From Crocinitomicaceae bacterium (GTDB taxonomy: Bacteria; Bacteroidota; Bacteroidia; Flavobacteriales_D; Crocinitomicaceae): a stretch of 57,646 nt of DNA. The stretch is from contig JANQWC010000028.1 of NCBI GenBank assembly GCA_030730025.1, positions 74,454 to 132,099 of the forward strand. The letters run 5' to 3'. This document shows positions 1-57,646 of the stretch, piece by piece (position 1 is the stretch's first letter; each line of letters opens with the position of its first letter). Made by a program: the position numbers and the translations under genes. The notes below the pieces were generated by a model. That model was not told the origin of the DNA, searched no databases, and saw nothing but the letters and a program-made list of their open reading frames with translations.

Positions 1-938
1 ACTCCGAGGTTGCTAAATGCGGTAATGGCTTGGCTCAAAATAGAGGTGCCATCTAGGGTGCCAAAATGATAGAGCCCCCAGCTCATGTTCACTACCAAAC
101 GCTTGTCGGCAGCAAGTGCTTTTTGATACATCCATTGCCAGGCATCTAGCACGGCGCCTTCGTCTACAAGAAAAGTAACAAACAAGAATTGTGCTTCATA
201 AGCCACACCGCGGTAAGGGCTTGTGGCACCACCTCCACCGGCGATACCTGCCACGTGTGTGCCGTGTGTGCCGTAATTGTAAATGTTGGAGGTGTCGCCG
301 CCGGCTGCTAAAAGGCTAGGGGTATCTGCATATTCGGTTCCGTAAGAAAAGCCGTTGGGCGCTGGCCCGCTGGTTTTGAATTGATCCCAGGCGGCGTAAA
401 TGCGGTGTTGCTGCATGAGGGTGTCGTAAAAAACGGGGTGGGTGTAGTCGAAGCCCCAGTCGGTGACGCCAATGAAGACGTCTTTACCGGCGTAGCCTTG
501 CGGAAGACCAATGCCTGCATGGACGGAGTCGGCATGGAGGTCTTTGACGGCTTTGTCTAGGTTGGGGCTGATGCGCCCCGCGATTTCGAGGTAGTCTAAA
601 CCTTTGAGGCCCGCCAAAGCAGCGAGCTTTTGGAGCGGTACTTTAAGCGAAAGCAGCCCTGCAATTGGTTTTTGAAACAAAATGCGTTGCCATTGAAGCT
701 CTTCGGCTTTGAATTGGGTGTTACAACGCCCGAGCATGGATAAATACCAGCGCCCGTCGATGTTGTAAATAGGGTAGTTGGCTTGCAGTTGGGCTGAAAC
801 AGCGCCTTTTTGGCGCAGGAGTTCGTTTTGAATTTGCTGGAGCTCGTGTTGGTCTGCTTGGCTCATTTTTGGAGCCGACCACGCGTTTATGCTGGAGCAG
901 CAAAGAGCGAGGGCAAAAAACAGTACAATTCGAGACAT
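1..938 (-). CDS. Subtilisin-like S8 family serine protease, secreted (C-terminus cut by window edge)
   Basis: The frame is open from an ATG at 938 to the window edge, giving 312 visible residues. A hydrophobic N-terminus (residues 1-20) looks like a signal peptide. An N-terminal region of about 130 residues has the look of an inhibitor/propeptide. The protease domain then begins: catalytic Asp160 lies in VTDWGFDYTHP and catalytic His225 in YGTHGTHVAGIAGG, both classic subtilase motifs. The GTS-type catalytic Ser must lie beyond base 1. Subtilases of this type in Bacteroidota are usually exported and often carry a type IX sorting domain at the C-terminus, which cannot be seen here. The gene is separated by only 26 bases from the stop of the nitroreductase gene upstream, so read-through from that operon is possible. 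Confidence 0.85.
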   Translation of the reverse strand, partial: MSRIVLFFALALCCSSINAWSAPKMSQADQHELQQIQNELLRQKGAVSAQLQANYPIYNIDGRWYLSMLGRCNTQFKAEELQWQRILFQKPIAGLLSLKVPLQKLAALAGLKGLDYLEIAGRISPNLDKAVKDLHADSVHAGIGLPQGYAGKDVFIGVTDWGFDYTHPVFYDTLMQQHRIYAAWDQFKTSGPAPNGFSYGTEYADTPSLLAAGGDTSNIYNYGTHGTHVAGIAGGGGATSPYRGVAYEAQFLFVTFLVDEGAVLDAWQWMYQKALAADKRLVVNMSWGLYHFGTLDGTSILSQAITAFSNLG

Positions 939-964
939 CCTCAAATATATGGAAAATCCTTTGT

Positions 965-1600
965 TTAGCGAGTGCTGAACAAGGAATTTTTTGGCCTTCT
1001 GACTTTTTTGAGCGCTTGGTAGTGGTCGTCGGTAGCGCGTTTACCTATGGGGCAAATCAAGACACTGTGCAGACCTTCTGCTTCTAAGTTCAAGAGTTGG
1101 TCTAGCGCAAGCGGATCAAAGCCTTCCATTGGGGTGGCGTCGAGCTGCAAAAGCGCACAAGCGCTCAGTAATTGGCCAAGTGCAATGTATGCTTGTTTGC
1201 CGTTCCAACTTTTGATCTCTGCAGCTGGTTTTTGACCAATGGCCGCATGAAGGTGGTTTCTAAAACCCTTGATTTGTTCCTCTTGCATGGCGCGGGTGTC
1301 GCGCATGTGGTCGGCGTGTTGGTCTAAATAGGTGGTGTCGAGGTCGTTTTTGGCGCAAAGCACGAGCACGGCCGAGGCATCTACAATTTGTTGCTGATTC
1401 CAAGCGAGAGACTTGATTTGCGCGCGCAAGGCGCTGTCTTCAATCCAGATAAAGTGCAAGGGCTGAAGTCCGTAACTTGTAGGTGTAAGTTGCAGTACGC
1501 GTTCTATTGTTTCTTTGTCGTTTGCGTCGAGCTGTTGGGTTGCGTCAAATTTTTTGGTGGCGTAGCGCCATTCGAGTGCTTGGATAAGTTGGTCTTTCAT
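965..1600 (-). CDS. Nitroreductase family NAD(P)H-dependent oxidoreductase (NfsB-like)
   Basis: This 211-residue protein has the usual length and layout of FMN-dependent NfsB/YdgI-type nitroreductases. The N-terminal WRYATKKFD block is the typical FMN-phosphate binding start, followed by PTSYGLQPLHF, which matches the family 'SSxNxQPw' region, and a C-terminal basic segment with KKVRRPKNS. Such enzymes reduce nitroaromatics, quinones or flavins using NAD(P)H as soluble homodimers; the physiological substrate here is unknown. The start lies 4 bases after the stop of the pirin gene, so the two are almost certainly co-transcribed, a pairing that suits a redox or electrophile stress role. Confidence 0.88.
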   Translation of the reverse strand: MKDQLIQALEWRYATKKFDATQQLDANDKETIERVLQLTPTSYGLQPLHFIWIEDSALRAQIKSLAWNQQQIVDASAVLVLCAKNDLDTTYLDQHADHMRDTRAMQEEQIKGFRNHLHAAIGQKPAAEIKSWNGKQAYIALGQLLSACALLQLDATPMEGFDPLALDQLLNLEAEGLHSVLICPIGKRATDDHYQALKKVRRPKNSLFSTR

Positions 1601-1604
1601 GAAT

Positions 1605-2309
1605 TTAGTTCATTGGTACTTCAATGACAAGTATTTTGCTGTTTTGTTCCATTTGGATGTCGATCTGTTCGATTTCGCTTATCCCTATCGCATCTCTGCT
1701 TTGTAGGCGTTGCGCTCCGATCTGAATTGCTCCTTCAACGACCATCAGGTAAATCCCGTTTTTCTGCTTATTGATGGCGTAGTTAACGGTGGTTTGGGCA
1801 TCAAACTCCCCTAAAGAAATCCAGGCGTCTTGGTGAATCCAGGTGTCTAGGCCGCTTTGTTGTGGTCCCACTAGTTGGGTAAAAACACCGTGGGTCAGGT
1901 TGTATTTTTTTTGCGCGTAACGGGGCGTCACTTGTTTTTGGTTGGGGAAAATCCAGATCTGAAATAAATTGAGCGCTTGGTCTGGTTTGGGGTTGAATTC
2001 ACTGTGGTAAATACCCGTTCCTGCAGACATCACTTGCACTTCTCCAGCTTCAATGATTTCGCTAAAACCCATGCTGTCTTGGTGTTGAATGGCACCGCTT
2101 AAAGGAATTGTGATGATTTCCATGTTGTCGTGGGGGTGCTTGCCAAAGCCCATTCCGCCGGCAACGATATCGTCGTTGAGCACGCGCAGCATGCCAAAAT
2201 GGATGCGTTCTGGGTTGTACCATGAGGCAAAACTAAAGGAGTGCTTGGCGTTGAGCCAGCCGTGGTCTGCGTGTCCGCGCGAGGCTTCAGGATGAAAAAC
2301 GGTTTTCAT
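1605..2309 (-). CDS. Pirin family protein (YhaK-like bicupin)
   Basis: The protein has 234 residues, the usual length of the short YhaK-type pirins. The N-terminal cupin holds the expected metal-binding set: HPHDNMEI, then QHQDSMG and the VMSAGTGIYHSEFN block, corresponding to the His-x-His, His and Glu positions of pirins. The C-terminal half is a shorter second cupin. Some pirins have quercetin 2,3-dioxygenase activity, and others are redox-sensitive regulators; the sequence does not choose between these. It is the first gene of an operon with the nitroreductase and is divergent from the membrane protein gene starting at 2422. A second, larger pirin with a Tat-like signal lies at the other end of the window. 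Confidence 0.9.
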   Translation of the reverse strand: MKTVFHPEASRGHADHGWLNAKHSFSFASWYNPERIHFGMLRVLNDDIVAGGMGFGKHPHDNMEIITIPLSGAIQHQDSMGFSEIIEAGEVQVMSAGTGIYHSEFNPKPDQALNLFQIWIFPNQKQVTPRYAQKKYNLTHGVFTQLVGPQQSGLDTWIHQDAWISLGEFDAQTTVNYAINKQKNGIYLMVVEGAIQIGAQRLQSRDAIGISEIEQIDIQMEQNSKILVIEVPMN

Positions 2310-2350
2310 GTTCTTTTTTTGTGCAAAGTAAAGGATAGAATGATGCTTAA

Positions 2351-2363
2351 TTCAATAACACAT
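2351..2363 (+). promoter_or_regulatory. Candidate operator half: 13-base motif shared with 37125-37137
   Basis: The sequence TTCAATAACACAT occurs here, 59 bases before the SpmA/B-like gene, and again at 37125-37137, 20 bases before the small His/Cys-rich protein gene. In this copy the motif runs into TAACA-CA-TGTTA, an inverted repeat with 5-base arms. Both copies are intergenic and face the same way relative to the downstream gene. Shared regulation is inference. Confidence 0.25.
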
Positions 2364-2421
2364 GTTAATTCTTTTTGTTGGGAGTTGTTGGTCATTGATA
2401 GAATTTGTGCAATTTCGTTAT

Positions 2422-3861
2422 ATGGTATTGAGTCGTTTTTGGCTGGTCATATTCATCAGCTCCATTTTATTTGTCCTTTTCGCTGTTTTCTCAGGACAGT
2501 TTTACAGTATTGATTATGTGCTGAATGGCAAAAAAGATGACCCCGTACTCATTGGTGAAACGTACAAATGGAAACTTCCCGCAAGTTACCGCGAACAAAT
2601 GGCTCGTGCCGACAACAACACCTATGTGAAAGATGTCAATCCGCTAGACGCCGACACCACCTACGTGCTGAAAGAAAAAACAGTCATGATTTATTCTGGT
2701 GTTCAGAAATCTGACGGTTTGTTGGTCACGGCAAAAAACAGTTTATTCGACCTCATTTTGCCCTTGATGGCTTACCTCGCCTTTTTTGCGGGCATCATGC
2801 AACTCCTCATTGATTCTGGCGCCACCGAGCGTTTGGCCAAGCGCCTGAGTCCGTTTTTCTCAAAAGTATTTCCGCAGGTACCCGCTGGGCATCCGTCGAT
2901 TACCTACATGACCATGAATTTCTCGGCCAATTTCCTCGGTCTAGACTCCGCCGCCACACCTTTTGGGCTCAAGGCCATGGAGAGTTTACAAGAACTCAAT
3001 ACGGAGAAAGACAAGGCTTCGGATGCGCAAATTATGTTTTTGTGCTTGCATGCAGCTGGGCTCACGCTGATCCCGACTTCTATTATTGGTTACCGCGCAG
3101 CAGCAAATGCGGCCAATCCGGCAGATGTCATGCTGCCTTGTATCATCACCTCTTTTATTGGCACTTTGGCGGCATTCTTTATTGTGGGTTTGCGCCAGCG
3201 CATTTCCTTCAAAAGCGGTTTGCTGTTAGGAGTCATTATGGGCATCATCGGCGCCATCTTTGGTTTGCTTTTTTATGTGGGGTCGCTCAATTTGGTCGAG
3301 AAAAATTACTTTACGGGTAACTTTTCAGGCATTTTGCTCTTTTCCATTATTTTGTTGACACTGCTTTTTGCATTTAAAAATGAAGCGCGTTTCAAAGAGA
3401 AAGAAACAACAGTTTTTGATGCATTTGTAGAAGGCGCACGCTCTGGTTTGGATACCGGTGTCAAGATTTTCCCCTACGTGCTCGGTATGCTTGTGGCCAT
3501 TTCGGTTTTTCGCAATTCTGGCTTGTTTGAACTCATTGCGGGTGGCATTTCTGAGGTGTTTCGCTATGTGGGTGTGAGCAAAGAAATCACCGACTCATTG
3601 CCAGTGGCCTTGTTGCGTCCTTTTAGCAGTTCTGGTTCTCGCGGATTTATGCTCGATGCCATGAATCAGTTTGGGCCTGATAGCTTAGCCGGAAGGCTGT
3701 CGTCTATTTTTCAGTGTTCGGCAGAAACAACTTTTTATGTAATAGCCGTCTATTTTGGCTCGATTCAAGTGCGCAATACGCGCTACACCTTGGGCACCAT
3801 GCTTTTGGTGGACCTCATTTGTGTACTCACCGCTATTGGCGTAGCACTTTGGTTTTTCTAA
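2422..3861 (+). CDS. SpmA/SpmB-like nucleoside-recognition (Gate) domain membrane protein, fused form
   Basis: This 479-residue multi-spanning membrane protein combines two Gate/nucleoside-recognition halves, like Bacillus spore maturation proteins SpmA and SpmB joined in one chain. The start at 2422 gives a hydrophobic first segment (residues 1-25); the frame stays open further upstream but that sequence is not protein-like. After the first helix is a soluble insert of about 75 residues. Half 1 follows, with MTMNFSANFLGLDSAATPFGLKAM, which holds the conserved NxLGLdnaATP-type motif, and half 2 has the matching PVALLRPFSSSGSRG motif near residue 395. In non-sporulating Bacteroidota the substrate is unknown. 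The gene is followed after 3 bases by the 25-residue-repeat protein, so they form an operon. Confidence 0.85.
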   Translation: MVLSRFWLVIFISSILFVLFAVFSGQFYSIDYVLNGKKDDPVLIGETYKWKLPASYREQMARADNNTYVKDVNPLDADTTYVLKEKTVMIYSGVQKSDGLLVTAKNSLFDLILPLMAYLAFFAGIMQLLIDSGATERLAKRLSPFFSKVFPQVPAGHPSITYMTMNFSANFLGLDSAATPFGLKAMESLQELNTEKDKASDAQIMFLCLHAAGLTLIPTSIIGYRAAANAANPADVMLPCIITSFIGTLAAFFIVGLRQRISFKSGLLLGVIMGIIGAIFGLLFYVGSLNLVEKNYFTGNFSGILLFSIILLTLLFAFKNEARFKEKETTVFDAFVEGARSGLDTGVKIFPYVLGMLVAISVFRNSGLFELIAGGISEVFRYVGVSKEITDSLPVALLRPFSSSGSRGFMLDAMNQFGPDSLAGRLSSIFQCSAETTFYVIAVYFGSIQVRNTRYTLGTMLLVDLICVLTAIGVALWFF

Positions 3862-3864
3862 ACA

Positions 3865-4290
3865 ATGAAGGCGAATACTCTTTCATATCCATCACTCGTG
3901 ATCCTCGCTTGGGCTAAAGCGGTGGACGGCCATTCGACATTGCACAATTGGCTGCAAGAAAATGGCTATCCCGAACTCTGGATGGCCACACAAGCCATCA
4001 GGCTACACGACCCCGCTAGGCAATGGTTGCTCAAAAATGGCTACCCAGAAATTATGGCGATGATCAGTGCGGCAGAGGGCGATGAAAAAGCTCAAAAATG
4101 GCTACAGCAATTTGGCTATGATGTATTGTATCATATAGCCATGGCAGTAGAACACGAGCAAGAGAGCTGGTTTTGGCTCAGAAAACACACGAGCCCCGAG
4201 TTGATCATCTTGGCAAAGTCCATACAGGTCATCAAGGACCGCATTGAGGAGAACCACAATGACGTCCATGCCATTCACAAAGATTTATAG
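3865..4290 (+). CDS. Hypothetical protein built of four 25-residue repeats (WL-x4-GYPEL)
   Basis: I do not recognise a named family for this 141-residue protein. It lacks a signal peptide and membrane segments. Tryptophans at residues 29, 54, 79 and 104 recur with an exact 25-residue period, each starting a unit of the form W-L-x4-G-Y-P-E-L/I followed by a small-residue helix; the third and fourth units are degenerate (FGYDVL, HTSPEL). A half unit (SYPSLVILAWAKAV) precedes the first. The pattern suggests a small alpha-solenoid, probably for protein-protein contacts. It follows the SpmA/B-like membrane protein after 3 bases and converges on pdhC, so a cytosolic partner role to that membrane protein is a fair guess. 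Confidence 0.8.
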   Translation: MKANTLSYPSLVILAWAKAVDGHSTLHNWLQENGYPELWMATQAIRLHDPARQWLLKNGYPEIMAMISAAEGDEKAQKWLQQFGYDVLYHIAMAVEHEQESWFWLRKHTSPELIILAKSIQVIKDRIEENHNDVHAIHKDL

Positions 4291-4322
4291 CAAGAATGCT
4301 TTTTTAGGAGAAGGACTGCTGC

Positions 4323-5591
4323 TTACAACAACATGGCAGCTGGTTGCTCCATGTAGGTCTTGAAGGTTTGTAAGAAAGCAGCTCCAGAAGCACCATCTAC
4401 AGCGCGGTGGTCGCAAGAAAGCGTCACTTTCATGACATTTCCTGGCACTACCTGGCCGTTTTTCACTACCGGTACTGCTTTGATGCCTCCAATCGCTAAA
4501 ATACAAGCGTCTGGTGGGTTCACAATTGCAGTAAATGATTCGATGCCGAACATACCGAGGTTTGAAATAGTGAAGGTATTGCCTTCCCAATCACTTGGTT
4601 GTAATTTTTTGTCTTTGGCTTTCTGTGCAAATTCTCTTACTTCAGCAGAAATTTGGGTGAGGCCCTTGCCATCGGCAAAGCGCACAACAGGAACGAGTAA
4701 GCCATCTTCTACAGCAACAGCAACACCGATGTTGACGTGGTCATTGCGGCGAATGAAATCGCCCATCCAGGCGCTATTGACAGCTGGGTGCTTGCGCAAG
4801 GCCATGGCTACGGCTTTGATCACCATATCGTTGAAAGATACTTTCACGCCATCGAGGCTATTGAGACCTTTGCGGATCGCCATAGCTGCATCCATATCGA
4901 TGTCTAAAGTGAGGTAGAAGTGAGGTGCGGTAAATTTGCTTTCTGCCAAGCGGCGTGCAATGGTTTTGCGCATTTGCGAAACGGGCTCGTCTGTATAAGA
5001 GACAGTTCCCATAGGAGCTGCGCTGTAAGTTGGCGCGTTGGCTGCTGGGGTGTAAGGTACGTAATGATCTACGTCGCGCTTCACGATGCGGCCGTTTTCG
5101 CCGGTACCGCCAACTGCTTGGATATCGATGCCGCGTTCTGCCGCCATCTTTTTAGCCAATGGAGAAGCAAATACACGGTCTGAGTTGTTGGCAACAGCAA
5201 CAGGTGCCGCTGCGGGAGCAACAACAGGAGCAGGGCTAGGTGCTGGTGTGCTGACAGGAGCTGCTACAGGAGCTGCTGCAGCTGGCGCTGGCTCAGGAGC
5301 CGCACTTGCGCTCGGCGCACTCTCGGCTGCTAAAAGCGCAGAAATGTCTTCACCGGCTGCACCGATGATCGCTAAAATGCTATTCACAGGGGCCGTTTTT
5401 CCGGTCTCTACACCAATGTGTAACAAAACACCATCGTAAAAAGACTCAAATTCCATAGTGGCTTTGTCTGTTTCGATCTCGGCGAGTACTTCACCGGATT
5501 TAACTGCATCACCAACGTTTTTTGTCCAGGCGGCAACAACACCTTCTGTCATGGTGTCGCTTAATTTGGGCATGTATACTACTTCAGCCAT
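4323..5591 (-). CDS. pdhC: Pyruvate dehydrogenase E2, dihydrolipoamide acetyltransferase
   Basis: This 422-residue protein transfers the acetyl group from E1 to coenzyme A in the cytosolic pyruvate dehydrogenase complex. It has one lipoyl domain at the N-terminus with Lys43 in ETDKATMEFES, the lipoylated lysine. An Ala/Pro-rich flexible linker follows (about residues 85-130), then a peripheral subunit-binding domain (about 138-178, FASPLAKKMAAERGI) and the acetyltransferase core ending with SCDHRAVDGA, where His395 is the catalytic histidine. The DHRxVDG motif and linker composition fit E2p. It sits 17 bases downstream of pdhA. E1-beta and E3 are not in the window, as is common in Flavobacteriia. 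Confidence 0.95.
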   Translation of the reverse strand: MAEVVYMPKLSDTMTEGVVAAWTKNVGDAVKSGEVLAEIETDKATMEFESFYDGVLLHIGVETGKTAPVNSILAIIGAAGEDISALLAAESAPSASAAPEPAPAAAAPVAAPVSTPAPSPAPVVAPAAAPVAVANNSDRVFASPLAKKMAAERGIDIQAVGGTGENGRIVKRDVDHYVPYTPAANAPTYSAAPMGTVSYTDEPVSQMRKTIARRLAESKFTAPHFYLTLDIDMDAAMAIRKGLNSLDGVKVSFNDMVIKAVAMALRKHPAVNSAWMGDFIRRNDHVNIGVAVAVEDGLLVPVVRFADGKGLTQISAEVREFAQKAKDKKLQPSDWEGNTFTISNLGMFGIESFTAIVNPPDACILAIGGIKAVPVVKNGQVVPGNVMKVTLSCDHRAVDGASGAAFLQTFKTYMEQPAAMLL

Positions 5592-5608
5592 GTCTTTTTA
5601 TTTGGGTT

Positions 5609-6631
5609 TTAGTATTCTTTGATATATGGGTAATCTGCTTGCGTATAAACATCTTCGTAGAGTTCATGCGCTTCTGGGTAAGGTGAGTTTTCTGCAAAAG
5701 CTACAGATTCTTCAACTTCTTTTTTGACCCAAGCGTCGATATCAGCGAGTTCTTTGTCCGAAAGCCATTTTTGAGTGTTAATCACACGAAGGCAGTGCTC
5801 AATTGGGTCTTGTTCGATCCATTCGGCAACCTCATCTTTGGTGCGGTATTTTTGTGGGTCAGACATCGAGTGTCCTTTGTAGCGGTATGTACGGATATCG
5901 AGCAGGGTAGGGCCTTCGCCGTTGCGTGCGCGGGTAGCCGCTTCTTCAATGGCTTCGTGAACAGATTCTGGACGCATGCCATTGACAATTTTCGACGGCA
6001 TTCCGTAAGAAAGACCAATTTGAGATAAGTCGGTGACGTTGGTGGTGCGCTCTACAGAAGTTCCCATGGCGTAGTTGTTGTTTTCAATGATGAAAATGAC
6101 TGGGATTTTCCAGTTCATGGCCATATTGAAGGTTTCGTGGAGCATTCCTTGACGCACAGCGCCATCGCCCATAGAAACAAAAGCTACGTTTTTGGTGCCT
6201 TTGTACATTTCGGCAAAGGCAACACCAGCTCCCATCCCAATTTGAGCACCCACAATACCGTGGCCACCCATGAAATTTACTTTTTTATCGAAAAAGTGCA
6301 TAGAACCACCTTTTCCTTTTGAACAGCCTGTGGTGCGGCCATAAAGTTCGGCCATTAGTACGCGTGGATCTGTACCCAACGCAATAGGATGTGCGTGGTC
6401 GCGGTAGGCAGTCATGTGCTTGTCGTCAGGTTGGCAAGCGCTTGCTGTACCAACAACAATCGCTTCTTGTCCGATGTAAAGGTGACAGAATCCGCCAAAT
6501 TTTTGTTGGATATATAACTGCCCTGTTTTGTCCTCAAATTTGCGGATCAAGAGCATGTCTTTGTACCACTTGACGTAGGTTTCTTTTGAAAACTTGGGCT
6601 TATCTGAACTTTTAACGGCTTTTGCGCACAT
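5609..6631 (-). CDS. pdhA: Pyruvate dehydrogenase E1 component, alpha subunit
   Basis: The 340-residue protein is the alpha half of heterotetrameric, thiamine-diphosphate-dependent pyruvate dehydrogenase, which decarboxylates pyruvate and acetylates the E2 lipoyl group. The thiamine-diphosphate motif runs from GDGAVRQG to ENNNYAMGTS, and the phosphorylation-loop region YRYKGHSMSDP is conserved as in E1-alpha proteins. HAHPIALG also matches the family. The ATG at 6631 is preceded by a good TATATTTG box with a TTG 22 bases upstream. pdhC follows immediately. The beta subunit is absent here and must be encoded elsewhere. Confidence 0.95.
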   Translation of the reverse strand: MCAKAVKSSDKPKFSKETYVKWYKDMLLIRKFEDKTGQLYIQQKFGGFCHLYIGQEAIVVGTASACQPDDKHMTAYRDHAHPIALGTDPRVLMAELYGRTTGCSKGKGGSMHFFDKKVNFMGGHGIVGAQIGMGAGVAFAEMYKGTKNVAFVSMGDGAVRQGMLHETFNMAMNWKIPVIFIIENNNYAMGTSVERTTNVTDLSQIGLSYGMPSKIVNGMRPESVHEAIEEAATRARNGEGPTLLDIRTYRYKGHSMSDPQKYRTKDEVAEWIEQDPIEHCLRVINTQKWLSDKELADIDAWVKKEVEESVAFAENSPYPEAHELYEDVYTQADYPYIKEY

Positions 6632-6652
6632 AACTTCTTTTTTTATCGGTCA

Positions 6653-6685
6653 CAAATATACAAATGATTCACAAACATTGTTCAA
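6653..6685 (-). promoter_or_regulatory. Promoter of pdhA-pdhC (TTG-N22-TATATTTG)
   Basis: On the minus strand TATATTTG (6660-6653) matches the Bacteroidota -7 consensus TAnnTTTG exactly, with TTG at 6685-6683, a 22-base spacer. The pdhA ATG lies about 20 bases downstream of the box. Confidence 0.6.
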
Positions 6686-6716
6686 AATGTCAATTTTACA
6701 CTAAGTGTTTGATATT

Positions 6717-7562
6717 TTAAATTTCACGCTTCAAATAGGGCTTCAATTGACGGATTGGCAGTACAAATTCAACGATGCCATTTGCCCAATTGGATACTTC
6801 ATAGGGGTTGTAGGTGAAGCGAATCCCTTGTGCGGTCATTTCAAAGTTATCGGGCAAATAGAATTTGCCGCCAAAGCTGTATTCTGTTTTTTCAAAAGGG
6901 ATTGTCGCACCGATGCCAACTGTTTTTCTAAATACACTTTCAGCGAGCTTCAATAAAGTTTCATCGACACGAAGCAAATCTTTCAATTTGAGTTCTTTGC
7001 CTGTGGTTTTGTCGAAGTAATAGTACCCCATGCCATACATACCATGTGCGCCGCCGGTGTTCTCGGCATTGTAATAGCGCAGTGCGGCGAAAGTAGTGTA
7101 GTGGTCGTCAATTTTGAAGGTGTCGGTCATGCTCCAGACGGTGATGTCGTCTTGGCGCGCTTCTTTTTTAAAGGCTTGCAAGGAGCGTTTGATCAGTGCT
7201 TCATTGAGCGGCCCAGGGTAGGGTTCGGTATCCATGGGGCGGTACAAGCTCTTGCGAATAAAATCATTGATCGCTTTTTGCCATTTGGTCAACGAATTGG
7301 CCTCGTTGTAGAATTGATAAACCACGCTAGACCATTCTTTGTCCCATTTGTCGACTACTTTTCTTTTAGAAATCAAGATGCTGTCAGCACCAGAGATGAG
7401 AACGGCGGTGTCTTTGGGGCTGGCTTCATTCGCTTGCTCCTCTTTGGGCAGCTTTTCTTGCGCTTGTTTTTGAGGTTTTTCTTTTTTAGCAGGAGCTGGT
7501 GTCTGACAAGAAAACAATACCAAAAGCGCAAGCGAAAAGGTGCTAAGGATATTAAGCTTCAT
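6717..7562 (-). CDS. DUF3298/RsiV-like lipoprotein
   Basis: This 281-residue protein starts with a lipoprotein signal ending in LFSC, so Cys19 would be lipidated. A low-complexity Lys/Pro/Glu spacer (about residues 22-50) follows, typical of lipoproteins that reach away from the membrane. The rest is a DUF4163/DUF3298 pair as in RsiV and PdaC: the block TFAALRYYNAENTGGAHGMYGMGYYYFD followed by KELKLKDLL (here split for length) and the C-terminal EFVLPIRQLKPYL are typical. RsiV binds lysozyme; for this homologue no ligand is known. It overlaps the lgt stop by 11 bases, so it is translated together with the enzyme that lipidates such proteins. Confidence 0.85.
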   Translation of the reverse strand: MKLNILSTFSLALLVLFSCQTPAPAKKEKPQKQAQEKLPKEEQANEASPKDTAVLISGADSILISKRKVVDKWDKEWSSVVYQFYNEANSLTKWQKAINDFIRKSLYRPMDTEPYPGPLNEALIKRSLQAFKKEARQDDITVWSMTDTFKIDDHYTTFAALRYYNAENTGGAHGMYGMGYYYFDKTTGKELKLKDLLRVDETLLKLAESVFRKTVGIGATIPFEKTEYSFGGKFYLPDNFEMTAQGIRFTYNPYEVSNWANGIVEFVLPIRQLKPYLKREI

Positions 7563-8403
7563 TTGGAGTTGTTTTTGTTGCTTTGGAAATCAAATAAATA
7601 CCGGCAATGACTAATGGAATACTGAGCATTTGACCCGTATTGAGCACGTTGGTGAAGTCCCGGGCGGTTTGTCCGAGTTTGAAGTTTTCGCAAATGATGC
7701 GCGCGCCAAAAATAAGGATCAGAAAACTCCCAAAGACAAAACCTGGTTGCTGCCATTTTTTGAGTTTCCAATAGAGGTAAAGCAGAACAAAGAAAGAAAT
7801 GAAATAACAGATGGCTTCGTATAACTGCGCTGGATGGCGTGGGGTGGGGTCGTAGTTGCCAATGGCTTCATTGTAGAAATACTCAAATTCAAAGGCCCAA
7901 GGCACATCGGTGACGTAGCCCACCATTTCGTGGTTCACGAGGTTGCCCAAGCGGATAAACGTAGCGGCAATAGCAATAGGCGCAGCGATGCGGTCTAAGA
8001 TCCAGATATACGAACGATTGGAAACTCTTTTGGTGAAAATATAAAGGGCAATCAGAATGGCAATGGCCGCGCCGTGGCTGGCCAAACCGCCCTCCCAAAT
8101 TTTGATGATGTCGCCTGGATGCGAAAAATACCCGCGCTCGATGATTTGGCCGTGTTCGATTTGATCCCAATACGGGCCGTAAAAAAGCACGTGGCCTAAG
8201 CGCGCGCCGAGAATAGTGCCCAGCACCATATAGGTCACGAGCGTGTCGAGCACCTTGTCTTCAACTTGTTCGGCTCTGAACATTTTGCGGATCACAAAAT
8301 AGCCCATTACGATGCCCGAAACAAAGAGCAAACCATACAAATTAGGGGTGCGCCAGCCGTCAATAAGTTGTGAATCGACGGCCCAATGAATAGAAAGTAT
8401 CAT
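7552..8403 (-). CDS. lgt: Prolipoprotein diacylglyceryl transferase
   Basis: Lgt moves the diacylglyceryl group of phosphatidylglycerol to the lipobox cysteine of prolipoproteins in the inner membrane. The 283-residue protein has about seven hydrophobic segments. The conserved GARLGHVLFYGP region, SHGAAIAI (catalytic His region), the Lgt signature IRLGNLVNHEMVGYVTD with the essential Arg/Asn, and HPAQLYEAICY are all present. It overlaps the trhO stop by ATGA at 8400-8403 and is itself overlapped by the DUF3298 lipoprotein gene. The order UMF1-dapD-trhO-lgt-lipoprotein is a single coupled operon. Confidence 0.95.
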   Translation of the reverse strand: MILSIHWAVDSQLIDGWRTPNLYGLLFVSGIVMGYFVIRKMFRAEQVEDKVLDTLVTYMVLGTILGARLGHVLFYGPYWDQIEHGQIIERGYFSHPGDIIKIWEGGLASHGAAIAILIALYIFTKRVSNRSYIWILDRIAAPIAIAATFIRLGNLVNHEMVGYVTDVPWAFEFEYFYNEAIGNYDPTPRHPAQLYEAICYFISFFVLLYLYWKLKKWQQPGFVFGSFLILIFGARIICENFKLGQTARDFTNVLNTGQMLSIPLVIAGIYLISKATKTTPNEA

Positions 8404-9503
8404 GCGTTTTGGTTTTTGAGCGCTTGGTCAACAAGTGCTTTTGGTTTTTCTTGATTTCCTTGAAAAGGAAGTGCCGTAGAGCGCCCTTTTTTGAAGATGA
8501 GGTTGCTTTTTTCTTGGCCCTTGCGCAATTCTTTTTGGACGTCGAGCGGCAGGTGAATGGTGTCTAGACAAGCTTGGCTACAGCAGTTTTCCATAGTCGC
8601 TTTGCAGTGGTCACACTGGATAAACAGCAAATGGCAGGCGTCGTTGACACAATTGGTATGCGTATCGGCCGGGCTTCCGCACTGGTGACAAACCGCAATG
8701 ATATCAGTGGTAATGCGTTCGCCGCGGCGTTCGTCAAAAACAAAGTTTTTACCGATGAATTTGTTTTCAATGCCTAGTTCTTTGCAGTCGTTGGCGTATT
8801 TGATGATGCCGCCCTCTAACTGATGCACCTTTGCAAAGCCGCGGTGCTTGAACCAAGCCGATGCTTTCTCGCAGCGCACGCCACCGGTGCAATACATCAC
8901 AATGTTTTTGTCTTCGTTGCCTTTGAGCACCGTTTCTTCAATAAACGGCAAGGATTCTCTAAATGTATCGACATCCGGAAGCACCGCTCCTTTGAAATGC
9001 CCAACTTCCCACTCGTAATGATTGCGAAAATCGATCAGTAGGGTGTCGGGGTCGTTGGTGAGTGCATTAAATGCGGCGGCGTCGAGGTGCACGCCTTTAT
9101 TGGTGACATCAAAAGTGGTATCATTGAGGCCATCGGCCAAAATTTTGGACCGCACCTTGATTTTGAGCTTCAAAAACGGGAACTCAGCTTCGGCGTCGTC
9201 TACGGCAAAATTGAGGCGTATGCCGTTCAAAAAATCAATCTGGTAGAGTTCTTCTCGAAAACGACCTAAATTGGCTGTTGGCACGGCAATTTGTGCATTG
9301 ATGCCTTCTTTGGCTACGTAAGTACGCCCCACAATATCGAGTGCAGACCACTCCAGGTAAAGTTTGTTCCTGAAAGCCTGCGGGTCGAGGATGTGGGCGT
9401 ATTGGTAAAATGAAATCGTAATGTATTCGTGGCCAATCGCTTGCAATTGCTTTTCTAGCGAAGGCCGGTCTAGCGTATTCCAGAGTTGCATTTTTTCATT
9501 CAT
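8400..9503 (-). CDS. trhO: tRNA uridine(34) hydroxylase / rhodanese-like protein TrhO (YceA)
   Basis: This 367-residue protein is of the UPF0176/YceA family, which makes 5-hydroxyuridine at the wobble position of some tRNAs. An acylphosphatase-like N-terminal domain (FYQYAHI onward, AKEGINAQIAVP) is followed by a rhodanese domain with active-site Cys in MYCTGGVRCEKAS. The C-terminal part is Cys-rich (CHQCGS, CDHCKA, NCCSQAC), suggesting a zinc site as in the longer members. I place the start at the ATG at 9503 because it overlaps the dapD stop as TAATG; upstream codons in the same frame do not resemble the family. Confidence 0.92.
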   Translation of the reverse strand: MNEKMQLWNTLDRPSLEKQLQAIGHEYITISFYQYAHILDPQAFRNKLYLEWSALDIVGRTYVAKEGINAQIAVPTANLGRFREELYQIDFLNGIRLNFAVDDAEAEFPFLKLKIKVRSKILADGLNDTTFDVTNKGVHLDAAAFNALTNDPDTLLIDFRNHYEWEVGHFKGAVLPDVDTFRESLPFIEETVLKGNEDKNIVMYCTGGVRCEKASAWFKHRGFAKVHQLEGGIIKYANDCKELGIENKFIGKNFVFDERRGERITTDIIAVCHQCGSPADTHTNCVNDACHLLFIQCDHCKATMENCCSQACLDTIHLPLDVQKELRKGQEKSNLIFKKGRSTALPFQGNQEKPKALVDQALKNQNA

Positions 9504-10312
9504 TAGACAGCGACATTGTGTTCGCGCAAGGCGTCGTTGAGGGAAGTTTTTAAATCGGTAGATGCTTTGCGCTTGCCGATAATAAGGGCGCAAGGTACTT
9601 GGTAGTCTCCGGCGGCAAAAGTTTTGGTGTAAGAACCCGGGATCACGACAGATCTTTCTGGCACATACCCATTGAATTCGACAGGTTCTGGGCCCGTGAC
9701 ATCAATGATCTTCGTCGATTTAGTGAGCACTACATTGGCGCCAAGTACCGCTTCTTTGCCCACGCGTACGCCTTCAACCACAATACAACGCGAGCCAATA
9801 AACGCGCCGTCTTCAATCACTACAGGAGCTGCTTGTAAAGGTTCGAGTACACCGCCAATGCCAACGCCACCACTCAAGTGGACGTCTTTTCCAATTTGCG
9901 CACAGCTGCCAACAGTTGCCCAGGTGTCTACCATGGTGTTGCTATCTACGTAAGCGCCAATGTTGATATACGAAGGCATCATGATCACGCCAGGCGCTAC
10001 AAATGCGCCATAGCGCGCAATCGCATGCGGTACCACGCGCACACCCAAGGCTTTGTAATTGCGTTTGAGGGCCATTTTGTCGTGGAATTCAAAAGGACCT
10101 ACTTCAATGGTTTCCATTTGTCGGATCGGAAAATAAAGCACCACGGCTTTTTTCACCCATTCGTTGACTTGCCAAGTGCCATCGTCTAGCGGTTCGGCAA
10201 CACGCAATAGCCCTTTATCGAGGTCTTCGATGACGTGTTCAATGGCTTCAATAGTTGCTTTTTCACTTAATAGGGCGCGGTTTTCCCACGCGGCTTCAAT
10301 GGTTTGTCTCAT
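9503..10312 (-). CDS. dapD: 2,3,4,5-tetrahydropyridine-2,6-dicarboxylate N-succinyltransferase
   Basis: DapD succinylates tetrahydrodipicolinate in the lysine/diaminopimelate pathway. The 269-residue length fits (about 274 in E. coli). The N-terminal helical domain is followed by a left-handed beta-helix of hexapeptide repeats, with VVPHAIARYGAFVAPGVIMMPSYINIGAYVDSN split across the start and GSCAQIGKDVHLSGGVGIGG in the middle, both typical of DapD. It overlaps the upstream transporter gene by 17 bases and the downstream trhO by one base of the stop. The presence of DapD shows that this organism uses the succinylase route, which is relevant to the saccharopine-dehydrogenase-like gene nearby. 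Confidence 0.95.
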   Translation of the reverse strand: MRQTIEAAWENRALLSEKATIEAIEHVIEDLDKGLLRVAEPLDDGTWQVNEWVKKAVVLYFPIRQMETIEVGPFEFHDKMALKRNYKALGVRVVPHAIARYGAFVAPGVIMMPSYINIGAYVDSNTMVDTWATVGSCAQIGKDVHLSGGVGIGGVLEPLQAAPVVIEDGAFIGSRCIVVEGVRVGKEAVLGANVVLTKSTKIIDVTGPEPVEFNGYVPERSVVIPGSYTKTFAAGDYQVPCALIIGKRKASTDLKTSLNDALREHNVAV

Positions 10313-11627
10313 GCGCTTGTTGTTCTGGTTTGGGGATACGGATCAGTAAGAGGAGGCCTAAGGCAAAAAATACGACCAATGCGAGAATAGACGTTCGGAT
10401 ATCTAGGAAGCCTTCGATCAGGCCAAAAGTGAGCGTGCCGAGTGCCAAGCCTAATTTTTCGGCTAAATCGTAAAAACTAAAATAAGAGGTGAGGTCTTTG
10501 GTTTCAGGGAGTAATTTAGAATAGGTAGATCTAGATAGAGACTGAATTCCGCCCATCACAAGCCCTACACCTGCAGCCGCAATAAAGAACTGCCATGGGT
10601 ACCACACAAATTGGTAAACGTAGATGCAAAGCGCAATCCAGATGATGATTGCGCCGCCAAGGGCCTTGAAGTTGCCAATTTTTTTAGAGATAAAAGACAT
10701 CAGGTAGGCGCCGCCGATGCCAATAAATTGAATAATAAGGATGGAAATAATGAGGTCTTGCTGCTTGATGCCAATCACTTCCTTGTTGGCAAATGCTACG
10801 GCCATTACCATGATGGTCTGAACCGCCATATTAAACATGAAGTAAGATCCTAGATAGCCTTTCAGGATTTTGTTTTGACGAATTTGTTTCCAGACGCCAA
10901 AAACTTCTTTGTAACCACTGCTGATGAGGTTCTTTTTAGCGCTTTGTGTTGCGGTGGTTTTGGGTAGTCGAGAAAAGGAGAATGTAGCAAAGCTGATCCA
11001 CCACAAGCTCACCAAAGGAAAAGCCCATTGAATAGGGATCACTTTGGTAAACACGGTCAAAATCAAAATGACAATGAGAAGTGTAGAGCTGCCCAAATAA
11101 CCCATAGAGAAGCCACGTGCCGATACGCGGTCGTGGTCTGAAGGTGCGGCTATGTCGGGTAAATAGGCGTTGTAGTAGACCAAACTGGCCCAAAAACCGA
11201 TTGAACCAAAAAACAAGGGCAACATGCTCCAATTGATCAAAAACGGGCTGTGGCCAAGTTCGCCGCTTGGTGGCGTATGGAAAAAATACAGCAGGCCACT
11301 TGATAAAGCCCCCATGTAGCAAAAAAACTGCATAAATAGCTTGCGCTTTCCGCCTGCATCGGCAATACCCGAGAGCAGAGGTGTGATGAGCGCCACTAAA
11401 ATATAAGAGAGGCAAATGACGTAGGCGTAGAATTCGGTGTTGTGGAATTCGCGCCCAAAGAAACTTACGGTGTCGTAGACCGTACGGCCTGCCTCATTTT
11501 TGACGCTCGTTTGGGTCTCGTACAGAATCGGAAAAATAGCCGAGCTGATGATCAGCGGATAAACCGAGTTGGCCCAGTCGTAGAATACCCATCCGGTGAT
11601 GGTGCGTTTGTTCCCTTTTTGCAGCAT
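10296..11627 (-). CDS. MFS transporter, UMF1 (Atg22-like) family
   Basis: The 443-residue protein has about twelve hydrophobic segments and the UMF1-type features of the family that includes yeast Atg22: GWVFYDWANSVYPLIISSAIFP at the N-terminus (split), ALITPLLSGIADAGGKRK as the MFS loop 2-3 motif, and DRVSARGFSMGYLGS. Atg22 exports amino acids from vacuoles; bacterial members have no settled substrate. An exact TAATTTTG box lies only 4 bases before the ATG, so the transcript may be nearly leaderless. It is the first gene of the operon leading to dapD, trhO and lgt. Confidence 0.88.
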   Translation of the reverse strand: MLQKGNKRTITGWVFYDWANSVYPLIISSAIFPILYETQTSVKNEAGRTVYDTVSFFGREFHNTEFYAYVICLSYILVALITPLLSGIADAGGKRKLFMQFFCYMGALSSGLLYFFHTPPSGELGHSPFLINWSMLPLFFGSIGFWASLVYYNAYLPDIAAPSDHDRVSARGFSMGYLGSSTLLIVILILTVFTKVIPIQWAFPLVSLWWISFATFSFSRLPKTTATQSAKKNLISSGYKEVFGVWKQIRQNKILKGYLGSYFMFNMAVQTIMVMAVAFANKEVIGIKQQDLIISILIIQFIGIGGAYLMSFISKKIGNFKALGGAIIIWIALCIYVYQFVWYPWQFFIAAAGVGLVMGGIQSLSRSTYSKLLPETKDLTSYFSFYDLAEKLGLALGTLTFGLIEGFLDIRTSILALVVFFALGLLLLIRIPKPEQQAHETNH

Positions 11628-11631
11628 AATT

Positions 11632-11639
11632 CAAAATTA
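11632..11639 (-). promoter_or_regulatory. -7 box TAATTTTG of the UMF1-dapD-trhO-lgt operon
   Basis: TAATTTTG on the minus strand (11639-11632) matches TAnnTTTG exactly and is followed by AATT and the ATG at 11627. If transcription starts 3-5 bases after the box, the mRNA has almost no leader. No TTG is found at the normal -33 distance. Confidence 0.45.
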
Positions 11640-11650
11640 GGGAAATATCT

Positions 11651-12214
11651 TTAGTGTTGGATGTTGAGGCCGTATTTAGCGAGTAATCCGGGTAATTGGG
11701 CGTGTTGCAGCGTGGCCTCTTTCATGGAATTGAGTTCTGGATCGATTTGTAGATTTTGAACCCCGACAAAACGCGCTTTTCTGAGGTCACTTCTTTCAAA
11801 ATGTGCGCTCAGTAAATGAGAATTTTCAAAAGAGACACCCATGGCCTTGGCTTCGGTGAATTCTACGCCCTCTAAATCGCAGTTTAAAAACGAGCAGTTT
11901 TGCAGGTTCATTTGGTAAAAACTCGCGTGTTTCAAAAGGCAATTGCTAAACGCACAGGCAAAACCAAAAGAATTGGCGTATTCAAAATGCAGCCCTAATA
12001 ATTTGCAATTGTGAAAGGCAACCCCATTCAGCACGGTGTCTACCAAACTACAGTTGGATAAATTGCATTCTTCAAAGGTGCAATCTAAAAACTTGGATTG
12101 AGCGACCTTGACAGCCGTAAAATCTAGACCTATAAATCGACAGGCTTCGTAACTAGATTTTTCCTGGAAATCTTCAATCGTTGTGAATTCAATATCGTAA
12201 AAATCTTGTCTCAT
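11651..12214 (-). CDS. Pentapeptide repeat protein
   Basis: This 187-residue protein consists mostly of pentapeptide repeats of the A(D/N)LXX type with Phe/Leu and Cys in the central positions: examples are FLDCTFEECNLSNCSLVDT and FLNCDLEGVEFTEAKAMGV. Such proteins fold into a square right-handed beta-helix; some (MfpA, Qnr) mimic DNA and protect gyrase, but most have no known role. There is no signal peptide or membrane segment. It overlaps the upstream saccharopine-dehydrogenase-like gene by ATGA (12211-12214), so it is translated from the same message. Confidence 0.88.
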   Translation of the reverse strand: MRQDFYDIEFTTIEDFQEKSSYEACRFIGLDFTAVKVAQSKFLDCTFEECNLSNCSLVDTVLNGVAFHNCKLLGLHFEYANSFGFACAFSNCLLKHASFYQMNLQNCSFLNCDLEGVEFTEAKAMGVSFENSHLLSAHFERSDLRKARFVGVQNLQIDPELNSMKEATLQHAQLPGLLAKYGLNIQH

Positions 12215-13431
12215 TCGAGGCCTGCAAGATAAGGTTTGAGGTAAGTAAATGGTTCGTTGAGTTCGCCAGCGAGCGTTGTTTGCGTACCGCGGTAAATGAT
12301 TTGATCAGGGTCGGGGCCAAGCAAGACCGGAAACACCGCTTTGAGCAATTCAGAACCGAAATCTTCGGCGGCATCTTTGGAGAGTTCGCACGGCAAGTTA
12401 TCGACTGCCATCACGGCAATAGCGCCTGCTTGTAGCATATCGACTTCTTGTCCTGTTCGTGGGTCGTAGCCGTACATAGATGCGCCAATTTTACTCGGGC
12501 GAATGGTACAGGCAATTGGGCCCGCGATGTCGCAAGAAACGTCTGCAACCACTTGCATTTGACTCGCAGGGTCTTGGAGCATTTGTCGGGTCAGGATAAA
12601 CGGTGACTTCGAAGACCAAAAATGGCAAGGAATGTACACATTGCTTTTTTGCGCAAAAGCCCCAAAGTTGCTTTGGTACAATTCGGGTTGGGTGTAAAAC
12701 TCGCTTTTGTCAAAACCAGCATCTGACTTTCTGCAGAAGTATTGGTGGGTATCGAGGTGTGTAAATACGGCTTCGTTGTGTTGTTCTTGAAGATAGGCGT
12801 CAGGGTCAACTTCTTTGATGGGTAGCAGCTTGACAATTTCTCTGGCGCCATTTCCGACGCGGCCAAAGCCCGTAAGTACCAATTTGAAGTCAGGTGGCAG
12901 CACCACTTTTTTCAGTTCAGCTTCTACTTCTTTACGGTCTAAGCACAAGTGCGCCGGCTTGATGCTGTAGGCACCCGTTTTGAGTCCGTAGGTCAAAAAG
13001 GCATTGTAGGCACCCACAACGCCCGCATACCGACCAAAACCAATGATGCGTTTGTTGCTGGCATCTTTGAGTACTTCGTAGTCGATCAGGCGGATCTTTT
13101 TATCGAGGAGTTCTTGCAGTAAGCCGCGGTTGTAAGGTTGCTTCTTGAAAGTATGTGAAAAGAAAAGGTAGGTTTTACCGGCAATGAGTTGTTCTTTTGG
13201 CACCTCTTTTACGCCCAATAAGATGTCGCAATGACTGAGGTCTTCTTGAACTGTGAGGCCAAGTTCGGCGTATTTTTCATCTGAAAAGCAGCGTATTGGC
13301 GAGGTTTGTACCGTGACTTGAACGTTTGGGTATTGCTTTTCTAATTGCTGGCATTGTGCGGGGCTAAGCGGCACCCTGAAATCTGGTGGGGTTTTGCCTT
13401 CGCGGATGATGCCGATGTGAATGATGGACAT
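12211..13431 (-). CDS. NAD(P)-dependent oxidoreductase, saccharopine/alanine dehydrogenase family (LYS1-like)
   Basis: The 406-residue protein resembles lysine-forming saccharopine dehydrogenase (LYS1) and the alanine dehydrogenase/transhydrogenase N-terminal fold. The start at 13431 (IIHIGIIREGKTPPDFRVPLSP) gives the family's RExK...RV.L.P opening. YLFFSHTFKKQPYNR contains the His/Lys/Gln active-site stretch of LYS1-type enzymes, and LVLTGFGRVGNGAREIV is the nucleotide-binding loop. The C-terminal part has SCDIAGPIACT. The true substrate is open: a fungal-type lysine route is unlikely since dapD is present nearby. It begins 32 bases after the KdsC-like gene and overlaps the pentapeptide gene, so it belongs to that operon. 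Confidence 0.8.
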   Translation of the reverse strand: MSIIHIGIIREGKTPPDFRVPLSPAQCQQLEKQYPNVQVTVQTSPIRCFSDEKYAELGLTVQEDLSHCDILLGVKEVPKEQLIAGKTYLFFSHTFKKQPYNRGLLQELLDKKIRLIDYEVLKDASNKRIIGFGRYAGVVGAYNAFLTYGLKTGAYSIKPAHLCLDRKEVEAELKKVVLPPDFKLVLTGFGRVGNGAREIVKLLPIKEVDPDAYLQEQHNEAVFTHLDTHQYFCRKSDAGFDKSEFYTQPELYQSNFGAFAQKSNVYIPCHFWSSKSPFILTRQMLQDPASQMQVVADVSCDIAGPIACTIRPSKIGASMYGYDPRTGQEVDMLQAGAIAVMAVDNLPCELSKDAAEDFGSELLKAVFPVLLGPDPDQIIYRGTQTTLAGELNEPFTYLKPYLAGLE

Positions 13432-13463
13432 TTGTGAGTTGAAGTTGATGGAAATATAAATCT

Positions 13464-14129
13464 TTAGCTCAGGTAGTTGTCTATGAACTCGCGCACGCAA
13501 GCAGCGCCTCCTTTGCGGCTCAAGACAATATCTGAAATGCTTTTGATAGCCGCTACAGCCGATGCAGGGCAAACAGCCAAGCCAACAGCTTTCATGATTT
13601 CGGTATCGTTGCGGTCGTCGCCGATGAAGGCCACTTCTCTAGGCGAGATGTTCATTTCTTTGCACCAGTTCTCTAAGATGCTCAGTTTGGGTTCGCGGCC
13701 TACGTAAACGCGTTCAATGCCTAAAAGTGCGGCGCGGTCTTGTACCATGTGTTCGGTAAAGCCCGAAGAAATGATGCCGAGCTCGAGTTTTTTGCTCTTG
13801 CTGAGTTCGAGTAGGGCCAGGCCGTCGTGGGTGTTGTAGCGCTTCATTTGATCGCCTTTTTCACTGACGTACATGCCGCCGTCGGTCAGGACGCCATCGA
13901 CGTCGAGGATCAGCATTTTGAGGCCTTTGATTTTTTTATCGAGGCTTGCTTGAGAAAATAAAGGCTTGAACAACAAAGCCTGAAGGTCGATTTCGTATTC
14001 TTCGCAAATGGCTTCGAGGTCGTAGATGGAAAGTTCAAAGACGTTGTCTGCATCGAGATCGGCTAAGAAATCGTCAAATTCGATGCCGTTGGTCTTGCAC
14101 AGACCTTTGATATTGAGTTCAAGTAACAT
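13464..14129 (-). CDS. KdsC-like HAD phosphatase with an extra N-terminal domain
   Basis: The C-terminal part (about residues 66-221) is a KdsC-type C0 HAD phosphatase: Asp76 and Asp78 in ILDVDGVLTDGG are the nucleophile and acid/base, IISSGF holds motif II Ser, and GDDRNDTEIM is the metal-binding motif. KdsC removes the phosphate of 3-deoxy-D-manno-octulosonate 8-phosphate in LPS KDO synthesis. Unlike the usual enzymes of about 170-190 residues this one has about 65 extra N-terminal residues that are acidic and helical, with spacing that recalls a degenerate Cro/C1-type helix-turn-helix (GLCKTNGIEFDDFLAD ... LEAICEEYEIDLQALL). It follows DAHP synthase after 2 bases. Its substrate could be KDO8P or another phosphorylated 3-deoxy-ulosonate. 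Confidence 0.82.
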   Translation of the reverse strand: MLLELNIKGLCKTNGIEFDDFLADLDADNVFELSIYDLEAICEEYEIDLQALLFKPLFSQASLDKKIKGLKMLILDVDGVLTDGGMYVSEKGDQMKRYNTHDGLALLELSKSKKLELGIISSGFTEHMVQDRAALLGIERVYVGREPKLSILENWCKEMNISPREVAFIGDDRNDTEIMKAVGLAVCPASAVAAIKSISDIVLSRKGGAACVREFIDNYLS

Positions 14130-14131
14130 AA

Positions 14132-15121
14132 TTAAATAATTTGATAACCAACGCTTTGCGCTACTTTTTGAATGTCGGAGTGGAGTTTTCTGAATTCGTC
14201 GTAGTTGAGCTGCTGGGAGGCATCTGATTTGGCAACCTTAGGGTTCGGGTGCGCCTCGATGAGCAAGCCGTCTATGCCCATGGCCACGCAGGCGCGCGCT
14301 AAAGGATTGACACCGTAGGCGTAGCCCATGGCGTGAGATGGATCGAGTATAATTGGCAAGTTGGTGTGTTCTTGCAACCAGGCTACGCCACACAAATCGA
14401 GTGTAAAGCGGGTGCCTGTTTCAAAGGTGCGGATGCCGCGCTCGCAGAGTACAACATTTTCGTTGCCGCCTGAAAGCACAAACTCGGCTGCTTGTACAAA
14501 TTCTTGAAGGGTTGTGCCAAAACCGCGCTTGATGAGCACTGGTTTCTTGATTTTGGAACAGGCGCGCAAAATGCCTTGGTCGTACATGGCTTTGGCGCCA
14601 ACCTGAATGATGTCGGTGTGTTCGATGATTTCATCGATGTGGGTGGCATCGCGTGCTTCTGTGATCACGTTGAGGCCGTAGTCTTGGCGCATTTTGGCCA
14701 AAAGTTGCAAGCCTTCAAGGCCCATCCCTTGAAAAGAGTAGGGGCTTGTGCGCGGTTTGTAGGCGCCGCCTCTAAGCGTGGTGAGGCCCATGCTCACGAG
14801 TAACTCAGCCGAACCGCGGAGCTGCTCTTCTGATTCGACAGAACAAGGCCCGCCGATTAAGATGGTGTTGTTGGTCTGGCCACCAATGGTGACATTTCCG
14901 AATTGAACTTCGCGTTTTTGGTCCTGGAACTTGCGCGAGGCCAGCTGCATGTCGTTGGCAAAGACCCAATGGTTTTGGCTGTGGTCTTGCAGCGCTGTTG
15001 GAACTTCTTTGACGCCACTACCGGTGATGAGGTAGTCTTTTCCTAAATATTGGATGTGAAAAGCGTGGTGTGCGGCAGCGAGTGCAGCTGCGTTGGTGTT
15101 GTTTTTGAGTTCGATGATCAT
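14132..15121 (-). CDS. aroF: 3-deoxy-7-phosphoheptulonate (DAHP) synthase, type I-beta
   Basis: This 329-residue protein condenses phosphoenolpyruvate with erythrose 4-phosphate, the first step of the shikimate pathway. [11 protein letters not shown] and [17 protein letters not shown] are diagnostic for DAHP synthases of the AroAbeta type rather than KDO8P synthases. [11 protein letters not shown] and [12 protein letters not shown] hold further active-site and metal-binding residues. The first about 85 residues correspond to the small ferredoxin-like N-domain found in Thermotoga-type enzymes, which serves feedback control; no chorismate mutase domain is fused. It overlaps the RPE-CBS gene by ATGA and is followed after 2 bases by the KdsC-like phosphatase, a very tight coupling for a housekeeping aromatic enzyme. 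Confidence 0.92.
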
Positions 15122-16131
15122 ATTTCTGCTTTGATCAGGTTGGAGAATTGAACGATGCCTTTGAGTTGTTTGGCAGCGTCGATGACAGGTAAGTAAAGCA
15201 CCGCAAAGGGGCTGTTTTTGATGAGTTGCAAGAGTTCAACAACGCTTGCATCTTCATGGATGCAAATCGGTTGGTGGTTGATCATGCTATTTGGGTCGAT
15301 TAAGTTGAGGTCTGAACCGTTATTGAGGTTCTTCAGTAGGGCTTTTCTGATGTCGGCACTCGATACCAAACCGATGAAGGCATTGTGAGCATCTACAGCC
15401 ATAGCGACACCCATTTGGCCCTCTTCTACAGTTTGTAGAACATTTTTTAAATCCAAATTTTCAATGCTGAACTTCGGGGTTTCGTGCAAGGGCGTCATGA
15501 AATCGGCCACCTTGAACGCGGAGCCAATGCTGCGCTTGGTGAGGTTCATGAGCGCATTGCCTACGCTGGCTTCCTTGAAAAGATAAGAGCCCGAAACGGC
15601 TGTGCTGACGCCCATTTGGCGCAAAATAAACGAAACCTCAGGGTTGACGCCGCCGTCGACATGAATAGATTTATTGGGGTAGCGCTTTCTGAAAGAGCGG
15701 ATTTTGTCAAAATTGAGTCGGTCAAAAACACCGCCAGACTGCCCTGGAATAGTGGCCATGATCAGGATGAAATCGAAGTGCTCGTAGGGTTCAAAAGCTG
15801 AAATTGGCGTAGGGGTAATAACGGCTAGGCCTTTTTTACCGGTAATGGCTGCAGGGATTTGTAGCTCGGTTTTTAAATCTTCTACTTGAAAAGTGAGGTA
15901 CTCAACTGGGTTTTCGAGTAAATAAGGATAGAATTTGGCAGGATCTGCCGTAATGATGTGTAAATCGAGTGGGAGCGTGCACCATTCGCGGATTTTTTTG
16001 ATGTCGTCAAAAACGCGGAGGTCGTCGTTGCAGTCGATGTGGAGGAGGTCTACTTGATGGGCTACGAGATCAGCAATAACGGCTTGCAAAGGGCGCGCGG
16101 CGTCTGAATAAATGGATGCTGAAATTTTCAT
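15118..16131 (-). CDS. Ribulose-phosphate 3-epimerase-like domain fused to a KdsD-like CBS pair
   Basis: This 337-residue protein joins two modules. Residues 1-205 are a ribulose-phosphate 3-epimerase (RPE) TIM barrel in which all four metal ligands are kept: His31 and Asp33 in LLHIDCND, His58 in LDLHII, and Asp159 in IHVDGGVN. The phosphate/substrate loops differ from true RPE: MATIPGQSGG replaces MSVNPGFGGQ and the MD-N-VPN loop is absent. Residues 207-337 are two CBS motifs starting FMTPLHETP, with GLVSSADIRKALL, resembling the CBS pair of arabinose-5-phosphate isomerase KdsD (GIFTDGDLRR). I chose the ATG at 16131; a GTG at 16140 is possible. It overlaps DAHP synthase by ATGA. The start is 20 bases from the SRP RNA end. 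Confidence 0.85.
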   Translation of the reverse strand: MKISASIYSDAARPLQAVIADLVAHQVDLLHIDCNDDLRVFDDIKKIREWCTLPLDLHIITADPAKFYPYLLENPVEYLTFQVEDLKTELQIPAAITGKKGLAVITPTPISAFEPYEHFDFILIMATIPGQSGGVFDRLNFDKIRSFRKRYPNKSIHVDGGVNPEVSFILRQMGVSTAVSGSYLFKEASVGNALMNLTKRSIGSAFKVADFMTPLHETPKFSIENLDLKNVLQTVEEGQMGVAMAVDAHNAFIGLVSSADIRKALLKNLNNGSDLNLIDPNSMINHQPICIHEDASVVELLQLIKNSPFAVLYLPVIDAAKQLKGIVQFSNLIKAEI

Positions 16132-16140
16132 GGTAGACAC

Positions 16141-16160
16141 AAAAAAAGATGGGGTAAGCT
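16141..16160 (-). terminator. Terminator of SRP RNA, just before the RPE-CBS gene
   Basis: The closing stem of the SRP RNA (GCTTACCCC strand) is followed on the minus strand by ATC and seven T. It would act as an intrinsic terminator, but the RPE-CBS gene starts only 10-20 bases later without its own visible promoter, so partial read-through is likely. Confidence 0.5.
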
Positions 16161-16248
16161 ACTTTTATCGCACCGCTACAACCTCTTACCTTTGCTACAT
16201 TCCTGTCCTGGAGGATTCAGAGGGAGCTGGTCGTAAAAGACTTACCCC
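16151..16248 (-). ncRNA. ffs: Bacterial small signal recognition particle RNA (4.5S-type)
   Basis: The transcript folds end to end: GGGGTAAG at its 5' end pairs with CTTACCCC at its 3' end. The tip is the SRP domain IV helix: CCAGG-ACA-GGAA-TGT-AGCA, i.e. a GGAA tetraloop closed by 3 pairs and the asymmetric internal loop with CAGG on the 5' side and AGCA on the 3' side, which is the Ffh M-domain binding site. A run of seven T follows the closing stem (16148-16142) and acts as terminator. A matching promoter lies directly upstream. The length of about 98 nt agrees with 4.5S-class RNAs. The exact ends are inferred from the pairing and from the promoter. Confidence 0.88.
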
Positions 16249-16251
16249 ATG

Positions 16252-16283
16252 CAAAAATACGAAATTCTTGTGATTCTATGCAA
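16252..16283 (-). promoter_or_regulatory. SRP RNA promoter (TTG-N21-TATTTTTG)
   Basis: On the minus strand TTG at 16283-16281 is followed after 21 bases by TATTTTTG at 16259-16252, an exact TAnnTTTG box. The predicted start G at 16248 is 4 bases past the box. The -33 element overlaps the last codons of the upstream acidic protein gene. Confidence 0.7.
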
Positions 16284-16755
16284 TAATTGCGCGGTTCAAT
16301 AAAGAAATCATGGCCAAACTCACAATAAAGAGCTGGGTGGCAGTTTCTTCTGAGAGTGCAGTACCGTCTTCATCTTCTTCTGAAACTTCCATTGCCATGA
16401 ATTGAGCCAAGAAGGGTTGGTCGCAGAAAGATTCAATGATTTCTTCGTCTTCGCTTTCAAAATACTGATCGAGCATGTCAAAGAAAGGCTCTTCTAATGC
16501 ATCGATGTCTTCTTCGGTGATGGTACGCAGTTCAATGCCATCTTGTTTGAAGGCTTCAAGTACCAAGCAGAAATAGTAAATCAACAAGCCTTCGAGGTCA
16601 TCGTTTTTGTATTCCTCAGGCGCAGTCATGACATAGCCTAATAAGGCTTCTTGTGCATCGGCATAGCGCTCCGTAATGTTTTCGAGTTGTTCGTCGGTGA
16701 GGTTATCTACGACCTCAATGGCCTTTTCGATGGCCGCTAAAGAAACTTGTTTCAT
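16276..16755 (-). CDS. Hypothetical acidic protein
   Basis: I do not recognise this 159-residue protein. It is strongly acidic (runs such as SEDEEIIES and SEEDEDGT) and predicted mostly helical, without signal peptide; only the C-terminal SLAMISLLNRAII is hydrophobic. The N-terminus LAAIEKAIEVVDNLTDEQLENITERYADAQEALLGYV (split) suggests amphipathic helices. It is transcribed from an exact TACCTTTG box at 16776-16769, so expression seems real. Its last codons overlap the -33 element of the SRP RNA promoter. No function can be given. Confidence 0.75.
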   Translation of the reverse strand: MKQVSLAAIEKAIEVVDNLTDEQLENITERYADAQEALLGYVMTAPEEYKNDDLEGLLIYYFCLVLEAFKQDGIELRTITEEDIDALEEPFFDMLDQYFESEDEEIIESFCDQPFLAQFMAMEVSEEDEDGTALSEETATQLFIVSLAMISLLNRAIIA

Positions 16756-16768
16756 AAAATAATTTTGG

Positions 16769-16776
16769 CAAAGGTA
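16769..16776 (-). promoter_or_regulatory. -7 box TACCTTTG of the acidic protein gene
   Basis: An exact TAnnTTTG match on the minus strand, 13 bases before the ATG at 16755. No clear -33 TTG is seen. Confidence 0.4.
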
Positions 16777-16837
16777 GTTTATTTCTCGCTCTTCATTCTG
16801 TGTAACATGGGCTACAAATCAAAATGTAACAAGTTCT

Positions 16838-16845
16838 TAACTTTG
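16838..16845 (+). promoter_or_regulatory. -7 box TAACTTTG of the DUF6132-rhodanese operon
   Basis: TAACTTTG matches TAnnTTTG exactly and ends 8 bases before the ATG at 16854, giving a short leader. No -33 TTG is found at normal distance. Confidence 0.45.
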
Positions 16846-16853
16846 TACTCGAA

Positions 16854-17084
16854 ATGAAAAAGATACTGCATTCCGAAAAATACTTCACCGCAATTGGTTA
16901 CCTCCTTGGTGGCATTCTGGGGTATGTTTATTTTATCCAGTTTCCTTGTACGACAGGTTGTGCGTTGAGAAGTACGCCTTATGCAACAATTTTACTGGGT
17001 TTATTGTTAGGTGGTACCGTTTTTCAATTCATTTTCGAAATTATCAACCCTAAAAATAAAAAAGATGTCAAAAACAATCATTGA
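16854..17084 (+). CDS. DUF6132-like small membrane protein
   Basis: The 76-residue protein has two hydrophobic segments (about residues 13-30 and 43-63) separated by FPCTTGCALRSTPYAT, which carries a Cys pair CTTGC. This layout fits the small DUF6132 family of Bacteroidota. The C-terminal tail is short and basic. The last 20 bases overlap the start of the first rhodanese gene, implying coupled translation. With two rhodaneses downstream, a role in sulfur (persulfide/thiosulfate) handling at the membrane is plausible; the Cys pair could be the redox-active element. That role is inference. Confidence 0.75.
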   Translation: MKKILHSEKYFTAIGYLLGGILGYVYFIQFPCTTGCALRSTPYATILLGLLLGGTVFQFIFEIINPKNKKDVKNNH

Positions 17085-17319
17085 TGTGCGCACGCACGCT
17101 GAGTTTGCTGGTGGCCATGTCGCTGGTTCAATCAACATTCCACTCCAAGAAATTGTGTCTCATGTAGAGCAAATCAAGGCAATGGAGCAACCAATTATCT
17201 TCTGTTGTGCTTCGGGTAACCGCTCAGGGCAAGCCACACATTATTTTCAATCTATTGGTGTAGATTGCGAAAACGGCGGTTCTTGGTTAGATGTGAATTA
17301 CCTGGTTGCTCAAAATTAA
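17065..17319 (+). CDS. Single-domain rhodanese-like protein (first of a tandem pair)
   Basis: The start at 17065 gives an 84-residue cytosolic rhodanese domain: IIDVRTHAEFAGGHVAGSINIPL at the front (split), then the active-site loop CCASGNRSGQA, in which the second Cys is the persulfide carrier, and the C-terminal NGGSW block. Single-domain rhodaneses of this size (GlpE/PspE-like) move sulfane sulfur between small thiols and proteins. It overlaps the DUF6132 gene by 20 bases and is followed after 4 bases by a second rhodanese, so the three are one operon. Confidence 0.88.
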   Translation: MSKTIIDVRTHAEFAGGHVAGSINIPLQEIVSHVEQIKAMEQPIIFCCASGNRSGQATHYFQSIGVDCENGGSWLDVNYLVAQN

Positions 17320-17323
17320 GGTC

Positions 17324-17626
17324 ATGTCCTTACTTAAAAAATTATTTGGAGGCAGCAGCGTGAATTATGCTGAACTCGTGAAGCAAGGCGCCATGATCAT
17401 CGATGTGCGCAGCCCTACAGAATTCAAAGGTGGTCACATCAAAGGAGCAGTCAATATACCTTTGCAGTCTTTGCAAGCAAGTATGTCAAAGGTCCCAAAG
17501 AACAAAACCATCATTACTTGCTGTGCGTCTGGTATGCGCAGCGGTAGTGCCAAAAGCTTGCTCAAGGCAGCTGGCTACGACGTGCACAACGGCGGCGGCT
17601 GGATGAGCCTCAAAGGCAAAATCTAA
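17324..17626 (+). CDS. Single-domain rhodanese-like protein (second of a tandem pair)
   Basis: This 100-residue rhodanese starts with a basic/hydrophobic lead (SLLKKLFGGSSVNYAELV) and then the domain: IIDVRSPTEFKGGHIKGAVNIPL (split), the active loop CCASGMRSGSA and NGGGWMSL at the end. The similarity to its neighbour shows that they arose by duplication. The second copy carries an extra N-terminal helix of about 20 residues that might touch the membrane or a partner. A strong bidirectional terminator follows. Confidence 0.88.
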   Translation: MSLLKKLFGGSSVNYAELVKQGAMIIDVRSPTEFKGGHIKGAVNIPLQSLQASMSKVPKNKTIITCCASGMRSGSAKSLLKAAGYDVHNGGGWMSLKGKI

Positions 17627-17640
17627 GATGTATACAAATC

Positions 17641-17669
17641 AAAAAAGGCGACCATTGGTCGCCTTTTTT
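17641..17669. terminator. Bidirectional intrinsic terminator
   Basis: A perfect 13-pair stem AAAAAAGGCGACC / GGTCGCCTTTTTT with a 3-base loop separates the convergent rhodanese operon and the peptidase gene. The T and A runs on either side let it work in both directions. Confidence 0.9.
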
Positions 17670-17683
17670 GTTGGATAGCATTT

Positions 17684-19792
17684 TTATTTATTGTACTCCA
17701 AAATATACAGTAACACCTTTTCCATCAAATGCGCGCGGTCTTTGCCACTCACGTTGTGTGGGTGCATTGGGTAGACAAAGTAATCTGCCTGCACGCCGTT
17801 TTCGATAAACGACTTGAGCAAAGCCTCGTTGTGCTGCATCACCACCACATCATCTACGGTACCATGAATCAGCAATAATTTACCTTTTAAATTCTTGGTG
17901 TGGTTCAAGAGTGAATTGGCTTGGTAGCCTTCTGGGTTTTGTTCGGGGCGGTCCATGTAGCGCTCGCCGTACATGATTTCATAGAATTTCCAGTCGGTAA
18001 CAGGCCCGCCTGCAACCCCAACATTGAACACACCCGCTTGGCGCAGCATTAAACTGGTGGTCATGAAGCCGCCAAAAGACCAACCATGGACCGCCATGCG
18101 CTGGCCATCGATGTAAGGCAAAGACTTCAGGAAGTCCACACCCGTGAGCTGATCTTCCATTTCTACGGTACCCAACTGACGGTGGATCTGACTTTCGAAT
18201 GCAAAGCCACGTTCGCCAGAGCCGCGGTTGTCTAATGTAAACACGATGTAGCCTTGATTGGCCAGCCAGTGCATCCACAAATTGGCACCCGCCAACCAAC
18301 TGTTGGTCACCATTTGCGCATGTGGCCCGCCGTAGACATAAACCAACACAGGATATTTTTTAGTCGGGTCAAAGTCCGCAGGCTTGATCATGCGGTAATA
18401 AAGCGCCGAACCATCTTTTCCTTTGATATTGCCAATTTCGGTGCTGCCAATATTGTATTCGGCTAATTTATCTGGTGAATCTTGCAGGAGTTTGGCCATT
18501 TTCCCGTTTAAGGTCATGACGTATTCTTTGTTGGCAACCTCAACACTGCTATAGCCATCATAATAGTAAGCTCCTTTTGGTGCCAAAGCAAAACGGTGTG
18601 TGCCTTCTGCGTTGGTGAGTAGGCGTTGGTTGCCTTGCAAATCGACCTCGTAAACAAGGGTGTTACATGGATTGGCTCCGGTTGCAGAAAAGTAAATTTT
18701 ACTGCCGTCTTCATTCGCTTCGAGGATGTCCTTGATCACAAATTTGTTGGCTGTTACGGTCTTCATGATTTGTCCGTTGATGTCGACATAATAAAGGTTG
18801 TTGAAGCCATTCTTTTCGGAAATCCAAATGAAGTTGTCTGAGGTATTCGAAGGGAAAAAAGCAGGGTGTTCGGGCTCTACCCATTTGTCGTTTTGTTCTT
18901 CCCACAAGGTGCGCACGAGGTTCCCTTTTAAATCGTAGAGATACAACCACATATGATTCTGATCGCGATTGACCTCCGCCACCAAAAGGTATTTTTCACT
19001 CGGTGTAAAAGACACGTTGGTTAAGTAAGCATCTGCGCCTGAACGCGGGCTAATGAAAACCGTTTTTTTACTTTTTAAATTGTAAATTCCCACCTTTGGT
19101 TTTTCTGACGCTTGGCCAGCCATCGGATACTTGATAAACCGCACTGCACCCGGCGTTTGGTTGATGTCTAAAAGCGGGTAGTCATGTACCGCACTTTCAT
19201 CCTTTTGATAAAAAGCGAGTAAGGCACCAGAATTGGACCAGAAAATACCTTCTGAAATACCGAATTCACTGCGCGCATAGGTTTGGCCTGAAACAATGTT
19301 TTTGTCTTTGTTTTTGGTGACCGCGCGCCCGTCGACATATAAATTGTTGTCTATAGTATAAGCCAAGCGCTTACTTGCCGCATGAAAATGAACGTTTTCG
19401 CCGCCATCTTGCACTTTTTGTACGCTTCCCGTTTTGGTAGCTACATTATAAAGCGCATAAACGCTACCGCCATCAGAAACCTCTAATACGTCTTTACTGA
19501 TCCAGGTCGCAAAAGCCAAATGCGGAAAAGAAGTACCGAGTTTTTCATTGATTTGGGCCAACGAAACGAGTTCACTCGATTTTTCTGAACTCACTGAGCT
19601 CACCTCCATGCTCTTCCAGTCGGCACTACACACTGTATATTGATCGGTGTCTGGGACCCATTGGAAATTATTGAGGCGCACCGGCGAGAGTGCACGTTGC
19701 TTGAGCACAGACTCCTTGAGGTCAAAGGATTTCTTTTGACCAAAACTAACGAAAGCCAGTCCGATGAATAGGAATTGAAAGAAGTGTTTCAT
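17684..19792 (-). CDS. Prolyl oligopeptidase family S9 (DPP-IV-like) secreted peptidase
   Basis: The start at 19792 (MKHFFQFLFIGLAFVSFGQK) gives a signal peptide and 702 residues. The N-terminal about 440 residues form a DPP-IV-type beta-propeller (DPPIV_N). The C-terminal alpha/beta hydrolase has the nucleophile Ser572 in GWSFGG, the Asp in HGTVDDVV (647/648), and His679 in PMHPHNVSG. The double-Glu motif of true DPP-IV is not obvious by eye, though the propeller contains NRDQNHMWLYLYD. Such periplasmic enzymes cut Xaa-Pro dipeptides from peptide N-termini. The 3' neighbour order is reversed: the DUF2461 gene lies upstream and overlaps by ATGA (19789-19792). Confidence 0.9.
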   Translation of the reverse strand: MKHFFQFLFIGLAFVSFGQKKSFDLKESVLKQRALSPVRLNNFQWVPDTDQYTVCSADWKSMEVSSVSSEKSSELVSLAQINEKLGTSFPHLAFATWISKDVLEVSDGGSVYALYNVATKTGSVQKVQDGGENVHFHAASKRLAYTIDNNLYVDGRAVTKNKDKNIVSGQTYARSEFGISEGIFWSNSGALLAFYQKDESAVHDYPLLDINQTPGAVRFIKYPMAGQASEKPKVGIYNLKSKKTVFISPRSGADAYLTNVSFTPSEKYLLVAEVNRDQNHMWLYLYDLKGNLVRTLWEEQNDKWVEPEHPAFFPSNTSDNFIWISEKNGFNNLYYVDINGQIMKTVTANKFVIKDILEANEDGSKIYFSATGANPCNTLVYEVDLQGNQRLLTNAEGTHRFALAPKGAYYYDGYSSVEVANKEYVMTLNGKMAKLLQDSPDKLAEYNIGSTEIGNIKGKDGSALYYRMIKPADFDPTKKYPVLVYVYGGPHAQMVTNSWLAGANLWMHWLANQGYIVFTLDNRGSGERGFAFESQIHRQLGTVEMEDQLTGVDFLKSLPYIDGQRMAVHGWSFGGFMTTSLMLRQAGVFNVGVAGGPVTDWKFYEIMYGERYMDRPEQNPEGYQANSLLNHTKNLKGKLLLIHGTVDDVVVMQHNEALLKSFIENGVQADYFVYPMHPHNVSGKDRAHLMEKVLLYILEYNK

Positions 19793-20463
19793 GAACGTTG
19801 TATAAATTGATTGAAAAATAGTTCGAGTGGCCGCCCAGTCCGGTAGCATTCAAGCATGATTTGATCGAGCTTGGGGTCTAGGAGCGTTTCGGCTTCAAAT
19901 GTACTGTAAAAATAAAATTGTTTATTGTAAATGAGGGGTTCTAGCGCCCCGGCCTCAAGAAAATCCTTGTCAATTTTTTTGTTTTTTTCGCCGTGGATCT
20001 CGCCAAACAACGTCCTGAACTGCTTGTCGGAACACAATTTTTGAAATGCAGCAAGGTTGTTGGCGATGCCTTCGCGCAGCGCAAACAAGTCATCTTTTTC
20101 AATTTCATAAACCCCGCCATACGCCCGCACATGCGCAGGTCCGAATTCAAAATAAATACCGTGAATAGAACTGCTCTTCTTCCCGTTTGGCGAAATCACG
20201 GCCGAACACTGCATCTTGTACGGTGTTTTGTCCTTAGAAAAACGAATGTCGCGGTTGATCCGAAAAATACAGTCCGAAGCCTTCAACTCTTTAAAAGCGG
20301 GCTCGTCTTTGGCAATAGTGTCGATGAGGTGCTGTGTAAACGCCTTAAATGGTTCCTTCACGCTGGTTTCATAGCGCTTGCGGTTGACATCAAACCATTC
20401 TTTGTGGTTGTTGGCAGCTAATTCCTTGAAAAATTCTAGATAATCTGCAGTAAAAAAGGACAT
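19789..20463 (-). CDS. DUF2461 family protein (TIGR02453)
   Basis: The start at 20463 gives 224 residues and matches the DUF2461 opening: FFTADYLEFFKELAANNHKEWFDVNRKRYE (split). Further family blocks are IFRINRDIRFSKDKTPYKMQ and FEFGPAHVRAYGGVYEIEKDDL (split). The family is widespread, cytosolic, and has no proven function. It is co-translated with the DPP-IV-like peptidase through an ATGA overlap. No box of the TAnnTTTG type is evident just upstream on the minus strand. Confidence 0.88.
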   Translation of the reverse strand: MSFFTADYLEFFKELAANNHKEWFDVNRKRYETSVKEPFKAFTQHLIDTIAKDEPAFKELKASDCIFRINRDIRFSKDKTPYKMQCSAVISPNGKKSSSIHGIYFEFGPAHVRAYGGVYEIEKDDLFALREGIANNLAAFQKLCSDKQFRTLFGEIHGEKNKKIDKDFLEAGALEPLIYNKQFYFYSTFEAETLLDPKLDQIMLECYRTGRPLELFFNQFIQRS

Positions 20464-20602
20464 GGGGTAAAAATACGAAAAGCGTTCAAAAACCAATACT
20501 ATTTTAACTTTCTATAAGTTGCATGAATGATATCATAAAATGCACAATTACAAACACAAGTGTGAAAATATAAAAACGAATTTAGTAACTCCTAGCGCTC
20601 AG

Positions 20603-20610
20603 TATTTTTG
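20603..20610 (+). promoter_or_regulatory. -7 box TATTTTTG of the HTH gene
   Basis: An exact TAnnTTTG match, 12 bases before the ATG at 20623. There is no clear TTG at -33. Confidence 0.4.
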
Positions 20611-20622
20611 CAGCTTTGCAAC

Positions 20623-20913
20623 ATGGAGCAACTTATTGGTGCGCAAATTCGAGAGATTGTTGAGAAACGCGGTATGACCGTTACAGAATTTGCCAAACGC
20701 ATCAATAAATCGCGGGAAAATGCTTACTCTATTTTTTCGCGCAAAACAATCGATACAGGCCTGCTTGTATTGATAGGCGAGGTGCTTTCTTTCGATTTTT
20801 TCAAGCAGTACAGCACAGACTACAGGCTTTTGGAGGGAAACTATGAGCAAAACCTTGCGGAAAACCGGATGTTGCGCGACTACAATCTATTATTGAAGAA
20901 AGATAAAAAGTAA
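20623..20913 (+). CDS. Small XRE-like helix-turn-helix protein
   Basis: This 96-residue protein has a Cro/C1-type HTH over about residues 5-60: IGAQIREIVEKRGMTVTEFAKRINKSRENAYSIFSRKTI (split), with TVTEFAKRI and SRENAYSIF as the two recognition helices. A short C-terminal helical tail (LAENRMLRDYNLLLKKDKK) follows and may dimerise. It resembles the many small Bacteroidota HTH proteins whose targets are unknown. It lies alone between DUF2461 and rpsF. The rpsF promoter begins directly after it. Confidence 0.85.
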   Translation: MEQLIGAQIREIVEKRGMTVTEFAKRINKSRENAYSIFSRKTIDTGLLVLIGEVLSFDFFKQYSTDYRLLEGNYEQNLAENRMLRDYNLLLKKDKK

Positions 20914-20931
20914 GGTTGTTGCCTTTGAAAC

Positions 20932-20961
20932 TTGCGAATTCGCTTATTCTCGCTATCTTTG
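20932..20961 (+). promoter_or_regulatory. Promoter of rpsF-rpsR-rplI (TTG-N19-TATCTTTG)
   Basis: TTG at 20932-20934 and TATCTTTG at 20954-20961 are spaced by 19 bases, matching the Bacteroidota sigma consensus. The bases after the box (CACCC) are the same as after the ndk promoter box at 54070. Confidence 0.75.
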
Positions 20962-20996
20962 CACCCCAAATAGTATATTAATTAAAGTTTAACCTT

Positions 20997-21335
20997 ATGA
21001 ATTCTTACGAAACTGTTTTCATTTTAACTCCCGTTTTGTCTGATGAGCAGGCAAAGGAAGCAGTACAGAAATTCGAAGGCGAGATCACCTCAAAAGGAGG
21101 TAAAATCAAGCATTCGGAGAGCTGGGGTTTGCGCAAATTGGCCTACCCAATCCAGAAAAAATCAACAGGATTTTATTTCCTAGTTGAATTTGAAGCTGAA
21201 GGCAACGTTGTTGCAGATTACGAATTGATGATGAAGCGCGACGAGCGTGTTCTCCGATTCTTAACTGTAAAAATGGACACCGATCACCTTGCCTACGCTG
21301 ACAAGCGTCGTGCAAAAGCTGGAGCTACTGCCTAA
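20997..21335 (+). CDS. rpsF: 30S ribosomal protein S6
   Basis: The 112-residue protein matches bS6: it opens with [16 protein letters not shown], the central part has [23 protein letters not shown] (split), and [10 protein letters not shown] closes the core fold. S6 binds with S18 to the central domain of 16S rRNA. It is the first gene of the usual Bacteroidota rpsF-rpsR-rplI operon, with no ssb or priB between. Confidence 0.97.
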
Positions 21336-21365
21336 TTTATTGTCAAACCCATTAAACAACGAGAC

Positions 21366-21626
21366 ATGTCAAACGATATCCGTTACCTTACTCCGATCAA
21401 CATCGATATTAAAAAGGAGAAGTATTGCCGCTTTAAGAAAAGTGGAATTAAATTCATCGACTACAAAGACGCTAGCTTCTTATTGAAATTAGTGAACGAA
21501 CAAGGTAAAATTTTACCGCGTCGCATTACCGGTACTTCCCAGAAGTATCAAAAACGTGTCAACAAAGCCATCAAGCGCGCGCGTCACCTCGCGATTTTGC
21601 CTTACGTTGGCGACATGTTGAAATAA
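21366..21626 (+). CDS. rpsR: 30S ribosomal protein S18
   Basis: The 86-residue protein matches bS18: [19 protein letters not shown], then [30 protein letters not shown] (split), with the basic C-terminal segment that contacts 16S rRNA and S6. The ends ALLPYV-type (AILPYVGDM) are also typical. It lies 30 bases after rpsF and 30 bases before rplI. Confidence 0.97.
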
Positions 21627-21656
21627 GTCATTGTTGAACGATATAACTGAGAAATC

Positions 21657-22103
21657 ATGGAAGTCATTCTTAAGAAAAATGTAGATAAACTCGGTTACAC
21701 CAATGAGGTAGTAACTGTTAAGCCAGGATACGGACGTAATTTCCTTATCCCGCAAGGGTATGCTGTATTAGCTACCGCAAGTGCCAAAAAAGCACACGAA
21801 GAAATCATGCGTCAGAAGTCGCACAAAGAATCTAAAATGTTAGGTGAAGCCCAAGCAATTGCAGCTAAACTTGCTGAAGTTACTTTGAGCATCGCTACCA
21901 AAGCAGGTGAAAACGGCAAAATCTTCGGATCAATCAATACCGTTCAAATTGCTGAAGCACTTCGCGAAGCTGGTTTCGATATCGATCGCAAATCTTTGAA
22001 AATCAAAGAAGAGCCGATTCGTGACCTCGGTACTTTTGAAGCTGAAGCCAACCTTTACAAAGGCGTGAAGCAAACTTTCAAAATTGAAGTAGTTAGCGAA
22101 TAA
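21657..22103 (+). CDS. rplI: 50S ribosomal protein L9
   Basis: The 148-residue length and the opening MEVILKKNVDKLGYTNEVV with KPGYGRNFLIPQGYA, the bL9 signature, identify the protein. The long connecting helix and the C-terminal domain (FGSINTVQIAEALREAG, FDIDRKSLKI) are complete. L9 binds near the L1 stalk of 23S rRNA and supports frame maintenance. A strong terminator follows 19 bases after the stop. Confidence 0.97.
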   Translation: MEVILKKNVDKLGYTNEVVTVKPGYGRNFLIPQGYAVLATASAKKAHEEIMRQKSHKESKMLGEAQAIAAKLAEVTLSIATKAGENGKIFGSINTVQIAEALREAGFDIDRKSLKIKEEPIRDLGTFEAEANLYKGVKQTFKIEVVSE

Positions 22104-22122
22104 GCTACTGCTCCTAACACAT

Positions 22123-22154
22123 AAAAAAAGCCTCGCATTTGCGAGGCTTTTTTT
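22123..22154. terminator. Bidirectional intrinsic terminator after rplI
   Basis: A perfect 14-pair stem AAAAAAAGCCTCGC / GCGAGGCTTTTTTT with loop ATTT. It lies between convergent rplI and hldD and can serve both. Confidence 0.92.
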
Positions 22155-22176
22155 ATGCTTTGAAATTCTAAATGAA

Positions 22177-23136
22177 TTAAAGTGCTTTGACCAAGTGTTC
22201 TTTCACATAATTGCTCACGCCTTCTTCTAAACTATGAAACCCACCTGTGTAGCCAGCTGCCAATAGTTTGGACATATCGGCTTGGGTAAAGTATTGGTAT
22301 TTGTCTCGGATGTCAATGGGGGTATCGATAAAGGAGATGTTTGGCGCGAGGTCTAGGGCCTCGAAGGTGAGGCGAGCTAAATCGTAAAATGTACGCGCAA
22401 GTCCGGAGCCAAGGTTGTAAAGGCCGCTTTCAGGGAGTGTGTCTTGTAAAAACTGACAAACTTTGGCTACGTCCTTGACATAGACGAAGTCGCGGAGTTG
22501 TTCGCCGTCTTTGTAGTCTGGGTGGTGCGATTTGAAAAGATTCATGGCGCCATTGGCCTGAATTTGTTTGTAGGTGTGCAGCACCACGCTGGCCATGCGA
22601 CCTTTGTGGTATTCTTTTGGGCCGTAGACATTAAAGAACTTGAGCCCGTACCAATGGGGAGGTGTTTGGTCTTGGGCGAGTGCCCAAATGTCAAAATCGT
22701 TCTTGGATTTGCCGTACAAGTTGAGTGGCTGCAACTGGCTGCTCAGGGCGTGCTCGTCTTTGTAGCCGAATTCGCCAAGGCCGTAGGTGGCTGCAGAGCT
22801 TGCGTAAACCAACGGAATTTGCTGTGCCGAACAAATGCGCCATATGGCTTGGCTGTAGTGCAAATTGAGGTGATCTAGCGCTGCTTGGCTCTTTTCGGTG
22901 GTGTCGGTGCGCGCACCGAGGTGGAAAACGAATGAAACGGAAGCTGCGTTTTCTTCGAACCAGGGCAAAAAGGCCTCGCGGTCTATGCATTGTTCAAAGG
23001 AGAGGTTGGTCCAGTTTGGTTTTTTGGACTCTGCTGAAAAGTCGTCTACTAAAATGAGGTCTTGCTGGCCCGCAGCGTTGAGTGCTTCTGCTAAATAGCT
23101 GGCAATAAAGCCTGCTGCACCTGTTACTACAATCAT
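22177..23136 (-). CDS. hldD: ADP-glyceromanno-heptose 6-epimerase
   Basis: The start at 23136 (MIVVTGAAGFIAS) gives a 319-residue extended short-chain dehydrogenase. The N-terminal glycine motif is VTGAAGFIAS; LGARTDTTE is the HldD-typical variant of the 'LGAxSxT' block; YASSAATYG and NLYGKSK hold the Ser/Thr and the Tyr-x3-Lys catalytic set; FNVYGPKEYHKGRMASV is diagnostic for HldD/RfaD. It makes ADP-L-glycero-D-manno-heptose for the LPS core. The gene begins one base after the stop of the deoxynucleoside kinase gene. The other heptose genes are not in the window. Confidence 0.92.
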   Translation of the reverse strand: MIVVTGAAGFIASYLAEALNAAGQQDLILVDDFSAESKKPNWTNLSFEQCIDREAFLPWFEENAASVSFVFHLGARTDTTEKSQAALDHLNLHYSQAIWRICSAQQIPLVYASSAATYGLGEFGYKDEHALSSQLQPLNLYGKSKNDFDIWALAQDQTPPHWYGLKFFNVYGPKEYHKGRMASVVLHTYKQIQANGAMNLFKSHHPDYKDGEQLRDFVYVKDVAKVCQFLQDTLPESGLYNLGSGLARTFYDLARLTFEALDLAPNISFIDTPIDIRDKYQYFTQADMSKLLAAGYTGGFHSLEEGVSNYVKEHLVKAL

Positions 23137-23137
23137 G

Positions 23138-23752
23138 TCAGAACAAGCCGTTGATTTCGGCGTCAATTACATTGATGATTTTTCCGAGGTCTTCTTGGTT
23201 CTCAGGAAAGCGGTTGTTGTCGACGTCAATGATGAGTAATTTGCCTTTGTCGTAGGTAGAGATCCAGGCTTCATAGCGCTCGTTGAGGCGCTTGAGGTAG
23301 TCTAGGCGAATGCTTTCTTCGTAATCGCGACCGCGTTGCTGGATTTGCGAAACCAAGGTAGGAACGCTGGCACGCAAGTAAATGAGTAAGTCTGGCGCAG
23401 ATACGAATGAATCCATGAGGTTGAACAGCGAAAAGTAGTTTTCGAAGTCACGGGTAGTCATGAGGCCCATGGAGTGAAGGTTGGGCGCAAAAATAAAGGC
23501 GTCTTCGTAGATGGTGCGGTCTTGAATGACGGTATGGGTAGATTCTTTGATTTCTTGGATTTGCGTAAAGCGGCTATTGAGGTAATAGATTTGCAGATTG
23601 AAAGACCAACGCTGCATGTCGTGGTAGAAATCGTTGAGATAGGGGTTTTGATCGACGTCTTCGAAGTGGGTGTCCCAGTTGTAATGTTTTGAAAGTAAAT
23701 TGGTTAGGGTGGTTTTTCCGGAACCGATATTTCCTGCGATAGCGACGTGCAT
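23138..23752 (-). CDS. Deoxynucleoside kinase
   Basis: The 204-residue protein belongs to the dNK/dGK family. The P-loop is IAGNIGSGKTT at residues 4-14; FEDVDQNPYLNDFYHDM and WSFNLQIYYLNSRF match the substrate-binding helices; QDRTIYEDAFIFA holds the DRx catalytic motif; LID-like RGRDYEESI follows. These enzymes phosphorylate deoxyadenosine/deoxyguanosine or related nucleosides for salvage. It is the first gene of a two-gene operon with hldD (1-base gap), a pairing without an obvious biochemical link. Confidence 0.9.
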   Translation of the reverse strand: MHVAIAGNIGSGKTTLTNLLSKHYNWDTHFEDVDQNPYLNDFYHDMQRWSFNLQIYYLNSRFTQIQEIKESTHTVIQDRTIYEDAFIFAPNLHSMGLMTTRDFENYFSLFNLMDSFVSAPDLLIYLRASVPTLVSQIQQRGRDYEESIRLDYLKRLNERYEAWISTYDKGKLLIIDVDNNRFPENQEDLGKIINVIDAEINGLF

Positions 23753-23811
23753 AACTAAAAATTTAGAGGGCTAAAGTACGACATTTACAGTGAAACGTCA
23801 AAAATTGCGCC

Positions 23812-24609
23812 CTACATTTTCAGTCTAAAAACCTTGATTTTTTGTCCTTGCTGAAAATAAAATAGATCTTGTAAAACTTGAAGCTCTTGGTAGTTTTGAA
23901 TAGGGAGTTCAATTCGGCTTGAATGGAAACTAGGCTGTAATTTTTCTATCCAATTTTGTTGTTGCAGCCAGATTTCATTTTGATAACCAAATAGGGTGAG
24001 CGCTGGCGTTAAAGTCAGCTTTTTGACCAAGGTAAGGTTGCGGTCAAATTCAAAATAACGACCGTCGCTGAGTAGGCAGATCAGGTTTTGTTGGTGCTCA
24101 AAAAATTGAATAATTTGAGCGTCTTTACTGCTTTCAAAACAGTTGTCTACGATTTGAACCGCTTGAGCTGTATTGATATTAAATAAAATCAAACGCTCGC
24201 GATACTGGTCAAATATCCAAATAAAGTCTGGCCGCTGGCTAATAGCTACGTTTGCAACACTCGAAAAGCCAAAATCGAAAAAAGCCAATAGACCATCTTT
24301 TAATTGTAAGGTGTTATCGACGATTCCCATCATTTGTTGTCCTTCTGAAAAAAGGAGTGCGCGCAAGCCACTGATCGCTTGTACATTACTTATATCAGCT
24401 AGGATTTTATAAGTTTCTTGAAAGGGCTGTTGATTTTGCTCGTTTTGTAGCCAAACGGCGTTGTCTTTCCATTGGTAGAGTTGGCCCCATTCGTCGCTGG
24501 TCCAGTGGTAGGAGCTGTCTTTGAGTGTGAGTTCTTTTTCTAAAATCCACGTTTGCCCCGTTGAATGAAGACCAATCAAAATATAAAAAATGGGGGCAAG
24601 TATTTTCAT
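23812..24609 (-). CDS. Hypothetical exported protein, propeller-like
   Basis: The 265-residue protein starts at the ATG at 24609, overlapping the GH3 stop by ATGA. The first about 20 residues are a signal peptide (KILAPIFYILIGLHSTGQT). I recognise no family. The rest shows regularly spaced strands with aromatic residues (LYQWKDNAVWLQ, IWIFDQYRERLILF, LICLLSDGRYFEFDRN), which recall short beta-propeller blades, and Gln-rich loops. Proteins like this are often found as exported partners in Bacteroidota, without known function. It is the last gene of the long mtaB-queD-folE-BI-1-GH3 run. Confidence 0.75.
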   Translation of the reverse strand: MKILAPIFYILIGLHSTGQTWILEKELTLKDSSYHWTSDEWGQLYQWKDNAVWLQNEQNQQPFQETYKILADISNVQAISGLRALLFSEGQQMMGIVDNTLQLKDGLLAFFDFGFSSVANVAISQRPDFIWIFDQYRERLILFNINTAQAVQIVDNCFESSKDAQIIQFFEHQQNLICLLSDGRYFEFDRNLTLVKKLTLTPALTLFGYQNEIWLQQQNWIEKLQPSFHSSRIELPIQNYQELQVLQDLFYFQQGQKIKVFRLKM

Positions 24610-26114
24610 TGACAACGCAAAATTTCTTGAAGTAAGTTGGGCATGTTTTGCAAGCGCGGCACCTTATGCTGGCCACCAAGTTTGCCTTTCTGCTTGAGCC
24701 AGCGGTGAAAGGTTCCTTCTGGCGCCATGGTAAGTAACGGAAATCCGATGTTGATATTGCCTTTGCGTTTGGCGTCGTAGTCGGCATTGCCATTTTTTAG
24801 CGCTTGGTCTAGCGTTGCACAAAATGCAGCTTCATCAGTAGGGTTTTGTTCAAATTCAATGAGCCAATGGTGGCGGCCTACTTGTGTGTCTTCAGAAAAA
24901 TCTGGTGCAACGGTGTAATCGCGCACTTGTACGTGGTGAGCAAGGCAAGCTTCGCTCAGGGCTTGTTCGGCGTGCTCAATAATGAGTTTTTCACCAAAAG
25001 CATTGATGTAGTGTGCGGTTCGGCCACTGACCACAAAGCGATAAGGCTTAGTTTGCGTAAAGCGGACGGTATCGCCGATGATGTAGCGCCACAAACCAGC
25101 TGAGGTCGAAATGACCAAAGCGTAGTCGGTGTCGGGTTGTACTTCTTCGAGTTGGCAGACCGCTGTAGAAGCCAAGCCTTCAAAGCTTGTCATCGGGATG
25201 AACTCAAAGAAAACCTCTGAATTGGTAAGTAAGAGTAGGTCTTTGGTATATTTTTGATCTTGCAAGCCAAAATAACCCTCCGAGGCGTTGTAGTTTTCGA
25301 CGTAATTCATGTCGGTTTTGCCAATGATCTTTTCAAAGGCTTGCCGATAAGGCACAAACGAAACACCGCCATGGATATACAGCTCTAAGTTGGGCCAGAC
25401 CTCTGCTATGGTTGCTTTCTCGCTCTTCTCCAAGACTTTTTGCAAGAGCAAGAGCGTCCAGCTCGGCACACCGGCAATGATGCAGATGTTTTGGTCCAGC
25501 ACAGAAGCCGCCATGCGGTCTAGTTTTTCCTCCCAGTTTTCTAAAAGTGCGATTTCTTTTTTTGGCGTGCGGCGCAGTTCTGTCCAGATCGGAAGATTAT
25601 TGATGATGATCGCAGAGAGGTCGCCGATAAAGACGCCGTGGCTGTGCTGCTCAATTTTCCCGGTGCCACCAACAATGAGGTGCTTGGCGTTGTAGAGTTT
25701 GCGGCCTTCAAAATTGTGGTAATACTGTGCGAGTAAGTCTTTGCCGCCCGCGTAATGGTTCTCTAAGAGCGAGCTTTCGGTGATTGGCAAAATTTTGATG
25801 CGGTCTGCGGTGGTGCCAGATGATTTGGCAAACCATTTGGTGGCTCCGGGCCAGAGCAAATCGGTTTCGCCTTCTATGGCGCGGTCAATGAAGGGCTTGA
25901 GTGTGCCGTAATCTGAGAGCGGCACCTTGTTTTTGAAATCGTTGTAATTGGCTAATTCAGCAAAATCAAAGGATTTGCCATATTGCGTTTGAGCTCCTTC
26001 GAGCAGTAAGAACTCAAGTGTGCGCGCTTGATTGGCAAGGGCTTGATCACGGTAGTCGTGAATGCGATCCATACGCCGGCCAATCCACCATGAAAATAAG
26101 GTGTTAAACGGCAT
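24606..26114 (-). CDS. GH3 auxin-responsive-promoter family protein (acyl-adenylate/amidosynthetase fold)
   Basis: This 502-residue protein is a bacterial GH3. The adenylate-forming features are present: KSSGTTADRIKILPIT is the phosphate-binding SSGTT loop, YNASEGYFGLQD is the YxASEGxxG motif, and GLWRYIIGDTVRFTQ is the YRxGD motif. Plant GH3 enzymes link amino acids to jasmonate or indole acetate through acyl-AMP. Bacterial members are common in Bacteroidota with unknown acyl and amine substrates. Membrane segments are absent. It lies between a short membrane peptide gene and an exported hypothetical protein, which suggests a link to the cell envelope, though this is inference. Confidence 0.88.
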   Translation of the reverse strand: MPFNTLFSWWIGRRMDRIHDYRDQALANQARTLEFLLLEGAQTQYGKSFDFAELANYNDFKNKVPLSDYGTLKPFIDRAIEGETDLLWPGATKWFAKSSGTTADRIKILPITESSLLENHYAGGKDLLAQYYHNFEGRKLYNAKHLIVGGTGKIEQHSHGVFIGDLSAIIINNLPIWTELRRTPKKEIALLENWEEKLDRMAASVLDQNICIIAGVPSWTLLLLQKVLEKSEKATIAEVWPNLELYIHGGVSFVPYRQAFEKIIGKTDMNYVENYNASEGYFGLQDQKYTKDLLLLTNSEVFFEFIPMTSFEGLASTAVCQLEEVQPDTDYALVISTSAGLWRYIIGDTVRFTQTKPYRFVVSGRTAHYINAFGEKLIIEHAEQALSEACLAHHVQVRDYTVAPDFSEDTQVGRHHWLIEFEQNPTDEAAFCATLDQALKNGNADYDAKRKGNINIGFPLLTMAPEGTFHRWLKQKGKLGGQHKVPRLQNMPNLLQEILRCQ

Positions 26115-26131
26115 ATGCTATAGGAAGTGGC

Positions 26132-26230
26132 TTAACCCCAAATGAGGATAGACACTAAAATACTGATGAGGGCTACGGTGATGATGGTGCCAACTGCGGC
26201 AGTAGATCCTTCGAAAAAATTATCTGACAT
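26132..26230 (-). CDS. Small single-span membrane peptide (32 residues)
   Basis: In the 150-base gap between BI-1 and GH3 an ATG at 26230 opens a 32-codon frame ending at TAA 26132. It begins MSDNFFEGST and then has about 20 uncharged residues AVGTIITVALISILVSILIW, a good transmembrane helix. It is in the same direction as both neighbours and fills most of the gap. I do not know a family for it. Expression is inferred from position and from the clean membrane-peptide composition. Confidence 0.5.
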   Translation of the reverse strand: MSDNFFEGSTAAVGTIITVALISILVSILIWG

Positions 26231-26266
26231 AAGGTTGTTTTTTGAGTTTCAAAAATAGCAAATCTT

Positions 26267-26983
26267 TTAATCTCGATTGCCCAAAAGACGCAATAAAGAC
26301 AAGAATAAATTCACAAATGTTAAATACAATTGAAAACCAGCGAATAAAGCCAACTTTTGACGCAAGGTGCCATCCATTTGGGCTTGGTGAGCCATATTTT
26401 TGATCATTTGCATTTCGTAGGCGACTAAGCCTGTAAAAATGAAAACTGAAACCAAAGAAATGATGTATTCAAAGCCGCTGCTGCCTAAAAACATATTGAC
26501 TACGCTCGAGATAATCACGCCAAAAAGCAGCATGTAAAGCAAGCTGCCAAATTTGGTGAGGTCTGTTTTGGTGGTGTAACCTAAGAAAGCCATGAAGCCG
26601 AAAGAACCTGCGGTTAAAAGGAAGGTGGTGGCGAGCGTTCCGGTGGAGTAACTCATGAACAAAATAGATAAACTCATGCCCAGTAAAACGGAATAAATGA
26701 CAAAAAGCGCCATTAAAGTGCCAAACGAGAATTTATTGAAGCCACCTGCCATAGCGAAGGAAATCAGGATCGGCGAGAATAAAACCACATAAAAGAACAT
26801 GGAAACACCGCCTGACGCCGTCATGAAAAGGGAGTTCATTAACTCGGTGTTGGTGCCGATGATGTAAGAAATGACCCCGGTAATGGTGAGGGCTGCAAAC
26901 ATGTAGTTGTAAACGCTTTTAATGAAATCGCGGGCGTAGTCTTGGCTGAGGGAGCCTGGGTTTTGGTAATTGAGATCTTCCAT
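26267..26983 (-). CDS. Bax inhibitor-1 / YccA family membrane protein
   Basis: The 238-residue protein has seven hydrophobic segments and the family features: FIKSVYNYMFAALTITGVISY, LGYTTKTDLTKFGSLLYMLL and VAYEMQMIKNMA with the conserved aspartate/tyrosine region. TMBIM/BI-1 proteins are pH-gated calcium leak channels or stress modulators (YccA modulates FtsH). The start at 26983 lies 2 bases from the folE stop, so these are in one message. Confidence 0.92.
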   Translation of the reverse strand: MEDLNYQNPGSLSQDYARDFIKSVYNYMFAALTITGVISYIIGTNTELMNSLFMTASGGVSMFFYVVLFSPILISFAMAGGFNKFSFGTLMALFVIYSVLLGMSLSILFMSYSTGTLATTFLLTAGSFGFMAFLGYTTKTDLTKFGSLLYMLLFGVIISSVVNMFLGSSGFEYIISLVSVFIFTGLVAYEMQMIKNMAHQAQMDGTLRQKLALFAGFQLYLTFVNLFLSLLRLLGNRD

Positions 26984-26985
26984 GG

Positions 26986-27552
26986 TTAATGAATTTTTGC
27001 TTGTACTAAATTAATAAATTCTTTGCGCGTGGCATCGTTGGTCATGAAAATTCCGGTAAACGCACTGGTGGTGGTGACCGAATTTTGTTTTTGTACGCCG
27101 CGCATTTGCATGCACATGTGTGCGCACTCAACAACCACCGCCACGCCTAAAGGGGCAAGGGTGCGCTGAATGCAGTCGCGGATTTCGATCGTGAGCCTCT
27201 CCTGGACTTGTAGCCTGCGCGCATAGGCATCCACAACGCGCGGAATTTTGCTGAGCCCAACAATTTTGCCGTCCGGAATGTAGGCAATGTGGGCTTTGCC
27301 AAAGAATGGTAGCATGTGGTGCTCGCACATCGAATAAACTTCAATGTCTTTGACAATCACCATTTCGGAATAAGCCTCGTGAAAAATAGCGGACTCAATA
27401 ATGCTGTCGGGCTCTTGTGTATAGCCACTTGTAAGAAATTGCATGGCTTTGGCCACGCGTTCGGGTGTTTTGAGTAAGCCCTCGCGGTTGGGGTCTTCGC
27501 CGAGTTGTTCAATGACGCCTTTGTAGAGGTCTTGCAATTGACTGTTTTCCAA
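26986..27552 (-). CDS. folE: GTP cyclohydrolase I
   Basis: FolE turns GTP into dihydroneopterin triphosphate, the entry to folate and, by way of QueD, to queuosine. The 188-residue protein has the zinc ligands in [10 protein letters not shown] and in [13 protein letters not shown], with [21 protein letters not shown] between. The [14 protein letters not shown] block near the C-terminus is typical. It is followed by BI-1 and preceded by a QueD homologue 31 bases upstream. Confidence 0.96.
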
Positions 27553-27583
27553 GTGAAATGTTTTTGTACGCTAAGTAATAGAA

Positions 27584-28015
27584 CTAAAAAGGTTCTTTTC
27601 CGCCGTAGTATTCTACGTAGTTGTTTTCGGTCTCGACCAATTTGATTTTGGCGAGTTCTCCGCCGTTTTCGAGTACGAGCGGTGCGAGGATGTCCCAGAT
27701 GGCAATTGCCATGATTTCGGTAGAGGCCATTTGTCCAGCCAAAAATGGTACGTCTAGGTTGAGGTTTTTGTGGTCGAGTGCTTCGATGACGTGCGTCTTG
27801 ACCAATTGGCTCAGGAGTTTGAGGTTCATGATGAAGCCGGTGTCGGCGTCTGGAATGCCTTTGACGGTGACCCAAAGCTCAAAGTTGTGGCCGTGCCAGT
27901 TGTGGTTGGCGCATTTGCCAAATACTTCCCAGTTTTTTTCGTCGGACCACTCAGGGCGCCAGAGTTTGTGGGCAGCATTGAAGGTTTCGCGACGGGTGAT
28001 ATATGTTGTTTTCAT
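27584..28015 (-). CDS. queD: 6-carboxytetrahydropterin synthase / 6-pyruvoyl-tetrahydropterin synthase family
   Basis: The 143-residue protein carries the PTPS motifs: FNAAHKLW with the first zinc His, and GKCANHNWHGHNFELWV with the catalytic Cys and the HxH zinc ligands. The later Asp/His pair lies in VIEALDHKNLNLDV and the Glu in ATEIMA-like (ASTEIMAIAIWDIL). QueD makes 6-carboxy-tetrahydropterin from dihydroneopterin triphosphate, so the neighbouring folE supplies its substrate. The lack of queC/queE in the window leaves a biopterin or folate role open. Confidence 0.9.
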   Translation of the reverse strand: MKTTYITRRETFNAAHKLWRPEWSDEKNWEVFGKCANHNWHGHNFELWVTVKGIPDADTGFIMNLKLLSQLVKTHVIEALDHKNLNLDVPFLAGQMASTEIMAIAIWDILAPLVLENGGELAKIKLVETENNYVEYYGGKEPF

Positions 28016-28028
28016 GACAAAAGCCTAA

Positions 28029-29336
28029 TTACGATACAAAGTTAGTAAGAATGTGGCATTTCATGAGGCCATCGCGGTCAATTTCTGTCAATTCGACGGC
28101 TACAATTTGATTGATGAGCGCTTCGTTGTAGGGCGTCTTGACTTTCACGTAGTTTTCGCTGAAGCCATATAGCCAACCTTCGTTTTCCTCTTGTTCAAAA
28201 AGGACAGCTTTTTGCTTGCCTACTTGCGTCTGGTAAAAGGCCAATTTTTTGCGATCGGAGAGCAGGTGTAGGATTTTGCTTCTTTCGCGTCGGGTCTCCA
28301 TGGGTACTTTGGTACCGAGTTTTGGGGCGCCCGTGTTGGCTCTTTCAGAATACGTAAAGACGTGCAGGTAAGAAATATCGAGGTCTTTTAGAAAATGGAC
28401 TGTCGCCAAGAAATCTTCGTCGGTCTCGCCCGGGAAACCAACAATGACATCTACGCCAATGCAGGCATCGGGGTTGGTCGCTTTGATGCGCTCCACTCTT
28501 TGGGCGTACAAACTCGTTTTGTATTTGCGGCGCATTTTTTCGAGGATGTCGTCGGAGCCACTTTGGAGCGGGATATGAAAGTGGGGAGCAAAGCGTTTGG
28601 AGGCTGTTAAGCAGAAGTCGATGATGTCGTCACTGAGCAAGTTGGGTTCGATAGAAGAAATCCGAAAGCGCTCAATGCCCGCTACGTCATCCAATGCTTT
28701 GGTCAAATCAAAGAAATTTTCTGCTCCTCCCTGACCGAAGTCGCCAATATTGACACCCGTAAGCACCACTTCTTTGACCGCAGTTTGGGCAATTTTTTGC
28801 GCTTCGGCAACGGTTGCTGCAATAGATGCATTGCGGCTTTTGCCACGAGCGAGTGGGATGGTACAAAAAGTACAGAAGTAGTCGCAGCCGTCTTGTACTT
28901 TTAAAAAAGAACGCGTGCGGTCTCCGTAGGAATGCGATGGAATGAAGTCGTGGGTGTGTTTGATGTTGTCATGAACCACTTTTACTTCGCTTTTCTTTTC
29001 GAGATGCGCCAGTACATTGAACTTTTCATTGGCTCCCAAAACGAGGTCAACGCCAGGAATACGGCTGATTTCTTCTGGTTTGAGCTGTGCATAGCAACCC
29101 AAAATGATCACCATTGACTCCGGTGAAATCTTCTTGGCGCGCTTCACGAGCTGCTTGCATTTTTTGTCGGCGTTCTCCGTTACAGAGCACGTATTGATGA
29201 CAAAAACGTCGGGTTTGTCTTCGAAATCGACCTTGGCAAAGCCGCCGTCTTCAAAGAGCCGCGCTATTGTGGAGGTCTCCGAAAAGTTAAGTTTACAACC
29301 AAGTGTATAAAATGCAACACGTTCGAACTGATTCAT
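28029..29336 (-). CDS. mtaB: tRNA (t6A37) 2-methylthiotransferase
   Basis: MtaB adds the methylthio group to C2 of t6A37 in tRNAs. The 435-residue protein has the UPF0004 N-domain (YTLGCKLNFSET, NTCSVTENADKK, ILGCYAQLKPEEI) with three Cys for the auxiliary cluster. The radical-SAM centre is CDYFCTFC (CxxxCxxC), and FNP-type LQSGSDDILEKMRRKYKT and GFPGETDEDFLATVHFLK follow, with a C-terminal TRAM domain. The 'CKLN' in place of 'CQMN' separates MtaB from MiaB. It is the first gene of the run to GH3, with its own promoter TTG-N20-TACTTTTG. Confidence 0.93.
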   Translation of the reverse strand: MNQFERVAFYTLGCKLNFSETSTIARLFEDGGFAKVDFEDKPDVFVINTCSVTENADKKCKQLVKRAKKISPESMVIILGCYAQLKPEEISRIPGVDLVLGANEKFNVLAHLEKKSEVKVVHDNIKHTHDFIPSHSYGDRTRSFLKVQDGCDYFCTFCTIPLARGKSRNASIAATVAEAQKIAQTAVKEVVLTGVNIGDFGQGGAENFFDLTKALDDVAGIERFRISSIEPNLLSDDIIDFCLTASKRFAPHFHIPLQSGSDDILEKMRRKYKTSLYAQRVERIKATNPDACIGVDVIVGFPGETDEDFLATVHFLKDLDISYLHVFTYSERANTGAPKLGTKVPMETRRERSKILHLLSDRKKLAFYQTQVGKQKAVLFEQEENEGWLYGFSENYVKVKTPYNEALINQIVAVELTEIDRDGLMKCHILTNFVS

Positions 29337-29341
29337 CGCTG

Positions 29342-29372
29342 CAAAAGTACAAAATCCTTAACTTTGCATCAA
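29342..29372. promoter_or_regulatory. Overlapping divergent promoters of mtaB (-) and lhgO (+)
   Basis: On the minus strand TTG (29372-29370), 20 bases, then TACTTTTG (29349-29342) point to mtaB, whose ATG is 5 bases after the box. On the plus strand TAACTTTG (29359-29366) points to lhgO. The -33 region of one contains the -7 box of the other, so RNA polymerase cannot use both at once. Confidence 0.6.
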
Positions 29373-29381
29373 ACTAAAGTT

Positions 29382-30590
29382 ATGAAGTACGATATCGCGG
29401 TCATAGGAGGAGGAATAGTTGGCGCAGCCACTTTTTACAAGCTTCAAAAAAAATTCCCCAACCTCAGCATCGTGCTTTTTGAAAAAGAGAAAGTACTCGC
29501 CGATCACCAAACCGGCAACAACTCTGGCGTGATCCACTCTGGGCTCTATTACAAACCGGGTTCGCTAAAGGCGCGCAACTGCATTCAAGGCCGCAAAGAA
29601 CTCGTTCAATTTGCAAAAGATTACAACATCGCCCACGACGTCTGCGGTAAGGTAGTGGTGGCCACCGATGCATCCGAATTGCCAAACATGGACAAAATCT
29701 TCAATACTGGCCTCGAAAACGGCATTGAAGGCATTGAAAAAATCACCGCCGCACAAGTCAGTGAAATAGAACCACACGTCAAAAGTATTGGCGGCATTTG
29801 GGTGCCCGTTACCGGCATCATCGATTTCCGTGGCGCCACCCAAAAAATGGCCGAGCTCGCTTTGGCAGCTAATCCACAAAGCGCCATGCATTTAGGCTGT
29901 GAAGTCCAGGGCATTGAAAAAGGCGAGGCGAGCAGCACGGTATTCACGAGTAAAGGAGCTTTTGAAGCACGCTATCTTGTTTTTTGCGCCGGTTTACAAG
30001 CAGATCGCTTGGCGCGCAAAGACGGCGTTGGCCTCAAAGAACAAGTAGTTGGTTTCCGCGGAGACTACTACGAACTCACACCCGAAGCACGTCACAAAGT
30101 CAAAAACCTTATTTATCCGGTCCCGAACCCCGACTTCCCCTTCCTTGGCGTGCACTTTACCCGCATGACCGACGGCGAAATCGAATGCGGCCCGAACGCG
30201 GTCTTTACCTTCAAGCGCGAAGGCTACGGCAAAACCGACTTCTCGCTGCGCGACACCTACGACGCACTCACCTACAAAGGCACCTGGAAACTCTTCTTTA
30301 ACAACATGTCGTTTGGCATCAATGAATACCGCCGCGCGTTTTCCAAAAAACTATTTCTTAAAACGCTTCAACGCATGATTCCTTCGCTCACCATGGAAGA
30401 CATCCATCCGGGGCGCTCTGGTGTGCGTGCGCTTTTGCTTGCAGAAGACGGCGACACCCGCGACGACTTCCGCATCGAGTACCACGGCAACTCCATTCAC
30501 GTGCTCAACGCACCATCACCTGCCGCAACGGCGTCTTTGGCCATTGGCGAGTACATCGCTGTGGAGGCGCAAAAGCATTTTAATCTTTAA
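29382..30590 (+). CDS. lhgO: L-2-hydroxyglutarate oxidase
   Basis: The 402-residue flavoprotein opens with KYDIAVIGGGIVGAATFYKL, the FAD-binding Rossmann motif. VLADHQTGNNSGVIHSGLYY and RGDYYELTPEARHKVKNLIYPVPNPDFPFLGVHFTR (split) are typical for LhgO (YgaF/L2HGDH). It oxidises L-2-hydroxyglutarate to 2-oxoglutarate and feeds electrons to the membrane quinones. I chose the ATG at 29382; a TTG at 29364 would lie within the promoter box. Its third-position base use looks richer in G/C than its left-hand neighbours, shared with guaB to its right, which may reflect expression. Confidence 0.92.
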   Translation: MKYDIAVIGGGIVGAATFYKLQKKFPNLSIVLFEKEKVLADHQTGNNSGVIHSGLYYKPGSLKARNCIQGRKELVQFAKDYNIAHDVCGKVVVATDASELPNMDKIFNTGLENGIEGIEKITAAQVSEIEPHVKSIGGIWVPVTGIIDFRGATQKMAELALAANPQSAMHLGCEVQGIEKGEASSTVFTSKGAFEARYLVFCAGLQADRLARKDGVGLKEQVVGFRGDYYELTPEARHKVKNLIYPVPNPDFPFLGVHFTRMTDGEIECGPNAVFTFKREGYGKTDFSLRDTYDALTYKGTWKLFFNNMSFGINEYRRAFSKKLFLKTLQRMIPSLTMEDIHPGRSGVRALLLAEDGDTRDDFRIEYHGNSIHVLNAPSPAATASLAIGEYIAVEAQKHFNL

Positions 30591-30602
30591 GAAAAGTTTC
30601 GT

Positions 30603-31226
30603 TTACTGTCTACTCAAATTGCCCGCCTTCCAATCTTGGATCAGCTTAGACCAAGCATAGGGGTTGAGTAAGTTGTTCTGGGGCAGCTGGCCGTTGGTAT
30701 AGATTTTTGTATTTTGTTGTTTGGTGAGTGCGCCATAAGCCAGAGAAGCGTCGGCGTCTAGGCGCGCAGCTACAAAAGCGAGCGATTCGCCGCTGAGTTC
30801 GCGCTGTGCGCGGCGGATGTCGTCTTCGTAGGGGTTCATATTGACGAAATGTTGGGCAAAGGCTTCTTTGTTGGGCCAAGGATAAACCCGAACTTCTGGC
30901 ATGGTGAGGGTGTCGCGGGTGAGCATGTGAATGATGCTGTAGCGGTTGTCATTTAAGGTGTCGGGCGCCCAGAAAGGGCTAGTGCTGTATCCTTTTCTAG
31001 AAAAATAAAGGGTGTCACCCGGTTGGCAGACAATTGAGAAAAAGCCATAGCTATCCGAAATGACGCCTTTGTTGAGTGTTTTGTTGTAAACGGTGGTGTA
31101 GGGGAGCTCAAAAGCTTCTTCGGTGACCACAACTCCGGATAGTTGAATCAGTGGTTTGTTGTGTTGCTGTGCAAGAGCCGTGCAAGACCAAAAGAAGAGC
31201 GAGAATAGATAGAAAAGTTGTTTCAC
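30603..31226 (-). CDS. Exported protein with a carboxypeptidase-like regulatory domain
   Basis: This 207-residue protein starts with a signal peptide (about 1-19, ending in LAQQ). Residues 25-110 look like a CarboxypepD_reg-like/CNA-B beta-sandwich: LIQLSGVVVTEEAFELPYTTV, then GVISDSYGFFSIVCQPGDTLYFSRKGY (split), the usual 'G.fsi.v..gd.l.fs..Gy' pattern. The C-terminal half (PEVRVYPWPNKEAFAQHF onward) is helical and unrecognised. This architecture is frequent in Bacteroidota exported proteins of unknown role. It converges on lhgO with only 12 bases between the stops. Confidence 0.82.
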   Translation of the reverse strand: MKQLFYLFSLFFWSCTALAQQHNKPLIQLSGVVVTEEAFELPYTTVYNKTLNKGVISDSYGFFSIVCQPGDTLYFSRKGYSTSPFWAPDTLNDNRYSIIHMLTRDTLTMPEVRVYPWPNKEAFAQHFVNMNPYEDDIRRAQRELSGESLAFVAARLDADASLAYGALTKQQNTKIYTNGQLPQNNLLNPYAWSKLIQDWKAGNLSRQ

Positions 31227-31293
31227 AGGATAAATTTACGAATAACATGACGAATCAAAGCTACTTAGGTAACCGAATGGCAAATTTTATTGT

Positions 31294-32799
<1,506 letters not shown>

Positions 32800-32835
32800 T
32801 TCAAATCAAAGATTTAACCGCTTTAAACCAACCCA

Positions 32836-34794
32836 ATGAAAAAGACCCTTGTATTGTTCTTGTTTGGCTTTTTGACCAACCTCGCTCTCGCCCAAAAAGA
32901 GCCTGTCGTCATGACGATCAACAATAAGCCTGTTACCAAATCGGAATTTTTACAGATTTACACCAAAAACAACCCGAATCCGAGTTTTGACAAAGATTCG
33001 CTCGATCGCTACATGCAATTGTTTGAGGTCTTTAAACTCAAAGTAGCTGAAGCCGAAGCGCTAGGATACGACACGCTTCCGCGCTTGAAAAAAGAGCTAG
33101 AGGGCTACAAAAAACAATTGGCCTTGCCTTACCTCATCGACTCCGTTCAAAATCAAGCAATGGTCCAAGAGGCCTACAACCGCACCGCTGCCGAAGTGCG
33201 TTGTTCACACATTCTGATCAAACTAGACCCCAACGCTAGCCCCAAAGACACACTAGCGGCCTACAATCGCTTGCTTGGCCTCAAGGCACGCATTGAAAAA
33301 GGCGAAAATTTTGCGTCGGTTGCCAAATCCAAACTCGGTTCTGAAGATCCTTCAGTTGTGAACAACGGCGGCGACCTCGGTTATTTTACCGCTTTTCAGA
33401 TGGTTTATCCTTTTGAAGAAAAAGCTTACACCACACCAGTGGGTACCATCAGCGAACCATTCAGAACGCGCTTTGGTTACCATATTTTAAAAGTCACAGA
33501 CAAACGCCCTGCGCGCGGCACCATTAAAGTGGCGCACCTCATGATTTCAACAGGTCGCGAAGCTACTACCGAAACCCGTCAAAACGCCGAAAAGAAGATC
33601 AACGAAATTTACGATAGCCTCGCTGCAGGTTCTTCTTGGGAAAAAATGGTCTCTGCCTATTCCGAAGATGCCAATAGCATCAAAAAAGGCGGTGAATTGC
33701 CTGCTTTTGGTTCAGGTACCAGCCAGCGCATGGTATTGGAATTCGAAGATGCCGCATTTGCTTTAAAGCAAGTAGGGGAGTTCTCTAAACCGGTCAAGAC
33801 ACAATACGGTTACCACATCATCAAACTCATCGAATGGACACCCGTAAAGTCTTTTGACAACATGCGCCGCGAATTACAGGCAAAAGTCAACAAAGACGAG
33901 CGTTCTAAAGTAACCCAAGACTCCTTCGTTCAAAAATTGCGCACGCAATACGCTTACCAAAACAAGAGCGAAAAAGGCCTTGAGTGGTTTGTAGCCAACT
34001 TAGACTCCACGTATTTTATAGGCAAATGGACCGCCGACAAGCTCAAGTCCAATAAAACACTTTTTGTATTGGATGGTAAAAAATTCAAACAACAAGATTT
34101 CGCAAAATATGTCGTCAAAAACTACCGTACGGTTCGCAAAGACGCGCCAGCAGTGGTGGTGATGCAACTCTACCAACAATGGGAGAAAAACGAAGTATTG
34201 GCTTATGAAGAAGCACTTTTACCTGCCAAATACCCTGCCTACAAAGCGCTCGTTCAAGAATACCACGACGGCATCATCCTCTACGAAATCATGCAAGATC
34301 AAGTTTGGAACAAAGCGGTCAAAGACACCGCTGGTCTGAGAGCTTTCTTCATGGAAAACAGAGGCAAATACACCTGGACCAATCGCCTAGACGCTACAGT
34401 TTACGAATGTAAAGATGAGCACATCGCTGTGCAGGTATACGGCATGCTTGTGCAGTCCGACACCATCAATTCCAAAGCGGTCCTAGACGTCATCAACAAA
34501 GATTCAGAGCTCAACCTCAAGGTGCGCATGAATAAATTTGAAATCGCTCAAACGCCATATTTGCAAGAGCGTAGCTTCACACCGGGCCTCAATCCTGTGT
34601 ATTCAATGGATGGCAAATGGTATGTCGTGAAAGTAGCGGCAGTTTTGGCCCCAGCACCTAAAGAATACAACGAAGCGAAAGGTTTGGCGACTTCTGACTA
34701 CCAAACTTATTTAGAGAAAAAATGGTTAGAGGCGTTACGTTCAAAGCACAAGATCGTCATTAATGAAGATGTGCTTTACCAAATCGGCCAATAA
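32836..34794 (+). CDS. Periplasmic peptidyl-prolyl isomerase, two parvulin domains (SurA/PrsA-like)
   Basis: The 652-residue protein has a signal peptide (KKTLVLFLFGFLTNLALAQ). An N-terminal helical SurA-like chaperone part precedes two parvulin domains: about residues 120-225 (VRCSHILIKLDPNASPKD ... FGYHILKVTDKRP) and about 228-335 (VAHLMISTGREATTE ... YGYHIIKLIEW). The C-terminal about 300 residues have no clear motif by eye and may hold a degenerate third domain. Such proteins assist folding of outer-membrane and secreted proteins. The next SurA-like gene starts in the overlap TAATG at 34792-34796, so the two are made together. Confidence 0.9.
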   Translation: MKKTLVLFLFGFLTNLALAQKEPVVMTINNKPVTKSEFLQIYTKNNPNPSFDKDSLDRYMQLFEVFKLKVAEAEALGYDTLPRLKKELEGYKKQLALPYLIDSVQNQAMVQEAYNRTAAEVRCSHILIKLDPNASPKDTLAAYNRLLGLKARIEKGENFASVAKSKLGSEDPSVVNNGGDLGYFTAFQMVYPFEEKAYTTPVGTISEPFRTRFGYHILKVTDKRPARGTIKVAHLMISTGREATTETRQNAEKKINEIYDSLAAGSSWEKMVSAYSEDANSIKKGGELPAFGSGTSQRMVLEFEDAAFALKQVGEFSKPVKTQYGYHIIKLIEWTPVKSFDNMRRELQAKVNKDERSKVTQDSFVQKLRTQYAYQNKSEKGLEWFVANLDSTYFIGKWTADKLKSNKTLFVLDGKKFKQQDFAKYVVKNYRTVRKDAPAVVVMQLYQQWEKNEVLAYEEALLPAKYPAYKALVQEYHDGIILYEIMQDQVWNKAVKDTAGLRAFFMENRGKYTWTNRLDATVYECKDEHIAVQVYGMLVQSDTINSKAVLDVINKDSELNLKVRMNKFEIAQTPYLQERSFTPGLNPVYSMDGKWYVVKVAAVLAPAPKEYNEAKGLATSDYQTYLEKKWLEALRSKHKIVINEDVLYQIGQ

Positions 34795-36146
34795 TGAGCT
34801 ATAAAACCTTTTTCTTACTCAGTTTTCAATTTTTACTTTTGGGCCAATTACAGGCTCAAAAGTTAGTCAACCAAATCGTTGCCCAAGTTGGCGACAACAT
34901 CATCCTTTGGTCTGATATCGAAACCCAGCGCTTGCAGCTCACTGAAAAGGAGCGTGCGATCAGCAGAAAAGAATGTCAAATACTCGAGCAATTGCTCTTA
35001 GAGGAACTACTCGTGAACCAAGCGCTCATCGATAGCCTCGAAATTTCAGACGAGCAGGTAGACGCCGAAATGGAAAACCGCTTGCGCATTATGGAAAACA
35101 AAATGGGCGGCCGAGAAAACCTCGAAGAGTTCTATGGCAAGTCCACGACCGCCATCAAAGAAGAGTTCAGAACCATTATCCGCAACAAAATGCTCGCCCA
35201 AGAAATGGAGCGCAAGATCACCGGCGACATCTCCGTTACACCCAAAGAAGTAGCGGCGTTCTATGCCCAGCTTCCCAAAGACAGCATTCCGTTCATCAAC
35301 ATGAAGCTCAGTTTTCAGCAAATTGTTCAGTTTCCAGAGCTCACCCCAGCCGACAAAAAACTTGCCTACGACCAACTTGTCGAGATCCGCAAGCAAATTG
35401 TGAGTGGCAGCAAGCCCTTTGAAACCATGGCGCGTCTCAAATCCATGGACCCGGGTTCAGCGAGTCAAGGTGGTAAAATAGCGGCTTCTAAAGGCATGAT
35501 GGTACCACAGTTTGAGGCCACGGTCTTCGATCTCAAGCCCGGAGAAGTCTCTGATATTGTCGAAACTATGTACGGTTACCACATCATCAAGTTGGTTTCT
35601 CGCAAAGGCGATGATTACATTTGCCAGCACATCCTCATCATGCCCGAATACAGCTCTGCAAGCATCTCTGTTGCCTCTGAGCGCATGGACAGCTGTTATC
35701 TTTTGCTCACGCGCAATACCATCACCTGGGACGAAGCCGTCATACGCTTCTCCAACGACGACGCTACCAAACAAAACAAAGGTGTACTCACCAACCCATA
35801 CACCATGGACATCTATTGGGATATGGAGCAACTCAATGAAATCGATCAACAAATCTATTTGCTCACCGATGCGCTCGAGAGCGGTGGTGTTTCGCAACCG
35901 TCTCTCTACATGGATCTCTTCGAGAGAAAGCAAGGTATCCGCATGGTGAGGCTACAGAACCGCGTTCCTGCGCACCAAGCCAACTTAGAGCAAGACTACG
36001 CCTTGATCAAACTTGCTGCTGAAAACGACAAAAAACAACGCGTACTCGACGCCTGGACACAAGCCAAAATTCCAAATGCCTACATCAGACTCGACCCACA
36101 ATTCCAAGATTGTGATTTCCGTGTCAATTGGCTCAAAACTCCTTGA
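34794..36146 (+). CDS. surA: SurA-like periplasmic chaperone with a parvulin domain
   Basis: This 450-residue protein has a signal peptide (FLLSFQFLLLGQLQAQK) and the SurA N-domain opening KLVNQIVAQVGDNIILWSDIE, very close to SurA 'drVvAvVnddvIlrSdle'. One parvulin domain is evident around residues 165-270 (SFQQIVQFPELTPADK, then DLKPGEVSDIVETMYGYHIIKLV). A second, more degenerate PPIase-like part follows (QHILIMPEYSSASI). It is coupled to the upstream isomerase by TAATG and is followed 6 bases later by moxR. The gene symbol is by likeness; several paralogues occur in this phylum. Confidence 0.88.
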   Translation: MSYKTFFLLSFQFLLLGQLQAQKLVNQIVAQVGDNIILWSDIETQRLQLTEKERAISRKECQILEQLLLEELLVNQALIDSLEISDEQVDAEMENRLRIMENKMGGRENLEEFYGKSTTAIKEEFRTIIRNKMLAQEMERKITGDISVTPKEVAAFYAQLPKDSIPFINMKLSFQQIVQFPELTPADKKLAYDQLVEIRKQIVSGSKPFETMARLKSMDPGSASQGGKIAASKGMMVPQFEATVFDLKPGEVSDIVETMYGYHIIKLVSRKGDDYICQHILIMPEYSSASISVASERMDSCYLLLTRNTITWDEAVIRFSNDDATKQNKGVLTNPYTMDIYWDMEQLNEIDQQIYLLTDALESGGVSQPSLYMDLFERKQGIRMVRLQNRVPAHQANLEQDYALIKLAAENDKKQRVLDAWTQAKIPNAYIRLDPQFQDCDFRVNWLKTP

Positions 36147-36152
36147 TTTCCC

Positions 36153-37106
36153 ATGACAGATAAAGACAGAATAGATCAATTAGTTATTGATTACCAAGCC
36201 TTAAAAAAAGAGATTCACCAAGTCATTATTGGCCAAGACGACGTCGTCGACCAAGTCTTAATTGCCATTTTTTCTCGCTCGCACTGCTTGCTCGTAGGCG
36301 TGCCAGGTTTGGCCAAAACCTTGTTGGTGAATACCATCGCCAAAACTTTAGGCTTGTCTTTCAATCGCATTCAATTTACCCCCGACCTGATGCCCTCGGA
36401 TATCGTCGGTTCTGAAATCCTAGACGAAACCAAGCAGTTCAAGTTCATCAAAGGCCCGATCTTTTCCAACATGATCTTAGCCGACGAAATCAACCGTACA
36501 CCGCCCAAAACGCAAGCGGCTTTGCTTGAGGCCATGCAAGAGCGCGCTGTTACGGCTGCCGGTACAACCTACAAACTAGAGGCGCCATTTTTTGTATTGG
36601 CCACCCAAAACCCCATCGAACAAGAAGGTACGTATCCGCTACCAGAAGCACAGCTCGACCGCTTTATGTTCAACATCTGGGTAGACTACCCATCCTATCA
36701 CGAAGAACTCGCGATTGTCAAATCCAGCACTTCTGATCAAGTTGTGGAATTACAAACGGTCCTCAATGCACAGCAAATCATCGATTACCAAGCACTCATT
36801 CGCCGCATTCCAGTGGCAGAGAACGTGCTGGAGTACGCTGTCACTTTAGTTGCCAAAACACGCCACAAAGATCCGTTGGCGCCTCAAATCACCAAAGATT
36901 TCATTACGTGGGGAGCAGGGCCGCGCGCCTCTCAAAACCTCGTAATTGCTGCCAAATGCCACGCTGCCTTGCACGGTAAGTATTCTCCGGACATCGAAGA
37001 CGTGAAGGCTGTTGCCAAAGCCATTTTGCGCCACCGCTTGGTGCGCAATTACCGCGCAGAAGCAGAGGGCTATAGCATGGATGCCATTATTGAAGCTTTA
37101 TTATAA
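36153..37106 (+). CDS. MoxR family AAA+ ATPase
   Basis: The 317-residue protein shows the MoxR pattern: IIGQDDVVDQVLIAIF, Walker A in GVPGLAKTLLVN, Walker B in MILADEINRTPPKTQAALLEAMQE, sensor 1 in FVLATQNPIEQEGTYPLPEAQLDRF (split), and sensor 2 in TWGAGPRASQNLVIAAK. MoxR ATPases act with von Willebrand A proteins in the assembly or activation of envelope complexes. No VWA partner lies next to it here; instead it follows two SurA-like chaperones, which is a common arrangement in Flavobacteriia. Confidence 0.94.
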   Translation: MTDKDRIDQLVIDYQALKKEIHQVIIGQDDVVDQVLIAIFSRSHCLLVGVPGLAKTLLVNTIAKTLGLSFNRIQFTPDLMPSDIVGSEILDETKQFKFIKGPIFSNMILADEINRTPPKTQAALLEAMQERAVTAAGTTYKLEAPFFVLATQNPIEQEGTYPLPEAQLDRFMFNIWVDYPSYHEELAIVKSSTSDQVVELQTVLNAQQIIDYQALIRRIPVAENVLEYAVTLVAKTRHKDPLAPQITKDFITWGAGPRASQNLVIAAKCHAALHGKYSPDIEDVKAVAKAILRHRLVRNYRAEAEGYSMDAIIEALL

Positions 37107-37124
37107 GTTAAATATCTTTTATGT

Positions 37125-37137
37125 TTCAATAACACAT
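37125..37137 (+). promoter_or_regulatory. Second copy of the TTCAATAACACAT motif
   Basis: Identical over 13 bases to 2351-2363 and located 20 bases before the GTG at 37157. In this copy TGTT-TCAAT-AACA forms a short inverted repeat. It may be an operator for the metal-related TonB operon; this is inference. Confidence 0.25.
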
Positions 37138-37156
37138 AATTGCTTAGTTTTACAGC

Positions 37157-37456
37157 GTGAAAGGGCTCAGTGTTTTCTTGTTGGTTTGCTTTTCACTGGT
37201 GCTGACCCCCAAGCACTGGTGGCACCATTGTGCGCATACTGAGCACCAAAAAGCTGCGCTTTCCAATACCGACACCATTGACGAAGATTGCCCCGTTTGC
37301 GATCTTTCCTTGAGCGTCTTTACGACGCCAACAGCACTTGTTTTTCAAGTATACAAACAAGCACCTTACGTACACGGAAAGTCTATTTTTCAAGGGCTTT
37401 CTCGCTCCCAAACGACCCATTTTCAACTCCGAGCACCACCAGCAACAAGCGTCTGA
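37157..37456 (+). CDS. Small exported His/Cys-rich protein, putative metal-handling
   Basis: The 99-residue protein starts at a GTG. It has a signal-like hydrophobic N-terminus (KGLSVFLLVCFSLVLT), then a cluster KHWWHHCAHTEH (residues 19-30: five His and one Cys) and EDCPVCDL (Cys45 and Cys48). The C-terminus has QLRAPPATSV; many short exported proteins next to metal TonB receptors (DUF2946-like) end in a similar R(A/G)PP. The gene lies 40 bases before a TonB receptor gene and probably forms its operon leader. A role in copper or zinc binding is inference from composition and place. Confidence 0.7.
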   Translation: MKGLSVFLLVCFSLVLTPKHWWHHCAHTEHQKAALSNTDTIDEDCPVCDLSLSVFTTPTALVFQVYKQAPYVHGKSIFQGLSRSQTTHFQLRAPPATSV

Positions 37457-37495
37457 ATTCAAACGATTGTTGTATGTTAAAAAGTGCTCATTTTC

Positions 37496-39730
37496 ATGAA
37501 AAAATTGATCTTATGGGCTGTAGCTCTTTGTAGTGGCCCCCTCCTTGCACAGCAAGGAATAACAGGTATTGTGCGCGATGCACAAAGCCAAAAAGTCATC
37601 CAAGACGTTCTTATTTCGGTACCCGCGTTTCAAATCCAAGTGCGCTCAGATGCACAGGGGAGGTTTTCATTTCCTTTTACTTGGTCTGATCAACAAGCAC
37701 TTCGGCTCAAGCACCCCGACTACGAAATATTGGATACACTCGTGTTTGGCAACGTCTCAAGTTTGCAATTTGAATTGCAGCTGGGCCACATGACCACCGA
37801 AGAAGTTACCGTGAGTACGCAGCAAGTCTCGCTGCGCGCTAAAAATACAGTGCCAATGGAAGTGCGCAGCCTCAACGATTTACAGTTGAGCGGCGCAATG
37901 AACATCAGCGAACTATTGACAAAAATTCCTGGTGTGTACGCGAGTTCTTTGGGCAACGGGATCTCCAAACCCGTGATCCGCGGCATGCAAGGGATGCGCG
38001 TGGTAACGCTCGTCAACGGCCTGCGGCTAGAGGGTCAGCAGTGGGGCGGTGACCACGGCATGGGCATCGGTGAGCTCGCGTTGGGTTCTGTAGAAGTGAT
38101 CAAAGGGCCAGCCTCCGTGCTATACGGTGCAGATGCGCTAGGTGGCGTCATCTATTTAGTAGACGAGCCGTATGCCCAGTTGGGTAAACAAGAGCTCAGT
38201 GTGCAGCAGAAATTCAATCAAAACACCACCGGAAGCAGTTCTAGTCTTTTATACAAGAAGAGTGAGGGAAACAAGCGTTTGTTGTTGGCGGGTAGTTATG
38301 CGAATCATGCTGATTTTCAATTGCCTAACGGCCTGTATGCGAAGAATTCCCGTTTCCATGAGTGGGTTGCCAAAGCATCTTATTCTTGGTTCAAGCCCAA
38401 TCAGATCCATCAGTTCAGGTATGCCTACAACAATACGGTTGCGGGCATACCGGGGCATACCCACGACTCCCTTGCGACACCATTGAGTTTTCAGGTGGCC
38501 ACCCAAGGCAGGCGCTATTCTTTGCCCGCTCAGTTTTTTACCAACCAACTACTGAGTTATGAATACAAACGCTTCTGGACCGGTCAAGAGTTTACTTTGC
38601 TGTTTGGACAAACCCATAATCGCTTGGTAGAATACGACGAAAAGGTGACCAAACCTTTCATGGAAATGGATCTCTTGAATTCTTTATATCAAGCCAAATG
38701 GATCCGCAAGTGGGCCGCTCAGCAGCTCATTGTTGGGGCGGCGGGCATGCTGCAATTCAACCTCAATGCGCCAATTGCTGCCGATCAGCTTTTGCCCGAT
38801 GCGTTTACTTTTGATCAAGGGATTTTCGCTTTGTATAAATATGAACTTTCCAAGAAACATTTGTTTCAGCTCGGTTTGCGTCAAGACATCCGCTGGATAG
38901 AGACCCGCTCCGATAGCCTTTACTTGAAAAGACGCTATGCAAGCCCTAATGCTTCGGCGGGTTGGTCTTGGCAGGTCAATAAAATGCAGCGCCACCGCTT
39001 TAATTTTTCCAGCGGTTTTCGCGCCCCGCACCTTAGCGAACTACTTGCCAATGGTTTTCATCATGGCGCTTTGCGTTACGAAATTGGCGACAGCAGTTTG
39101 GTGCCAGAGCGGAGTTTGCAACTCGATTGGGCTAGCGATTGGAGTACCGAACACGGCAGTCTGACGATCAATCCTTACCATGCGTGGGTGCGCGATTACA
39201 TCTATATTCAGCCTAATGGCAATAGTATCGACGGCATTCCGGTGTTCAATTATGCGCAACTGGCGCTCGGCCGTCTTTATGGTTTGGACCTCAGTGCGCA
39301 CTATCATCCGCATTGGCTCCATCAGTTGCATTGGGAAGGAAACTTTTCATACATTCATTTTGAAAGCCCGCAAGACAGCGCCATTTCTTTATTGCCGCCA
39401 ACCCGTTTGCAAAATGAAGTACAATACCACTGGGATTTCAAGGGCTCCGTTCAAAAAATAGAGCTCAGCCTCAGTCATACCTGGATTGCTGCGCAAACGC
39501 GTGTCGCTTTTCAAGAAAGCATGAGTGGGTCTTACCAACTTCTGAATTTGAATGCCCGCGTACACATCGAAAAAAATGGCGCTTGGTTCTTGCAAACCGG
39601 CGTGCGCAACCTGACAAATAGCACGTATATCGATCATTTGTCTCGTTTAAAAAACATTGGAATGCCTGGTCCTGGTCGGCATTTTTATGTCAGTCTGAAA
39701 TACCATGTTGAACAACAAAATCAAAAATAA
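37496..39730 (+). CDS. TonB-dependent receptor, possibly for metal
   Basis: The start at 37496 gives a 744-residue outer-membrane protein with signal peptide (KKLILWAVALCSGPLLAQQ). A CarboxypepD_reg-like domain (about 20-105, GITGIVRDAQSQKVIQDVLIS) precedes the TonB plug (about 120-235; MNISELLTKIPGVYASSLGNG, VIRGMQGMRVVTLVNGLRLEGQQWGGDHG split) and a 22-strand barrel ending in FYVSLKYHVEQQNQK. The plug with 'GmRV..LvdGiR...q..g.DHg' resembles zinc/copper and haem receptors (ZnuD-like). The preceding His/Cys-rich protein and the following Cys-rich lipoprotein support a metal substrate, which remains unproven. Confidence 0.9.
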   Translation: MKKLILWAVALCSGPLLAQQGITGIVRDAQSQKVIQDVLISVPAFQIQVRSDAQGRFSFPFTWSDQQALRLKHPDYEILDTLVFGNVSSLQFELQLGHMTTEEVTVSTQQVSLRAKNTVPMEVRSLNDLQLSGAMNISELLTKIPGVYASSLGNGISKPVIRGMQGMRVVTLVNGLRLEGQQWGGDHGMGIGELALGSVEVIKGPASVLYGADALGGVIYLVDEPYAQLGKQELSVQQKFNQNTTGSSSSLLYKKSEGNKRLLLAGSYANHADFQLPNGLYAKNSRFHEWVAKASYSWFKPNQIHQFRYAYNNTVAGIPGHTHDSLATPLSFQVATQGRRYSLPAQFFTNQLLSYEYKRFWTGQEFTLLFGQTHNRLVEYDEKVTKPFMEMDLLNSLYQAKWIRKWAAQQLIVGAAGMLQFNLNAPIAADQLLPDAFTFDQGIFALYKYELSKKHLFQLGLRQDIRWIETRSDSLYLKRRYASPNASAGWSWQVNKMQRHRFNFSSGFRAPHLSELLANGFHHGALRYEIGDSSLVPERSLQLDWASDWSTEHGSLTINPYHAWVRDYIYIQPNGNSIDGIPVFNYAQLALGRLYGLDLSAHYHPHWLHQLHWEGNFSYIHFESPQDSAISLLPPTRLQNEVQYHWDFKGSVQKIELSLSHTWIAAQTRVAFQESMSGSYQLLNLNARVHIEKNGAWFLQTGVRNLTNSTYIDHLSRLKNIGMPGPGRHFYVSLKYHVEQQNQK

Positions 39731-39735
39731 TTGTC

Positions 39736-39945
39736 ATGAAAAAGTTAATTTTAAGTGTAAGTGTTTTGGGCTTACTCAGCGTTTCTTGTGCAAAGAACAA
39801 ATGTGCCGAGTGCCATTATGATGCCCCCTCTGGAGAGATTGAATTAGGCACATATTGTGGTGATGATTTGAAAAATCTAGAGGAGTTAGGAACCTACACA
39901 GATAGCCTGGGTGCCACCTATGTGGTGCATTGTGGTGAACACTAA
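39736..39945 (+). CDS. Small Cys-rich lipoprotein
   Basis: This 69-residue protein has a lipoprotein-like signal ending LLSVSC (Cys18), although the -3 position is Ser rather than the usual Leu. The mature part carries NKCAECHYD (Cys23, Cys26, His27), YCGDDLKNLE and a final VVHCGEH, so four further Cys and several acidic residues. Small proteins of this shape are frequent in Bacteroidota. The gene lies 5 bases after the TonB receptor gene and so is probably translated with it; it may pass or sense the same metal. CxxCH is present but the chain is too short for a cytochrome c. Confidence 0.78.
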   Translation: MKKLILSVSVLGLLSVSCAKNKCAECHYDAPSGEIELGTYCGDDLKNLEELGTYTDSLGATYVVHCGEH

Positions 39946-40000
39946 CCCTAAGAACTTTTCAACATTTTTGGTATTTGTTGATAAGTGCCAAAAGCATTAG

Positions 40001-40049
40001 TTGTCATTATGACACAAAGGGCCTAATTTTATACTTAGAATTGGGCCCT
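40001..40049 (+). promoter_or_regulatory. Promoter and inverted repeat in front of the TPR-comA-WD40 operon
   Basis: TTG (40001-40003), 20 bases, TAATTTTA (40024-40031, one mismatch to TAnnTTTG). The box lies in a 13-base imperfect inverted repeat, AGGGCCTAATTTT (40018-40030) against AGAATTGGGCCCT (40037-40049), which ends at the ATG at 40050. It may be an operator or an mRNA hairpin at the start codon. Confidence 0.5.
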
Positions 40050-41447
40050 ATGTTTGACGACGACGAAGAAGAATACAACGACAGCAGTTTGAGCGAAGAC
40101 ATCGAGCACTTCGAGGCGCACTTGAAGGGTCAAAAGCTCAAATTCATCGACAGCGACCGTCTAGAAGGCCTCATCGATCACTACCTCATTCAAGGTCAAT
40201 TCAATAAGGCTAAAATCGCCTCAGAATACGGCATTTATCAGTTCGCCTACAACCCACTATTTAAGCTCCGCAAAGCACAAGCCTTAGGTGGCATGGGCTT
40301 ATTGCAAGAAGCCATGGATTGCGTGGTTCAGCTCGAAAAACAAGAAATAGACAGCGCCGAACTCTACCTCACCAAAGCATCTATTCACGCCCAACAGCGC
40401 GAACACAAACAAGCCATACGCTATTTCAAATTAGCACTCGAGCACTCAGACCCAGCCGAACACGACTACATCTACCTCGACATCGCCATCGAATACGAGC
40501 GCTTATCTCAGTATCAAGACGCCATAGACACCCTTCATCAAGCGCTCAAAGCCAATAAGCAAAACGAAGCGGCGCTTTACGAGCTCGGTCGTTGCTATGA
40601 CGCACTTGGCGCCACAGAAGCTTCCATAGATGCTTACCTCAAGTTTATCGATGAACAGCCTTACTCGAGCACGGCTTGGTACAACCTCGGCAATGCCTAC
40701 AGTAAATTAGAAAACTACGACCGCGCCGTTTGGGCCTACGAATACGCCATTCTCATCAACGAAGAATTTGGTCCAGCGCACTTCAATTTAGGCAATGCCT
40801 ACCTCTCTTTAGAAAAATACCACAAATCTATCGAGCACTTTGAGTATTGCATGAAACACGACGGCGATGACGCCATGGCGCTCTGCTACATCGGAGAAGC
40901 CTACGAACAACTCAACGAGCTCGAGCTTTCCAAGCATTATTACAAGCTCAGCATTGACCTCGAACCCATGCTGCCAGAAGCTTGGTTGGGTTTAGGTATC
41001 GTCGAAGACCTCATGGGCTCCACCAAAGAAGGGATTGTCCTGATCCAAAAAGCCCTCGACTACGACCCCGAAAACTCCGGTATTCATCACGTTTTAGCCG
41101 GCGCTTATCAGAAAATCGACCTCCGCTCAGAGGCTGAGTTTCACTACCTCAAAAGCTTAGCGCTCCTGCCAGACGACCAAGAAGCACTCACAGACTACGT
41201 TTCTTTTGTATGCGAGTCTTCCTTGGCAGAAGCCCAACAATTCATTTTACAGTTTTGCCAAGATCACCCTTCCGTTTTCGAAGCCCAACTGCATCTGATC
41301 AATATCAAATGGCAAATGGGGCAATTTGCCGAAGCCAAGCATCTTTACCAAGCATGCCTTAACCAAAACGCGAGCAGTGCCAAACAGATCTTTGAGATCA
41401 ACCCCAAGCTACTCGACGACACCGATTTTTTATATTTAGCTGACTAA
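40050..41447 (+). CDS. Tetratricopeptide repeat protein
   Basis: The start at 40050 gives a 465-residue cytosolic protein: a very acidic N-terminus (FDDDEEEYNDSSLSED) and then about ten TPR units from residue 60 on. Clear units include YLDIAIEYERLSQYQDAIDTLHQAL, STAWYNLGNAYSKLENYDRAVWAYEYA, and PAHFNLGNAYLSLEKYHKSIEHFEY (each over 20 residues, here only pointed to by position 150-285). TPR proteins act as scaffolds. The gene is followed 2 bases later by the ComA homologue. An upstream in-frame start at 39975 would run through the promoter and inverted repeat and is less likely. Confidence 0.88.
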   Translation: MFDDDEEEYNDSSLSEDIEHFEAHLKGQKLKFIDSDRLEGLIDHYLIQGQFNKAKIASEYGIYQFAYNPLFKLRKAQALGGMGLLQEAMDCVVQLEKQEIDSAELYLTKASIHAQQREHKQAIRYFKLALEHSDPAEHDYIYLDIAIEYERLSQYQDAIDTLHQALKANKQNEAALYELGRCYDALGATEASIDAYLKFIDEQPYSSTAWYNLGNAYSKLENYDRAVWAYEYAILINEEFGPAHFNLGNAYLSLEKYHKSIEHFEYCMKHDGDDAMALCYIGEAYEQLNELELSKHYYKLSIDLEPMLPEAWLGLGIVEDLMGSTKEGIVLIQKALDYDPENSGIHHVLAGAYQKIDLRSEAEFHYLKSLALLPDDQEALTDYVSFVCESSLAEAQQFILQFCQDHPSVFEAQLHLINIKWQMGQFAEAKHLYQACLNQNASSAKQIFEINPKLLDDTDFLYLAD

Positions 41448-41449
41448 CC

Positions 41450-42277
41450 ATGAACTTTAAACTTTCTTTTATCCCCAAGCGCAGTGAAAAACCCCGTAAC
41501 AAAGGTGTTACCATGATGATGGACAAGGGTTTAGGGCTGCGCGAAACCGAACACTTCATCGAAGCATCTGCTCACCTCACCGACATCGTTAAATTTGGTT
41601 TCGGTACGGCTTTCGTGACGCGTCAGCTCGAAGAAAAAATCAAAATGTACCGCGAAGCGGGTATCAGACCTTACTTTGGCGGTACCCTTTTCGAAGCATT
41701 TTATGCGCGCGGCATGTTCAAGGAATACGTCCAGCTGCTCGATAAATACGATCTCGACCTCGCCGAAATCTCCGACGGATCAATCATTATTCCGCACGAC
41801 GAAAAGTGCAAGCTCATTCACGAGCTCTCTCAATCCAGAACAGTACTTTCTGAGGTCGGATCCAAAGATTCTGGTATCCTCATTTCGCCAGCCAAATGGG
41901 TGCGCCTCATGAAAGCAGAATTAGAAGCCGGTAGCTGGAAAGTCATTGCCGAAGGCCGCGAGGCAGGCAATGTGGGCGTATTCAGACCCAATGGTACTGC
42001 TCACACCATGCTCATCAACCGCATCATTGCCAACGTCAAGCCAGAAGACATCCTTTGGGAGGCTCCACAAAAGAACCAACAAGTTTGGTTTATCAAGCTT
42101 TTTGGCGCCGAAGTCAATTTAGGCAACATTGCACCCAACGACGTCATTCCATTGGAGTGCTTGCGCTTGGGCTTGCGAGGCGACACCTTCTTTGATTTCC
42201 TTCCAAAATCTTACGCAGACCGCCTCAAACAAGTCAACGACGACGCCGATGACGAGCAAGACGATGAACAAGAATAA
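41450..42277 (+). CDS. comA: Phosphosulfolactate synthase (ComA family)
   Basis: The 275-residue TIM-barrel protein matches ComA, which adds sulfite to phosphoenolpyruvate to make (2R)-phospho-3-sulfolactate. Conserved blocks are RNKGVTMMMDKGLGL, DIVKFGFGTAFV, RPYFGGTLFEAFY, AEISDGSIIIPHDEK, LSEVGSKDSG and IAEGREAGNVGVFR. Archaea use it for coenzyme M, and Bacillus for spore sulfolactate; in Bacteroidota the end product is unclear, and sulfonolipid or sulfolactate supply is one possibility. The C-terminus ends in an unusual acidic Asp/Glu/Gln tail. The gene is flanked by TPR and WD40 genes with no other sulfonate genes. Confidence 0.88.
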   Translation: MNFKLSFIPKRSEKPRNKGVTMMMDKGLGLRETEHFIEASAHLTDIVKFGFGTAFVTRQLEEKIKMYREAGIRPYFGGTLFEAFYARGMFKEYVQLLDKYDLDLAEISDGSIIIPHDEKCKLIHELSQSRTVLSEVGSKDSGILISPAKWVRLMKAELEAGSWKVIAEGREAGNVGVFRPNGTAHTMLINRIIANVKPEDILWEAPQKNQQVWFIKLFGAEVNLGNIAPNDVIPLECLRLGLRGDTFFDFLPKSYADRLKQVNDDADDEQDDEQE

Positions 42278-43175
42278 GTCGCAAGTACTTTATTCCAAAC
42301 ACCTTCAAATCACTGGCCATCAAGGCCCTATTTATGCACTTGCTCAGGATGCCAATTTCATTTATTCGGCGTCCTCAGACAAGTTTGTAGCGCGTTGGTA
42401 CAAAACAACTGGTCAGCAAGATCAATTTGCCATTCGCTGCACCCAAGCACCATTTAGCCTGCTTGTTTTGCCGGACCAAAACCAACTTTTGATTGGTTTG
42501 TCGGATGGCAGCTTGCATCTCCTCGATACGATCCAAAAGGTGGAGCTCAAATACCTCAAGGTACATCAAAGTGCGGTTTTTGCGCTGGCAGCCAATCCAA
42601 TCAACAACCAACGCTATTCCGCCGATGCCGAGGGCAATGTTTTGGTTTGGGATGCCGCCTGGAACTTATTGCTGACGCTTCCATTAGCTTGTGGTAAAAT
42701 TCGCCAAATTGCGGTAGCGCCAGACGGAACTTATTTTGTGGTGGCTGGTGCCGATGGCTATTACAGAAAAATCGAAACTACATTTTTCAATGAAACGCAG
42801 CAGGTTTATGCACACCAAGAGGGTTGCACAGCGCTTTGTCTTTTGCCCAATGGCGATATCTTGAGCGCTGGAAAAGATGCCTACATTAGGCGTTGGAGTG
42901 CAGCAGGTGATAAGCAAAATGCCTTTCCGGCGCATCTCGGAACCATTTATCAATTAATACAATTGCCAAACGGACAATACGTGTCGGCATCGAGAGACAA
43001 AACCCTTAAAATTTGGTCGTTAGAAACCGATCAAATTTGTCAGAAGCTGGACTTGCAAATGGCTGGGCATCGCCATTCCATAAATGCGCTCATTGTCTTA
43101 GCCGATGGGTTTGTGAGTGCCGGCGACGACAAAAGAATGATCACATGGCATGCATCTCATGCAAAAACGCCGTAA
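42264..43175 (+). CDS. WD40 repeat beta-propeller protein
   Basis: The start at 42264 overlaps the comA stop by 14 bases and gives 303 residues. Seven repeats can be read from their ends: SASSDKFVARWY, IGLSDGSLHLLD, SADAEGNVLVWD, VAGADGYYRKIE, SAGKDAYIRRWS, SASRDKTLKIWS and SAGDDKRMITWH. A seven-bladed propeller is therefore complete, with no enzyme domain. There is no signal peptide, so it should be cytosolic, like the TPR protein of the same operon. Its partner is unknown. Confidence 0.88.
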   Translation: MNKNKSQVLYSKHLQITGHQGPIYALAQDANFIYSASSDKFVARWYKTTGQQDQFAIRCTQAPFSLLVLPDQNQLLIGLSDGSLHLLDTIQKVELKYLKVHQSAVFALAANPINNQRYSADAEGNVLVWDAAWNLLLTLPLACGKIRQIAVAPDGTYFVVAGADGYYRKIETTFFNETQQVYAHQEGCTALCLLPNGDILSAGKDAYIRRWSAAGDKQNAFPAHLGTIYQLIQLPNGQYVSASRDKTLKIWSLETDQICQKLDLQMAGHRHSINALIVLADGFVSAGDDKRMITWHASHAKTP

Positions 43176-43184
43176 TTTTAGACC

Positions 43185-45392
43185 ATGAAGATCTGGACGT
43201 TCGTGTTACTTTTTTGCAGCTTCGCTGCGCAGGCGCAGTTTCAATTCAATTTCAGCAATTTTATTCCGGTGGTCTCCGATGGCCAAAACCTCAGCAAAGC
43301 TTGGTCTGGGGGCCTCAATACACCGCAATTTTCTACCCTAGACTACGATTACGATGGAGACGAAGACCTCCTTGTTTTTGACCGCAGTGCCGACCAAATT
43401 CGCGTTTTCAAGCAGGTGAGCTCTGCTGCTGGCCCAACTTATGAAATCGATTTGCGTGCGCACCTGTTTTTCCCGCCCAACTTGCATTACCGCGTCACCA
43501 CCTATGACTACGACAACGACGGCAGAAAGGACCTTTTTTGCTATGCAGTAGGAGGCATTCAAGCGTTTCGAAATACGGGTAGTGCGGCAAATGGCTTGCA
43601 ATGGGAGGCTTACAATCCTTATTTACTTTCCAATTATGCGGGCCCAACCCTCAATTTGTACATCAGTGGGGCAGATATCCCAGCACTGGTAGATGTCGAG
43701 GGCGATGGCGATATGGATATCCTCACCTATCACATCAGTGGAGAATACCTGCAATACCACCAAAACCAAAGTCAAGAACTTTACGGGCATTCGGATTCTT
43801 TGGTTTTCATCCTCAAAAATAGGTGTTGGGGCAAATACCGCGAAGATGTTACGAGCAATGCACTGTTTTTAAACGATACTAGCTCATATTGCACCGATGG
43901 GAATGTCAGCAACCCTGAATTGAAACCCAACGAACAAGCCAAGGCACATGCAGGCTCTACGGTTTTGGCTCTTGACCTCGATCAGTCTGGCGTCTTAGAT
44001 TTAGTGCTTGGCGATGTCGCATACGGCAATCTGGTGCGCCTCATGAATGGCGGAACGGCTCCCAATACGAATTCGCCAATGGTGAGCGCCGATTATAATT
44101 TCCCTAGCAATACCACCCCTGCCGATGTGCAGCTTTTTCCCGCGGCATTTAGTTTGGATATCGACTTCGATCAAAAGAAAGATTTATTGGTTGCGCCCAA
44201 TGCCAACAATGTATCCGAGAATGAGCATAGCGTTTGGTATTACAAAAATTTGGGTACCAACCAAGCGCCTGTGTTTGTCTACCAAGACAACGATTGGCTC
44301 CAAGGCGACATGATTGACCACGGTTTGGGTTCGGCGCCATTTTTATTCGATGTCAATGCCGACGGCCTCACCGATCTGTTGGTGGCCAATTTCTTTGCCT
44401 ACAAGCCGGTGCTCAACAAAGAGTCCAGAATTGCTTATTATCAGAATGTGGGTTCGGCCACTGCGCCATCTTTTGTATTGGTCGATCAAGACTTTTTAAA
44501 CCTATCTGCTGCTAACTTAGGCCAGCGCTTCATCCCAACAATGGGCGATCTCAATGCCGATGGAAAGCCCGATTTGATAGTAGGTCGAGACAACGGGCAG
44601 TTGGCTTATTTGCTCAATACGAGTTCGGGCGCAAGTCCGAACTTTCAGTTGCAAACCAGCGCGCTTTTGGATGCCAACAACACCATTATTCAGGTGCCAC
44701 TTTTTTCAGCGCCGCAACTATTTGATTACAATCAAGATGGCTTACTCGATTTAATGATCGGTCATAAAGGTGGATCGATACATTATTACCTCAATACGGG
44801 TTCAGTAGCGTCGCCTATCTTTACGCTAGAAACGACGCAATTAGGCGGTGTAAACGTGCAAAGCAACGGCCCGGATGGTTATGCGGTGCCGCACTTCTTT
44901 CGTTTTCAAGACACGACCTATCTGATGGTGGGGGCGCTCGATGGCCGAATCCATTTTTACGACAGCATTTCTACAGATCCGAGTGTTGTATTTCACGAGC
45001 GTAGCCCTGATTTCTTGGGCTTAAGTGCCCAAATTGGCGCTTATGCAGCCCCTGCAATCGGAAACCTAGACAACGATGCGCACCTCGAGCTAATTGTCGG
45101 GCAAGATGCAGGTGGTTTATTTTTGCTTGAGAACGAACCTGGTTCGGATCTCAGTATAGAAACTTTGGAGTTGCAGCCACTGCACGTTTATCCGAACCCT
45201 ACTGCCGCTCAGCTGACAATTGCTGGCGTTCAAGGGGTTTGTAATGGCGCGTTATTTACGTTAACGGGTCAGCTTATCTATGCGCTTAAAGATGTCAGCG
45301 AAGGCTACACACTTGACCTTTCTACCGTAGCTGTGGGCTCCTATTTTTTGCGTTTAGCAAATGGGCAAAACGCGCTGGTCATCAAAAAATAA
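43185..45392 (+). CDS. Secreted FG-GAP/VCBS repeat protein with type IX sorting domain
   Basis: This 735-residue protein has a signal peptide (KIWTFVLLFCSFAAQAQ) and at least seven FG-GAP/VCBS motifs with Asp-rich calcium-binding turns: DYDYDGDEDLLVFD, YDYDNDGRKDLF, DVEGDGDMDILTY, DVNADGLTDLLVANF, DLNADGKPDLIVG, DYNQDGLLDLMIG and NLDNDAHLELIVG. The last about 75 residues are a type A C-terminal sorting domain (LHVYPNPTAAQLTIAG ... GSYFLRLANGQNALVIKK), which directs export by the type IX system to the cell surface. It meets the FAH gene end to end: its TAA ends at 45392 and the opposite stop begins at 45393. Confidence 0.92.
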   Translation: MKIWTFVLLFCSFAAQAQFQFNFSNFIPVVSDGQNLSKAWSGGLNTPQFSTLDYDYDGDEDLLVFDRSADQIRVFKQVSSAAGPTYEIDLRAHLFFPPNLHYRVTTYDYDNDGRKDLFCYAVGGIQAFRNTGSAANGLQWEAYNPYLLSNYAGPTLNLYISGADIPALVDVEGDGDMDILTYHISGEYLQYHQNQSQELYGHSDSLVFILKNRCWGKYREDVTSNALFLNDTSSYCTDGNVSNPELKPNEQAKAHAGSTVLALDLDQSGVLDLVLGDVAYGNLVRLMNGGTAPNTNSPMVSADYNFPSNTTPADVQLFPAAFSLDIDFDQKKDLLVAPNANNVSENEHSVWYYKNLGTNQAPVFVYQDNDWLQGDMIDHGLGSAPFLFDVNADGLTDLLVANFFAYKPVLNKESRIAYYQNVGSATAPSFVLVDQDFLNLSAANLGQRFIPTMGDLNADGKPDLIVGRDNGQLAYLLNTSSGASPNFQLQTSALLDANNTIIQVPLFSAPQLFDYNQDGLLDLMIGHKGGSIHYYLNTGSVASPIFTLETTQLGGVNVQSNGPDGYAVPHFFRFQDTTYLMVGALDGRIHFYDSISTDPSVVFHERSPDFLGLSAQIGAYAAPAIGNLDNDAHLELIVGQDAGGLFLLENEPGSDLSIETLELQPLHVYPNPTAAQLTIAGVQGVCNGALFTLTGQLIYALKDVSEGYTLDLSTVAVGSYFLRLANGQNALVIKK

Positions 45393-46001
45393 TCAACTGA
45401 TTTTTAACTCGAGTAGCTTGTTGCCATTGAGCTCGGCTTGCAGTACATCGCCAATTTGTACGGGTCCGACGCCTGCTGGTGTACCGGTGAAAATGAGGTC
45501 GCCGGTTTTGAGCGTCACAAACTGCGATACATACGCAATGATGGTGTCTATGCTAAAGATAAAATCTTTGGGGCGCCCAATTTGTCTGAGTTCACCGTTC
45601 TGAAACAACTTGAATTCAGCGTCGTCTAGATTGACCTCGCTTTTTTCAATCCAGGTATTGGATAGCGGTGCGCTGTGGTCAAATCCTTTAGCTTTTTCCC
45701 AAGGCAAGCCATTTTCTTTGCACTGTTGTTGGATGTCTCTGGCTGTAAAGTCGATGCCGAGGGTAAAATGCGTGTAGTATTTGTGGGCAAATTCAGGTGA
45801 GATGTGCTTGCCGACTTTTTCGATCCGGACCACGAGCTCACATTCAAAGTGGAGGTCTTTGGTGAAGGCAGGGTAATAAAAATCTCCTTCTCTGAGTAAG
45901 GCGGTATCTGGTTTAAGAAAATAGAGGGGCTCGGTAGGGAGCGCGGCTTTCATTTCCTTGGCATGATCGGCATAATTGCGACCAATACAGATGATTTTCA
46001 T
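45393..46001 (-). CDS. Fumarylacetoacetate hydrolase family protein
   Basis: The 202-residue protein is a short FAH-superfamily enzyme. KIICIGRNYADHAKEM is the usual opening; FECELVVRIEKVGKHI holds the metal-binding ExE; FTARDIQQQCKENGLPWEKAKGFD (pointed to only) and ISYV-like AYVSQFVTLKTGDLIFTGTPAGVGP form the active site. Members hydrolyse or decarboxylate 2-oxo acids (acylpyruvases, oxaloacetate decarboxylases). It overlaps the exonuclease gene by ATGA, with which it is co-translated. Confidence 0.92.
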   Translation of the reverse strand: MKIICIGRNYADHAKEMKAALPTEPLYFLKPDTALLREGDFYYPAFTKDLHFECELVVRIEKVGKHISPEFAHKYYTHFTLGIDFTARDIQQQCKENGLPWEKAKGFDHSAPLSNTWIEKSEVNLDDAEFKLFQNGELRQIGRPKDFIFSIDTIIAYVSQFVTLKTGDLIFTGTPAGVGPVQIGDVLQAELNGNKLLELKIS

Positions 46002-46828
46002 GGCTTTTTGAATTTATTTTTCAATAATTCGAGCTTGTCTTCGATTTGTTGGGAGCTGTTGCCAGCTTTGATGCGCTCCATTTCTTTGCGCAATACTTGT
46101 TTGGTGTAGAGCGGAAAATCGGCCTCGAGCATCCAGCCGTAATAGCCTGGTTCGAGTTTGAGCACTTGCGCAACGGTTTTGCCTTTGTGCTTGCCAAAAT
46201 TGTAGCAAACCTCTTGGTTTTCGTCAAAGGCCAAGCGCCCTGCGAAGTCGGCTTGCTTGTTGCCCACGGTAGAAAACTTGGCTAGCCCAGCGATATCGCT
46301 GTCTAGATCTGGATATTTTTCGGTTTGCGCTTGTAAGACCTCTAAAGTGGCGAGGGTGTCGTAAAGTGCGTTGTGTGCGTTTTCGATTTGTTTGCCACAA
46401 TAGAACTGGTAAGCTGCTGCCAACGTGCGTTGTTCCATTTTGTGGAAGATGTTTTGCACATCTACAAAATGACGCGCCCCTAAATCAAAATCAATCCCGC
46501 AGCGCAAGAGTTCCTCTGAGAGCACAGGTATATCGAATTTGTTGGAGTTGTAGCCTGCGAGGTCGGCATCGCCGATGAATTCAAGTAGGCGAGGAGCGAG
46601 TGCTTCAAAGCCAGGGGCGTCTGCAACCATTTCGTTGCTGATGCCGTGAATGGCGGTGATTTCTTCCGGAATGGCTTGGCCAGGATTGACCAATTCATTG
46701 AATGTTTCGCTGCGCCCGTCTGGGAAAAGTTTGATGACTGCAACTTGAACAATGCGGTCTTTGGTGATTTGTAAGCCGGTTGTTTCGAGGTCAAAAACAC
46801 AAAGCGGGCGGACGAGTTGGAGCGCCAT
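45998..46828 (-). CDS. DnaQ-like 3'-5' exonuclease (DEDDh)
   Basis: The 276-residue protein has the DEDDh exonuclease motifs: CVFDLETTGLQ (Exo I, Asp and Glu), AGYNSNKFDIPVL (Exo II) and HNALYDTLATLEV (Exo III, His and Asp). A C-terminal extension of about 100 residues includes FGKHKGKTVAQVL and YGWMLEADFPLYTKQVL, a small domain seen also in related putative exonucleases (DUF3820-like). It may be a stand-alone proofreading or RNase-T-like enzyme. It lies 2 bases from the stop of the E2 gene. Confidence 0.9.
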   Translation of the reverse strand: MALQLVRPLCVFDLETTGLQITKDRIVQVAVIKLFPDGRSETFNELVNPGQAIPEEITAIHGISNEMVADAPGFEALAPRLLEFIGDADLAGYNSNKFDIPVLSEELLRCGIDFDLGARHFVDVQNIFHKMEQRTLAAAYQFYCGKQIENAHNALYDTLATLEVLQAQTEKYPDLDSDIAGLAKFSTVGNKQADFAGRLAFDENQEVCYNFGKHKGKTVAQVLKLEPGYYGWMLEADFPLYTKQVLRKEMERIKAGNSSQQIEDKLELLKNKFKKP

Positions 46829-46830
46829 GC

Positions 46831-48141
46831 TTAGATGGTGGTTTCGGGATCAAAACCTTCGAGGTAATCGGCTACGCGGCGCACAAACTGGCCTCCGAGC
46901 GCTCCGTCTACCACGCGGTGGTCATAAGAGTGCGACAAGAACATTTTGTGGCGGATGCCGATGAAGTCTCCTTCTGGTGTTTCGATCACTGCCGGAACTT
47001 TTCTGATGGCACCAAGTGCAAGAATGGCAACTTGTGGCTGATTGATGATCGGGGTGCCCATGACGTTGCCGAAGGTTCCGACGTTGGTAACAGTGTAGGT
47101 GCCTCCTTGGATATCTTCAGGCTTGAGTTTGTTGTTGCGGGCGTTGTTGGCCAGTTCGTTGACGGCTTTTGCCAAGCCAACGAGGTTCATGCGGTCTGCG
47201 TTTTTGATAACAGGAACGATGAGGTTGCCACTCGGTAAGGCAGCAGCCATTCCAATGTTGATGTCTTTGCGCTTGATGATGGTCGTGCCAGAAACCGATA
47301 CGTTGATCATCGGGAAGTCTTTGATGGCTTTGGCCACCGCTTCCATGAAAATTGGCGTGTAGGTGAGGTTTTCACCTTCGCGTTTTTTGAATTCGTTTTT
47401 CATGCGCTCGCGCCATTTGACAATGGTAGTGACGTCTGCCTCTACGTATGAAGTAACGTGCGGCGATACATGGACAGACATGATCATGTGGTCTGCGATG
47501 AGTTTGCGCATGCGGTCCATCTCGATGATTTCGTCTCCGCTATTTGGTACAACCACAGGCGCTTTGATGGCAGGCATGTTGGTGTTTGCTGCTGCAGGTG
47601 TGCTTGCTACCGCAGCAGGAGCTGTTGTTGGCGCACTGCCTCTTGTTTCCAAAAAGCTAAGCATGTCTTTTTTGGTGACGCGGCCTTCCTGACCCGTCCC
47701 TTGGATTGCGGCTAATTCTTGCGCGCTGATGTTTTCTTTTTGAGCAATGGTGCGTACAAGCGGCGAATAGAAACGGTCCGAATTACCTTTTGCAATTGGA
47801 GCGTTTGTATTTACAGGCGCGCTGCTAGTTGTTTCGACAACTGCTGGGGCTGCTGGTGCTGGTGCACTTGGTGCTGGTGCTGCGTCCGCAATAGCGCCAC
47901 CATCTGTAGATAAAATGGCAATGACGTCGCCAACTTGTGCCACTTGGTCTTTTTCGAATAGGATTTGCACCAAGGTGCCGGCTGCCTCTGAAGGGAGTTC
48001 GTTGTCTACTTTGTCGGTGGCAACTTCAACGAGCGGTTCGTCCATGGCAACTGAATCGCCAATGTTTTTGAGCCAATTGGTAATGGTTGCTTCTGTAACG
48101 CTTTCTCCCATTTTGGGAAGACGAATTTCTATTTGTGCCAT
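46831..48141 (-). CDS. 2-oxo acid dehydrogenase E2, dihydrolipoamide acyltransferase (branched-chain type)
   Basis: The 436-residue protein has a single lipoyl domain with the lysine in EVATDKVDNELPS, an Ala/Pro/Thr-rich linker, the subunit-binding domain (about 127-165: YSPLVRTIAQKENISAQEL) and the acyltransferase core with the catalytic motif SYDHRVVDGALG. The KVDNELPS form resembles branched-chain or 2-oxoglutarate E2 more than the PdhC copy at 4323. No E1 gene is adjacent, so the complex type rests on likeness only. It has its own -7 box at 48173 and heads the operon with the exonuclease and FAH genes. Confidence 0.92.
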   Translation of the reverse strand: MAQIEIRLPKMGESVTEATITNWLKNIGDSVAMDEPLVEVATDKVDNELPSEAAGTLVQILFEKDQVAQVGDVIAILSTDGGAIADAAPAPSAPAPAAPAVVETTSSAPVNTNAPIAKGNSDRFYSPLVRTIAQKENISAQELAAIQGTGQEGRVTKKDMLSFLETRGSAPTTAPAAVASTPAAANTNMPAIKAPVVVPNSGDEIIEMDRMRKLIADHMIMSVHVSPHVTSYVEADVTTIVKWRERMKNEFKKREGENLTYTPIFMEAVAKAIKDFPMINVSVSGTTIIKRKDINIGMAAALPSGNLIVPVIKNADRMNLVGLAKAVNELANNARNNKLKPEDIQGGTYTVTNVGTFGNVMGTPIINQPQVAILALGAIRKVPAVIETPEGDFIGIRHKMFLSHSYDHRVVDGALGGQFVRRVADYLEGFDPETTI

Positions 48142-48172
48142 GTGTTGAAAATTGATGTCGTTGATTTGCCTG

Positions 48173-48180
48173 CAAAATTA
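48173..48180 (-). promoter_or_regulatory. -7 box TAATTTTG of the E2-exonuclease-FAH operon
   Basis: An exact TAnnTTTG match on the minus strand (48180-48173), about 31 bases before the ATG at 48141. No TTG is seen at the normal -33 distance. Confidence 0.45.
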
Positions 48181-48198
48181 AGCAAATTCAGACAATTA

Positions 48199-50127
48199 TT
48201 AGTGCGGTTCGTTGTCTAGCTGCCCGAGTTGCTTCCAGAGCGATGTGAGGTCGTGCCACGGGGTGTAGGATTTTGTATAAATAAATGCTTGCAGTTCAGT
48301 TGGTTGCTCGTTGTTTAATTTGGGTTGGAGGATGCAAAGTTTGCCTTTTCTAACGGCGTCAGTTAGAGGCTTTACCCCAACAAAAGAATAACGCCCGAGT
48401 AAAACCTGAAAAACATTTTTAAGGAACTGTTTTGGTTTCTGATAATACCAAAACATGAGTGGCGTTAAAAGCAAGAAAATACTGGCTATAATGAGGTCGA
48501 GCAGGCGCTTGATGCGTTTATTTGCAGGCAACTGAAGGGCGTCAAAATGAATGTTGTAGTAGGCACCAGCCTGATCGATTGAAGAACTGCCAATGAGGTA
48601 GCTTGCGTTGGGCTGGGCAATTTTGTATTCGAGGTCGAGGGTGGCGGTATCGGCCATGTACTGAATGATCTTGGATGCGCCGACATCTTGGGCCGAGAAA
48701 ATCATTTCATTGAGTTGGTACACCCGAATGATGTCTTCGAGTTGCGCGCTAGAATTTGTCGGGAGCGCGCTCACAGAAATTTGTTCAATTTGTTCAATTT
48801 CGGGATACGTTGCTTTGAGCAAACCGGCAATGCGCTCAAACTCTTCTGGGTTGGCTACAATACCGAAGCGTTTTTTGGGAAGCTTGCCAAAATCGATGCG
48901 TCCTTTGGTCAGGAGTTCTTTTGCAGAACGGGTCAGGTAAAAGGAAACCAAAAATCCAACTGCGCCAAGAAGTATAAAGAGCCTTGAAAACTGCCATTCT
49001 TTCGGAAACAACGCATAAGCGACAAGAATTGTGATGGTGCCTAAAAAAGTGCTTTTCCAAATTTGCTGCACGCGTGTGCCGCGGTCGTAGAGGCCGAAAA
49101 TCCAGGTGCTAAAGACCCAAATGGCAACATATGCAGTGCTTAGCCACGTGTAGGCCCATTCGGGAAAGAGAATTTGGTTTTGTTTCCATTGTTGGGCCAG
49201 TAGGTATAAAAAACAAACAGATATAGTGGAGTCAATTGCAGGCCACAATAGGTTGGTCAGTAATCTTTTGAGGATAGAGGCACTGGCCCTCAAGTAAATG
49301 GCCATGTGGATGGCAAAGGAGAAGATGCTTGCGTAGCGTGCAGAAAAGTGCTTCTTGGCAAAAATGACCATTGCGTTATAAAACACAAAAACATAGTTCA
49401 GGGATCCTTTTTTGGTGCTCTCGCCTTTGTAGTGAATGATTTTCGTTTCGGGAAAATAGATATTGCTGTAGCCGCCTAGCTGAATGCGATAAGATAAATC
49501 GATGTCTTCGCCGTACATAAAGAAGGCTTCGTCTAGCAAGCCTACTTTGTCTAGTGTTTCGGAGCGCATCAGCATGAAAGCGCCACTCAAAACGTCTACT
49601 TCGTGAATTTGGTGTTCGTCGAGAAAACCTAGGTGGTACGTTCCGAATTTTTTGCTTTTCGGAAACAACTTAGAGAGGCCAAATATTTTATAAAACGAAA
49701 CAGCTGGTGTGGGTAGGCCGCGCTTTGATTCTGGTAAAAAGCGCCCTTTGCCATCGAGCATGCGCACGCCCATGCCTCCGGCTTTTGGGTGCGCATCCAT
49801 GTAGGCCACACATTTGTCGAAGGTGTCTTGCTCCACGACGGTGTCGGGGTTGAGCAGCAAAACATAACGGGCCGAGCTGAGCTGTATGGCTTGGTTGTTG
49901 GCTTTTGAAAAGCCCACGTTATCTGTATTGGCAACGAGCCGAACGTTCGGGAATTTTTCGCGAACCAAAGCCACCGAACCGTCTACACTATTGTTGTCCA
50001 CAACAAATACCTCGATGCGCAAGTGTTGGCTCGCGGCAAAAACACTATTCAAACACTGCTCGAGAAAGTTCACTACATTGTAGTTGACAATCACGACACT
50101 GAGCTCAAAGTTGTGTTTGGAGGTCAT
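48199..50127 (-). CDS. Glycosyltransferase family 2 fused to a degenerate polyprenyl glycosylphosphotransferase-like half
   Basis: The start at 50127 overlaps the ridA stop by ATGA and gives 642 residues. Residues about 7-235 are a GT2 domain (LSVVIVNYNVVNFLEQCLNSV, VDNNSVDGSV, LLNPDTVVEQDTFD, FFMYGEDIDLSYRIQ), of the rhamnosyltransferase type. Then come about four hydrophobic segments (residues 265-410), a Rossmann-like part (KKRFGIVANPEEFERIAG) and a C-terminal stretch KRLLDLIIASIFLLLTPLMF followed by LGRYSFVGVKP, which recall the re-entrant helix and 'SlVGpRP' of WbaP/PglC-type transferases. The usual Asp-Glu catalytic part of those enzymes is not visible. It probably acts in surface polysaccharide synthesis at the inner membrane. 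Confidence 0.82.
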   Translation of the reverse strand: MTSKHNFELSVVIVNYNVVNFLEQCLNSVFAASQHLRIEVFVVDNNSVDGSVALVREKFPNVRLVANTDNVGFSKANNQAIQLSSARYVLLLNPDTVVEQDTFDKCVAYMDAHPKAGGMGVRMLDGKGRFLPESKRGLPTPAVSFYKIFGLSKLFPKSKKFGTYHLGFLDEHQIHEVDVLSGAFMLMRSETLDKVGLLDEAFFMYGEDIDLSYRIQLGGYSNIYFPETKIIHYKGESTKKGSLNYVFVFYNAMVIFAKKHFSARYASIFSFAIHMAIYLRASASILKRLLTNLLWPAIDSTISVCFLYLLAQQWKQNQILFPEWAYTWLSTAYVAIWVFSTWIFGLYDRGTRVQQIWKSTFLGTITILVAYALFPKEWQFSRLFILLGAVGFLVSFYLTRSAKELLTKGRIDFGKLPKKRFGIVANPEEFERIAGLLKATYPEIEQIEQISVSALPTNSSAQLEDIIRVYQLNEMIFSAQDVGASKIIQYMADTATLDLEYKIAQPNASYLIGSSSIDQAGAYYNIHFDALQLPANKRIKRLLDLIIASIFLLLTPLMFWYYQKPKQFLKNVFQVLLGRYSFVGVKPLTDAVRKGKLCILQPKLNNEQPTELQAFIYTKSYTPWHDLTSLWKQLGQLDNEPH

Positions 50128-50510
50128 TTTTGAGCGATGCAAGAGATTTCGATAGTTACATCAAGGGGCAAGCGCGAAACCTGAACCGTTTGGCGTGCGG
50201 GTGCTGTGCCTTTGAAGTAGGCGGCATACACCTGATTCATGGCTTGAAATTCATTGAGGTCTTTCATGAAAATACTGACCATCACGACGTCGTCTGCAGT
50301 AAAGCTGGCTTCTTGTAGCAAGGCGTCGATGTTTTGGAGCACGCGGGTAGTGGCCATTTCGATGTTGTCTAGCTCGAGTAAACCCGTGCCCGGATTCAGT
50401 GGTATCTGACCGCTGATATAAAGGGTGTCGCCCTTTAAGATGGCCTGACTGTAAGGACCAACTGGTGCAGGTGCGTTGGGAATTTGAATCGGTTTTTTAG
50501 CTGCTGACAT
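50124..50510 (-). CDS. ridA: RidA family reactive intermediate/imine deaminase
   Basis: This 128-residue protein is a complete YjgF/RidA: IPNAPAPVGPYSQAI, LYISGQIPLNP, TRVLQNIDALLQEA, and the C-terminal PARQTVQVSRLPLDVTIEISCIA with the key Arg and Glu of the active site. RidA hydrolyses 2-aminoacrylate and related imines released by PLP enzymes. It heads the message with the GT2 fusion gene, an unlikely functional pairing. The divergent neighbour is pabA/trpG. Confidence 0.94.
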   Translation of the reverse strand: MSAAKKPIQIPNAPAPVGPYSQAILKGDTLYISGQIPLNPGTGLLELDNIEMATTRVLQNIDALLQEASFTADDVVMVSIFMKDLNEFQAMNQVYAAYFKGTAPARQTVQVSRLPLDVTIEISCIAQK

Positions 50511-50529
50511 GTAGAGTCTTTGAATTTAC

Positions 50530-50537
50530 TACTTTTG
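50530..50537 (+). promoter_or_regulatory. -7 box TACTTTTG of pabA/trpG
   Basis: An exact TAnnTTTG match, 23 bases before the GTG at 50561. No TTG is seen at -33. Confidence 0.4.
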
Positions 50538-50560
50538 CAAAGTAACAAAAAACAAGCTAC

Positions 50561-51124
50561 GTGAGGGTTCTTTTGATCGATTTTTATGACTCCTTTACGT
50601 TCAATCTTGCCCATTACCTCGAGGCAATGGACCTCCAGTTGAGCGTTGTGCGCTACGATCAGCTTTCACAAGAGACACTTCTCGCAGCAGACGCCATCAT
50701 TTTATCGCCAGGCCCGGGTCTTCCCAATGAAAAAGCAGGTCTGAGCGCACTTTTGGACCAATTTGTGGGCCGAACACCAATTTTGGGTGTCTGTTTGGGC
50801 ATGCAAGCACTCGTGGAGCACCTCGGCGGCAGCTTAATGAATCAAGTGCAGGTCAAGCATGGTGTTCAGGAAACAATCGACATCATGGATCATACGGGTT
50901 TGTTTCAGGGCTTGCCTAAGCGCATAGATGTTGGTTTGTATCATTCGTGGAAAGTGGTGTGTCCTGAAAATTGGCTTACTGCGCACACTGAAGCTGGGGT
51001 TCCGATGGCGCTCGAAAGACCGGAAATGAAAGTGTATGGCGTGCAATTTCACCCTGAATCTGTCCTGACGCCACTCGGAAAAGAAATTTTGCGCAATTTT
51101 ATACAAATTGTACAGCATGCTTAG
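50561..51124 (+). CDS. pabA: Glutamine amidotransferase, aminodeoxychorismate/anthranilate synthase component II
   Basis: The 187-residue protein opens with RVLLIDFYDSFTFNLAHYLE, typical for PabA/TrpG, and carries the class I amidotransferase set: nucleophile Cys in GVCLGMQAL, and His and Glu in VQFHPESVLTPLG. It gives ammonia to chorismate through component I (PabB or TrpE), which is not next to it. A stand-alone gene separate from the trp genes favours PabA or an amphibolic role. The start is GTG. The DUF2147 gene starts inside its last codons. Confidence 0.88.
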   Translation: MRVLLIDFYDSFTFNLAHYLEAMDLQLSVVRYDQLSQETLLAADAIILSPGPGLPNEKAGLSALLDQFVGRTPILGVCLGMQALVEHLGGSLMNQVQVKHGVQETIDIMDHTGLFQGLPKRIDVGLYHSWKVVCPENWLTAHTEAGVPMALERPEMKVYGVQFHPESVLTPLGKEILRNFIQIVQHA

Positions 51125-51563
51125 GTATTTCATCTTCAGTTTATTGATTTTCATGGGTGCTTATGCCAAAGCGCAGTCTTGCACCGGGCTTTGGATCACC
51201 ATCGACGACGCCACAGGTTACAAAAAGTCTATTGTCGAGCTTTACAAAAAAGAGGGTGTACTCTACGGTAAAGTAGTTTACATCTACAAAAGAGGCAAAG
51301 ATGGTCCAAATTCTAAATGTACTGAGTGCTCAGGTAAACTATATAATCAACCCATTTTAGGGATGCTGATTGTCAAGCAACTCAAATGGAACGGCAGCGA
51401 ATGGGAGGGAGGCACTATCTTGGATCCAGACAACGGCAAAACTTACACTTGTTCAATGTGGCTGAACGAAAGCAACACTGACAAATTGAACGTGCGCGGT
51501 TACATTGGCCCATTTTTCAGGACCCAAGAATGGATTCGGACAGATAAAATCCCGAGCGAATAA
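51117..51563 (+). CDS. DUF2147 family exported protein
   Basis: The start at 51117, overlapping the pabA stop by 8 bases, gives 148 residues with a signal peptide (LRYFIFSLLIFMGAYAKAQ). The mature part matches DUF2147 (COG4731): GLWITIDDATGYKKSIVELYKKEGVLYGKVV (split), and GGTILDPDNGKTYTCSMWLNESNTDKLNVRGYIG (split), then FRTQEWIR. The domain is a lipocalin-like barrel with no established ligand. A CTECSG pair adds two Cys. It stands before a TonB receptor gene, with a long inverted repeat between. Confidence 0.87.
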   Translation: MLRYFIFSLLIFMGAYAKAQSCTGLWITIDDATGYKKSIVELYKKEGVLYGKVVYIYKRGKDGPNSKCTECSGKLYNQPILGMLIVKQLKWNGSEWEGGTILDPDNGKTYTCSMWLNESNTDKLNVRGYIGPFFRTQEWIRTDKIPSE

Positions 51564-51566
51564 AAC

Positions 51567-51618
51567 TTTTTTGTTGAACTTTTGTTGTTGTTTTGTAATG
51601 TCAAACTTCAACAAAAAA
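51567..51618 (+). promoter_or_regulatory. 12-base perfect inverted repeat spanning the leader of the TonB receptor gene
   Basis: TTTTTTGTTGAA (51567-51578) and TTCAACAAAAAA (51607-51618) are perfect inverse copies around a 28-base T/G-rich loop. The right arm ends on the A of the start codon at 51618, so the folded mRNA would bury the translation start. It could be an attenuator or a translational control hairpin. Confidence 0.5.
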
Positions 51619-54038
51619 TGAAACAAATTCTCCAAACTCTTTTATTTTTCATCCTTCCAGCTTCCCTTTTTGCCCAAACTGGCATCCTCTCCGGAAAACT
51701 CACCAATACAGCAAACGGCACCACCATTTCGCCGGCTAAAGTAGCGATTGTCGAATTGCAGTTACTCAAGGCGGTGGACCTCGAAGGTCGCTTTGTGTTT
51801 GAGGCGCTCAAGCCAGGTATTTATACCGTCAAAATCACCGCGCCGGGGTTTGAAGAAAGCATCCAACCTGAGGTCCTGATCACCAACGCGCGTCCAACAG
51901 AACTTAATTTAGAGCTCGAAGAAAAAGTACAGACCTCAAAGGATGTCAAAGTTACTGCGGCGCCTTTTCAGCGCAAAGTAGAGTCGCCGAACTCGCTCAA
52001 GACACTCAGTGCTACAGAAATTGAACGCCTTCCAGGTGCCAACCGCGATGTCAGTAAGGTGATTGGCGCGCTACCGGGCGTGGCTGCTCGTGCCACATTT
52101 AGAAACGATATCATTATCCGCGGTGGTTCACCTGGTGAAAACAAATTTTACTTAGATGGCATTGAAGTACCGAACATCAATCACTTTGCCACGCAAGGAA
52201 GCAGCGGCGGGCCAGTGGGTTTGCTCAACGTCAATTTCATCCGCGAAGTCGAGTTTTATTCGGGTGCTTTTCCGGCCAACCGCGCCAATGGGCTTTCTTC
52301 AGTGCTTTCTTTCAAGCAAAAAGACGGCAACAAAGACGCACTGATCACCAATTTTGCTTTGGGTTCTTCCGATGCTGCACTCACTTTTGACGGCCCAATT
52401 GGCAAAAAAGGCGATTTTATTTTCTCGGTGCGCCGTTCCTATTTGCAATTACTCTTTGCCGCGCTCCAGTTGCCGATCTTGCCCAACTACAATGACTACC
52501 AATTCAAATTCAACTTTCAGCTAGATCCCAAAAACAAGCTTTCTATTATTGGTCTTGGTGCCCTCGATCAGTTTGGCCTCAATGCGAGCGTCAACGACGG
52601 CCTCACCGACACCGCACAAATCGCCTACAACAATTTTGTCCTCGGCAATTTGCCCCAACAAGGCCAATGGAACTACACCATGGGTGCTGTGTGGCAACAT
52701 TCTTCAAAGTCTTCGATACAAACTGTTGTGGCCAGTCGCAACATGCTCAACAACCGCGCGTATCGTTACAAAGACCGCATCGAAGAACCACAGTTTTTAC
52801 TACAAGATTACAGCTCTTTTGAGGCAGAAAATAAATTGCGTTTTGAACACACCTACATCAAAAACGGGTGGCGTTGGAACGTTGGTGTGGGCTATGAATT
52901 CGCCAAGTACTTTTCAGATACCTATCAAAAAATCACCATTTTTGGACAGCCTGCGGTCATTGACTTTGAGTCCACACTCAATTTGCACAAATACGCTGCA
53001 TTCTCGCAATTGAGCCGCGCGTTTTTGAATGAAAGATTGCGTTTGTCTTTGGGTGTGCGTGCCGACGGCACATCCTATAGCGCGCAAATGCGCAATCCGT
53101 TCAAGCAGTTTTCACCGATGTTTTCGGCTTCGTATCGCCTCACCGAAGATTGGGCAATCAATACCAATATCGCGCGCTACCATCAATTGCCTGCTTACAC
53201 CATTCTTGGTTACCGAAATGTCGCTGGCGACCTCGTCAATCAGCAAAATGGCGTCCGTTACATCCAAGCTGACCACTTTGTCTTGGGTACAGAATACCTG
53301 CTCAAATGGAATGCGCGCATCACGCTTGAGGGTTTTTATAAAAAGTACAATTACTATCCATTCTCGCTCAAAGATTCGATTTCTCTAGCCAACATCGGTT
53401 CGGATTTCGGCGTGGTCGGCAACGAAGCGATCACCTCCACTTCAAGTGGTCGTAGTTATGGTGCTGAATTTCTGTACCAACAGAAACTTTACAAAGGGTT
53501 TTATGCCGTTATGGCCTACACTTGGGTGCGCTCCGAATTCCTCAACAAAAACAACGTTTATGTACCTACTTCTTGGGACAGCCGCCACATCGTATCGCTC
53601 ACCGGCGGAAAGCGCTTTAAAAACGGCTGGGAATTTGGGATGCGTTGGTTGTATTCAGGTGGTGCGCCTTACACACCTTACAACATCGCTAGCTCGGCCC
53701 TCATCAGTAACTGGGACATCAATGGGGTAGGTATCTTAGATTATTCGCAACTCAATACGCAGCGCGAAAGCAATTTTCATCAGTTGAATGTCCGTGTCGA
53801 TAAAAAACTCTACCTCGATAAATTCAATATGAACTTTTATTTTGATGTGCAAAACGCATATGCTTTCAAAACGAAAGTCGCACCGATTTTACTTGTTCAA
53901 ACCGATGCCAATAACCAACCGCTTGTCGATCCAAATGACCCTACGCGTTATCAAACCACATTGTTAGAAAACGCTTCGGGTATTTTACAACCTTCGCTCG
54001 GCATCATCATTGAATTTGTCACGAAGAAAGCAAAGTAA
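51618..54038 (+). CDS. TonB-dependent receptor with carboxypeptidase-regulatory N-domain
   Basis: The 806-residue outer-membrane protein has a signal peptide (KQILQTLLFFILPASLFAQ), a CarboxypepD_reg-like domain (about 21-105) and a plug with LSATEIERLPGANRDVSKVIGALPGVA (split) and IIRGGSPGENKFYLDGIEVPNINHF (split), typical for large TonB receptors of this phylum. The barrel follows with many aromatic girdle residues and ends ...PSLGIIIEFVTKKAK. No SusD partner lies nearby, so it is not a standard SusCD pair. The substrate is unknown; there is no signature for metal or siderophore visible by eye. Confidence 0.92.
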   Translation: MKQILQTLLFFILPASLFAQTGILSGKLTNTANGTTISPAKVAIVELQLLKAVDLEGRFVFEALKPGIYTVKITAPGFEESIQPEVLITNARPTELNLELEEKVQTSKDVKVTAAPFQRKVESPNSLKTLSATEIERLPGANRDVSKVIGALPGVAARATFRNDIIIRGGSPGENKFYLDGIEVPNINHFATQGSSGGPVGLLNVNFIREVEFYSGAFPANRANGLSSVLSFKQKDGNKDALITNFALGSSDAALTFDGPIGKKGDFIFSVRRSYLQLLFAALQLPILPNYNDYQFKFNFQLDPKNKLSIIGLGALDQFGLNASVNDGLTDTAQIAYNNFVLGNLPQQGQWNYTMGAVWQHSSKSSIQTVVASRNMLNNRAYRYKDRIEEPQFLLQDYSSFEAENKLRFEHTYIKNGWRWNVGVGYEFAKYFSDTYQKITIFGQPAVIDFESTLNLHKYAAFSQLSRAFLNERLRLSLGVRADGTSYSAQMRNPFKQFSPMFSASYRLTEDWAINTNIARYHQLPAYTILGYRNVAGDLVNQQNGVRYIQADHFVLGTEYLLKWNARITLEGFYKKYNYYPFSLKDSISLANIGSDFGVVGNEAITSTSSGRSYGAEFLYQQKLYKGFYAVMAYTWVRSEFLNKNNVYVPTSWDSRHIVSLTGGKRFKNGWEFGMRWLYSGGAPYTPYNIASSALISNWDINGVGILDYSQLNTQRESNFHQLNVRVDKKLYLDKFNMNFYFDVQNAYAFKTKVAPILLVQTDANNQPLVDPNDPTRYQTTLLENASGILQPSLGIIIEFVTKKAK

Positions 54039-54049
54039 GTAGCTACTCT

Positions 54050-54077
54050 TTGAATTTTTAAAAAAGTGGTATCTTTG
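54050..54077 (+). promoter_or_regulatory. Promoter of ndk (TTG-N17-TATCTTTG)
   Basis: TTG at 54050-54052, 17 bases, TATCTTTG at 54070-54077, an exact -7 match. It carries the same TATCTTTGCACCC stretch as the rpsF promoter. Confidence 0.75.
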
Positions 54078-54098
54078 CACCCAAAATAAAGAAAATAC

Positions 54099-54518
54099 AT
54101 GGCAACCAACAGAACTTTTACAATGCTTAAGCCCGATGCAATCGAAAACGGGCACATGGGCAAAATCATCGACATGATCATCAATGCTGGTTTCAGCATC
54201 AAAGCAATGAAATACACGCAACTTTCTGAGGCGCAAGCCAAAGAATTTTATGCGGTTCACGCTGAGCGTCCGTTCTACGGCGAACTCGTCGAGTACATGA
54301 CCAGCGGCCCTATCGTTGCAGCTATCCTCGAAAAAGAAAACGCAGTTGCCGATTTCCGTGCACTTATCGGTGCTACAGATCCAGCTGAAGCAGCAGACGG
54401 AACCATCCGTAAGGCTTATGCAGAAAGCAAAGGACGCAATGCTGTTCACGGTTCTGACTCCGATGAAAATGCAGCAATCGAAGGCGTATTCCATTTTGCA
54501 GCGAACGAAATTTTCTAA
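54099..54518 (+). CDS. ndk: Nucleoside diphosphate kinase
   Basis: The 139-residue protein has the NDK features: [20 protein letters not shown], with the Lys of the nucleotide site, [14 protein letters not shown], and the signature [12 protein letters not shown] with the phosphohistidine His117. It balances nucleoside triphosphates. It is a single gene with a strong promoter and a hairpin terminator right after. Confidence 0.97.
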
Positions 54519-54540
54519 TTTCGCCCACCCATTTCAATTC

Positions 54541-54566
54541 AAAAGACCGCTCTGCGGTCTTTTTTT
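54541..54566 (+). terminator. Intrinsic terminator of ndk
   Basis: A 10-pair perfect stem AAAAGACCGC / GCGGTCTTTT with loop TCT, followed by T to 54566. The next ATG (54567) comes directly after it, which argues that prfC starts at the later ATG at 54579. Confidence 0.9.
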
Positions 54567-54578
54567 ATGTACAGCCTT

Positions 54579-56171
54579 ATGAGATTCACAGAAGCCACCG
54601 AGAAACGCCGCACTTTTGGCATTATTTCTCACCCAGATGCCGGTAAAACTACCCTGACCGAAAAACTATTGCTTTTTGGTGGGGCGATACAAACCGCTGG
54701 TGCCGTAAAGAACAACAAAATCAAAAAATCGGCCACCTCTGACTTCATGGAAATCGAGAAGCAGCGTGGTATCTCCGTAGCTACTTCCGTAATGGCTTTT
54801 GCTTACAACGGCAAACAAATCAATATCCTAGACACACCCGGTCACAAAGACTTCGCCGAAGACACCTTTAGGACACTTACGGCTGTGGATAGCGTCATCC
54901 TTGTCATCGACTGCGCCAATGGGGTAGAAGCCCAAACCGGCCGCCTCATGGAGGTGTGTCGCATGCGCAAAACGCCCGTGATCATTTTTATCAATAAAAT
55001 GGACCGCGATGGCAAAGAAGCATTTGATTTATTAGATGAACTCGAGTCCAAATTAGACATCAAAGTGCGCCCCTTGACTTGGCCAATTGGCATGGGCGAC
55101 CGCTTTCAAGGCGTGTACAACATCTACCAAAAAGGACTCAATCTTTTTGCTGCCAACAAAACCAAAATCTCCGACGACGTCGTCTCTATTTCAAGTTTAT
55201 CCGACCCTGCACTCGATCAAATTATCGGTGAAAACCCGGCCAATGAACTCCGAGAAGAAATCGATACCGTAGAGGGCGTTTACGATCCGTTTGACCGCAA
55301 TGCGTATTTAGCGGGCGATGTAGCACCCGTATTTTTTGGCTCGGCCGTCAACAACTTCGGGGTAAAAGAATTGCTCGATACCTTTTGCGAGATTTCTCCA
55401 TCGCCACAAGGGCGCGAGAGCGATACCCGCATGGTGGCGCCTGAAGACGACCGTTTTTCTGGGTTCGTTTTTAAAATCCATGCCAACCTCGACCCCAAAC
55501 ACCGCGACCGCATTGCCTTTTTGCGCATTGTTTCGGGCCGTTTTGAGCGCAATAAGTTTTACCACCACGTGCGCCTCAACAAAGACATGAAATTCCCGAA
55601 TCCAACGTCCTTCATGGCCCAAGACAAAAGCGTCATCGACGACGCCTATCCGGGCGATGTTATTGGGCTTTACGACACCGGCTCTTTCAAAATTGGCGAT
55701 ACACTCACTACCGGTGAAAAAATGTTGTTCAAAGGCATTCCATCCTTTTCGCCTGAAATATTTCAAGAATTAGAAAACTTAGATCCACTCAAGTCTAAGC
55801 AATTGGAAAAAGGCATTCGCCAGCTCATTGACGAAGGTGTGGCGCAATTATTTATCCAACAACCGGGCAACCGCAAAATTGTCGGTACAGTGGGGCAATT
55901 GCAATTTGAGGTGATTAGTTACCGCCTGATTCACGAGTATGGCGCTAATTGTCGCTTTGTGCCGCGCAATTACTTCAAGGCTTGCTGGATCACCACCACA
56001 AATGCAGAACAGCTCGCTAATTTCAAACGCGCCAAAAGCAACTATTTAGCCCTAGACAAGGACGAAAACCTGGTTTTTCTAGCTGAAACACCCTTCCTTT
56101 TACAGATGGCCGAACAAGACTACCCAGATTTGACTTTCCACCAAACATCTGCTTTCAAACTAGAGGCTTAG
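54579..56171 (+). CDS. prfC: Peptide chain release factor 3
   Basis: RF3 is a GTPase that removes RF1 or RF2 after termination. The start at 54579 gives 530 residues (E. coli RF3 has 529). The G motifs are present: [12 protein letters not shown] (G1), a [12 protein letters not shown] switch [13 protein letters not shown] (G3) and NKMDRDG (G4). [26 protein letters not shown]-like [17 protein letters not shown], and [12 protein letters not shown] follow, as in RF3. An ATG at 54567 in the same frame lies in the terminator tail of ndk and is less likely. How it is transcribed after that terminator is unclear. Confidence 0.95.
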
Positions 56172-56180
56172 CCTGATGAA

Positions 56181-56200
56181 TTGACCTAAGTTAAGGTCAA
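56181..56200. promoter_or_regulatory. Palindrome TTGACCT-N6-AGGTCAA upstream of the Tat-type pirin gene
   Basis: The 20-base stretch TTGACCTAAGTTAAGGTCAA has perfect 7-base arms. It lies 10 bases after the prfC stop and 17 bases before the candidate -7 box TAATTTTA (56218-56225). There is no T run after it, so it is more like an operator than a terminator. Confidence 0.4.
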
Positions 56201-56217
56201 TACGTTCAGAAAAACCT

Positions 56218-56225
56218 TAATTTTA
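56218..56225 (+). promoter_or_regulatory. Candidate -7 box TAATTTTA of the Tat-type pirin gene
   Basis: One mismatch to TAnnTTTG, 17 bases before the ATG at 56243. The same TAATTTTA form is found at the TPR gene (40024). Confidence 0.35.
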
Positions 56226-56242
56226 GGGCAAACATTTCAGTT

Positions 56243-57373
56243 ATGTCTAGTCCTTTAGAACGCCGTTCCTTTTTGTCTCGCCTAGGTTTGGGCTTGGGTG
56301 CTGTTTTTGTGCAGCCTTTTCAATTATTTTCCAAAATACAATCTGTCCCGATGAATACGCCGCTCGTTTCCAAAATACGCCCACTTGGTTTTCAGTGGGA
56401 AACCCTCGATCCCTTCTTATTTTGCGTGCACCACGAAGATTTCTTTCCCAAAGGGAACACTTCATTAGGTCCTGATCCCAGCAATTTTGAAGGCCGCCAC
56501 ATGGGCCAAGATTTCATTGTCAAAGACGGCTTTCGCATGTACCACGGCGCTACTGTACCGGGTTTTCCAGGTCACCCACACCGCGGTTTTGAAACCATTA
56601 CGGTGGTCCGAACCGGCCTTGTAGACCACGCCGATAGCATGGGCGCAGCTGGTCGCTACGGAAATGGCGACGTCCAATGGATGACCGCAGGCAAAGGCGT
56701 ACAACACGCCGAAATGTTCCCGTTGCTCAACCAAGACAAAGAGAATCCGCTGGAACTTTTTCAAATTTGGCTCAATTTGCCTAAAAAAAGCAAAATGGTA
56801 CAGCCGCATTTCAAAATGTTGTGGGCCGAATCCGTTCCAAAGTTTAGCGTTGCTTCGCCAACAGGAAAAGCGCATGTCGAAGTGCTTGTCGGCAAATTTG
56901 GCCAGTATCAATCGGCCAACACACCTCCCAACTCTTGGGCTGCCGATGCCAATAACCATGTGGCCATTTACAACATTCACCTAGAACCAGGCGCGAGCTT
57001 TGAACTCCCTGCGGCAGCCGCTGGCGTAAACCGCAGTGTTTATTATTACGAAGGAAATGGCCTGCAAGTAGGCGATCAAACTTTGGCGCATTACCACGCA
57101 GCCGATGTAGATGCCGCGCAAAATTGTTTGTTGCGCAACGGTACAGAAACTTCTAAAGTATTGGTGTTGCAAGGGCGCCCGATCAACGAGCCTGTTGTGC
57201 AGCACGGCCCATTTGTCATGAATTCCAAAGAAGAAATCTACCAAGCCTTCCAAGATTATCAGACCACTCAATTTGGTGGCTGGCCATGGCCGCGCTACGA
57301 CCAAGTGCACGATCCAAAGCTCGGGCGCTTCGCCAAGCACGCCGACGGCAGGGTAGAGGAGCCGAAGGGGTAG
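56243..57373 (+). CDS. Pirin family protein with Tat-like signal
   Basis: This 376-residue bicupin is longer than the pirin at 1605. The N-terminus LERRSFLSRLGLGLGAVF has the twin-arginine pattern RR-x-F-L, so the protein may be folded in the cytosol and sent to the periplasm by Tat. The first cupin has the canonical metal set: GHPHRGFETITVV, DHADSMG, and VQWMTAGKGVQHAEMFP (H-x-H, H and E). The Pirin_C domain follows (about 220-330). The last 40 residues (FGGWPWPRYDQVHDPKLGRFAKH) form an extra tail. It is monocistronic; a palindrome lies before its promoter. Confidence 0.9.
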   Translation: MSSPLERRSFLSRLGLGLGAVFVQPFQLFSKIQSVPMNTPLVSKIRPLGFQWETLDPFLFCVHHEDFFPKGNTSLGPDPSNFEGRHMGQDFIVKDGFRMYHGATVPGFPGHPHRGFETITVVRTGLVDHADSMGAAGRYGNGDVQWMTAGKGVQHAEMFPLLNQDKENPLELFQIWLNLPKKSKMVQPHFKMLWAESVPKFSVASPTGKAHVEVLVGKFGQYQSANTPPNSWAADANNHVAIYNIHLEPGASFELPAAAAGVNRSVYYYEGNGLQVGDQTLAHYHAADVDAAQNCLLRNGTETSKVLVLQGRPINEPVVQHGPFVMNSKEEIYQAFQDYQTTQFGGWPWPRYDQVHDPKLGRFAKHADGRVEEPKG

Positions 57374-57381
57374 GCTGTACG

Positions 57382-57471
57382 CTACTGATTTCTAAATCCC
57401 GACGGCGTCACTTGTTTTTTCTTCAAAAACACACGATTGAAATAACTCAAGGACTCAAAGTGGAAAAAACG
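57382..57471 (-). pseudogene. C-terminal fragment of an AraC family regulator
   Basis: Minus-strand codons down to TAG at 57382 read FHFESLSYFNRVFLKKKQ and then VTPSGFRNQ, the last helix-turn-helix part of an AraC/XylS protein (normally 'GFeslSYFnRvFkk..g.TPs.fR'). Nothing upstream continues the domain: the frame runs into the tandem repeats at 57479 and stops at TAG 57489-57487. The rest of the gene is gone, apparently cut by the mobile-element end. The exact junction lies between about 57463 and 57478. Confidence 0.75.
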
Positions 57472-57478
57472 CTCATAC

Positions 57479-57550
57479 TGACCACCCTAGATCGGTTTAA
57501 GTTGACCACCCAAGAACGGAGCATGCTGACCACCCCAAAACGGAGTATGG
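57479..57550. mobile_element. Three 24-base tandem repeats, candidate IS21-type element end
   Basis: TGACCACCC begins at 57479, 57503 and 57527, an exact 24-base period. Copies 2 and 3 also share AACGGAG(C/T)ATG. Multiple terminal repeats of this sort are a mark of IS21-family ends, to which istA/istB transposase would bind. No transposase gene is present in the window: after 57550 come only a terminator and a tRNA gene. It therefore looks like a solo end or deletion remnant that broke the AraC gene. Family assignment is by recollection of such ends and not tested. Confidence 0.5.
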
Positions 57551-57565
57551 TGAGGAGGTTAAATG

Positions 57566-57592
57566 AAAAAGGATGTCCGAAGACATCCTTTT
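57566..57592 (-). terminator. Intrinsic terminator of the tRNA-Lys transcript
   Basis: On the minus strand AAAAGGATGTC and GACATCCTTTT form 11 pairs around a TTCG tetraloop closed by C-G, followed by T. It starts 4 bases after the tRNA 3' end. Confidence 0.85.
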
Positions 57593-57595
57593 CTG

Positions 57596-57646
57596 TGATC
57601 CCGCTGGGATTCGAACCCAGGGCCCATACATTAAAAGTGTATTGCT
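57596..57646 (-). tRNA. tRNA-Lys (anticodon TTT), 5' part cut by the window edge
   Basis: Read on the minus strand the visible part has an anticodon arm ATACA-CTTTTAA-TGTAT (loop anticodon TTT, Lys), a short variable loop, the T arm CTGGG-TTCGAAT-CCCAG and the 3' acceptor strand CGGGATC with discriminator A at 57596. CCA is not encoded. The D arm and 5' acceptor strand lie beyond base 57646. Confidence 0.9.

Follow-up and report, generated by a model that had tools for sequence, protein, structure and literature searches.

The window (the whole 57,646-nucleotide stretch of Crocinitomicaceae DNA analysed here) carries three adjoining reading frames on its minus strand: a ribulose-phosphate 3-epimerase barrel joined to a CBS region (RPE-CBS), a DAHP-synthase-like enzyme, and a KdsC-like phosphatase. 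Sequence and genome context suggest that this trio probably supplies the CMP-Kdo branch. In the explanation favored here, held with somewhat less than even confidence, it would deliver a seven-carbon ulosonate to that branch, replacing KdsD and KdsA.

Kdo is near-universal in the Gram-negative lipid A core, and its enzymes have been studied as drug targets. It is made by: KdsD, a pentose isomerase with a CBS pair; KdsA, which performs the PEP condensation; and KdsC, a phosphatase. The trio shares with KdsD-KdsA-KdsC-KdsB a proposed order of chemistry, namely rearrangement of a sugar phosphate by an enzyme with a CBS region, condensation with PEP, dephosphorylation by a KdsC-family enzyme, and CMP transfer by KdsB. 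It differs in that the first enzyme is an RPE barrel and not a SIS isomerase, and in that the synthase is of the DAHP type and lacks the motif and loop of KdsA. A clade living without KdsD and KdsA would show how an epimerase of pentose-phosphate metabolism and a synthase of the aromatic pathway can be used to rebuild this route.

Layout and conservation of the trio

The RPE-CBS and synthase genes overlap by ATGA, and two bases separate the synthase from the KdsC-like gene (Table 1), as given in a preliminary description of this DNA. That description also asked whether RPE-CBS always adjoins the synthase. The synthase directly follows it in 93 of 94 distinct loci (97 fetched, less three same contigs fetched twice), with the remaining contig ending there, and the ATGA overlap recurs in 86 of those 93. 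Because of this, the linkage is far beyond chance. Assemblies labelled Fluviicola and Lishizhenia are among those with the trio. Literature titles and the openings of abstracts yielded no publication on the trio, and anti-phage models gave no relevant match.

Table 1. Positions of the trio genes and their features within the window
Feature	Coordinates	Strand	Remarks
Gene 1, RPE-CBS	15118..16131	-	337 aa; proposed to supply the synthase as an aldose-phosphate 2-epimerase (or isomerase)
RPE-type barrel, residues 1-200	15532..16131	-	metal ligands His31, Asp33, His58, Asp159 kept
CBS region, residues 201-337	15121..15531	-	likely ligand-sensing
Gene 2, DAHP-synthase-like 3-deoxy-ulosonate-phosphate synthase, trio type	14132..15121	-	329 aa
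KPRTS motif, residues 122-126	14744..14758	-	four-carbon-aldose type; in 102/102 trio-type rows
GAKAMYDQ motif, residues 175-182	14576..14599	-	diagnostic of trio-type synthase; canonical GARNxQNF
Short loop, His263 to Asp284	14270..14335	-	22 residues; 33-34 in KdsA
Gene 3, KdsC-like HAD phosphatase	13464..14129	-	221 aa
N-terminal extension of gene 3	13950..14129	-	degenerate Cro/C1 helix-turn-helix, by homology to L270:6079-6750

The epimerase-like barrel and its CBS region

In Pfam, RPE-CBS matches Ribul_P_3_epim with 76 bits and CBS with 37.1 bits (a single CBS stretch scoring), and no SIS isomerase domain was found. The barrel shares its fold and its DGG and GS segments with ribulose-phosphate 3-epimerase. 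The four metal ligands align with those of canonical rpe and show no variation in 21 family members. The surrounding substrate loops are altered: Tyr8, Asn35, Ile60 and PGQSGG stand where canonical rpe has Leu, Met, Met and PGFGGQ, and the FVPNxxFG stretch is six residues shorter, in an alignment of 85 RPE-CBS sequences with 10 of 24 rpe loci, the other 14 having missed the search pattern. RPE is known for a methionine cap. The rpe equivalog model (TIGR01163) gives 68.7 bits, below its cut-off of 212.6. Together, these alignments uphold the preliminary description of an RPE barrel with all metal ligands and altered substrate loops.

The same description likened the CBS pair specifically to that of KdsD, and this special likeness found no support in a control. 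The kpsF model scores 27 bits on the CBS part of RPE-CBS and 47.1 bits on that of an IMP dehydrogenase from the same genome (its reading frame identified by eye), and the argument was dropped.

The synthase belongs to a distinct class

Assignment of gene 2 to the DAHP synthase family, made from the sequence alone, is borne out by DAHP_synth_1 (PF00793, 226.6 bits) and TIGR01361 (315.6 bits, cut-off 267.75). Both KdsA models fall below their cut-offs: TIGR01362 with 119.2 bits (cut-off 314) and PRK05198 with 123 bits (cut-off 242). Type I-beta DAHP synthases (Thermotoga, Pyrococcus) share with the trio type the KPRTS motif, the short loop, the family score and an N-terminal extension of about 60 residues. 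The trio type differs from them in having GAK[AS]MYD in place of GARNxQNF, in carrying Arg157 where 19 canonical rows have Met, and in a context by which it is probably not the shikimate enzyme of these genomes.

A KANRS motif and an extended loop are determinants of KdsA. Each of the 12 KdsA rows compared combines KxNR[ST]x with a loop of 33-34 residues, a combination found in 0 of 102 trio-type rows (97 distinct cores); all 102 have KPRTS with the 22-residue loop. Because all the trio-type synthases compared are of this type and not of the KdsA type, a seven-carbon product is possible, and we place its likelihood at about even. GAK[AS]MYD occurs in 101 of the 102 rows and GTKAMYN in one. Against the 19 canonical synthases, the pocket loops of the trio type differ at Arg157, Lys177, Ala178, Tyr180 and Asp181, and KdsA differs again at these positions; this comparison used distinct reading frames of at least 250 aa, with a KdsA fragment (G421) excluded. 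A tree was built from 25 of the 102 trio-type rows plus 10 of 25 fusion rows, with long branches flagged in its log. Synthases of the trio type are widespread, for example in Campylobacter and Gammaproteobacteria, and the present proposal would suggest a function for such proteins, now annotated as DAHP synthases.

That the synthase passes DAHP synthase cut-offs counts against the favored explanation. Together with RPE as the top structural match to the barrel, it also favors a reading in which RPE-CBS is a ribulose-phosphate epimerase under regulation, gene 2 encodes a second DAHP synthase, and the phosphatase is unrelated. Such a housekeeping or shikimate role appears very unlikely. A separate rpe is present in the same genome and in 14 of 19 genomes of its clade. 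The preliminary description had tied the housekeeping reading to a lack of any other rpe or kdsC; another KdsC-type gene was found as well. The pocket residues of both RPE-CBS and the synthase are changed and fixed, and relatives of the trio lie in kds-operon and sugar-nucleotide contexts. The genome also encodes a chorismate-mutase-fused DAHP synthase adjoining an aroA-like gene. This fused enzyme occurs in 16 of the 19 clade genomes, and in 15 of the 16, the window's own genome included, the aroA-like gene adjoins it; both frames score below model cut-offs, and the locus ends within the aroA frame. As this pair can serve as the shikimate entry, the trio probably does not, and this was rejected as its main role; the regulated branch into shikimate entry suggested earlier is not supported.

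The KdsC-like phosphatase

Gene 3 was described as KdsC-like, in agreement with the KdsC subfamily model (TIGR01670, 132.5 bits, cut-off 106.95). The KdsC equivalog PRK09484 gives 121.7 bits, below its cut-off of 208, and identity to E. coli KdsC is 35% over 167 positions (the E. coli kdsB, kdsD and kdsC sequences were read as L351 and L352). Another KdsC-family gene is kept in 18 of the 19 clade genomes, one of these below cut-off and the window's genome among them, which counts against the favored explanation. An N-terminal extension of about 60 residues had been overlooked. A relative (L270:6079-6750) matches HTH_3 there with 23.1 bits (cut-off 23), and Pfam gave no helix-turn-helix match in the extension of the window's own copy. 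By homology, the extension may be a degenerate Cro/C1-type helix-turn-helix.

Kdo-pathway genes across the order

The genome panel comprised 19 members of the clade ("same genus", the window's own genome included) and 11 others of the order, 30 in total. Within the clade, the trio-type synthase is present in 17 genomes and RPE-CBS in 16. KdsA was found in 0 of 19 and SIS-domain KdsD in 0 of 19, the best SIS-part match reaching 22.7 bits; KdsB is above cut-off in 16 and KdtA is present in 17. The other 11 genomes have KdsA in 10, KdsB in 11, KdtA in 11, and SIS KdsD in 9 (five over the kpsF cut-off and four at 168-174 bits with a SIS domain only). RPE-CBS is in none of these 11, and a single one has the trio-type synthase. 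The absence of KdsA holds for this 30-genome panel only; a 399-genome search was read from best matches, and took a closer look at few of the family members with three or four PF00793 matches. In the window's genome (81% complete) there was no KdsB match. Loss of KdsA and KdsD may represent a single event, and the clade genomes are therefore not independent.

One alternative is that the product of the trio is an additional sugar acid of the cell surface, with the Kdo precursor coming from unrecognised enzymes or with KdsA and KdsD missed in drafts. The wide distribution of the trio-type synthase, its coexistence with KdsA in some genomes, and a module in the viral catalogue lying among NDP-sugar genes (below) are consistent with this. 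We consider it quite unlikely: KdsA and KdsD are absent from 19 of 19 genomes at once, six of them at 99% completeness, which is hard to blame on gaps, and the trio gene order is constant over the genera sampled, unlike that of variable polysaccharide clusters.

Proposed reaction sequence

If the trio, in place of KdsD and KdsA, provides the 3-deoxy-ulosonic acid destined for lipid A via KdsB and KdtA, the route would involve: inversion of carbon 2 of erythrose-4-phosphate by RPE-CBS, giving D-threose-4-phosphate; condensation with PEP by the synthase, giving 3-deoxy-D-lyxo-hept-2-ulosonate-7-phosphate; removal of the phosphate by the KdsC-like enzyme; and activation by KdsB to a CMP-sugar, whose sugar moiety KdtA would transfer. 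The substrate and product of every step are predictions. The first step would be the RPE reaction carried over to a substrate with the same distance from phosphate to reacting carbon, and the CBS region may exert feedback control. Inversion of C2 to D-threose would lead to a Kdo-like ring; the predicted product would match Kdo in its ring configuration, with a side chain one carbon shorter. Threose-4-phosphate as the intermediate is possible but doubtful.

The chief rival of the seven-carbon product is eight-carbon Kdo itself. Here, RPE-CBS would make arabinose-5-phosphate, as a 2-epimerase on ribose-5-phosphate or an isomerase on ribulose-5-phosphate, and the synthase would be recruited as a KDO8P synthase, so that ordinary Kdo arises via non-orthologous enzymes. 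The finding of KdsB and KdtA without KdsD and KdsA fits this, and some DAHP synthases of the synthase's type, such as that of Pyrococcus furiosus, accept arabinose-5-phosphate. Clade KdsB also looks ordinary: it retains 48 of 56 positions common to E. coli KdsB and relatives (15 of 16 clade and 11 of 12 other rows compared). Its differences were considered as possible evidence for a new sugar, and nothing specific was seen; such a KdsB would be compatible with Kdo as the product, against the favored reading. Arabinose-5-phosphate supply for a KDO8P synthase was the first idea, demoted because all 102 synthases lack the KdsA motif and loop. The synthase further coexists with KdsA in three genomes (G445, G472 and G420), and overall we regard the eight-carbon route as unlikely.

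A dephosphorylated 3-deoxy-heptulosonate-type acid was already envisaged in the preliminary description. That part fits the motifs of the synthase. The accompanying notion of a Kdo-like route running in parallel differs from the present reading: in the clade, in which KdsA and KdsD were not found, the trio seems to replace the Kdo route. At its fullest, the proposal is that an entire bacterial family swapped Kdo for 3-deoxy-D-lyxo-hept-2-ulosonate, built from D-threose-4-phosphate by a tetrose-phosphate 2-epimerase that arose from RPE and a condensing enzyme that arose from DAHP synthase, with the same module in at least one virus; in this form it is somewhat unlikely. We know of no described biosynthesis of the D-lyxo heptulosonate sugar skeleton; the related heptulosaric acid Dha occurs in plant cell walls. 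Were the product D-lyxo heptulosonate, the trio would provide a route to a skeleton of the Dha type.

Related loci

In G445, kdsD (SIS only), kdsA, kdsB and a trio-type synthase overlap as one operon with the synthase last, and in G472 kdsD, kdsA and the synthase follow in order; in neither does RPE-CBS adjoin the synthase. With the clade that has KdsB and KdtA without KdsD and KdsA, these operons make the likeness to the Kdo pathway more than an echo. G420 has the synthase paired with a helix-turn-helix KdsC-like gene, plus KdsD and KdsA, and a search of that genome found no RPE-CBS. G547, of the window's own family, has the synthase/KdsC-like pair with no RPE-CBS adjoining. Loci of this kind, with the synthase apart from RPE-CBS, weigh against the favored explanation.

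In a contig catalogued as viral (L353), RPE-CBS, the synthase and a PF02348 CMP-sugar transferase are contiguous and followed by NDP-sugar genes. Its RPE-CBS is 30% identical to that of the window over 307 positions (118 bits), which take in the barrel and the greater part of the CBS region. Its synthase has GAKAMWDYG and is 53% identical to P0276 over residues 71-332 of the latter. Two further scans for RPE-CBS gave L353 as the sole contig. Viral contigs hold eight synthase relatives; of the two read (L353 and L355), L355 has the canonical GARN. Phage records give synthase matches and 21 matches to the L353 RPE-CBS, none over more than 80% of its length, with 20 of the 21 listed. Plasmid records gave no RPE-CBS match and synthase matches all under 60% identity, and no E. 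coli genome matched the synthase at the DNA level.

A parallel arrangement occurs in G416 (L272), where KdsA, a fructose-6-phosphate-aldolase-like barrel with a CBS pair, and a weakly KdsC-like gene lie in a row; SIS KdsD was not found there. As in the trio, a non-SIS barrel fused to a CBS pair has a PEP synthase and a KdsC-like gene as neighbors. Against the trio, the barrel is of the transaldolase/FSA (fructose-6-phosphate aldolase) type; the synthase is a true KdsA; and the phosphatase scores 58.2 bits against a cut-off of 106.95. A KdsD-like CBS pair was dropped as an argument for this fusion also, with 55.7 bits set against 59.1 bits for a 501-aa frame that is probably IMP dehydrogenase. 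A look-alike of the aldolase-CBS fusion is present in G414.

Architecture and conservation of the operon

The three genes of the preliminary description lie on the minus strand of the window, each domain being borne out by family searches. The RPE-CBS and synthase genes are joined by an ATGA overlap, and a 2-base gap separates the synthase and KdsC-like genes. The KdsC-like protein has ~60 extra N-terminal residues: a Cro/C1-type helix-turn-helix, as judged from one relative scoring barely above the Pfam cut-off. A small SRP RNA gene lies 16 bases upstream of the first trio gene, and its promoter may be shared with the trio. Nearby, at 17011-17626 on the plus strand, are two neighbouring small rhodanese-like ORFs (judged by eye).

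Coordinates of the trio, the adjoining RNA gene and the aldolase-like fusions
Feature	Position	Strand	Remark
RPE-CBS	16131..15118	-	gene 1 of trio
DAHP-synthase-like	15121..14132	-	gene 2 of trio
KdsC-like	14129..13464	-	gene 3 of trio
Small SRP RNA gene	16148..16254	-	RF04183, 109.5 bits
Fructose-6-phosphate-aldolase-like barrel + CBS region	L272:5715-6728 (genome G416)		between kdsA and weakly KdsC-like gene
Fructose-6-phosphate-aldolase-like barrel + CBS region	L274:4763-5773 (genome G414)		judged by eye

Scanning named genome contigs turned up 289 stretches that encode RPE-CBS relatives, the best 80 of which were retained for locus counts. Record titles are mostly Crocinitomicaceae or Flavobacteriales; contigs titled Sphingomonadales, Chitinophaga and Chryseobacterium are taken to be misnamed assemblies. 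Together with 17 loci from other genera of the family, and with 3 being identical contigs, these gave 94 distinct loci. The synthase gene follows RPE-CBS in 93 (the 94th contig stops 43 bases past RPE-CBS), and 86 of these 93 pairs overlap by ATGA. The KdsC-like gene comes next in 89 of the 93, the remaining 4 contigs stopping within 300 bases. The gene past the trio in the window (12211-13464) encodes a 417-aa dehydrogenase-like protein with an AlaDh_PNT_N domain; such a gene lies downstream in 71/80 contig loci and 9/17 loci from the other genera. Among 395 genomes sampled evenly over the phylum, full-length RPE-CBS occurs only in this one and in a second member of its genus; three further matches cover the barrel part only (58-62 bits).

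Relation to Kdo and shikimate genes

This assembly (81% complete, 28 contigs) also encodes a normal rpe, a second KdsC and a second PF00793 protein; a search of it found no SIS-type KdsD. This additional PF00793 protein belongs to the chorismate-mutase-fused type of DAHP synthase, with matches under model cut-offs, and adjoins an aroA-like frame truncated at the locus end (267.4 bits; cut-off 287.25).

A panel of 30 genomes comprised 19 of this clade, this genome included, and 11 others of the order. Within the clade, the trio-type synthase is found in 17/19, RPE-CBS in 16, KdsB above cut-off in 16, KdtA in 17, normal rpe in 14, and a further KdsC-family gene in 18 (one under cut-off). The fused DAHP synthase is present in 16, with the aroA-like gene adjoining in 15. 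The RPE-CBS misses are G400 and G406, which have no PF00793 hit at all, and G401, an edge case whose contig begins within the operon. SIS KdsD was found in 0/19 and KdsA in 0/19, the latter absence covering the panel, as the order-wide search gave best matches only. The other 11 genomes encode KdsA (10), SIS KdsD (9), KdsB (11) and KdtA (11), with the trio-type synthase in one and RPE-CBS in none. Because the panel genomes are related, this pattern perhaps reflects one event. Most likely, this conserved operon, acting on predicted substrates, feeds the CMP-Kdo branch of a clade in which neither KdsD nor KdsA was found.

Synthase type and likely product

The synthase scores above the cut-offs of DAHP synthase models among NCBIfam (TIGR01361, 315.6 bits). 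We compared 102 trio-type rows with 19 canonical DAHP synthases, 12 KdsA and 25 fusions. The canonical loop GARNxQNF becomes GAK[AS]MYD in 101 trio-type rows and GTKAMYN in one, and the Met of TEVM becomes Arg; KdsA has yet other residues at these positions. All 102 carry KPRTS and a 22-residue loop past the DPSH motif, like DAHP synthases, whereas KdsA has KxNR[ST]x and 33 or 34 loop residues (12/12), features that suit the longer arabinose-5-phosphate. The product may possibly be ordinary Kdo, and the clade KdsB is ordinary-looking, keeping 48/56 shared positions, which is a weak point of our reading; however, KPRTS and the short loop argue against eight carbons, and on these motifs a seven-carbon product is favoured.

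Trio-type proteins form one clade (support 93/99; branch not starred, with a long-branch warning), with proteins from two further families in the order branching at its base. Relatives of 53-59% identity occur, by record names, in Campylobacter, Cytophagales and Gammaproteobacteria, and G[AT]K[AS]MY is present in 120/120 best hits of the synthase search, query among them. Records from these three groups label this widespread subfamily (protein rows P0241-P0360) DAHP synthase; perhaps it is not everywhere a shikimate enzyme.

Gene contexts elsewhere bear on this role. One operon of G445 has overlapping SIS-only kdsD, kdsA, kdsB and trio-type synthase genes; G472 has the order kdsD, kdsA, trio-type synthase; and G420 pairs the synthase with a helix-turn-helix KdsC-like gene, kdsD and kdsA being located elsewhere. 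On L353, catalogued as viral in IMG/VR, RPE-CBS (30% identity over 307 positions) precedes a trio-type synthase with GAKAMWDYG and then an overlapping PF02348 CMP-sugar transferase; among named families, the latter comes closest to pseudaminic acid cytidylyltransferase (45.5 bits, under its cut-off). Together, these contexts make a shikimate role unlikely and a CMP-ulosonate role likely. Nucleotide-sugar genes come after the transferase on L353, and the sugar-nucleotide cluster there (6892-12344) also has genes for an RraA-like protein, an NDP-sugar dehydrogenase, an epimerase and a cytidylyltransferase. When RPE-CBS served as query in two more viral scans, L353 was the only contig recovered.

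Two further weak points are the extra KdsC retained in the clade and the trio-type synthase without neighbouring RPE-CBS in G420, G445, G472 and the in-family G547. The last has the synthase/KdsC-like pair; an opposite-strand gene occupies the expected RPE-CBS position there (L336:3940-5647).

A parallel barrel-CBS fusion

G416 and G414 are the two panel genomes with KdsA in which SIS KdsD was not found. In G416, kdsA precedes a gene that joins a fructose-6-phosphate-aldolase-like barrel to a CBS pair, and the gene after that resembles KdsC weakly (58.2 bits; cut-off 106.95). The look-alike of G414 is distant from its kdsA. In the synthetic-pathway literature, FSA appears alongside arabinose-5-phosphate and glycolaldehyde. 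The aldolase-like fusion is a possible second replacement of KdsD; with the RPE-CBS case, a barrel plus CBS pair replacing KdsD may therefore have arisen twice.
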